Positions 1 to 28,947 of a stretch of 28,947 nt of DNA are shown here, one piece after another. The notes beneath the pieces are model-generated. The model saw nothing but the letters and a program-made list of their open reading frames with translations. It did no database searches and was not told the DNA's origin. Origin of the DNA: a virus; the IMG/VR virus record IMGVR_UViG_3300017746_000095, positions 1-28,947 of that record. One strand, given 5' to 3'. Position numbers and translations under genes: made by a program. Position 1 is the first letter of the stretch; every line of letters starts with the position of its first letter.

Positions 1-72
1 CTAGGAAAAGTAACAATGGGTAACTCAACTGAAGAAGTTAAGATGGTTAGTTGTGTGCTTTATTGTGGATAA
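1..72 (+). CDS. 3' end of a gene cut by the window start
   Basis: Frame 1 is open from the first base to a TAA at 70-72 and gives the last 23 residues of a protein ending VSCVLYCG. The fragment is too short to assign. If the molecule is circular or permuted, this could be the C-terminus of the fibre-like gene that leaves the window at its right end (28668 onward), because both are on the same strand and flank the window ends. That link is inference only. The next gene starts 25 bases downstream behind a strong AAGGAG site, so both probably sit in one late operon. Confidence 0.6.
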   Translation, partial: LGKVTMGNSTEEVKMVSCVLYCG

Positions 73-96
73 TAATTAACAAACAAGGAGTCAATA

Positions 97-321
97 ATGG
101 CAAAAAAAGAAAAGAAGCCAGTCTTGAACCTAGATGATAAAGAGTATATCATTGAGGATATGACTGATGAGCAAAAGATGATGGTGAATCATATTAACGA
201 CATTCAAAACAAGCAGAATAGCAATCAGTTTATGGCTGACCAATTATCTGTAGGTAAAGAAGCGTTCATTAATATGTTAAGAGAATCATTAGCTAAGCCT
301 GAAGAGGTAGAAGCAGAGTAA
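97..321 (+). CDS. small hypothetical protein, DUF6447-like
   Basis: 74 aa, behind a strong ribosome binding site (AAGGAG, about 7 bases before the ATG). The N-terminus is lysine-rich (MAKKEKKP). It is followed by a short beta-like stretch (VLNLDDKEYIIEDM) and then a long helix that looks like a coiled coil. This order, 'x-I-x-x-K-x-Y-x-x-x-D-M' then helix, resembles the short phage proteins grouped as DUF6447, a family without known function. The match is from memory of the family pattern, not a search. It overlaps the next gene by one base (TAATG), typical of translational coupling. Confidence 0.7.
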   Translation: MAKKEKKPVLNLDDKEYIIEDMTDEQKMMVNHINDIQNKQNSNQFMADQLSVGKEAFINMLRESLAKPEEVEAE

Positions 322-611
322 TGATTGTAAGGAGATGCGCCCAAGGTCATGATGTTGTAATTCATAAGAACACTAAGCCTAGTATGGTTAAGAAAGTTCA
401 AATGGCAGATGAATCCTTAGTAACTATTACCTATCCTAATTCTAAAGATTATTTTGTTTTAGTTGATGGGGTAATAGAAAAAAGGACTGACTCATTTCAA
501 ACTGCTGAAGAGTTTTATTTGGATGAGTGCGAGAAAAAACACAATCAGACTAATGGGCGTATTGACTTAGTTCAACATAAATTAGTAAACAATAAGGTGG
601 TAAATAGATGA
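321..611 (+). CDS. hypothetical protein
   Basis: 96 aa. The start is set by a TAATG overlap with the upstream stop. The predicted chain is mainly beta (residues 20-50: LVTITYP, YFVLVDGVIEKR) with a polar C-terminal half. There is no signal peptide or membrane segment, and two cysteines (C6, C50) show no metal-binding spacing. I do not recognise a family. It lies between the fibre-like end and the lysis cassette, so it is probably late-expressed. Confidence 0.6.
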   Translation: MIVRRCAQGHDVVIHKNTKPSMVKKVQMADESLVTITYPNSKDYFVLVDGVIEKRTDSFQTAEEFYLDECEKKHNQTNGRIDLVQHKLVNNKVVNR

Positions 612-898
612 ACAACCCACTAGCTAATCTAGTATCTTGGCAATTAAAAACAGGACAACTTGATGGGTGGACTGCATACCATATTGGTGCTGGTGCATTT
701 TTTTGTAAGGTATTTCAATGGCTTAATTTTAGCGATTTTTGGTGTGTTTTTCTTGTATTCATAGTAGGTGTAGCTTGGGAGATTTTCGAGTGGATAATAG
801 AGGATTACAAGCCCTATGGAACAAAAAAACGATGGGCATATAATACCGCATCTGACTTATTTGTAGAAACTGCTATGGCATTATGGATGGTAATATGA
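608..898 (+). CDS. small integral membrane protein
   Basis: 96 aa, starting inside the upstream stop (ATGA overlap). It shows two clear hydrophobic segments (about residues 23-40 and 43-63) and a third weaker one at the C-terminus (about 83-96). The motif WEIFEW with a preceding His-rich helix (YHIGAGAFF) and the later N-T-A-S-D-L-F segment recalls small bacterial YjdF/VanZ-like membrane proteins. That resemblance is weak. Its position at the head of the lysis cassette makes a holin or anti-holin role possible, but there is no direct evidence. Confidence 0.6.
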   Translation: MNNPLANLVSWQLKTGQLDGWTAYHIGAGAFFCKVFQWLNFSDFWCVFLVFIVGVAWEIFEWIIEDYKPYGTKKRWAYNTASDLFVETAMALWMVI

Positions 899-934
899 AA
901 AGAAGATTTAAATTAAAAACAAAGGAAAAAGAAA

Positions 935-1162
935 GTGTTAATACGAGTTATGGGATTAGGGTTAAGTATATTTATGTTAAGTAGTTGTAGTAATGGGTGG
1001 TCGGTAGGAAATATGAATCCAACTCCTGAAGATTCTATGTATACTTTTGTCGAGGTGGTTAGTGAAGATTCTATAAGTCATTTTTATAATGACCATATCA
1101 GGTTCAATAGGGATATGTGGTGTTTTAGTTGCTCAAGGTGGGAAATAGTTAAGAAACGATGA
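935..1162 (+). CDS. small lipoprotein, possible outer-membrane spanin
   Basis: 75 aa with a GTG start at 935 chosen because AAAGGA lies about 9 bases upstream; an in-frame ATG at 950 is the alternative. A hydrophobic N-terminus ends in a lipobox L-S-S-C (C18), so signal peptidase II cleavage and outer-membrane anchoring are likely. Its size and neighbour, a one-membrane-span coiled-coil protein, recall Rz/Rz1 spanin pairs that fuse the two membranes at lysis. However, the order is lipoprotein first, and the mature part is not proline-rich as in many Rz1 proteins. The lipoprotein call is good; the spanin role is inference. Confidence 0.6.
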   Translation: MLIRVMGLGLSIFMLSSCSNGWSVGNMNPTPEDSMYTFVEVVSEDSISHFYNDHIRFNRDMWCFSCSRWEIVKKR

Positions 1163-1482
1163 GTGAGGAAGTTAAAACTGCAAGGTCTTACAGAAGTAGT
1201 GTTGTCGATGATAATGCTATTGTCAGTATCAATCTTAAATGGCTTGGGCAACTTTGTGTATTGGCTTCAGTCTTGGGGTGGACAGGATATAAATTACTCG
1301 ATAGGTTGGAAGAGGTTGAGAAAAAGATTGATGAGCAGCATATACAGATTGGAGACCTACTTAATAAACAGATTCTTGAAGAACAAATAAGAAGACAAGA
1401 ATTAGAAGAAAAAATAAATTTCTATGAAAAAGAGTTTAATATCAATCCTTTAAGCTGGGGTAAAAAGAGGAAGAAGAAATAA
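1159..1482 (+). CDS. single-span membrane protein with coiled coil, possible inner-membrane spanin
   Basis: 107 aa; the ATG overlaps the upstream stop (ATGA). About 25 polar residues are followed by one membrane segment (about 28-48, LKWLGQLCVLASVLGW...). Then comes a long charged helix rich in E, K, Q and I in heptad-like spacing (about 49-95), ending in a basic tail (GKKRKKK). One N-terminal anchor plus a periplasmic coiled coil is the layout of an i-spanin (Rz), and the adjacent lipoprotein could be its partner. No sequence family is recognised, so the role rests on topology and neighbourhood. Confidence 0.6.
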   Translation: MSEEVKTARSYRSSVVDDNAIVSINLKWLGQLCVLASVLGWTGYKLLDRLEEVEKKIDEQHIQIGDLLNKQILEEQIRRQELEEKINFYEKEFNINPLSWGKKRKKK

Positions 1483-1806
1483 ATGGACATGATGGCAATA
1501 TATGGAGAAGCTGGGATGATAGGCGTGTGTGGAGCATTACTTGTTTATCTTGTTATGAGCCTCTCTAAAAAATCAGAAAAACAACAAGAGTCTTTGAAAA
1601 ATCTAGAGGTAGAAAACAAAGGACAATCTGAAAACATAGCCAATTCAGAATCTATCTTGCTAAAATTAATTAGCAGATGGAATGAATCAGACGCTGTAAG
1701 AGATAGAAGGTATGAGCAAACGATGGAAGCTATATCTGATTTAGAAAAACAACTATCAAGAATGGACGGAATTATGTCTAGAATGAATGGAAATGGAAGG
1801 CACTAA
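1483..1806 (+). CDS. holin-like membrane protein with C-terminal coiled coil
   Basis: 107 aa, ATG directly after the upstream TAA. One hydrophobic segment near the N-terminus (about residues 5-25, with I-G-V-C-G-A-L-L-V-Y-L-V) is followed by a long hydrophilic helical region with heptad-like spacing. This layout matches small phage holins of the BhlA/UviB kind and also many membrane-anchored phage accessory proteins. It overlaps the next gene (XhlA-like topology) by one base. In phages such as SPbeta and PBSX, BhlA/XhlA-type proteins work with a holin and endolysin in lysis. The assignment is by topology and context. Confidence 0.5.
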   Translation: MDMMAIYGEAGMIGVCGALLVYLVMSLSKKSEKQQESLKNLEVENKGQSENIANSESILLKLISRWNESDAVRDRRYEQTMEAISDLEKQLSRMDGIMSRMNGNGRH

Positions 1807-2018
1807 TGGACAATCAAGACTACAGGACAACTTACGCAAGACACGATGAAAAATTAAAAAACATCTATTCTACTTTAAATAGAATGGAAAAGCAGTTAAA
1901 AGATTTAAATGGCTCTGTTGGTAGGCATGAAATAAACATAGCTAAGATGCAAGTTTGGGGAGGAGTTGCATTAATAACTTTTCCAGTAATAGTAAACACA
2001 ATAATGAGGTTAATGTAA
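1806..2018 (+). CDS. XhlA-like lysis-associated membrane protein
   Basis: 70 aa, TAATG overlap upstream. An N-terminal amphipathic coiled coil (about residues 10-45, with H-D-E-K-L-K-N-I and R-M-E-K-Q-L-K-D-L) is followed by a single C-terminal membrane helix (about 50-70, W-G-G-V-A-L-I-T-F-P-V-I-V). This coiled coil then tail-anchor order is the hallmark of the haemolysin XhlA family, which assists holin-dependent lysis. It sits between a holin-like protein and the endolysin about 700 bases downstream. I rate the family resemblance as fair. Confidence 0.55.
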   Translation: MDNQDYRTTYARHDEKLKNIYSTLNRMEKQLKDLNGSVGRHEINIAKMQVWGGVALITFPVIVNTIMRLM

Positions 2019-2194
2019 TGTTAAAAAAGATGATAGCAAATGAATTGTTAGGTAACGAAACGAAAGATGAATTAATTGCAGAATTAAATAAATCTATAGA
2101 TATACCTATAATTAGCGAAAAAACTGAAAAAGCTATATTGGAAGCACTTTGGAAAATAATTAAAAAAGTTCTGCTTACTAAACTAGGTGTATAG
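2018..2194 (+). CDS. small hypothetical helical protein
   Basis: 58 aa. I chose the ATG at 2018 because it overlaps the upstream stop as TAATG. A longer frame from 1955 would read through the upstream gene and has no better binding site. The chain is predicted to be helical and amphipathic, with a basic C-terminus (KIIKKVLLTKLGV). It resembles small phage proteins found next to XhlA-like genes, but I cannot name a family. Its stop overlaps the GTG of the next gene by one base. Confidence 0.55.
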   Translation: MLKKMIANELLGNETKDELIAELNKSIDIPIISEKTEKAILEALWKIIKKVLLTKLGV

Positions 2195-2478
2195 TGGCTA
2201 AAGACCCCAGATTAAAAAGATTTAACCTAAAGGGTTATAATAAACCAAAACGCACCCCTGGGCATAAATCTAAGTCCCATATGGTTCTTGCTAGATCTGG
2301 TGGTAAAACTAAATTAATTAGATTCGGTCAACAAGGCTCAAAAACTGCGGGGAAACCAAAACAAGGTGAATCAGCAAGAATGAAAGCTAAAAGAAGATCA
2401 TTTAAAGCCAGACATAGAAGGAACATTAGAAGAGGTAAAATGTCTGCTGCTTATTGGTCAAATAAGGTGAAATGGTAA
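2194..2478 (+). CDS. conserved basic phage protein (DUF6321-like)
   Basis: 94 aa, GTG start sharing a base with the upstream TAG. It is strongly basic throughout. The pattern D-P-R-L-K-R, N-K-P-K-R-T-P-G-H-K-S-K-S-H, I-R-F-G-Q-Q-G, ARMKAKRRSFKARH and GKMSAAYWSNKVKW recurs in a family I remember from many marine and cyanobacterial phages (DUF6321-like; the number is from memory). Function is unknown; the charge suggests nucleic acid or virion binding. It opens a run of three overlapping genes for very basic proteins. Confidence 0.75.
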   Translation: MAKDPRLKRFNLKGYNKPKRTPGHKSKSHMVLARSGGKTKLIRFGQQGSKTAGKPKQGESARMKAKRRSFKARHRRNIRRGKMSAAYWSNKVKW

Positions 2479-2609
2479 TGGCTAAAAAAGTTAGTTGGTT
2501 ATACGGTAAGAAAAGATACTATGGTACTTTGATAAGAGAAACTAAGAAGTTTAAGTTCGCCCGGACTTCAAATGGTAAAATAAAAAAAATAAAAAAGAGA
2601 GGTAAATGA
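2478..2609 (+). CDS. tiny basic protein (43 aa)
   Basis: The ATG overlaps the upstream TAA (TAATG), and the frame runs 43 codons to TGA at 2607-2609. The product is about 40% Lys plus Arg (KKIKKIKKRGK at the end), with a short aromatic, beta-like middle (WLYGKKRYYGTL). One-base overlaps on both sides and the matching basic composition of its neighbours support a real gene. No family is recognised. Confidence 0.55.
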   Translation: MAKKVSWLYGKKRYYGTLIRETKKFKFARTSNGKIKKIKKRGK

Positions 2610-2695
2610 TGCCCAAAGGAAAAGGAACATACGGATCAAAAGTTGGAAGACCTAAAAAGAAAAAGAAAAAAATGGTAAAGAAAAAAAAGAAATGA
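2609..2695 (+). CDS. tiny lysine-rich protein (28 aa)
   Basis: 28 codons between a TGATG overlap at 2607-2611 and a TGA at 2693-2695, which itself overlaps the endolysin ATG. It begins MPKGKGTYGSKVGRPKKK and then is nearly all lysine. I recall very similar short proteins with the P-K-G-K-G-T-Y-G-S-K-V-G-R-P start in other marine phages, so I treat it as a gene rather than a chance frame. Function is unknown. Confidence 0.55.
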   Translation: MPKGKGTYGSKVGRPKKKKKKMVKKKKK

Positions 2696-3174
2696 TTTAC
2701 CAATTGCAAATGCTAGCCCTTATTAAAGGAACATTAGAAGAAATGGGTGAGAAGTATTATTCTCATGAAGCTATGATGTTGATATATAATACAGGGCTAG
2801 TTGAATCAAGGTATAAATATTTGATGCAGAAGGGTGGAACGAATATCGCTAGAGGGTTTTTTCAATGCGAGCCTTGGGTTGCAGTTTCCGTCTGTAAAGA
2901 TTATTTACAATACAGAGAACCCTTAATGAAAAAAGTTGCAGAAGTTTGTTATTTAGATTGGAAATATTTTATTGATCCTGTAAGTGACGATTGGAAAAAA
3001 ATCTTAACAACCAATATTACTGCTCAAATAGTTTTTTGTAGATTGCATTACTGGAGAGTTCCGAAGAAACTTCCTAAAACAATAGATGAACAAGCTGCTT
3101 ATTGGAAAAAATGGTATAATACAGAAAAAGGCGCTGGTACTATTAAACATTTCAAGGACATCGTTAATGATTGA
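2692..3174 (+). CDS. endolysin-like muramidase/transglycosylase
   Basis: 160 aa, probably cutting peptidoglycan at the end of infection. The pattern Y-N-T-G-L-V-E-S-R-Y places a likely catalytic glutamate at E38. G-F-F-Q-C-E-P (about 55-61) and the C-terminal A-Y-W-K-K-W-Y-N-T-E-K-G-A-G-T (about 136-150) match a lysozyme-fold endolysin family common in marine phages. There is no signal peptide, so release through a holin would be expected, and holin-like and XhlA-like genes lie just upstream. The ATG overlaps the preceding tiny gene by 4 bases; the 3' end overlaps the phosphoesterase start by 8. Fold family is confident; exact bond specificity is not. Confidence 0.75.
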   Translation: MIYQLQMLALIKGTLEEMGEKYYSHEAMMLIYNTGLVESRYKYLMQKGGTNIARGFFQCEPWVAVSVCKDYLQYREPLMKKVAEVCYLDWKYFIDPVSDDWKKILTTNITAQIVFCRLHYWRVPKKLPKTIDEQAAYWKKWYNTEKGAGTIKHFKDIVND

Positions 3175-4240
3175 AAAAGATAATATAACAAAATTTTATA
3201 AAAATGAAAAAGGTTCACTAATGGGATGCCCTCAATGTTTATCCCCTAATCTAGTAAAATTCGGTGTTCAATCTTTTATAGGAAGAGAAGATAAGCAGAA
3301 GTATAAATGTAAAGAATGTTCAGTAGTTACACATAATTTAGTAGAACTAAAAGATGGAAATTCTTTTGAAGTTCCTGACTTGAAACCCGAACCTGAAATG
3401 TCTGTTGATGATATTATCAAATACAGAGTAAAAAAGTTTAAGATTAAAAATAACGTGCAGGAATATTATAATTTAACTCATGTTAATATAAAAATAGATG
3501 GTGTTATAGGTATATGTCATTTTGGTGACCCTCATGTTGATGATGATGGTACGGACTTAGGTGAATTGTTCGGGATATGTGATGTAATTAAAAACACAGA
3601 AGGAATGTTTGCTGGAAATCTTGGAGACATACAAAACAACTGGGTTGGTAGACTAGCTGCTCTTTATAGTCAACAAAGTACAACTGCAAAAGAATCTTGG
3701 AAACTAACAGAATATTTTTTAAATAAACTTCCTTGGTTATATTTAGTAGGAGGAAATCATGATGTATGGTCAGGAGATGGTGATCCTATAGAGTTTATTA
3801 TGAGAGGTAATACTAGAACAACCTATGCAAACCATGGAGTAAGACTTAATTTAAACTTTCCAAATAAATCATCTATAAGAGTTAATGCTAGACATACTTT
3901 TAAGGGGAACTCAATGTGGAACTCCGCTCATGGTGTTAGTAAAGCTATTCAAATGGGATGGAGAGATCATATAGTGACAGCTGGTCATACTCATGTAAGT
4001 GGTTATCAAGTTTTAAAAGACCCCGCATCGGGGTTAATTTCTCATGCGTTACAGGTTGCATCATTTAAAAGAATGGATGAGTATGCGAATAGGCTAGGTT
4101 TAGACGATAAGAATATTTTTAATTGTCCGGTTACGATCATAGACCCAAAATACGCAGATGATGATAATAGAAAAATAACTACAATTTTCAACCCATATGA
4201 AGCAGCAGAGTATTTAAAATGGAAAAGGTCACAGAAATAA
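3167..4240 (+). CDS. zinc-ribbon metallophosphoesterase (calcineurin-like)
   Basis: 357 aa from the ATG at 3167, chosen because AAGGA lies 8 bases upstream; a longer frame from 3086 would overlap the endolysin by 89 bases. A zinc ribbon comes first (C21, C24, C48, C51). The calcineurin-like two-metal phosphoesterase core follows: G-D-P-H (D121, H123), G-D-I (D154), G-N-H-D (196-199), a His at 243 and G-H-T-H (273-276). All metal-binding motifs look intact. The substrate is unknown; such enzymes include nucleases and protein or nucleotide phosphatases. The zinc ribbon hints at nucleic acid binding. It lies between lysis and connector genes, suggesting late expression. Confidence 0.85.
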   Translation: MIEKDNITKFYKNEKGSLMGCPQCLSPNLVKFGVQSFIGREDKQKYKCKECSVVTHNLVELKDGNSFEVPDLKPEPEMSVDDIIKYRVKKFKIKNNVQEYYNLTHVNIKIDGVIGICHFGDPHVDDDGTDLGELFGICDVIKNTEGMFAGNLGDIQNNWVGRLAALYSQQSTTAKESWKLTEYFLNKLPWLYLVGGNHDVWSGDGDPIEFIMRGNTRTTYANHGVRLNLNFPNKSSIRVNARHTFKGNSMWNSAHGVSKAIQMGWRDHIVTAGHTHVSGYQVLKDPASGLISHALQVASFKRMDEYANRLGLDDKNIFNCPVTIIDPKYADDDNRKITTIFNPYEAAEYLKWKRSQK

Positions 4241-4446
4241 CTACAAAAGAAGATAATGTTAATGCTTTTGACGTTCTTATGAAGTGTAAAGAATTCGCTA
4301 GTCAAATAGATATATCAAATATTATTTTAGATTCTACTTGTATTGACGAAAAAGAAATGCTAATAAGTTTGATAGAATCATTAAGAGATTTAGAATTAGA
4401 AATTATAGAAATACAACCGAATTTTACTATTGAGGCTGAAGCATGA
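4219..4446 (+). CDS. small acidic hypothetical protein
   Basis: 75 aa, ATG 22 bases inside the phosphoesterase gene, ending in a 4-base overlap (ATGA) with the next gene. It is helical and acidic, with many I, L and E (LISLIESLRDLELEIIEI), and has no membrane segment. No family is recognised. Its place just before the connector gene is compatible with a head-tail or chaperone role, but there is no direct support. Confidence 0.55.
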   Translation: MEKVTEITTKEDNVNAFDVLMKCKEFASQIDISNIILDSTCIDEKEMLISLIESLRDLELEIIEIQPNFTIEAEA

Positions 4447-5432
4447 GTACATACCAAGAAACTTATTGTAATATTACATCAGATTTGTTGTTTATTGATC
4501 CAAATTTAAGCGAATATGATGGTAAAAGGGTGTTGGCTAGTAGTTGGTCAACCTCAGGAGTTTCTCATCTATTTTACTTATATAATACTGGAGATTGTAG
4601 TGGTCAAGTTTATAAAGATGGAAAAGAATTAACATCAACGACAAGTCAACCAAGTTCAAATGATGAATATAGATACACCGCAAGTACAGACCTATTAGAA
4701 TATTACTACCAAGGAACTAGCGTTAACACTTTAAATAGTAGTGTGTTTGAATCTTCTAGAGATTGGGTTGAGCTAAAAACTGAAGCGGTAAAAAGAGCCA
4801 GTGATTTTGTTCGTTCTGCCCTACCTTTTCCTATATATCCTAATAAAGGAGTTGGCACACAAGATGCGGTTGGTAATGATTACCCTGAGATCATTGTAAG
4901 AAGTACAGCTATCATGGCTGTTGAATCCCTTATTAGACCTTATGATGTAGAAAAAGCAGATACAATTAAGTCGCAAGCTATGAACGATGAAGGAACTGGC
5001 TATTTAGATATGCTTAGAAAAGGCGAGATGACTTTATATTCTAGTGAGGGCGAATCTAAACATAAAGGAATATTAAGAATAGTATCCGTAAATAATAACA
5101 CAACCGGTTCAATAGTCGATGTAAGAGGCAGATCTACATATCCATGGGATATTATAAAAATTAAAATAAGCAATGGTGGAACAATAACTGCTGGAACAGC
5201 AAATACTACAGTAAAATTTGATTCCTTAGTGGGCAATGAAAATGGATTAAAGTTAGAACCTATGGCAACCGATGAGATTATAGATTGTTACTGGCAGCTC
5301 GTGGGACATGATATGTACGTACGTTTTTCTCCTGGTTTATATACTACTAACGACGAATGGGAATTAGAGGTAAGCGGTGAGATTGATCAATCTTTTTCTG
5401 CAATAAAAACAGTCAGGACATCGAGATACTAA
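4443..5432 (+). CDS. head-tail connector/adaptor-like structural protein
   Basis: 329 aa. The central helical part (about residues 110-200: A-V-K-R-A-S-D-F-V-R-S-A-L-P-F-P..., then a second helix with R-S-T-A-I-M-A-V-E-S-L-I-R-P-Y) resembles the small all-helical adaptors of the HK97 gp6/SPP1 gp15 type that sit under the portal. Extra beta-rich regions lie at both ends. It is followed at once by a tail-terminator-like gene and then the tail tube, the usual order of neck genes. Assignment is by this pattern and gene order. Confidence 0.55.
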   Translation: MSTYQETYCNITSDLLFIDPNLSEYDGKRVLASSWSTSGVSHLFYLYNTGDCSGQVYKDGKELTSTTSQPSSNDEYRYTASTDLLEYYYQGTSVNTLNSSVFESSRDWVELKTEAVKRASDFVRSALPFPIYPNKGVGTQDAVGNDYPEIIVRSTAIMAVESLIRPYDVEKADTIKSQAMNDEGTGYLDMLRKGEMTLYSSEGESKHKGILRIVSVNNNTTGSIVDVRGRSTYPWDIIKIKISNGGTITAGTANTTVKFDSLVGNENGLKLEPMATDEIIDCYWQLVGHDMYVRFSPGLYTTNDEWELEVSGEIDQSFSAIKTVRTSRY

Positions 5433-5854
5433 TGCCAACAGATTATACAAACATAATTTACAATGAGATAATAGAGAATCTTGCCAATTTAATTAACGGA
5501 GAATTTGCTATACCTGTTTATTATGATGAACATAAAGGTAACCAATCTTTTGTATTTAGGCCTCAATCGGATAATTTAGTAACTAAGTTATCAGTGGGCT
5601 CGCAAAGGGAATATGAAATTTTGATAAGTTATCAATTAAAAATTGGCGGTCAATACACTAAAAACAATTTAAATCAGGTAAGTCAAATAATGGAAAGAAT
5701 GAAAAGGCTTATACATAATAATTCATCTTACTCAAACGGATCAGAATGGTTCGATGCTAACTTATCATCCATTGAGTACGAAGTGGATGAAGATGACGCT
5801 TCTTTGAATAGAGGCATAGCTACTTTTAATTGTCAGAACATAGAGGTTATATAA
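5432..5854 (+). CDS. tail terminator/tail completion-like protein
   Basis: 140 aa, TAATG overlap upstream. A helical start (Y-N-E-I-I-E-N-L-A-N-L-I-N), then beta strands (IPVYYDEHKG, EYEILISYQLKI), a long helix (N-Q-V-S-Q-I-M-E-R-M-K-R-L-I) and closing strands fit the alpha/beta fold of tail terminator proteins that cap the tail tube at the neck. It sits directly between the connector and the tail tube gene. Sequence alone does not prove it. Confidence 0.5.
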   Translation: MPTDYTNIIYNEIIENLANLINGEFAIPVYYDEHKGNQSFVFRPQSDNLVTKLSVGSQREYEILISYQLKIGGQYTKNNLNQVSQIMERMKRLIHNNSSYSNGSEWFDANLSSIEYEVDEDDASLNRGIATFNCQNIEVI

Positions 5855-6045
5855 TGAAAATAAAAGCAAAATTAAATAAATTTCATAGAGTAAATCCTAA
5901 TGGGGTTCTTTGTGACGTTGCTTCACTTAATAAACTCAGGAATGGTGAAGCTGTTGAAATACCTGAAGATGCTGGAAGCGAGTTAATCGATATGGGATTC
6001 GCAGAAATAGCAAAAATAAAAAAACAAAATAAGGAGGCTAAATAA
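5854..6045 (+). CDS. small hypothetical protein in the neck/tail cluster
   Basis: 63 aa; I use the ATG at 5854, which overlaps the preceding TAA (TAATG), rather than an earlier GTG. It is short and basic at both ends, with P-N-G-V-L-C-D and N-G-E-A-V-E-I-P-E-D in the middle, suggesting a small beta fold. The C-terminus is Lys-rich. Similar small open frames often sit between the tail terminator and tail tube genes, but I cannot give a function. The following tail tube gene starts at its stop. Confidence 0.55.
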   Translation: MKIKAKLNKFHRVNPNGVLCDVASLNKLRNGEAVEIPEDAGSELIDMGFAEIAKIKKQNKEAK

Positions 6046-7121
6046 TGGCTGATTCAAGAGTACTCCCTGTAAGTAGTGTTGTATATGGTTTAAAAGCCGA
6101 AACATCTTTTGGGGTAGGTTTAGACAGTGATGGAAATGACGGAACTGCGTATTTAACACAACCGGTTGTTCAAGCTCAAAAACCAACATTCAATATAAAT
6201 AGAGAATCTAGACTTTTAAGTGGGAGAGGAAGTGTCAAAAACGCTGCTGATACAGTTGTAAATTTAAGAGGCGGTACAGTAACAATGCCTTTTGATATGC
6301 TTGCTACACCTACAACAATGGCTCAACATTTAGTTCTGGTTGGACAAGAGTCTGGTTATAGTTCTGGTGTTCATGAAACTGAATTTGACGGTTCTAGTAA
6401 TTTAGATTCTTTAGGTGGAACTATTTCAAGCGCTATGCCTCATAGTGTTAACCTTGCTTACTATCCTGCTGCAGGAGAAGGTATTAAGGTCTGTGGTGTA
6501 GTATGTTCTGACTTAACAATTACGGGTGATGTAGGAGCAAATAACGGGCTTGTAAGCATAAGCGGTAATTATTTCAGTGGTTTTAGTAACCCCGTATCAA
6601 CTTCAACAGCCTTAGAACAGACTTTTGATGGAACTTGGGTAGCTGCAGAAAGTACATATTTCAATGTTCTAGATGCCGATGTAAGAACATTAGATGTCGA
6701 AGGAAATGCAACTCAGACTTTTATAATGAAGTCTTTCACTTTTAATGTTTCTAATGGTGTTAATAGAATAGGTTTTGATACCAACGGTAACGGAGAGGTC
6801 TATGCTTTTCCTGAATATGCAATTACTGGTAGCTTGACAATAAAGTATGATGATGAGTTTGATTATGGCGCTGATAATAATGTTATACAGGATTTTCTAA
6901 GTGGAAATACAATGAGTATAGCAATAAAAATAGGTGATGGTACTATAAGTTCTGAAGGTGAATTGAATATACTTGCTGAAATACAATATACTGGTGATCC
7001 AGGTCAGGATTTAAGCGAATCAGGTGTTTTTCATACGCTAGAATTTGAGTGCGTTCAAAATGGTTCTACTGAAGCTCTTAAAGTTTCTACATATAAAAAT
7101 GCTGCTTTAACTACATTCTAA
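6045..7121 (+). CDS. major tail (tube) protein
   Basis: 358 aa, strong AAGGAGG upstream and ATG overlapping the previous stop. The protein is beta-rich throughout, with long runs of T, S, G, N and alternating hydrophobics (e.g. V-N-L-R-G-G-T-V-T-M-P-F). The C-terminal region (L-N-I-L-A-E-I-Q-Y-T and H-T-L-E-F-E-C-V-Q-N-G) has the strand pattern of tail tube subunits. Position is decisive: it precedes a G/T chaperone pair with a frameshift site and the tape measure gene, the classic order in siphoviruses. No sheath gene is present. Confidence 0.75.
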   Translation: MADSRVLPVSSVVYGLKAETSFGVGLDSDGNDGTAYLTQPVVQAQKPTFNINRESRLLSGRGSVKNAADTVVNLRGGTVTMPFDMLATPTTMAQHLVLVGQESGYSSGVHETEFDGSSNLDSLGGTISSAMPHSVNLAYYPAAGEGIKVCGVVCSDLTITGDVGANNGLVSISGNYFSGFSNPVSTSTALEQTFDGTWVAAESTYFNVLDADVRTLDVEGNATQTFIMKSFTFNVSNGVNRIGFDTNGNGEVYAFPEYAITGSLTIKYDDEFDYGADNNVIQDFLSGNTMSIAIKIGDGTISSEGELNILAEIQYTGDPGQDLSESGVFHTLEFECVQNGSTEALKVSTYKNAALTTF

Positions 7122-7141
7122 ATATAAAAGGGGAGAAAATA

Positions 7142-7417
7142 ATGACGGTTGAAACACCACATGGTGAGTTTATTGTAAGTGATATTACAAGAAAGCAAAG
7201 AAGAGATAATTACAAAAAAGTGAAAAGGGTTTTTGCTAGTCAAGATGTAGAACAACTGCACGATTTAGCAGACGAATTTTCTTTAATTGCTTTTGGTGAT
7301 GAAGAAAAAGCTGAAAAAGAATTAAAGGGTCTTTCAGCATTACAAGAAGATGAAGTTTTAACTGCTATTATAGTCGCATATATGGGTATGCAACAGGGAA
7401 ACGATACTGGCGATTGA
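7142..7417 (+). CDS. tail assembly chaperone, gpG-like
   Basis: 91 aa, strong AAGGGGAG site upstream. It is a small, acidic, mostly helical protein between the tail tube and tape measure genes, the place of lambda gpG. These chaperones coat the tape measure during tail assembly and are absent from the finished virion. Near the 3' end lies a slippery heptamer GGGAAAC in the correct phase (7396-7402), so a minority of ribosomes should shift -1 into the downstream frame and make a fused product of about 222 aa (87 codons, then 135). The family link is by position, size and the frameshift. Confidence 0.75.
   Translation: MTVETPHGEFIVSDITRKQRRDNYKKVKRVFASQDVEQLHDLADEFSLIAFGDEEKAEKELKGLSALQEDEVLTAIIVAYMGMQQGNDTGD
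7396..7402 (+). promoter_or_regulatory. programmed -1 ribosomal frameshift site GGGAAAC
   Basis: The gpG-like frame reads CAG GGA AAC here, so the heptamer fits X-XXY-YYZ exactly: G-GGA-AAC can re-pair as GGG-AAA after a one-base slip. Lambda G-GT uses the near-identical GGGAAAG. The -1 frame is open from 7354 and continues as CGA TAC TGG CGA through the downstream frame to its stop at 7809. I did not identify a firm downstream pseudoknot by eye. Confidence 0.8.
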
Positions 7418-7809
7418 GATGTGCTGTCTGGTTTATGCAATTAGGATTTCCAGATAATGATTATAAATTACCTTATAAAGCTCGATCGCCTGTTACTGGA
7501 AAAAAAATTTACTTTGAAAGTATTAAAGAAGTAGAGAGTGAAATAAAAAATGTATTGGGGCAAAAAAGCACTTCTAAATTTGGTATCGGTCAAACCCTTT
7601 ATTATGAAATGCCTTTTTTTACAAACCCAATTACTCATATTAAACAATGGTGTTGGGATATGATAGAGGATTATAAAATATCAACAACATACAATGTTCC
7701 TATCGGTAAAGATTTAGATTCTATTATAACAGATAGAATAGACTGTTTTTCTATTATTGAAGAAGAGATAAATAAAATAAATAAACATAGGTCAGAACAA
7801 GATGGCTAA
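7414..7809 (+). CDS. gpT-like extension of the tail assembly chaperone (made by -1 frameshift)
   Basis: 131 aa if counted from the TTG at 7414, but no convincing ribosome binding site precedes it and the first ATG in frame is at 7435. The likely product is the G-T fusion formed by slipping at 7396-7402. The region keeps aromatic and charged residues (F-P-D-N-D-Y, H-I-K-Q-W-C-W-D-M-I-E-D-Y) and ends 8 bases inside the tape measure gene. In lambda the T part binds the tape measure protein and recruits tube subunits. Fusion length would be about 222 aa, shorter than lambda's 284. Confidence 0.7.
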   Translation: MRCAVWFMQLGFPDNDYKLPYKARSPVTGKKIYFESIKEVESEIKNVLGQKSTSKFGIGQTLYYEMPFFTNPITHIKQWCWDMIEDYKISTTYNVPIGKDLDSIITDRIDCFSIIEEEINKINKHRSEQDG

Positions 7810-9913
7810 AAATTTAATATTAAAAGTTTCAGAAAAAGGTGCTAAAAAAACCGCTTCAGCTCTTAAAAGCGTAGGAGGTGCAGTATCAGATATAGGTAAA
7901 AAAGCAGGTATTGCAACTGCAGGTATAGGTTTATTATCAACTAAACTAGCGGGTGATTTCCAAAAAAACCTTTTTGAAGTCGGTACATTAATGAAAGATT
8001 TTAATAATGTACAATTAAAACAAATGAGTAAAGAATTAAGGAACGTAGCAAGTTCTTCAGGGTTAGCGCTTAGTTCTATAAGCAAAGCAAAATATGATAT
8101 AGTTTCGGCTGGGTTTAGTAATGCTGCAGATTCCGCAGAGGTTTTAAAGGCTTCAGCAGAATTAGCAGTTGGTGGTGTAACAAGTGCAGCAGAGGCTGCA
8201 GACCTGCTTACAACTTCACTTAACGCTATGGGCTTAGAAGCTGGGGATGTTACTAGGGTCTCAGATGAACTATTTACAACAGTCAGGCTTGGTAAAACTA
8301 CGATGGGTGAACTATCTAGCACTCTCGGTCAATTATTGCCTTTTGCCAGTTCTGCTGGTTTAGAATTATCTGGTGTTGGTGCAGCGATGGCAACTCTTAC
8401 AGCTTCAGGTATTTCAACCGCTCAAGCAACTACAAGTTTAAGATCCGCGATACAATCTTTACAAAGTCCTACGGATACATCTAAAACACTCATGAGGGAT
8501 ATGGGTATAGAAATAAAAAGATTTGATGATGGAAGTTTTGACTTAGTGAATACAATAAAACAATTTGATGGCCTAGACCCTGACACTATGAAAAAATTAA
8601 TTCCTAGAATTGAGGGTATTTTAGCGATACAAACTATGTCTCAAAATTTTAAAACTTTACAAAGTAATGTAGATGAGTTCTCTAATACAAGCGGTGCTGC
8701 CAATAAAGCCTTTGAACAGATGGCTGGTGCATTTAATACGCAGATGTCAAAGCTTAAAAATAATGTTCAAAATTTAATGATAACTATTGGCGATGCTATT
8801 ATCGAAGAGATACAACCTTTTATAGAAGAAGCCAATGAAGAATTATCGGAGCTAGGCCAAATAGGTTTTGATCAAATCGCTCAATCAATAGGAAATAATT
8901 TAGAATTAATTTTTGAATCTTTTAATGGGGTTATTGGTTTATTCTTAGATAGTATGTCTAATAAAGTTGCTTTGGCAGGTATGTTTATTAAAAAAGAACT
9001 TGCTGAAATACTTCCTAACTTTATAAGTGGCGCAGATGATTTAAATGAAGAATATAAAGCTATGTCTGAAAAATTTGCACAAGAAAATGCTATGAATTTT
9101 CAAATAATGAAAGACCAATTAGCATTTACTTATGAAGAAATAAAGCGAGATGCAAAAGATTTAGCGAAATCTGAAGAACAAATTATGGCAGATTCAAATG
9201 ATATTAAAAGCGAATTAAGAACTGCTGATTCTGAAAACATATTGGCTAAAGTAGAACTAGATAACGCAAACAAACTTGCAGGCATAGAAAAAGAAAAGGA
9301 ATTTTTATCTGTTTTCGGTTTAGCTCAGAAACAAGCATATGATAAGATAACAGAAAGGGAAAATGAATTAATTTTATTAGGAGTTTCAAAAACTGATGCC
9401 GAAAGAGAAGGGACGAAAATGAGGTTGCAATTTATGTCTCAAGAAGTTTCATCTAAGACAACCCAAGCTTCATCTTTTTTAGGTTTAGCAAAACAAGCTT
9501 CAGGTCAAAATAAGAAAAACGCTTTGCAAACTAAAGGGTTGGCAAAAGCGGAAGCATATGTGAAAGCATTTGAGGCTGCTAATAAAACATTCGCTCAGTT
9601 TGGAGGTTTCCCAGCAGGTGTAGTTCCCGCAGGTTTAGCTTTGGCGATAGGTTTAGAGAACGTAAAAGCTATTGATTCTCAAAAATTTGCATCAGGTGGT
9701 ATTGTTCAAGGCTCAAACACAGGTCAGGGAGATACAGTCCCAGCGATGCTTACCCCTGGGGAATTAATATTAAACCAGTCTCAGCAAGATAATTTAGCAA
9801 ATCAAGTTGGTGGTCTCACGATTAACTTTTCTGGACCAGTAACTAATGATGACTACGTTCGGGATTTTATCATACCTCAAATTGATAAGGTTGTAAGAGG
9901 TAACTTAGCGTAA
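7802..9913 (+). CDS. tail tape measure protein
   Basis: 703 aa, the second longest gene here. The N-terminal third is Ala/Ser/Leu-rich helix with the TP901-type core pattern (A-G-D-F-Q-K-N-L-F-E-V-G-T-L, E-A-A-D-L-L-T-T-S-L-N-A-M-G, T-T-M-G-E-L-S-S-T-L-G). The middle is a long helix with coiled-coil spacing (about 330-560). A hydrophobic stretch (about 614-632) precedes a typical C-terminus, F-A-S-G-G-I-V followed by G-D-T-V-P-A-M-L-T-P-G-E-L-I-L. At roughly 0.15 nm per residue, the usual ruler value, the tail would be about 105 nm. It starts 8 bases inside the chaperone frame and ends overlapping the next gene by one base. Confidence 0.9.
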   Translation: MAKNLILKVSEKGAKKTASALKSVGGAVSDIGKKAGIATAGIGLLSTKLAGDFQKNLFEVGTLMKDFNNVQLKQMSKELRNVASSSGLALSSISKAKYDIVSAGFSNAADSAEVLKASAELAVGGVTSAAEAADLLTTSLNAMGLEAGDVTRVSDELFTTVRLGKTTMGELSSTLGQLLPFASSAGLELSGVGAAMATLTASGISTAQATTSLRSAIQSLQSPTDTSKTLMRDMGIEIKRFDDGSFDLVNTIKQFDGLDPDTMKKLIPRIEGILAIQTMSQNFKTLQSNVDEFSNTSGAANKAFEQMAGAFNTQMSKLKNNVQNLMITIGDAIIEEIQPFIEEANEELSELGQIGFDQIAQSIGNNLELIFESFNGVIGLFLDSMSNKVALAGMFIKKELAEILPNFISGADDLNEEYKAMSEKFAQENAMNFQIMKDQLAFTYEEIKRDAKDLAKSEEQIMADSNDIKSELRTADSENILAKVELDNANKLAGIEKEKEFLSVFGLAQKQAYDKITERENELILLGVSKTDAEREGTKMRLQFMSQEVSSKTTQASSFLGLAKQASGQNKKNALQTKGLAKAEAYVKAFEAANKTFAQFGGFPAGVVPAGLALAIGLENVKAIDSQKFASGGIVQGSNTGQGDTVPAMLTPGELILNQSQQDNLANQVGGLTINFSGPVTNDDYVRDFIIPQIDKVVRGNLA

Positions 9914-12126
9914 TGGCTTTAACGTTACCAGATAGTTTTAAAAATAATTCTATAAAGCAAAATTGGCTTTTTCAATTATATTACGACAATGAAAGCGCTT
10001 TTACAGGCTTATCTTTTTACGATGCGGAAATAAGTAGCAATCAATATTATGGTGCGGTGTTAAATAAACCAAGCATAAGAGAATCAATTGATATTGAAAA
10101 AAGCATTTCTTCAACTGGAAATATTTCCTTGTCTGTTGCTAATTTTAACTTTCTAGGCTCAAATTTTAGTTCAGCCTTATATGGTGTTAATAAATACATA
10201 AACCGAGCTTTTAAGGTATATATACAGCCTAACGACGCAACTACAATAGGTGATTGCCTTTTAATATATAGCGGAAAACTTGTTTCAGCTTCTCACAATG
10301 TAGATTCTATAAGATTACAGATAGAAGCAAAAAGACCTTGGGACAATATAGAAGTTCCTACTGTAAAAACAGATAAGAACAATTATTATCCGATAGCATA
10401 TGGAGATTATAGACCTAATGCGAGCCAAAGTAATGTAAATTCTACAGGATTAACTTTTAATTCAAACGCAGGTATTGATGAATATAGAAAAAGAAAAACG
10501 CTATATCCTATACCGATAGAAGAAAGAAGAGGAACAACAATTTTTTCATTAACAGGGGATTGGTCTCAATCAACAAAAGCTTGGCCTCATTATTATGAAA
10601 AATCTACCGACACATTTTTACCTATTGCAAATCACGAAAGTACTGCAACGACTATGGATTCTGCAAATGAAACTTACCTAGACGGGAAAGCAGTAAGATT
10701 TCATCAAAACTTATTGAAATCATCTTTTTATAAAATGGTAGAACTTACTGAAATAGAAAATAATACCCCTTTTAATTGGGTAAATAATAATAATGCTTTT
10801 GATGGAGACTATATTAATACAAGTACCTATACACAATGCACTATCAATGGTGGTTTCATTAACAATAGAAGAGGCTATGTAAAGTATTCTTTCCCCCAAT
10901 TAACTGGTTTTCCAAATAAATTACAAGTCAATATGGTTATTTCCGGAACAGTCAGCATAAGTGACGTGGGCGGTAATGGCGAGATAAGAGTTCAATTAAT
11001 TAATAAAAGCTTTGGAGCCGAAGATATTTTAGGGTATTATAAATTAACGAATGCTCAGACCTCAACAAGTGATTTAATAACAGGAAGCGGTGCTGTAGAC
11101 ACCTCTTCAGCTTATTTTTTAACAGATGCGTTTGATAGTGACACCGAATGGTTAGCTTCTGGGAGCGGTTGGGGTGAAGGTTTACAATTTAACCTTAAAT
11201 GCATTTTACAAAGCGGTGATCTTGATGGGGATTTAGAAGGAAATTTTAGAATTTTTGACGTTGCAGTTCAAGCTGATAACCAATTAGACTTTACGGAGAC
11301 AACTAAAACAGGAAAACTCGTAGCTTCGAAAGTCTTAGATGATATTGAATATGTTTATTCAGGTGGTGATGGGTTGCCAGACAATGGCTGGAATAGTAGT
11401 GCTGCAATAACAACTATAATTGCTGCGCATAGGGATTTACTTCACAGAAATACAAGTTACACTAATTCAAATACACCTGATAATTGGAGTGCGGTTAATA
11501 GTGCTAAAGATTGGGCGGTAAGATATTGGATAAACGAACCTGTTGAATTGCTGAAGGTTCTAGAAAAACTGCAATATGAAGGCGGTTTTATTTTTAGATT
11601 TAATGGACAAGGTGCGGGAGAGTATATTTTTATACCAGATAGCATAAGCACAGACCATACATTGAGTACGGATGACTTAAACAATATTGAAATATCTTTA
11701 TTGCCGATGGATAGAATAGTTTCTAGGATGGATATAGAATATGAGAAACATCCGATATCGAATTATGTTTCAAAGGTTATAGCTTCTAATAGTAGTACGA
11801 TAAGTGATTTATTAATAGGTACAAATGAAAACAAAAAGACTATTAGGTTAGATGCTAATGTTTCAGCGCCTGCAAGTTCACCTTCAAGCAGCCCTAATGA
11901 TGATTTCTATACTTATTATGATAATATATTAGGCGATCAAAAAATAATCGTTAGTGCTGATGTAGTTTCCCCAAATTTTTATGGTATTGATGTTGGGGAC
12001 TTTGTAGCTTTTGATACAATGCCAGTTAATCCTTTTAGTAATAGTGATTGGAGTGGTAAAGATTTTATAGTGACAAGCGTATCAAGGCAAGTCGGTAAAT
12101 TAAAATGCGAATTTAGAGAGGTTTAA
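9913..12126 (+). CDS. distal tail/tip (baseplate) protein
   Basis: 737 aa, TAATG overlap with the tape measure gene. It is mostly beta, with an N-terminal part (about 1-160) containing 'SISSTGNISLSVANF', 'LIYSGKLVSA' and 'RPWDN' elements like phage tail-tip proteins that bind the tube end. An insertion rich in N, S, T and G (about 190-460) could carry a carbohydrate-binding or jelly-roll domain. The C-terminal part (about 530-737) contains L-L-K-V-L-E-K-L-Q-Y-E-G-G-F-I-F-R and G-D-F-V-A-F-D-T-M-P, resembling hub domains. Exact domain borders are uncertain. Confidence 0.65.
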   Translation: MALTLPDSFKNNSIKQNWLFQLYYDNESAFTGLSFYDAEISSNQYYGAVLNKPSIRESIDIEKSISSTGNISLSVANFNFLGSNFSSALYGVNKYINRAFKVYIQPNDATTIGDCLLIYSGKLVSASHNVDSIRLQIEAKRPWDNIEVPTVKTDKNNYYPIAYGDYRPNASQSNVNSTGLTFNSNAGIDEYRKRKTLYPIPIEERRGTTIFSLTGDWSQSTKAWPHYYEKSTDTFLPIANHESTATTMDSANETYLDGKAVRFHQNLLKSSFYKMVELTEIENNTPFNWVNNNNAFDGDYINTSTYTQCTINGGFINNRRGYVKYSFPQLTGFPNKLQVNMVISGTVSISDVGGNGEIRVQLINKSFGAEDILGYYKLTNAQTSTSDLITGSGAVDTSSAYFLTDAFDSDTEWLASGSGWGEGLQFNLKCILQSGDLDGDLEGNFRIFDVAVQADNQLDFTETTKTGKLVASKVLDDIEYVYSGGDGLPDNGWNSSAAITTIIAAHRDLLHRNTSYTNSNTPDNWSAVNSAKDWAVRYWINEPVELLKVLEKLQYEGGFIFRFNGQGAGEYIFIPDSISTDHTLSTDDLNNIEISLLPMDRIVSRMDIEYEKHPISNYVSKVIASNSSTISDLLIGTNENKKTIRLDANVSAPASSPSSSPNDDFYTYYDNILGDQKIIVSADVVSPNFYGIDVGDFVAFDTMPVNPFSNSDWSGKDFIVTSVSRQVGKLKCEFREV

Positions 12127-12900
12127 ATGGCTAAGACTTTTTATTATGATTCAGTAGGTTTATTAGAATCAACAATTAACGATGGTACTTATGCAAATCC
12201 GTCTGGTGGAGTATACACATTTTCAGATGCTGCTACTATCACGAATGAAGAAAGAGCTGTTGATCAATCTATTTCTACTGCTATGACATCATTTGCAGTC
12301 AACGATGCTCTTCAATTTAATTTGGGTAGTGCAAAGGCTGTTGATTTTATAGGTGTTAATTTTACAGCAGCAGATACTGATAATTTAGAACTTTGGTATG
12401 ATACTTCAGCTAGTGGAGCATTAGAAGCCAAATCGGTAGCTATGACAGCAAGTTTTCCAGTTGGCTGGACATTTAGCGAATTTACATCAGCAGCCAAACA
12501 GTATTGGACTTTAGTTGCAATAAATGGAACTATTACTGGTTTATCCGAAGTTGTTATTGGAAGTAAACTAGCCTTTGAAGTTAATCCTGATTTGGGGACT
12601 GGTGAAGTTAATGAATTTGGAACTACTATAAATACAAGTATTGGTGGAATAGAATATGCTATAAAAAATCACGAAACAAAAAAGAATATCAGTTTATCTT
12701 TTTCAAGTATAAGTGAGACTTTTAAAGAATCCTTACAAAGCATGGAAGAAAGTGTTCAAAATTATAAAAAATTCATTTATTCTGAAAATGGTACAACTGG
12801 GCCATTCCATTATGTGAGGCTAGGTAAACCAATAAACTTTAAGGAAGTTTCTTCAACGAGATATTCAGCCAATATATCTTTAAATAAACAACTTTCTTAG
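12127..12900 (+). CDS. minor tail protein
   Basis: 257 aa, ATG directly after the previous stop with GAGAGG upstream. The first 150 residues look like a beta-sandwich with S/T/A-rich strands (e.g. N-F-T-A-A-D-T-D-N-L-E-L-W-Y-D). The rest mixes helix (about 195-225, E-T-F-K-E-S-L-Q-S-M-E-E-S) and strand. It is the last gene of the structural block, so a tail tip or receptor-contacting role is likely. No named family is recognised. Transcription of the late operon probably ends downstream, although no T-tract terminator immediately follows. Confidence 0.55.
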   Translation: MAKTFYYDSVGLLESTINDGTYANPSGGVYTFSDAATITNEERAVDQSISTAMTSFAVNDALQFNLGSAKAVDFIGVNFTAADTDNLELWYDTSASGALEAKSVAMTASFPVGWTFSEFTSAAKQYWTLVAINGTITGLSEVVIGSKLAFEVNPDLGTGEVNEFGTTINTSIGGIEYAIKNHETKKNISLSFSSISETFKESLQSMEESVQNYKKFIYSENGTTGPFHYVRLGKPINFKEVSSTRYSANISLNKQLS

Positions 12901-12939
12901 TTTTTTCTTAATAAATATTTAGTATATTTCTCCCCTGCA

Positions 12940-13007
12940 GGCAGAGGCGAATGAGCGATTCACTCCGATGTTCGTTCTAGTATTCACAATATAAAAACGC
13001 CTCTGCC
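12940..13007. repeat. GC-rich perfect 10-bp inverted repeat in the 12.9-13.1 kb non-coding region
   Basis: GGCAGAGGCG (12940-12949) and CGCCTCTGCC (12998-13007) are perfect inverted copies with 48 bases between. Eight of ten pairs are G-C in an otherwise AT-rich genome. A smaller inverted pair, GAAT/ATTC, lies within the left part of the loop. No T-tract follows the right arm, so it is not a normal intrinsic terminator, and no tRNA T-arm can be drawn. It could be a structured RNA, a recombination or origin element, or an operon boundary. Confidence 0.7.
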
Positions 13008-13014
13008 GCTCCTA

Positions 13015-13032
13015 TCTTATACAGTTAATTAA
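13015..13032 (-). repeat. 18-base element upstream of the early promoter, inverted copy of 19507-19524
   Basis: On the - strand this reads TTAATTAACTGTATAAGA; the element at 19507-19524 reads TTAAATAACTGTATAAAA, matching at 16 of 18 positions. Both lie just upstream of the two promoters that share a layout, but in opposite orientation. A regulator-binding site is possible; AT-richness raises the chance of coincidence. Confidence 0.4.
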
Positions 13033-13051
13033 CCCCTAATATTTTTTGAAC

Positions 13052-13073
13052 AAAGTGTTTTACTTTACACTTT
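13052..13073. promoter_or_regulatory. 7-bp dyad overlapping the -35 box (operator or weak terminator)
   Basis: AAAGTGT (13052-13058) and ACACTTT (13067-13073) are perfect inverted halves around TTTACTTT, and the right half runs into TTTTTTG. The dyad surrounds the predicted -35 of the early promoter, so a repressor or activator could bind it. Read as RNA from upstream it is also a short hairpin plus U-tract, possibly a weak end for the tail operon. The second promoter lacks the dyad. Confidence 0.35.
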
Positions 13074-13101
13074 TTTGTATTAATATACCTATGTGAATAC
13101 T
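13059..13101 (+). promoter_or_regulatory. early promoter A (TTTACT - 16 - TAATAT) with GTGAATACT start box
   Basis: TTTACT at 13059-13064, a 16-base spacer, TAATAT at 13081-13086, six bases, then GTGAATACT at 13093-13101. The promoter at 19540-19582 has the same boxes at identical spacing, including the same nine bases at the expected transcription start. It stands in the largest gene gap, just before the early gene block. The boxes suggest host sigma70-type recognition. The GTG at 13093 is in frame with the next gene but is better explained as part of this box. Confidence 0.7.
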
Positions 13102-13125
13102 GATTATAAAACAAGGAGAAATCAA

Positions 13126-13320
13126 ATGTTAAATCATATAATAATACAAGCGTTACAAGATTCTGATAACTACAATAACGATGGAACTATTAACTGGAAC
13201 TTTGTAGAATCAGATTTATGGAACCATAGTGTTGCTAGTCTATATAGTAAAGAAGAGAAAGTTAATGCAATTGAAAATTTTCCAGAATCTCTTATACCGT
13301 CAGTTAAAAGAGGCAAGTAA
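13126..13320 (+). CDS. small acidic hypothetical protein, first early gene
   Basis: 64 aa from the ATG at 13126, preceded by AAGGAG about 8 bases upstream. An in-frame GTG at 13093 would add 11 residues but falls on the predicted transcription start. The chain is short, rich in N, D and S, with a likely helix at each end (N-H-I-I-I-Q-A-L-Q-D and K-E-E-K-V-N-A-I-E-N). No family is recognised. First genes after an early promoter are often host-takeover proteins; that is speculation here. Confidence 0.65.
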   Translation: MLNHIIIQALQDSDNYNNDGTINWNFVESDLWNHSVASLYSKEEKVNAIENFPESLIPSVKRGK

Positions 13321-13487
13321 TGGATAAAGAGCAAAGAGAGTTACTTATTGGCCTTGTCAGGGCGGAAAGAAGGAGGTTAAATGTTCTTAAATATGAATAT
13401 GCTTATGATAGTGTGGAACAAGATAAAATATGGAAAGAAATAAGTATATGTAATCGAACTTTAGGATTCTTGGAAGGAGGTAAGTAG
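13320..13487 (+). CDS. small hypothetical helical protein (55 aa)
   Basis: The frame begins at a TAATG overlap (13318-13322) and runs 55 codons to TAG at 13485-13487. It is a charged helical hairpin by appearance (R-A-E-R-R-R-L-N-V-L-K-Y-E-Y-A-Y, then E-Q-D-K-I-W-K-E-I). Tight overlap on both sides supports expression. A GGAGG site near its 3' end serves the next gene. No family is recognised. Confidence 0.55.
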   Translation: MDKEQRELLIGLVRAERRRLNVLKYEYAYDSVEQDKIWKEISICNRTLGFLEGGK

Positions 13488-13798
13488 TGACTAAACCACC
13501 TTATGATTTTAAGTTTCATGCTGAAATCAGATATGAGACTGAAGACTGTTTTAATTTTACAAATGCAAATGGTAACACTATTCCTGAGTTTCAAAAAGAT
13601 GTTTTAGAGGTCTGTAATAAGTATTCAAAAAGAAGCCCTAAGATAGTAACAATATTAGCTAGGTCTATGTATGACCCTAATCAGATAACTGAAAGAATAT
13701 ATCAGTTTGCTAACACTACTTTCTTTACAGAAAATGAGAGTGTGAAGAACGCTTTAAAACATATAACCAAGGAGGGTAAAAATGCCAGTACCATTTAA
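13487..13798 (+). CDS. hypothetical protein
   Basis: 103 aa, GTG start sharing a base with the upstream TAG and preceded by GGAAGGAGG about 9 bases before, a strong site that supports this start. Mixed alpha/beta, with F-Q-K-D-V-L-E-V-C-N-K-Y and a Y-D-P-N-Q-I-T-E-R-I helix. No membrane segment and no motif that I recognise. It overlaps the next gene by 17 bases. Confidence 0.55.
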   Translation: MTKPPYDFKFHAEIRYETEDCFNFTNANGNTIPEFQKDVLEVCNKYSKRSPKIVTILARSMYDPNQITERIYQFANTTFFTENESVKNALKHITKEGKNASTI

Positions 13799-14189
13799 TC
13801 AAAAATTGTCCCAACATACTGAAAAACAATACTTAGAATTAGAGACTAATTATTTAAACCTTTATAATTTTGTTCAGAGTCTTTTGACTATAACAGAAAA
13901 CAAAGATATTGATTCAGATTCTCAGAGGTTAAGTCATTTTAATGCTTTAACTATTAGAGTAACTGAAGGCGTAAAAAGATTTGAGAAATTCACAAAAGAC
14001 CTTCGGAGTAATGTATTCACAAGGAACTCCGCATCTTCCAACTCCGAAGGCAAACCCTACGAGGTTAGAATATTAGCCACGAAAAAAGAAAAGAAACTAA
14101 TTATAGAAGCTTTAGAACATATGTCTAATAGTTATCCCGATTTAAAAGTTTCTGACAAGTTTCAACAACTAGCAAACGAAATAAAATAG
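13782..14189 (+). CDS. hypothetical helical protein
   Basis: 135 aa, with GGAGGG just upstream of the ATG. The first 80 residues look like two long helices (E-K-Q-Y-L-E-L-E-T-N-Y-L-N-L-Y, then V-T-E-G-V-K-R-F-E-K-F). A Ser/Asn-rich linker (about 83-93) leads to a small C-terminal domain (V-R-I-L-A-T-K-K-E-K-K-L-I-I-E-A-L) that resembles the helix-pair ends of phage DNA-binding proteins. I cannot assign a family. Confidence 0.5.
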   Translation: MPVPFNQKLSQHTEKQYLELETNYLNLYNFVQSLLTITENKDIDSDSQRLSHFNALTIRVTEGVKRFEKFTKDLRSNVFTRNSASSNSEGKPYEVRILATKKEKKLIIEALEHMSNSYPDLKVSDKFQQLANEIK

Positions 14190-14198
14190 GAGAAGCAT

Positions 14199-14423
14199 AT
14201 GAGTCAAAGTAAACAAATAAAACACTATTTAGAATCCGGTGGTAAGCTAACACCGATAGACGCTTTACATAAATTTCAATGTTTTAGATTAGCTTCTGTA
14301 ATTCATATTCTTAGAGAAGAAGGTTTAAAAATAAAAACTGAAATGATAAAGAATGGAAATAAGTCTTACGCTGAATATTCAATACAAGCATCAGATGATA
14401 TGATTCTTTTTGGAGGTGAATAA
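14199..14423 (+). CDS. helix-turn-helix protein (HTH_39-like)
   Basis: 74 aa, AGGAG upstream. The pattern 'Y-L-E-S-G-G-K-L-T-P-I-D-A-L-H-K-F-Q-C-F-R-L-A-S-V-I-H-I-L' followed by 'G-L-K-I-K-T-E-M' and a closing strand is that of the small winged helix-turn-helix domain found in many phage proteins (Pfam HTH_39, PF14090). The likely recognition helix covers F-R-L-A-S-V-I-H. Role: DNA binding, perhaps early gene regulation or replication; the target is unknown. It is the only clear DNA-binding regulator candidate seen in the window. Confidence 0.75.
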   Translation: MSQSKQIKHYLESGGKLTPIDALHKFQCFRLASVIHILREEGLKIKTEMIKNGNKSYAEYSIQASDDMILFGGE

Positions 14424-14569
14424 TGATAGTATTAAACATAGCTGAATGGATTGCGAACCTACTAATTTTAGGTTTAGCTGGTCTGATATGGTTTGTTGTC
14501 ATATTTGGATTTATGATGTTGATTTCAGTAGCAGTAAGAGGAATTAAGGAGGTAACTAGTGGTGAATAA
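14423..14569 (+). CDS. tiny membrane protein (48 aa)
   Basis: A frame from the TAATG overlap at 14421-14425 to TAA at 14567-14569. One long hydrophobic helix, about residues 10-38 (A-N-L-L-I-L-G-L-A-G-L-I-W-F-V-V), is followed by a short basic and acidic tail. Its end carries AAGGAGG for the next gene. A single-span protein between HTH and SSB genes is unusual; it could affect the host membrane or exclude other phages. Function is unknown. Confidence 0.55.
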   Translation: MIVLNIAEWIANLLILGLAGLIWFVVIFGFMMLISVAVRGIKEVTSGE

Positions 14570-14675
14570 ATATCAAAAGAAAATAGAATCATTCTTCAGT
14601 TTTATGGAAACTATGTTTTTTATTTTAGTTGGAGTTTCAATGTTAAATTTATTTTTTCAATTAATAACAAGATAA
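14562..14675 (+). CDS. tiny membrane protein (37 aa)
   Basis: GTG at 14562, 8 bases inside the upstream gene, with AAGGAGG about 9 bases before it, the strongest site in this stretch. 37 codons to TAA at 14673-14675. A basic start (N-K-Y-Q-K-K) leads to one hydrophobic helix (about residues 11-34). Together with the upstream gene it forms a pair of overlapping single-span proteins. No family is recognised. Confidence 0.5.
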   Translation: MNKYQKKIESFFSFMETMFFILVGVSMLNLFFQLITR

Positions 14676-14684
14676 GGAGTAGTA

Positions 14685-15305
14685 ATGTTTTTACAATTAA
14701 AAAAGAACACACATATAGATAAAACTTTAAGTGTGCAGCTTAGACAAGACCCTATACAAATACAGGGTAAATTGAACAATTTTCAAAAACTAGATTATGA
14801 ATTACCAGTTACTAATATTGGTGATAATTATTCAGCAGAGAAATGGGGTGATAAAGATGCTATAACGTTTAAAAAAGCAGATAATTTTAATTTAAAATGT
14901 AGTTCAGCTTTATATAACAAACTAGTAGACTATTCAAAAGGTGAATTAGTAGACGTCACAATGGTTGCAACTGATAAAGGAGTCACTTACAGGGTTGCTC
15001 CTAGCGTTAGTAAATGGGATAAACCAGTTTATGATGAAGGTGTAACTTCTAAACCTTATGGATATGATTCTGTAAAAAATAGAGATAATGATAGGTCTTT
15101 AGAAATAAAATGGGGAATGGCATTTAACAATGCAACTAGATTATTTACTCATTCAAAAATGCCATATGAAGATAAAATTGAAGCGATAAAACAAATAATG
15201 CCTAAGATGTTTGAAATTGCTTGTTCTATGAAATCATTAACTAGTAATGAGGTTCCTAATGAAATTAAAAAAGTAGAGGAAAATAATGATGACTTACCAT
15301 TTTAA
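14685..15305 (+). CDS. single-stranded DNA-binding protein
   Basis: 206 aa, AAGGAG upstream. The decisive feature is the C-terminus: an acidic, flexible tail ending N-N-D-D-L-P-F, the tip that bacterial and phage SSBs use to recruit replication and repair partners. The N-terminal half (about 1-125) is beta-rich and could form an OB fold, but it is not the canonical E. coli SSB sequence. An additional helical part (about 140-185) precedes the tail. It probably protects phage ssDNA and recruits host replication proteins, which matters as no phage polymerase is visible. The 3' end overlaps the next gene by 20 bases. Confidence 0.75.
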   Translation: MFLQLKKNTHIDKTLSVQLRQDPIQIQGKLNNFQKLDYELPVTNIGDNYSAEKWGDKDAITFKKADNFNLKCSSALYNKLVDYSKGELVDVTMVATDKGVTYRVAPSVSKWDKPVYDEGVTSKPYGYDSVKNRDNDRSLEIKWGMAFNNATRLFTHSKMPYEDKIEAIKQIMPKMFEIACSMKSLTSNEVPNEIKKVEENNDDLPF

Positions 15306-15477
15306 TTCTAGTAAATCAAATGCTAATCTTTTAAGGAGAAGTTTAAAAAACAAAACTACATTAAGAGGGTATATAAGATTCTATGAAGATTTACTTATAA
15401 GGAATAAAATACTACCTAATAGTGGAGCTTATAAAAGGTTAGTGCAGCTCAAAGAAAGGTATCAAAACATATTATAA
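15286..15477 (+). CDS. small basic hypothetical protein
   Basis: 63 aa, ATGATG start with GAGGA upstream inside the SSB tail codons. Strongly basic and helical (L-L-R-R-S-L-K-N-K-T-T-L-R-G-Y-I-R-F-Y-E-D-L-L). Overlaps both neighbours. Such small basic proteins next to SSB genes may bind DNA, but no family is recognised. Confidence 0.5.
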   Translation: MMTYHFNSSKSNANLLRRSLKNKTTLRGYIRFYEDLLIRNKILPNSGAYKRLVQLKERYQNIL

Positions 15478-15839
15478 TGAAAAAAGCTGAAAAAGTTAAA
15501 CTAAATAAACTTGTTAGAGAACTTTGTCTACTTAGAGATAAGCATTGTCTGAGGTGCGGTAAAACTACTGCACTTCAGGCGTCTCACATCTACCCGAAAG
15601 GTAAATTTCCTAAGATGCAGTTTAATCCGGACAATGTTAAGATACTTTGCTTGGGCTGTCATCTTTATTGGTGGCATAAACACCCCATAGAGGCACATAA
15701 ATGGGCAGAAAACACATTAGGTAAGGTAAGGTTAAACAGATTAAAAAAGCAGTCAAATACGATAAATAAAACACTTTGGGATTTTAAAGAAATACAAAGT
15801 AAATTAAAAAAACAAATAGGAGAAACGCAAAATGGCTAA
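15477..15839 (+). CDS. HNH/NinG-like nuclease
   Basis: 120 aa. Two zinc-type Cys pairs (C24, C27 and C58, C61) frame a beta-beta-alpha metal core: A-S-H (H37), N-P-D-N (50-53) and C-L-G-C-H (H62). This pattern, with R-D-K-H-C-L-R-C before it, fits HNH enzymes and lambda NinG (Rap), a Holliday-junction/recombination nuclease. Standalone HNH endonucleases can also be homing enzymes, but its tight placement between SSB and a replication gene favours a recombination or replication role. Catalytic residues look intact. Confidence 0.75.
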   Translation: MKKAEKVKLNKLVRELCLLRDKHCLRCGKTTALQASHIYPKGKFPKMQFNPDNVKILCLGCHLYWWHKHPIEAHKWAENTLGKVRLNRLKKQSNTINKTLWDFKEIQSKLKKQIGETQNG

Positions 15840-16614
15840 AAGATTTATAGACACTAAAATGTGGGATAAGGCTTGGTATAGAAGGTTAGCAGCTAAGAAT
15901 AAATTGATTTGGATATATTTATTAACTAAATGTGACCATGCTGGTATTTGGGATGCTGATTGGGAAGCTATGGAGTTTTTTATAGGTGAACAAATAAACA
16001 TTAAAAATTTTCCAGATGAAATAACAAATAAAATTATTCTTTTAAAAAATAGCGATCAATATTTCATTCCTTCCTTTGTCTCTTTTCAATACGGAGTCTT
16101 AAGAGAGAATAGTAAACCTCATATGAGTGTTATAAAAAGACTTAATGAAAAAGGGTTATTGGATTATTTAGAAACTGTTCCTGGAACTGTTAAAGATAAA
16201 GATAAGGTTATAGAAAAAGTTAAGACTAAAGAATTAAGAGAATCTGAGTTCAGATTGAATTGTTTCAAAGTAGGTAAGGATATAAAGGATATTAAAGAAA
16301 AAACTATAGACTCTTTTATAGATTATTGGACTGAATCAAACACGAACGGTTCTAAAATGAAATTTGAAATGCAAAAAACATTTGATATTAAAAGAAGATT
16401 ATTAAAGTGGGTTCATAACGAAAAAGAATGGAGCATCGATAAAAAAGAAAAAACATCTTTCGAAGGTACTTTCAAGAAAACACCTACAGGACTTTATAAA
16501 GCGTATTGTTCTAAATGTGGTAAAAGAGAAATGCCAAATGATAAATGGCAATTAAAAGAAGGATCTAATTGTTGTAGAGTAGATTATATTTCTGAGAAAC
16601 CTAATAATGTGTGA
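15832..16614 (+). CDS. DnaD/replisome-organiser-like replication protein with C-terminal zinc site
   Basis: 260 aa, 8-base overlap with the nuclease gene and GGAG upstream. The N-terminal 110 residues (W-Y-R-R-L-A-A-K-N-K-L-I-W-I-Y-L-L, C-D-H-A-G-I-W-D-A-D) look like the winged-helix part of phage replisome organisers. A Lys-rich linker (about 118-158) leads to a conserved-looking block with F-I-D-Y-W-T-E, M-K-F-E-M-Q-K-T-F-D-I-K-R-R-L-L-K-W. A small zinc site (C226, C229, C247, C248) ends the chain. It probably recruits host helicase to the origin. The family is inferred from these motifs. Confidence 0.6.
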   Translation: MAKRFIDTKMWDKAWYRRLAAKNKLIWIYLLTKCDHAGIWDADWEAMEFFIGEQINIKNFPDEITNKIILLKNSDQYFIPSFVSFQYGVLRENSKPHMSVIKRLNEKGLLDYLETVPGTVKDKDKVIEKVKTKELRESEFRLNCFKVGKDIKDIKEKTIDSFIDYWTESNTNGSKMKFEMQKTFDIKRRLLKWVHNEKEWSIDKKEKTSFEGTFKKTPTGLYKAYCSKCGKREMPNDKWQLKEGSNCCRVDYISEKPNNV

Positions 16615-16897
16615 TGACGAAAAACATATAATTGATTGGATTTTAGATTCGACTGATAATTCTAGGCAGAAAGCTCTTTTTAGTTCAAGAAAAAAATCAA
16701 TTAGAAGAGAACATAAAAAAATACCCTTAGATGATCAGATAAAATATTGTAAAGAATGTAAATGTTGTTGGATGACTATAACTAGATACATGACTAATAG
16801 TAAGTATATTAAATATCCGAAAGGTCACATGCCCTCAATTGGTAAAAAAAGAGAATTATGTAGAATATGTAAAGGAGAAATAAATGAAAATAGTTAA
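16607..16897 (+). CDS. small zinc-ribbon-like protein
   Basis: 96 aa, overlapping its upstream neighbour by 8 bases. Basic N-terminal half, then C-K-E-C-K-C-C (about 48-54) and C-R-I-C (about 86-89) spaced for a zinc ribbon around W-M-T-I-T-R-Y and K-G-H-M-P-S. Such proteins usually bind nucleic acid or another protein; this one has no further domain. Its exact role is unknown. Confidence 0.6.
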   Translation: MCDDEKHIIDWILDSTDNSRQKALFSSRKKSIRREHKKIPLDDQIKYCKECKCCWMTITRYMTNSKYIKYPKGHMPSIGKKRELCRICKGEINENS

Positions 16898-17324
16898 AAC
16901 AAGGAAAGTAAAGACACCCGAAAGGACAGGTAAAAACGCAGGAATAGATTTTTTTGTTCCAAGCGATTGCAGACCTATGGTTTTAATTCCTGGAACTCGT
17001 GTGAATATACCTTCAGGAATACATGTAAAAATGCCAGATGGATATTGTTTAATAGCTTTTAATAAAAGTGGTGTAGCGTCTAAATATGGGCTTCAAATTG
17101 GTGCTTGCGTTGTGGATGAAAACTATACTGGAGAAATACATTTAAGCTTAGTGAATAATACTTCACAAAATATAGTTATAAACCCTGATCAGAAAATAAT
17201 TCAGTTTTTAGTATTAAAACCTAACTATGTTGATATAGAAGTATTTGAAAAATTAAATGATATATATAAAAAATCAGATTACTTAGAAAGAGGATCAAAA
17301 GGTTTCGGGAGCACAGGAGAATGA
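16884..17324 (+). CDS. dut: dUTPase (trimeric type)
   Basis: 146 aa, the usual length. Converts dUTP to dUMP and pyrophosphate, lowering uracil incorporation and feeding dTMP synthesis. All five family motifs are visible: A-G-I-D-F-F (19-24), N-K-S-G-V-A-S-K-Y-G-L (60-70), G-A-C-V-V-D-E-N-Y-T-G-E-I (73-85, catalytic D78, Tyr81), D-Q-K-I-I-Q-F (102-108) and the C-terminal E-R-G-S-K-G-F-G-S-T-G (135-145). Motif 2 has KSG in place of the common RSS, as in several phage enzymes. Overlaps both neighbours, so part of one transcription unit with the other nucleotide genes. Confidence 0.9.
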   Translation: MKIVKTRKVKTPERTGKNAGIDFFVPSDCRPMVLIPGTRVNIPSGIHVKMPDGYCLIAFNKSGVASKYGLQIGACVVDENYTGEIHLSLVNNTSQNIVINPDQKIIQFLVLKPNYVDIEVFEKLNDIYKKSDYLERGSKGFGSTGE

Positions 17325-17653
17325 AAAACATAATTGAAGAAGCAAATAAAATAGTAAACAAAAGATCAGAGGAAAAAGAAAGACAATATGGACCTTTTAA
17401 TGAAGGTATGGAAAGAGCTGCTAAAATAGCTCAAGGCGCTACAGGAAAAGATATTACAGCTGCAGATATGTATTTAATATTGGTTGCTTTAAAATTATCT
17501 AGACAAAGTTACAACCATAAACAAGATAATTTACTAGACTCTATAGCTTATTTAGGAGCTTTAGATAATTATTATAATGAAAAACAAAACCCATATACTG
17601 ACTCAAGAGGTAGAGAGGGAGAAAGTTGGTGTATAGAAAAAGGAGACAAGTAA
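17321..17653 (+). CDS. DUF6378-like protein, possibly MazG-related
   Basis: 110 aa, ATGA overlap with dUTPase. The pattern E-A-N-K-I-V-N-K-R-S-E-E-K-E-R-Q-Y-G-P-F, then D-M-Y-L-I-L-V-A-L-K-L-S-R and K-Q-D-N-L-L-D-S-I-A-Y is that of a phage family I remember as DUF6378. The all-helical E-E-K-E and D-x-x-x-D-x-x-A-Y parts are reminiscent of MazG-type nucleotide pyrophosphohydrolases. Its place next to dUTPase fits nucleotide-pool work, but catalysis is unproven. The family recall is from memory. Confidence 0.65.
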   Translation: MKNIIEEANKIVNKRSEEKERQYGPFNEGMERAAKIAQGATGKDITAADMYLILVALKLSRQSYNHKQDNLLDSIAYLGALDNYYNEKQNPYTDSRGREGESWCIEKGDK

Positions 17654-18408
17654 TGAAAAAACCATATAACACGACACAGTTAAACCCTGACACATCTTTT
17701 GAGAGACATGTTTATCATAGGGATCAATTTGCTCATTATTTAAGATGGACACATGTTTTAAAGATGGCGAGAATAGGTCAAAAAACTTTAGATTTCGGTT
17801 CTGGTTCGGGTTCTTTAGCAGAGGTATTCTATAGAAATAGATTTAAACAGTCAAAGTATATTGGACTAGAATACAGAGATAAAACGGTTAAAGAAGCTAA
17901 TGAAAAATTTCAAAATGTAGATTGGATAGAATTTTTTCAATGTGATATTGTTAAAGATAATATAGAAAAATACAAAGATGATTGGGATTTCATTACTTCT
18001 TTTGAGGTAGCTGAGCATATTGGTAAAAATAACATTACTAAATACCTCCAACAAGTCAAATTGTTAATGGTAGATAAAACTAAATTTTTATTATCTACTC
18101 CTAATTATGATGAAAAAGTAGGAGCTGCAGGGAATCACACTTACGATTCTGGAGATGGTAGAGGAAAAGCTGTACAAGAGTTTGATCATAAAGAATTAGA
18201 AGAAGAAATATTAAAAAACGGTTTTACGATAGAACAAAAGTTTGGCACCTTTGCTAGTCAGACACATTACAAGCCCTTAATGAACGATTGGCAAAAAAAT
18301 ATGTTTGAAGAATTAGGCAAATATTATGATACTAATTTAATGAGCGTATTAATGGCGCCTATGTTTCCGGAGCAATCTAGAAATTGCTTATGGGTTTTAA
18401 GGAGGTAG
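17653..18408 (+). CDS. SAM-dependent methyltransferase (class I)
   Basis: 251 aa from the ATG at 17653, supported by AAGGAG 9 bases upstream and a TAATG overlap; an earlier frame start at 17626 is unnecessary. SAM-binding motif I is L-D-F-G-S-G-S-G-S (46-54), an acidic residue follows strand 2 (E73), then D98, and E-V-A-E-H-I (118-123) matches UbiE/type-11 enzymes. There is no DPPY/NPPF or PC motif, so it is not a typical DNA N6-A, N4-C or C5 methylase. Substrate unknown; neighbours in nucleotide metabolism allow a modified nucleotide or base. It is probably in the same operon as dUTPase. Confidence 0.8.
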   Translation: MKKPYNTTQLNPDTSFERHVYHRDQFAHYLRWTHVLKMARIGQKTLDFGSGSGSLAEVFYRNRFKQSKYIGLEYRDKTVKEANEKFQNVDWIEFFQCDIVKDNIEKYKDDWDFITSFEVAEHIGKNNITKYLQQVKLLMVDKTKFLLSTPNYDEKVGAAGNHTYDSGDGRGKAVQEFDHKELEEEILKNGFTIEQKFGTFASQTHYKPLMNDWQKNMFEELGKYYDTNLMSVLMAPMFPEQSRNCLWVLRR

Positions 18409-18414
18409 TTTAAT

Positions 18415-19110
18415 ATGATTTATTTTAATTCAAATAATATAGATGATTTATTTTTAAAAGTATCTAATCAGCTTCTTGAAAAAGGTGATTTAATTGCTCC
18501 AAGAGGTATGAAAACCTTAGAACTGCAACATGTTTGGCTTGAATTAACTAATATGCAGAAATGCATAGTTAATTTGAAATCTAGAAAAACAAATAAAAGA
18601 TATTTAAAAAATGAACTAAAGTGGTATTTATCAGGATCACTAAAAATAGATTATATAAAAAAATATTCTTCTTTTTGGGAAAAATTAATAGATAGCAATG
18701 GTACAATAAATAGTAATTATGGAAATATAGCTTTTATGCAAAAACAAAATGGTAAAAGTCAATATGAATGGTGTATAGAATCTATTAAAAAAGATGTCAA
18801 CACTAGACAAGCTATAATAAACTATAATCAACCTAAGCATAAATATGAAAACAATAAGGACTTTGTGTGTACTATAGCACAACATTTTATGGTAAGGAAT
18901 GGAAGATTAGATACTACTGTATTTATGAGGAGTAACGATCTTATATATGGATTAACTTATGACGCACCTTGGTTTTGTTTAATATCTAAAAAAATAGCTA
19001 AAGAAACAGGATTAAAATTAGGAACATATAGACATTATGCTGCTAGTTTACATGTATATGAAAGACATTTTGAAATGATAAACAAAATATCTAATGAAAA
19101 AACAAATTAA
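18415..19110 (+). CDS. thymidylate synthase family, dCMP hydroxymethylase-like
   Basis: 231 aa, strong AAGGAGG. Transfers a one-carbon unit from methylene-tetrahydrofolate to C5 of a pyrimidine nucleotide. Family marks: E-L-K-W-Y-L-S-G (67-74), I-N-S-N-Y-G (98-103), D-F-V-C-T (catalytic C152), M-R-S-N-D-L-I-Y-G (171-179), S-L-H-V-Y-x-R-H-F (211-219). True thymidylate synthases have P-C-H at the catalytic Cys and Asn 31 residues on (E. coli C146/N177), which selects dUMP. Here it is C-T, and Asp183 sits 31 residues after C152, as in T4 gp42 (C148/D179). A dCMP hydroxymethylase is therefore favoured; a thymidylate synthase variant is the alternative. Confidence 0.8.
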   Translation: MIYFNSNNIDDLFLKVSNQLLEKGDLIAPRGMKTLELQHVWLELTNMQKCIVNLKSRKTNKRYLKNELKWYLSGSLKIDYIKKYSSFWEKLIDSNGTINSNYGNIAFMQKQNGKSQYEWCIESIKKDVNTRQAIINYNQPKHKYENNKDFVCTIAQHFMVRNGRLDTTVFMRSNDLIYGLTYDAPWFCLISKKIAKETGLKLGTYRHYAASLHVYERHFEMINKISNEKTN

Positions 19111-19510
19111 TAAAATAGATATATATACATACTCTATGGAATTAGCGAAGATAGCAGCTCTAAGAAGCGAGGATCCTTATGTAAAAGTAGGTTGTTGTGT
19201 ATTAAGAAAAGATAAAAGTGTTGCTGGGTTAGGATATAATGGTGCTCCAAGTGGTATTGAAATTGATTGGACTAACAGAGATAACAGACGTAAGAGAGTT
19301 TTACACGCAGAGGTTAACGCGTTAAGATATGTAAAACCTAACGAATGCCAATTAATAGCATGTACTTTGTTACCGTGTAGATCTTGTATACAAATGATAG
19401 CAGCTTATAATATAAAAATAGTATTATATAAAGATGTCTATAAAAAAGATGAAGCTGCTATTACTCTTTGTAAAGAATGGGATATAGAATTAATTAATAT
19501 AAAGGGTTAA
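19094..19510 (+). CDS. dCMP deaminase
   Basis: 138 aa, starting 17 bases before the upstream stop. Converts dCMP to dUMP with a zinc-bound water. Zinc ligands and catalytic Glu are in H-A-E-V-N-A-L (71-77) and P-C-R-S-C (94-98). The N-terminal D-P-Y-V-K-V-G-C-C-V and G-Y-N-G-A-P-S-G fit the ComEB/T4 Cd family. Length is normal for the short form. If the upstream enzyme uses dCMP, the two would compete for one substrate, as in T4. The stop is followed by promoter B. Confidence 0.9.
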   Translation: MKKQINKIDIYTYSMELAKIAALRSEDPYVKVGCCVLRKDKSVAGLGYNGAPSGIEIDWTNRDNRRKRVLHAEVNALRYVKPNECQLIACTLLPCRSCIQMIAAYNIKIVLYKDVYKKDEAAITLCKEWDIELINIKG

Positions 19511-19524
19511 ATAACTGTATAAAA
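19507..19524 (+). repeat. 18-base element, inverted copy of 13015-13032
   Basis: Reads TTAAATAACTGTATAAAA, matching the - strand of 13015-13032 at 16 of 18 bases, and lies 15 bases upstream of promoter B's -35 box while overlapping the stop of the dCMP deaminase gene. A shared regulator site is possible. Confidence 0.4.
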
Positions 19525-19539
19525 AAATAAATAAACTGT

Positions 19540-19582
19540 TTTACTTCTGCTCGTTTGGACCTATATTCATTACGTGAATACT
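19540..19582 (+). promoter_or_regulatory. promoter B (TTTACT - 16 - TATATT) with GTGAATACT start box
   Basis: TTTACT at 19540-19545, a 16-base spacer, TATATT at 19562-19567, six bases, then GTGAATACT at 19574-19582. Same boxes and spacings as promoter A, with TGTTTTACTT and GTGAATACT identical and 27 bases apart in both. It lies in the only gap of the metabolic block and drives the amidoligase trio. The spacer sequences differ, so the shared parts are likely functional. Confidence 0.7.
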
Positions 19583-19612
19583 AACAATAACAAACAAAAC
19601 ACGGAGTTAAAC

Positions 19613-20587
19613 ATGAAAGGAACATTTAATGTAGATAAAGCTTTTGGCATAGAATTAGAATTATTAGCACCTACAAGGTTGAGCAGGAGAGATATTGTAG
19701 AAGCTTTAAATGAAGCTGATATAACAACAAGAATAGAAGGTTATAACCACGAAACAAGACCATATTGGAAATTAACTAGTGATGCTAGTGTAAATAGTAG
19801 AGAATCAGGTTATAAAGGAGATCTTGAATTAGTTTCTCCAAAATTATATGGTTTTGATGGAAAAATACAATTAGAAAAAGTTTTACAAGTACTTAACAAT
19901 TTGGATTGTAAAGTTAATGTTACTTGTGGAACTCATGTTCATCACGATGTGAGTGACGATGTAACTAAAGATGTAACAAGCGACGAGAATACAGCTTATG
20001 ACTTCTTAAATAGGTTAACTAGAACAGTCATGAAATACGAGCATTTAATTTACAAGTGTATATCTCCTTCAAGGTTAAATAGTATAAATGGTTCATATTG
20101 GACTAAACCAACAAGATTCGTATTGAATGGACATACCTCAAATGTTTATAAAGAAAGTTTAAATAAACGCGTTACAGAGGAATTAAAAAGCGATGTTCGT
20201 TATAGAAGAGTTGATGTACAAAGCACTAGATATTCTGGTTTAAATCTAGTTAATATGTGGACAAGAGGTTCTGTAGAATTTCGTTATCATCAAGGTACTT
20301 TAAACTTTGATAAATTATGGGCATGGATTGTTTTTACTCAAGCTATTGTTAATTCTGCAAGAGAATCAAAAAGAGTAAATTATGGAGCAGTTAAGAATTG
20401 TAAAGATGGTTTTTTTCACTTCAGAAGACATTTAGGATTTATCGGAACTACTTGTACAGAAACTAAATTTTCAAACAAAATGATGATGAATAGATTTAAA
20501 ACTTTTAGCACTCCAGAAATGGAAGAAAAAAGAAGCTATTCTTCATACTACCAGCACGTTCAAAATCAAATACAAAATAGGAGTTAA
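19613..20587 (+). CDS. amidoligase (COOH-NH2 ligase, Amidoligase_2-like)
   Basis: 324 aa from the ATG at 19613, with GGAG 7 bases upstream; the in-frame GTG at 19574 belongs to the promoter box. Motifs follow the glutamine-synthetase-fold amidoligase family (PF12224): F-G-I-E-L-E-L (11-17), D-A-S-V (57-60), G-D-L-E-L-V-S-P (69-76), C-G-T-H-V-H-H-D (105-112), V-E-F-R-Y-H-Q-G-T-L (221-230). Such enzymes are predicted to join a carboxylate to an amine using ATP, through Glu-bound metal. With the next two genes it forms the trio described for this family (amidoligase, glutamine amidotransferase, GGCT-like). Substrate is unknown. Confidence 0.85.
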   Translation: MKGTFNVDKAFGIELELLAPTRLSRRDIVEALNEADITTRIEGYNHETRPYWKLTSDASVNSRESGYKGDLELVSPKLYGFDGKIQLEKVLQVLNNLDCKVNVTCGTHVHHDVSDDVTKDVTSDENTAYDFLNRLTRTVMKYEHLIYKCISPSRLNSINGSYWTKPTRFVLNGHTSNVYKESLNKRVTEELKSDVRYRRVDVQSTRYSGLNLVNMWTRGSVEFRYHQGTLNFDKLWAWIVFTQAIVNSARESKRVNYGAVKNCKDGFFHFRRHLGFIGTTCTETKFSNKMMMNRFKTFSTPEMEEKRSYSSYYQHVQNQIQNRS

Positions 20588-20588
20588 T

Positions 20589-21506
20589 ATGTGTGGATTA
20601 GCAGGAGTAATTATAAAAAAAGAGGATAGGTCTCAAAAGGACTTATCCTCAGTGGTAAGTGGTTTCAAGCGAATGCTGTTATCAGCTAACTCGAGAGGTG
20701 GACATGCGACAGGTTATGCTTTGATAGATAAATATGGAGGTCATACAATAATAAAAAGACCTTTAAATGCTCATAAGTTTTTACGCGATGAAATATCTAA
20801 AGAAGCTCTTAATATTGTTTCTGAAGACATCACTTGTATATTAGGTCATACTAGATATGCAACTTTAGGAAGTCCAAGTAAAAATAGAAATAACCACCCT
20901 ATAAGAACAGGTAATACTATTGGAACTCATAACGGTTCTATACATAACCATAAGTACTTATTTAATAAGTACAATATGGACCGTCATGCAGAAGTTGACT
21001 CAGAAGCTATTTTTAGACTATATGAAACATCTAAAAGTGCAAAAGATTTTTCTGAAAACCGACTACCAACTGTGAGAGGTCGAGTCGCAATTGTTTGGAG
21101 CGACTTAGAATATCCAGAATACGTTTATATGATTAAAGGTAATAATCCATTAGAAATGTTTTATATACCTAGTTTAAATATATACGCATATGGAAGTACC
21201 AAAAACATAATAAAGTCGTCAGGTTGGTTGAAATATGAGCAAATAGATATAAAACCTAATACTATGTTAAGGATAAATACTAAAACATTAAATATTAGAA
21301 CTAAGAAAATAACTCATAAAGAACCTCTACCTAAGAAAAATGTTTATTATGATGATAGTATTGGTGCTTATACTGATTTTAATTACAAAAAAACCGTTAA
21401 GCAGTTTGTTCCTAGGTTTTCTTTTAAAGACAACTTAAGACAGCAAGAGCAGTTGTTTGAACAAATCGCGCCTGACGGCACAAACATAAGGAAGATAAAG
21501 CTATAA
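20589..21506 (+). CDS. class II glutamine amidotransferase
   Basis: 305 aa, AGGAG upstream. The nucleophile is Cys2 after removal of Met (M-C-G-L-A-G). Further Ntn-hydrolase marks: R-G-G-H-A-T-G-Y-A (36-44), G-H-T-R-Y-A-T (86-92), N-H-P (102-104), G-T-H-N-G (112-116) and D-S-E-A (137-140). It releases ammonia from glutamine. There is no synthetase or phosphoribosyltransferase domain, so the ammonia must go to another protein, most likely the adjacent amidoligase. The C-terminal 60 residues are basic and unassigned. One-base overlap with the GGCT-like gene. Confidence 0.9.
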   Translation: MCGLAGVIIKKEDRSQKDLSSVVSGFKRMLLSANSRGGHATGYALIDKYGGHTIIKRPLNAHKFLRDEISKEALNIVSEDITCILGHTRYATLGSPSKNRNNHPIRTGNTIGTHNGSIHNHKYLFNKYNMDRHAEVDSEAIFRLYETSKSAKDFSENRLPTVRGRVAIVWSDLEYPEYVYMIKGNNPLEMFYIPSLNIYAYGSTKNIIKSSGWLKYEQIDIKPNTMLRINTKTLNIRTKKITHKEPLPKKNVYYDDSIGAYTDFNYKKTVKQFVPRFSFKDNLRQQEQLFEQIAPDGTNIRKIKL

Positions 21507-22087
21507 TGAAATTATTTGTTTATGGAACATTAAAAAAAGAAGGCGCTAACCATAGGTTTTTAAATAAATCTAAATACTTAGGAGAGCATAAAATAAGTAA
21601 TTTCGTATTGTTTGATATGGGTTTCGGTTTTCCTTACTTAAAAACTCTAACTGGAGACTTTGATGAAGACGAGTTTGTATACGGAGAAGTCTACGAAATA
21701 GATAAAAAAACATTATCTAATATAGATAGATTAGAAGGTCACCCCAACCACTATAGAAGAATATTAATTAATTATGGTAAGGAAGTTGCTGGTATGTTTA
21801 CGTATGTAACTACTTACAATTATATTCCTGAAGCAGCTTCCATATTAAGGTATGGTTATTGGCCTATAGCGAAAAAGATTAAAGTGATTATTGATGGTAG
21901 GAAATATTATGATACGGCAGACAAATTAGTATTCCACATGAGATTTTTCGATGGAGATAGAACACCAACTAATAAAAGTTATATGGACTTAGTGCAAGAA
22001 CGTAGTCTATTGAATTTAAATACTTATTATGAAGAATTATTTATAAGAGATTGTATTCATAATAACATAATAAAGGAGGTATTATAG
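21506..22087 (+). CDS. gamma-glutamylcyclotransferase/AIG2-like protein
   Basis: 193 aa, TAATG overlap. V-Y-G-T-L-K-K (5-11) with a nearby N-H (15-16) forms the substrate loop of the GGCT fold. G-E-V-Y-E-I-D (60-66) and I-D-R-L-E-G-H-P (73-80) carry the expected catalytic Glu (E77), and H-Y-R-R follows. This family removes or rearranges gamma-glutamyl groups, releasing 5-oxoproline. The C-terminal part (about 115-193) is an extension beyond the usual 110-130 aa fold. As third gene of the trio it may trim or proofread glutamyl-amide products. Confidence 0.85.
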   Translation: MKLFVYGTLKKEGANHRFLNKSKYLGEHKISNFVLFDMGFGFPYLKTLTGDFDEDEFVYGEVYEIDKKTLSNIDRLEGHPNHYRRILINYGKEVAGMFTYVTTYNYIPEAASILRYGYWPIAKKIKVIIDGRKYYDTADKLVFHMRFFDGDRTPTNKSYMDLVQERSLLNLNTYYEELFIRDCIHNNIIKEVL

Positions 22088-22124
22088 AATAAAACATCTA
22101 ATATAAAACACAACTACAATATGG

Positions 22125-22164
22125 AAAAAAGCTCTAATTAATTTTTAGGGCTTTTTTGTTTTAT
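22125..22164 (+). terminator. intrinsic terminator after the amidoligase trio
   Basis: A 13-bp stem: AAAAAAGCTCTAA (22125-22137) pairs with TTAGGGCTTTTTT (22145-22157, one G-T pair) around a 7-base loop, and the right arm runs into TTTTTTGTTTT. It lies 38 bases after the GGCT-like stop and separates the early and late units. The A-tract on the left means it could also act on the - strand, although no - strand genes are seen. Confidence 0.8.
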
Positions 22165-22186
22165 TAAAGCACTATATTTTTATAAA
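22160..22186 (+). promoter_or_regulatory. candidate late promoter
   Basis: TTTATT (22160-22165), 15 bases, TATAAA (22181-22186), directly after the terminator and before the packaging genes. The stretch is so AT-rich that other box choices are possible, and the GTGAATACT box of promoters A and B is absent, so it may be a different class. Position is the main argument. Confidence 0.3.
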
Positions 22187-22213
22187 TTATAAAGTACAAT
22201 TATAGTAGGAATT

Positions 22214-22393
22214 ATGTCTAAATCTAAAGAAGGTACAGCGCTTACTACTGAATTAGTAGGCATAAGAAACTTAAAAACAACAGGTAATTACCGCTTGGAA
22301 TTTGATGTTTTTGAGATTGATTCGCATAAGGTAGCAGAATTAATAATGAAGTTAAATAAAGCTTTTATGATGGGATTAGTGGAGATTGATTAG
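22214..22393 (+). CDS. small hypothetical protein, first gene of packaging operon
   Basis: 59 aa, TAGGA upstream of the ATG at 22214, TAG at 22391-22393, and the terminase small subunit ATG immediately after. Strand-strand-helix appearance: L-V-G-I-R-N-L, Y-R-L-E-F-D-V-F-E, then V-A-E-L-I-M-K-L-N-K-A-F. No family is recognised. Position before the terminase genes suggests late expression. Confidence 0.55.
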   Translation: MSKSKEGTALTTELVGIRNLKTTGNYRLEFDVFEIDSHKVAELIMKLNKAFMMGLVEID

Positions 22394-22726
22394 ATGAGTA
22401 TCAAACAGGAGGAAAACAGGACGTCTGATGGAAGATTTAAAAAAGGTGTGAGTGGTAATCCTGATACTAAATTTAAGAAAGGACAATCAGGTAATCCTAA
22501 CGGCAGAAGAAACGCTTATACTGATTTAATAAAAGATTTTAGCTTTAATAAAGTAGGAGAAAAAGAAAGAAGGGAAGTAGTTGTTAGTAAATTATTCCAA
22601 TTAGCAGAACGCGGAGATTTAAGGGCTATACAATTTATAGTAGAGAGATTAGAAGGAAAAGCTTTAGAACGCCAAGAACGTACAACTAAATCAGAACCAA
22701 TACAAGTAATGGTTATTGATGATTGA
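22394..22726 (+). CDS. terS: terminase small subunit (DUF5681-like)
   Basis: 110 aa, with GGAG just upstream. The N-terminus holds two tandem copies of the F-K-K-G-x-S-G-N-P motif (16-24 and 27-35) followed by N-G-R-R, the mark of the DUF5681 family found before large terminases. The C-terminal half is helical (L-F-Q-L-A-E-R-G-D-L-R-A-I-Q-F-I-V-E-R-L-E-G-K). Likely binds the packaging start site on phage DNA and hands it to the large subunit, whose gene overlaps by 8 bases. Subunit assignment comes from family and context. Confidence 0.75.
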   Translation: MSIKQEENRTSDGRFKKGVSGNPDTKFKKGQSGNPNGRRNAYTDLIKDFSFNKVGEKERREVVVSKLFQLAERGDLRAIQFIVERLEGKALERQERTTKSEPIQVMVIDD

Positions 22727-23921
22727 ATGGACAGTAAATAAAACTAGAAGGAAAATATTGAACGACCCTTCTCGGTTTAAAGTGATTGTTGCTGGTCGAA
22801 GATGGGGTAAAACAGTTTTGAGTTTAATGTATTTACTTAAGGATGAATTTAAACCTAATGAACGACGTTTCTATATTACACCTACATACCGACAAGGAAA
22901 GATGATTGTATTTCCTGTATTGCGTCAGATGTTTAATGGATTTGTAGGAGCTAAATTAAATGAATCTGAGATGAGTGTTGTATTTGAAAATGGTGCGGAA
23001 CTTTCAGTAAAAGGAGCAGATAACGAGAACAACTTAAGAGGCGTAGAACTTACTAAGTGCGTTATGGATGAAATGGCTTATATTAAACCTCATGTATGGG
23101 AAGAAATTATATATCCAATGTTAACAACAACACAGGGAAAGGTATTATTTATAGGAACACCTAGCGGCTATGATATGATGTATGAATTATATAGTAAAGG
23201 GCAATCAGACCCCGAATGGAAAAGCTGGCAGTTTAAAACTATAGATGGTGGGTTCGTACCTAAAGAGGAAATAGAAAGAGCAAAAAGAACAATGGATGAG
23301 GTTGTATTTAGGCAAGAGTTTGAGGGTTCTTTTGAAACTACTGGTAACAGAGCTGCTTATAATTTTGATAGAGACACTCATGTTATTAAAGCCGCAGAAC
23401 TATCTAAAGATTTATGGTGGGGCGTTGATTTTAACGTGGACTATATGACTGCTACATTAGCATGTACTTACTCTGATTCCACAATACATTTTTTTGATGA
23501 AATTAGATTAAAAAATAGTAACACAGAAGAGTTGTCTATAGCTATGAAAAAAATCGCACCTAATATTGAATGTTATCCTGACCCAGCAGGGAAAGCACGT
23601 TCAACAACATCAAGGCGCTCCGATCATCAAATACTTAGAGATCATTCTTTCTTAATCAGGGCTAAGAAATCTCATCCAAGTCATATAGACCGCTTGAATG
23701 CTTTAAATAGAAAGTTGAAAGATGCTGAAGGTAATATTGGAATGACCGTTGACCCTAGTTGTATATATTTAATAAAGGACTTAGAGCAATGTCAAAGAGA
23801 TAAAAGGGGAGGGTTAGATAAATCAGATATGAATCTCACTCACGCTTTAGACGCTTGCTCATATGGTGTCAGTCATAAGTTTCCTATACGTAAGATGATA
23901 GGTACGAGTGTAAGTTGGTGA
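22719..23921 (+). CDS. terL: terminase large subunit
   Basis: 400 aa from the ATG at 22719; a TTG three bases earlier is unlikely. ATPase part: Walker A A-G-R-R-W-G-K-T (25-32), Walker B C-V-M-D-E (114-118), coupling motif region G-T-P-S-G (146-150). Nuclease part of the RNase H fold: D237 (G-V-D-F-N), D288 (Y-P-D-P-A-G-K-A) and D378 (H-A-L-D-A). It pumps DNA into the prohead and cuts it. The length is compact for the family (often 420-550). Packaging type (cos or headful) cannot be told safely from sequence here. Confidence 0.95.
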   Translation: MIEWTVNKTRRKILNDPSRFKVIVAGRRWGKTVLSLMYLLKDEFKPNERRFYITPTYRQGKMIVFPVLRQMFNGFVGAKLNESEMSVVFENGAELSVKGADNENNLRGVELTKCVMDEMAYIKPHVWEEIIYPMLTTTQGKVLFIGTPSGYDMMYELYSKGQSDPEWKSWQFKTIDGGFVPKEEIERAKRTMDEVVFRQEFEGSFETTGNRAAYNFDRDTHVIKAAELSKDLWWGVDFNVDYMTATLACTYSDSTIHFFDEIRLKNSNTEELSIAMKKIAPNIECYPDPAGKARSTTSRRSDHQILRDHSFLIRAKKSHPSHIDRLNALNRKLKDAEGNIGMTVDPSCIYLIKDLEQCQRDKRGGLDKSDMNLTHALDACSYGVSHKFPIRKMIGTSVSW

Positions 23922-23986
23922 AAAATATTTTAAAAGCTGCAAGGGGAAAATTGCTAAACAATACAAGAGGAATTAAAGATGTATAA
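23918..23986 (+). CDS. possible tiny basic peptide between terminase and portal
   Basis: GTG overlapping the terminase stop (GTGA) opens 22 codons to TAA at 23984-23986, overlapping the portal ATG by 8 bases. The peptide is basic (KNILKAARGKLL). Overlap pattern fits the genome, but the size is small and a GTG is common by chance, so it may only be a coupling leader. Confidence 0.25.
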   Translation: MKNILKAARGKLLNNTRGIKDV

Positions 23987-25349
23987 TTTTGGAAAATCTG
24001 TAAATAGAGTAGTGATCCCTGAACTATCAGAACAAGCAGTATTACAAAGTGTTAAAGATGCTGGTAGGAACTATGTCGAACAGGAACATTATAATTTAAT
24101 GGAATCATTAGACTTTTACTATAATCAAAACCTTGATTCTCATTTAGAGCCTTGGTTTGCTAGTGAGTCATTGAGCCAAGTTCCACCTTTTATAAGTTCT
24201 TGCGTTCCTAGATTTGCAAAAGCGCGTATGATGTTATATAAGCAGGATCCTAAAAGACTAATAGGTGGAGAGAAAAATGACATGTATGATGAATTGGCTT
24301 ATAAATTAAATTCTAAAACTAGAGAATTTGCTGAATTATCTTGGCTTTTAGGTTGTTGTTATTTTAAATCAAGATTCAATGACAGGTATCAAAGATTAGA
24401 ATATGAGGTACTACCTAAGGTACAAGAATATTATTTTAATGGAGAATCAGAGCCTTATGGTTATTCTTATGAAATAGAAAGCTATGAGTATGATAATAAA
24501 AGATTCGTATTTTGGTCTGAAGATAGAGATGGTGTCCAAGGCATGCATTTTGAATACGATCAAAAAGGTAAAAGATATGCGGTAGAGGGTAACCCCGACA
24601 TGGTAAATCCTTTTGGTATAGTTCCTATTAGTAAAATTGAGATGACTAAAGGCAGTTACGATGTAACAAGAACTGCTTTACATATTGCTATTGCTATGAC
24701 TGAAATTGCTCTATCTGTTCGCTTTAGATTAGGTCAAGCTGTTTTTACAGGTATTGAAGAAGGGCAAAGTAAGTTAACTGCAGGAATAGATAATGCTTAT
24801 GTACTACCTGAAGGAGCGTCATTTAATTATGTAACTCCTGGTGGCAATCTAGTTGAGTTAATAGAAGCCACTAAATCTATGGCAAATCAAGTAGCAGAAA
24901 ACAACCAGTTGAGAATTAGGTGGGGTGATTCATCTGGTAATGCACCAAGCGGTGAAGCTTTAAAAATATTAGAGATAGAAAATCTAGAAGCGAGAGAAAG
25001 CGACATTTCTTATTTTAGGGAATGGGAAAATAACAGATATAATATTGATAAAAAGATATTGGAAACTTATAATATAGTTAACTTATCAGAAGATTATTCT
25101 GTAGACTTTTCTGAGATATCGTTTCCTATGTCACCTAAAGAAGAGCGAGAGTGGTTAAGTTGGAAGCTGGATAATAATGTTATGACTCAAAAAGATCTTT
25201 TATTATATTTCAATCCTGACATTTCCGACGAAGAATTAGAAACAAAAATGGCCAATATAATACAAGAGAATCAAACTGTAGCAGCAAGTCAACAACCACA
25301 ATCAACATTTCAAAGAATATTAAATGGCACAAGTACAACCAGCAGTTGA
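23979..25349 (+). CDS. portal protein
   Basis: 456 aa, AAGAGGA upstream. Forms the 12-mer ring at one capsid vertex through which DNA enters and leaves. The layout, an N-terminal helical clip (D-F-Y-Y-N-Q-N-L-D), a beta middle, a long helix region (about 290-350, S-M-A-N-Q-V-A-E-N-N-Q-L-R-I-R-W-G with S-G-E-A-L-K) and a Q/E/D-rich C-terminus, matches SPP1 gp6-type portals. It follows the terminase and precedes a gpF/SPP1-gp7-like head gene, as expected. Overlaps the next gene by 26 bases. Confidence 0.85.
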   Translation: MYNFGKSVNRVVIPELSEQAVLQSVKDAGRNYVEQEHYNLMESLDFYYNQNLDSHLEPWFASESLSQVPPFISSCVPRFAKARMMLYKQDPKRLIGGEKNDMYDELAYKLNSKTREFAELSWLLGCCYFKSRFNDRYQRLEYEVLPKVQEYYFNGESEPYGYSYEIESYEYDNKRFVFWSEDRDGVQGMHFEYDQKGKRYAVEGNPDMVNPFGIVPISKIEMTKGSYDVTRTALHIAIAMTEIALSVRFRLGQAVFTGIEEGQSKLTAGIDNAYVLPEGASFNYVTPGGNLVELIEATKSMANQVAENNQLRIRWGDSSGNAPSGEALKILEIENLEARESDISYFREWENNRYNIDKKILETYNIVNLSEDYSVDFSEISFPMSPKEEREWLSWKLDNNVMTQKDLLLYFNPDISDEELETKMANIIQENQTVAASQQPQSTFQRILNGTSTTSS

Positions 25350-26016
25350 TACTTTCATAAATGAAATAAAGGGTCTTGAAAAAAACTTCAATAAAGATCT
25401 CAATATTGCTATAGTTAATCTAAGCAGGGCTAGTGATACTCAACTTATAAACTCTATGGCACAACTAAATCTTTTTAATGAGATAATAGAAAAAGGATAT
25501 GGTAATGCTTTAAATAAGTTAGATGCTCAATATACCGCTCTACTTGAACAAGCTATCAAAGAAGCTGAAAAGCGTGGAGTAACGGCATTAAGTGGACCAG
25601 GTTTGCAGGGTTTAGAAGTGTTAAAGGATTTAAACATTGACAACCTACTTGATGAAGCTAATAGGCATTCTAATATATTAACACAGCAATTGTTTCAAAA
25701 CCTTTATGCTGGTTTACCACCTAATCAAATTATAGAAAATTTAGCAGGTACAAATTTAGCAAGCCACCAATTAGCAGTGGCGACTTATACTGGTATTAAA
25801 ACTTTCGATGATACCGCTAGGTATAAAATATTTGAAGGCTTAGATGTTAAATGGACTTATTTCGGCCCATTAGATGAAAGAACAAGGGATAGTTGCAGGA
25901 ATACTAAAGGGAATGAGCCTGAAGGTGGTTATACAGAAAAGCAGGTATTGTCAACCGAAACCCCTTTCGGGTTAAGAGGCGGTTATAATTGTCGTCATTC
26001 TTGGGAGGTAAGGTGA
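25324..26016 (+). CDS. head morphogenesis protein (Mu gpF/SPP1 gp7-like)
   Basis: 230 aa, ATG inside the portal 3' end. Long helices fill the first 150 residues. The C-terminal block has the family signature: W-T-Y-F-G-P-L-D-E-R-T-R-D-S-C-R (about 179-194), a G-N-E-P spacer, and G-G-Y-N-C-R-H-S-W (about 219-227). Cys and His here may bind metal. Such minor head proteins attach to the portal and enter the capsid in a few copies, and some are ejected. Shorter than SPP1 gp7 (about 300 aa). Confidence 0.8.
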   Translation: MAQVQPAVDTFINEIKGLEKNFNKDLNIAIVNLSRASDTQLINSMAQLNLFNEIIEKGYGNALNKLDAQYTALLEQAIKEAEKRGVTALSGPGLQGLEVLKDLNIDNLLDEANRHSNILTQQLFQNLYAGLPPNQIIENLAGTNLASHQLAVATYTGIKTFDDTARYKIFEGLDVKWTYFGPLDERTRDSCRNTKGNEPEGGYTEKQVLSTETPFGLRGGYNCRHSWEVR

Positions 26017-26468
26017 AATCTAAAGATATAATGCCCTTTGAAAAAAGAAAGTGGTTAGAACTTGGAGGTAAACTTGTTACAAGAATATTAGAAGATACTG
26101 AAAAGGGTATAAGCCAAGATGCTGCTGGTGGTAAATTTCGTAAGTACAGCGAAGATTATGAAAATAAAAAGAAAACAGGTAAAGCGGGACCGAAGGGAGT
26201 TTCTAATAATAAGCAAGTATCACCTCCAAACCTTAGATTAACAGGTGCGATGCTTAATTCGTTAAAGGCTCAAAAACCTACAAGCGAAAGTGTTGAATTA
26301 AATTATAGGGAAGGGTTAAAATTTGAGGGCAATGCTAAAAGAAAAAGAAATGTGTACGGGCTTAACAATAATAATGAAGAGTTTGTGAAGAAGTTTTTTA
26401 GAGAAGAAATAGATGATAGAATTATAAAATTTAGCAAAAAAGATATTATAGTTGATTTAAAAATATAA
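26013..26468 (+). CDS. virion morphogenesis-like protein (possible neck/tail completion)
   Basis: 151 aa from the GTG at 26013, which overlaps the upstream stop (GTGA) with GGGAGGT just before; an ATG at 26031 and a TTG at 25989 are alternatives. The pattern A-G-G-K-F-R-K-Y-S-E-D-Y, then L-R-L-T-G-A-M-L-N-S-L (about 80-90), and N-V-Y-G-L-N-N-N with E-E-F-V-K-K-F-F resembles phage virion morphogenesis proteins of the Mu gpG/P2 gpS type. Those act in tail completion or the neck, so its place within head genes is a little unusual. Confidence 0.55.
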   Translation: MKSKDIMPFEKRKWLELGGKLVTRILEDTEKGISQDAAGGKFRKYSEDYENKKKTGKAGPKGVSNNKQVSPPNLRLTGAMLNSLKAQKPTSESVELNYREGLKFEGNAKRKRNVYGLNNNNEEFVKKFFREEIDDRIIKFSKKDIIVDLKI

Positions 26469-26536
26469 TTTTATTATAGCTGTTTCAAAAAATATTAGTA
26501 TTTAATTAAATTTAATTAACTAAAGAGGAAGACAGA

Positions 26537-27073
26537 ATGTCTGAAACTACAACAGAAACAGTACAAGATAACGTACAAGAGGTGACTCCTAACAGTCAGA
26601 ATGAAACTAATGAAACGCCTGATGTCAATAGTTTTATAGCTGAAAGCAAAAAGTATAGAAGTAGGGCACAAGAAGCAGAAGCCAAATTGAATGAATTAAC
26701 TAAAAACCTTGAGAAACAAGAGGAAGAAAAGTTAGTTCAGCAAAATAAGTGGGAAGAATTAGCAACAAAACGCCAGTCAGAATTAGATTCTATTAAATCT
26801 GATTATGAAAGGTTGATGGCTGCTGAAGAAGCTTACAAAGAAGAGCTTTTGAGTGCTTTAAGTGAAGGAGAAAGAGAATCTTTTAAAGATTTGACAACTA
26901 CCCAACTTAAAGTTATTACAGATAAAATTAATAATCAATCTCAAGATGTAGTAGCTACAAGTTCTACCCCTGCTAGATCATCAAACCCCAGTAATAAGGA
27001 TTGGGTTAATATGTCTTCTGAAGAGAGAAGATCTAATTGGGGAAGTATCTTACAAAGCTACGTTAAGAGATAA
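26537..27073 (+). CDS. capsid scaffold protein
   Basis: 178 aa, AGAGGA upstream. Acidic and polar start (S/T/E/N/Q, residues 1-30), then a long coiled coil (about 35-100, with A-E-A-K-L-N-E-L-T-K-N-L-E-K-Q-E-E-E) and a basic C-terminal stretch with R-R-S-N-W-G. Placement directly before the major capsid gene and this charge pattern are typical of scaffolding proteins, which hold capsid subunits in shape and leave before maturation. The 68-base gap upstream is AT-rich and could hold a weak promoter. Confidence 0.8.
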   Translation: MSETTTETVQDNVQEVTPNSQNETNETPDVNSFIAESKKYRSRAQEAEAKLNELTKNLEKQEEEKLVQQNKWEELATKRQSELDSIKSDYERLMAAEEAYKEELLSALSEGERESFKDLTTTQLKVITDKINNQSQDVVATSSTPARSSNPSNKDWVNMSSEERRSNWGSILQSYVKR

Positions 27074-27090
27074 AAACTTAAGGTAAAACA

Positions 27091-27987
27091 ATGGCAAAAC
27101 ATTATCAAGGCAATCCTGTCACAACAACCACCGATCAGCATTTCATACCTGAAATTTGGGCTGATGGAATTTATAAGTTCTTTGAAAGAAAAACAGTTTT
27201 CAGAGGATTAATAGATGACTATTCCGCATTAGTTGGTTCAAAAGGTTATGGAGACGCAATCAATATCCCAGAAATGAGTTTAATTAGTGCTAGTGATAAA
27301 TCAGCAGGTTCTGATGTATCTTACGACGCAACTGCAACAACTACAACTCAGTTATCAATTAATAAGCACAAATATGTAGCAAAGCTTTTTGAAGATGTCG
27401 CTCAAATACAGTCTGAGGCTGATCTAGTCTCTAAGTATTCAAGAATGATGGGTGAAGCTTTAGCTCGTCAGGTTGATGCTGATATTTGGGGCGAATTAGA
27501 CGGATTAAATGCATCTCAAGCATTATCTGCTGATGATACATTAACTGCTGCAGTTTTTGAATCAGCTCTCGCTACACTAGGTGAGGCCGATGTGCCTTAC
27601 ATGGACGGTGAATGTGCAATGGTTGTTAATCCAACTTTATTTGCAGACATCCTTAATCCTAGCGCTGGTATCGCTCAGTATTTCATCAGAAATGATGCGG
27701 TCGGAGAAGGTAACAGAGGACTAAGATCAGGAATGGTTGGTTCATTGTACGGCATTGATGTATATATGAGCAATACTGTTTCAACTGCTGGTACAAGTTC
27801 TACAATACCAGGTGCTATCTTCCATAAAAGTGCTGCTGTATTTGCTTCACAACAGGAAGTTAGAGTTCAGTCAGAATATTCTGTTGACGCTTTGGGTACA
27901 AAAGTTGTATCTGACTTATTATACGGAGTCAAATTGATTGACGATTCTGATAACAAGAAAGGTGTTAAGTTTACTAACGTAGACTAA
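27091..27987 (+). CDS. major capsid protein (HK97 fold)
   Basis: 298 aa, AAGG upstream. N-terminal arm (F-I-P-E-I-W-A-D-G-I-Y-K-F-F-E-R), E-loop-like region (G-D-A-I-N-I-P-E-M), a spine-helix-like stretch (Y-S-R-M-M-G-E-A-L-A-R-Q-V-D-A-D-I-W), V-V-N-P-T-L-F-A-D-I and the P-domain strand G-S-L-Y-G-I-D-V-Y-M-S-N near 210-222 follow the HK97-like capsid pattern. Position after scaffold and before a decoration-like gene fits. There is no fused protease domain or long delta region. A hairpin follows the stop (28003-28036). Confidence 0.85.
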   Translation: MAKHYQGNPVTTTTDQHFIPEIWADGIYKFFERKTVFRGLIDDYSALVGSKGYGDAINIPEMSLISASDKSAGSDVSYDATATTTTQLSINKHKYVAKLFEDVAQIQSEADLVSKYSRMMGEALARQVDADIWGELDGLNASQALSADDTLTAAVFESALATLGEADVPYMDGECAMVVNPTLFADILNPSAGIAQYFIRNDAVGEGNRGLRSGMVGSLYGIDVYMSNTVSTAGTSSTIPGAIFHKSAAVFASQQEVRVQSEYSVDALGTKVVSDLLYGVKLIDDSDNKKGVKFTNVD

Positions 27988-28002
27988 TAACCTAATACAA
28001 TC

Positions 28003-28036
28003 TAGGGGAGTTGTTTGGCGACTGCTCCCCTATTTT
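28003..28036 (+). terminator. hairpin after the capsid gene, partial terminator
   Basis: TAGGGGAG (28003-28010) and CTCCCCTA (28025-28032) make a perfect 8-bp GC-rich stem with a 14-base loop, followed by TTTT and then AC. The U-tract is short, so it may reduce rather than stop transcription, or protect capsid mRNA 3' ends. Confidence 0.6.
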
Positions 28037-28048
28037 ACGGAGATTAAT

Positions 28049-28267
28049 ATGCAATATTGGTTAAATAAAATTACAAATAGAATGGAAAGGTTGGAAGAGG
28101 AGCTGCTTAAAAAACACCCAGAGAAGCTTGAAAGTCTTGAAAGGCAAGGATATATAAGGGTAGTCAGCGAATACAACCACGAGCAGTACAATAAGAGCCC
28201 CAAAAAGGTATCTATAAAGAAAACGATTAAGAAGGTTGCTAAGAAAGTGACTAAAAAGAAAAAATAA
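28049..28267 (+). CDS. small lysine-rich protein
   Basis: 72 aa, CGGAG upstream. A helical N-terminal half (R-M-E-R-L-E-E-E-L-L-K-K-H) precedes an extremely basic C-terminal tail (about 50-72, nearly half Lys) that could bind DNA or the capsid interior. No family is recognised. It lies between the capsid and decoration-like genes, in a gap bounded by two hairpins. Confidence 0.55.
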   Translation: MQYWLNKITNRMERLEEELLKKHPEKLESLERQGYIRVVSEYNHEQYNKSPKKVSIKKTIKKVAKKVTKKKK

Positions 28268-28268
28268 T

Positions 28269-28300
28269 ACAAAGCATAGACAGTCTCGTTCACGCTTTGT
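28269..28300. repeat. 7-bp inverted repeat between the Lys-rich and decoration-like genes
   Basis: ACAAAGC (28269-28275) and GCTTTGT (28294-28300) are perfect inverted copies around an 18-base loop that contains AGAC-A-GTCT. No T-tract follows, so a transcript-stabilising hairpin or a simple structure is more likely than a terminator. Confidence 0.4.
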
Positions 28301-28322
28301 CATAGCTTAGAGAGGAAGAAAA

Positions 28323-28667
28323 ATGGCAGACTTACACACATATTCAGTACAAGAATCACTTAATGCAACAACAGGCGGTCAATGGACAGTTTCAAGTGCT
28401 GGCACCGCAGGAAGTTCAGCAGACGTTGCGAATACAATTCATAAATCATTATTAAGTAATACAGGAACACTAGGTATTTATAGTGCAGTAGAGATTTATT
28501 TTAACTTTGCTACATCAGAAACAAATGTAAATGCTAGTAATGATATGATTATTCCAAAGAATACAATGACTTTTATTACAGTCCCTAGAGGATTAGGACT
28601 AACAATATATTTTAATTACAATTCTACCAGTACAACTACTGGTGCAGTAAGATTGGTGGAGTGTTAA
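28323..28667 (+). CDS. small beta-rich structural protein, possible head decoration
   Basis: 114 aa, AGAGGA upstream. It is rich in S, T, A, G and N, with alternating hydrophobic strands (A-V-E-I-Y-F-N-F-A, M-T-F-I-T-V-P-R-G-L-G, T-I-Y-F-N-Y-N), as in small capsid decoration proteins. It sits two genes after the capsid gene and directly before a fibre-like gene. The role is inferred from composition and position, and a tail or fibre-related role is possible. Confidence 0.5.
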   Translation: MADLHTYSVQESLNATTGGQWTVSSAGTAGSSADVANTIHKSLLSNTGTLGIYSAVEIYFNFATSETNVNASNDMIIPKNTMTFITVPRGLGLTIYFNYNSTSTTTGAVRLVEC

Positions 28668-28947
28668 ATGCAGAGTTCTATGATTAAATCTGTTACTGAG
28701 GACTTTGGTAATGGAGGTACAATAGATGGTGATATTACAATTACAGGAGACCTACAAGTCAATGGCGGTGGTTCACTTAGCTTTGATGAGATAGTTCAAG
28801 GTACTCAGGTAATTGATGTAACCAATACAGAAGCCTTATTAGTACGCAAGAATAATGATGGTGGGGATGTCTTTATTGTGGATACTACTAATTCACGAGT
28901 AGGTATAGGAGTTGTTCCAACACACAATTTAAATGTCTATAATGGTA
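28668..28947 (+). CDS. fibre-like structural protein, 5' part
   Basis: 93 codons are visible before the window ends. The start is the first ATG after the previous stop. I-D-G-D-I-T-I-T-G-D-L-Q-V-N-G (about 19-33) and the repeat-type unit L-L-V-R-K-N-N-D-G-G-D-V-F-I-V-D-T-T followed by V-G-I-G-V-V-P-T-H-N-L-N-V are typical of trimeric beta-helix tail fibres, which often end in an intramolecular chaperone domain not visible here. Host binding is the likely role. Confidence 0.7.
   Translation, partial: MQSSMIKSVTEDFGNGGTIDGDITITGDLQVNGGGSLSFDEIVQGTQVIDVTNTEALLVRKNNDGGDVFIVDTTNSRVGIGVVPTHNLNVYNG

Follow-up and report, generated by a model that had tools for sequence, protein, structure and literature searches.

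What does a virus keep between its tail genes and its early genes when the two modules read the same way? The window, meaning the whole 28,947-base stretch analysed here, is the IMG/VR virus record IMGVR_UViG_3300017746_000095, in which no end repeats were found and in which every gene of the chosen set lies on the plus strand. A tail module whose last gene ends at 12900 is followed by a gap and then by genes read as early, including an HNH endonuclease and what we take, from the translations read by eye, to be a dUTPase, a thymidylate synthase and a dCMP deaminase. A first-pass annotation had called this the largest gene gap, which holds only if open reading frames (ORFs) of less than 60 aa fill the longer gaps at 22088-22393, 14424-14684 and 2479-2691, a judgement made by eye. 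The first codon past the gap is probably ATG 13126, preceded by the ribosome-binding site AAGGAG, and not GTG 13093, so that the gap probably ends at 13125. A small structured RNA, a replication origin and a recombination site had all been proposed for it. The comparisons below make it likely that the gap encodes an antisense RNA that represses two early leaders (Table 1).

Table 1. Positions of the candidate antisense RNA, its predicted parts and its putative targets; positions are those of the window unless a locus is named.
Feature	Position	Strand	Basis or remark
Candidate antisense RNA element, foot to foot of stem P1, 68 nt	12940-13007	+	fold z about -4; covariation; model R1, 61.2 bits; held-out model R2, 35.9 bits, E 1.1e-7
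Stem P1, 5' arm GGCAGAGGCG, partner 12998-13007	12940-12949	+	inverted repeat; covariation
Stem P1, 3' arm CGCCTCTGCC	12998-13007	+	inverted repeat; covariation
Hairpin P2, GAGCGA 12953-12958 with TCGTTC 12972-12977	12953-12977	+	register common to relatives
b'-like loop ACTCCG, CUCC core 12963-12966, putative anti-Shine-Dalgarno	12962-12967	+	complementarity; unpaired probability
a'-like single-stranded segment AGTATTCACA (RNA, AGUAUUCACA)	12979-12988	+	complementary to early leaders
Putative early promoter 1, TTTACT-16-TAATAT	13059-13086	+	same spacing as at 19540
Candidate target site a, leader 1, TGTGAATACT	13092-13101	+	10-nt perfect complement of 12979-12988
Candidate target site b, leader 1, Shine-Dalgarno AAGGAG before ATG 13126 (64-aa ORF, 13126-13320)	13113-13118	+	
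Putative early promoter 2, TTTACT-16-TATATT	19540-19567	+	repeats the promoter 1 pattern
Candidate target site a, leader 2, GTGAATACT	19574-19582	+	9-nt complement of the segment
Candidate target site b, leader 2, CGGAGT (Shine-Dalgarno GGAG) before ATG 19613	19602-19607	+	6 bp with the loop
Pseudoknot-like leaders of sister phages	L034 1459-1570 and 7244; L037 2798-2910 and 8098; L038 6434-6545 and 11735; L048 5761-5875		

A conserved RNA fold in the gap

The perfect 10-bp GC-rich inverted repeat described earlier is exact, with its arms 48 nt apart, and the inner hairpin and AT-rich tract described with it are both present. The repeat is the closing stem, P1, of a conserved plus-strand RNA. 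When 12895-13095 and 12930-13020 are folded, they are more stable than their shuffles (z -3.91 and -4.15), with none of 200 shuffles as good in either case. The hairpin enclosed by P1, termed P2, takes in the window's own minimum-energy fold a register that overlaps the one common to relatives. Across 19 members, the P2 loop with its CUCC has a mean unpaired probability of 0.96, and the segment UAUUCAYA, between P2 and the 3' arm of P1, one of 0.83. G-U pairs in P1 fall on the plus strand, and members score 44-85 bits on that strand, against at most 16 (one search with model R1) or 20.1 (the R1 search of the second scan) on the minus strand. The earlier remark that the repeat cannot be folded as a tRNA agrees with ARAGORN, whose model found no tRNA or tmRNA gene in the window, and no Rfam family reached its gathering score in the region.

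The tail protein encoded up to 12900 was matched in 27 viral contigs and, when searched as an alignment, in 33 that include those 27. Reading the DNA after the gene placed the element in 17 of the 33 (L004, L005, L008, L009, L010, L013, L014, L015, L017, L022, L027, L028, L029, L043, L046, L047 and L060), with a divergent 18th in L016 (R1, 18.4 bits, E 0.27). The other 15 comprise 11 with different antisense-like leaders, three with something else (L025, L026 and L061) and one that ends inside the gene (L030). In the contig of L016, reading by eye also showed another long GC-rich stem structure, GCCAGAGGCGA...TCGTCTCTGGC, after the divergent copy (L042 10750-11050). Pattern scans of viral DNA added six records. 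The first returned 47 stretches, eight of which were accepted by eye for the P1/P2 fold, giving two new contigs (L063 and L065). The second returned at least 120 stretches. Of the 79 new loci among the matches listed, five were known contigs; searching the other 74 with R1 found at least four members (L175, L219, L196 and L221). In the DNA examined for these four, nothing significantly matched the tail protein of the window, and the element is thus not tied to the tail gene. All six pattern-found records carry CTCC and TATTCAY by construction, which is not true of their leaders. Across sources, 20 of 35 score at least 44 bits with R1.

Rows removed ahead of the counts in this analysis were L004 (near-identical to the window), L015 (a copy of L014), L219 (the same element as L175), L022 and L046 (contigs that end after or within the element) and the divergent L016. 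Covariation was counted in 15 aligned members. Standard pairs fill 97.1% of the 240 cells, and four of the seven unpaired cells come from the window's P2, which stands one column out of register in the alignment used (A3). Both sides have changed in 10 of the 16 base pairs (8 of 10 in P1 and 2 of 6 in P2), and the covariation score is 0.458, compared with 0.230 in shuffles, none of which was as high in 500; structures slid along the alignment reach at most 0.154. Furthermore, when the window and L005 are withheld, a covariance model made from 13 members (R2) finds both, L005 at 42.3 bits, and the next match in the window scores 15.2 bits. Of the three earlier proposals, the small structured RNA is thereby strongly supported in its structure, and one half of what had been named as refuting it, a lack of compensatory changes among relatives, does not hold; the antisense role goes beyond what had been noticed.

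This same covariation of an RNA fold, together with the complementarity to leaders described below, speaks against a replication origin or recombination site, to which we assign almost no probability even though the region lies between modules and has an inverted repeat and an AT-rich tract. GC skew is positive throughout the window, and cumulative skew is still rising at 13 kb, with no turn there, which counts against an origin of the kind that turns the skew and leaves room for turnless ones; nothing was found in favour of a recombination site.

Searches with the window DNA, the tail protein or L175 found no relative among isolate phages. The L009 region gave three short matches to isolate phages (11-14% coverage), read as chance. 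In bacterial genomes, tail-protein patterns matched 65 stretches, none of which was confirmed, and the DNA pattern matched four, where R1 scored at most 16.8 bits, likewise read as chance. The large terminase has 1,514 record matches, all below 60% identity, a spread too broad to point to any host.

Complementarity to two early leaders

The single-stranded segment has its complement at two places downstream. GTGAATACT occurs three times in the window over both strands: in the element (minus strand), in leader 1 and in leader 2. Leader 1, about 85 nt downstream of the element, reads TGTGAATACT...AAGGAG...ATG, and leader 2 (19574-19606) bears both sites as well; sites a and b start 22 nt apart in leader 1 and 29 nt apart in leader 2. 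The loop can form only 4 bp with the leader 1 Shine-Dalgarno GGAG (13115-13118). Both leaders directly follow the pattern TTTACT-16-TAnnnT, and site a of leader 1 is probably the 5' end of the mRNA. The promoter placed in the gap by the first-pass annotation is weaker than was stated: a consensus scan listed no plus-strand promoter in 12900-13130, and what speaks for TTTACT-16-TAATAT is the recurrence of its pattern at 19540-19567. A promoter for the candidate RNA itself was not found. The first-target ORF has no Pfam or PHROG match, and the gene behind leader 2 (ATG 19613 to 20587) encodes an amidoligase (Pfam Amidoligase_2, E 1.2e-25). This second early operon (19613-22087) brings an amidoligase and a glutamine amidotransferase together in a phage, with a next protein that by eye is presumably gamma-glutamylcyclotransferase-like, and it is followed by a terminator-like hairpin at 22125-22157. 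At 51-97 of the window, TTGTGGATAATAATTAACAAACAAGGAG stands before an ORF at 97; it resembles an early leader, ranks within the top six sites by energy for the segment and is possibly a third target.

The same arrangement recurs in relatives. A perfect 7-13-nt complement of the segment lies at most 45 nt upstream of the first downstream Shine-Dalgarno sequence in all 19 scored members, a run that 0.04% to 4.0% of the other 45-nt stretches of the same sequence reach; the weakest cases are L008 and L043, equalled by 4.0% and 3.4% of those stretches. According to a pattern search of 18 records, reading and an energy scan, 13 of the 16 genomes examined have a second leader; the window is one of the 13, and another has GGAA for GGAG. 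L008 offers a weak further candidate, and none was found in L027 or the short L047 record. The genes behind the second leader differ: L043 and L029 have one that resembles an amidoligase gene, L014, L013 and L065 have one for a protein of 256-257 aa, and other genes stand there elsewhere. What the genomes have in common is the leader, not the gene behind it.

The two partners also change in step. Energies of own and swapped pairs were compared for the first leaders of 13 of the 16 genomes and for 12 second leaders, near-copies being left out and the L008 second leader being weak (GGGGA as Shine-Dalgarno). Own pairs were favoured both for the segment (P 0.00075 in first and 5e-5 in second leaders) and for the loop with the Shine-Dalgarno sequence (P 0.022 and 0.007). 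Base by base, contact position 1 is G-C, U-A or A-U, position 2 is U-A or G-C and position 8 is C-G or U-A, nearly always in step; position 9 is weak, paired in 14 of the 18 first leaders and in 8 of the 14 second leaders. With identical rows merged and L027 left aside (it pairs in another register), 23 of 10,000 shuffles for first leaders and 6 of 10,000 for second leaders reach the observed number of pairs. Both the swap and the shuffle tests leave shared ancestry in. On a tree of the tail gene, the C/T change amounts to four steps, and the leader follows in each of the four independent pairs (p 0.125). L221 joins the UAUUCAC form and a matching GTGAATA leader to a loop like that of the UAUUCAU group. 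The tail proteins of the window and L005 are 99% identical. Their elements differ, and each is matched by the leader of its own genome, a pattern that joint exchange of element and early operon would produce.

When plus-strand sites are ranked by segment energy alone, the top six include a leader in 11 of 16 genomes, and in eight a leader comes first; none of the top six is a leader in G005, G009, G013 and G014, and those of G003 include a weak second site only. Cofolding gave intermolecular pairs in 4 of 19 members, with a program that cannot represent pairing inside an enclosed loop. The contig of L005 (G002) has four such leaders, at 3581, 10647, 11296 and 11849, which are four of its six best energy sites and suggest a regulon of more than two operons. 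Taken from these comparisons, pairing between the RNA segments and the leaders is well supported.

Would such pairing need a separate RNA? The element and the first leader share a strand at short distance with no terminator-like site between them, and a read-through late transcript would carry both, so that the element could act as an insulator in cis, masking the early Shine-Dalgarno sequence and leaving early translation to messages from the early genes' own promoter. We consider this improbable, given that 13 of 16 genomes have the same co-varying complementarity in a second leader, several kb distant, and that the sites stand where leaders begin, behind putative promoters of their own.

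The surroundings of the two putative promoters contain further repeats. A 27-bp stretch upstream of promoter 1 (13017-13043) recurs inverted upstream of promoter 2 (19496-19522; 89% alike), and CCCTT-like repeats were seen by eye around the promoters of relatives; these repeats are possibly an operator. One might extend this to the segment, the leader starts and the loop, reading them all as copies of a regulator's DNA operator with an incidental RNA-like fold, and the occurrence of GTGAATACT just downstream of both promoters, like the repeated 27 bp, would fit. Such an operator is very unlikely in light of the compensatory changes in P1 and P2, which include G-U pairs on one strand, of a Shine-Dalgarno contact that co-varies separately from the leader-start contact and of a segment that is unpaired in the fold.

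At the same place, 11 sister phages have a terminator-like hairpin and then an unrelated leader structure (L006, L007, L011 and L012; L018-L021, L023, L024 and L044). The hairpin was checked by scan in one locus of each type (L048 5695-5720 and L033 10784-10811), and in the L018 type a consensus promoter lies between hairpin and leader. By eye, an inner segment of each sister leader is complementary to the leader start and Shine-Dalgarno region (GATGAGACAATT / GGATGAGA; GATGATAACC / GGAGATGATA). In three loci of the first type (L034, L037 and L038), GGAGATGATAATG stands before a distant gene and is complementary by eye to the same segment, which thus also matches a distant second ribosome-binding site. 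The canonical terminators of these sisters, and the position of the element after the last tail gene, are what would favour an element that terminates the late transcript or stabilises its 3' end and plays no antisense part. We give this reading scarcely any weight: no U-tract directly follows the stem, 12000-14000 contains no terminator-like site (GC-rich hairpin directly followed by a T run), as the remark that this is not a routine terminator had anticipated, and the loop and segment track the leaders. The element could serve as a terminator or stabiliser in addition.

Proposed function

Structure, strand, conservation and co-varying complementarity are all properties of the sequences themselves, and together they suggest how an antisense RNA would act here. 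The long GC-rich stem P1 would hold a hairpin with the anti-Shine-Dalgarno loop CUCC, followed by the single-stranded AGUAUUCACA. This segment would pair with early mRNA leaders in their upstream part, probably right at the 5' end, so that each leader would receive two contacts, one giving specificity and the other covering the ribosome-binding site. In this way the RNA would block, in trans, the translation of two or more early operons, among them those that start at 13126 and 19613. The RNA would probably be cut from the 3' end of late transcripts, because the element lies directly after the last tail gene without a terminator between, and early genes would be shut off once late transcription is under way. 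We infer separate transcription, processing, timing and repression in trans, timing and processing from position and by analogy; for late shut-off as the timing, taken by itself, we see about even chances.

A wider reading is tentative, and we would sooner doubt it than adopt it. In this lineage of uncultured phages, the RNA and its early leaders, from at least two operons, may make up a matched code of recognition whose parts co-evolve and are exchanged together, and which times the switch from early to late expression. Phages with the same code would then silence each other's early genes on co-infection, and the sister phages, doing the same job with unrelated antisense leaders, would point to a control layer that has been reinvented repeatedly. 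Should the antisense proposal itself be true, C4-type control, known from P1/P7 immunity, would extend to one RNA matched to several early operons, and such an RNA would sit where the late transcript ends. A phage's own RNA shutting off early-gene translation would be directly testable, and the paired changes in RNA and leaders would be a ready-made specificity code for predicting interference between phages. In the parts of the open-access literature on this phage group that were available, no mention of such an element was found.

Comparison with C4 and other antisense RNAs

The nearest model is C4 of phage P1, and the best reading is that the RNA would work like C4. It is not filed as a C4 member because the search with RF01695 failed in 26 records while finding phage P1, and because the tetraloop hairpin is missing. 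At E<=10 the RF01695 model matched none of the 26 records and did not list the window, and none of 11 loci reached its gathering score; phage P1, the positive control, scored 68.8 bits. The RNA here and C4 of phages P1 and P7 (RF01695) have in common a closing stem P1 that starts with GG, a hairpin loop b' aimed at the ribosome-binding site and then a single-stranded a'. In the predicted C4 fold, b' lies in the hairpin loop and a' is single-stranded 3' of b', inside the closing stem; the order is the same here. In the targets of both, site b falls on the ribosome-binding site and site a lies upstream of it. In the phage P1 record, C4 is 77 nt long and a2 and b2 start 29 nt apart before icd, compared with 22 and 29 nt here.

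According to one account, C4 consists of three stems and three loops, and RNase P releases it from a longer transcript with a cut at the 5' end of P1; the b' loop of C4 partly covers ribosome-binding sites, and a' gives specificity by binding upstream (PMC5320573). Unlike C4, the aligned members here lack the third stem with its tetraloop hairpin. Moreover, the RNA is separated from its first target by a putative promoter, nothing like an a1/b1 copy was noticed upstream, and most genomes examined have two leaders each. The target of C4 is the icd/ant antirepressor operon. Here the first-target ORF is without a Pfam or PHROG match, the second putative target is an amidoligase, and these searches point to no antirepressor.

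Lambda aQ and P22 sar are likewise phage-encoded RNAs that lower phage gene expression by pairing, and both are encoded opposite their targets, with long complementarity. For aQ, this lowering of phage gene expression by pairing is described in PMC12197685. In contrast to both, the RNA proposed here is encoded on the same strand as its targets and elsewhere, and would reach them through two short contacts.
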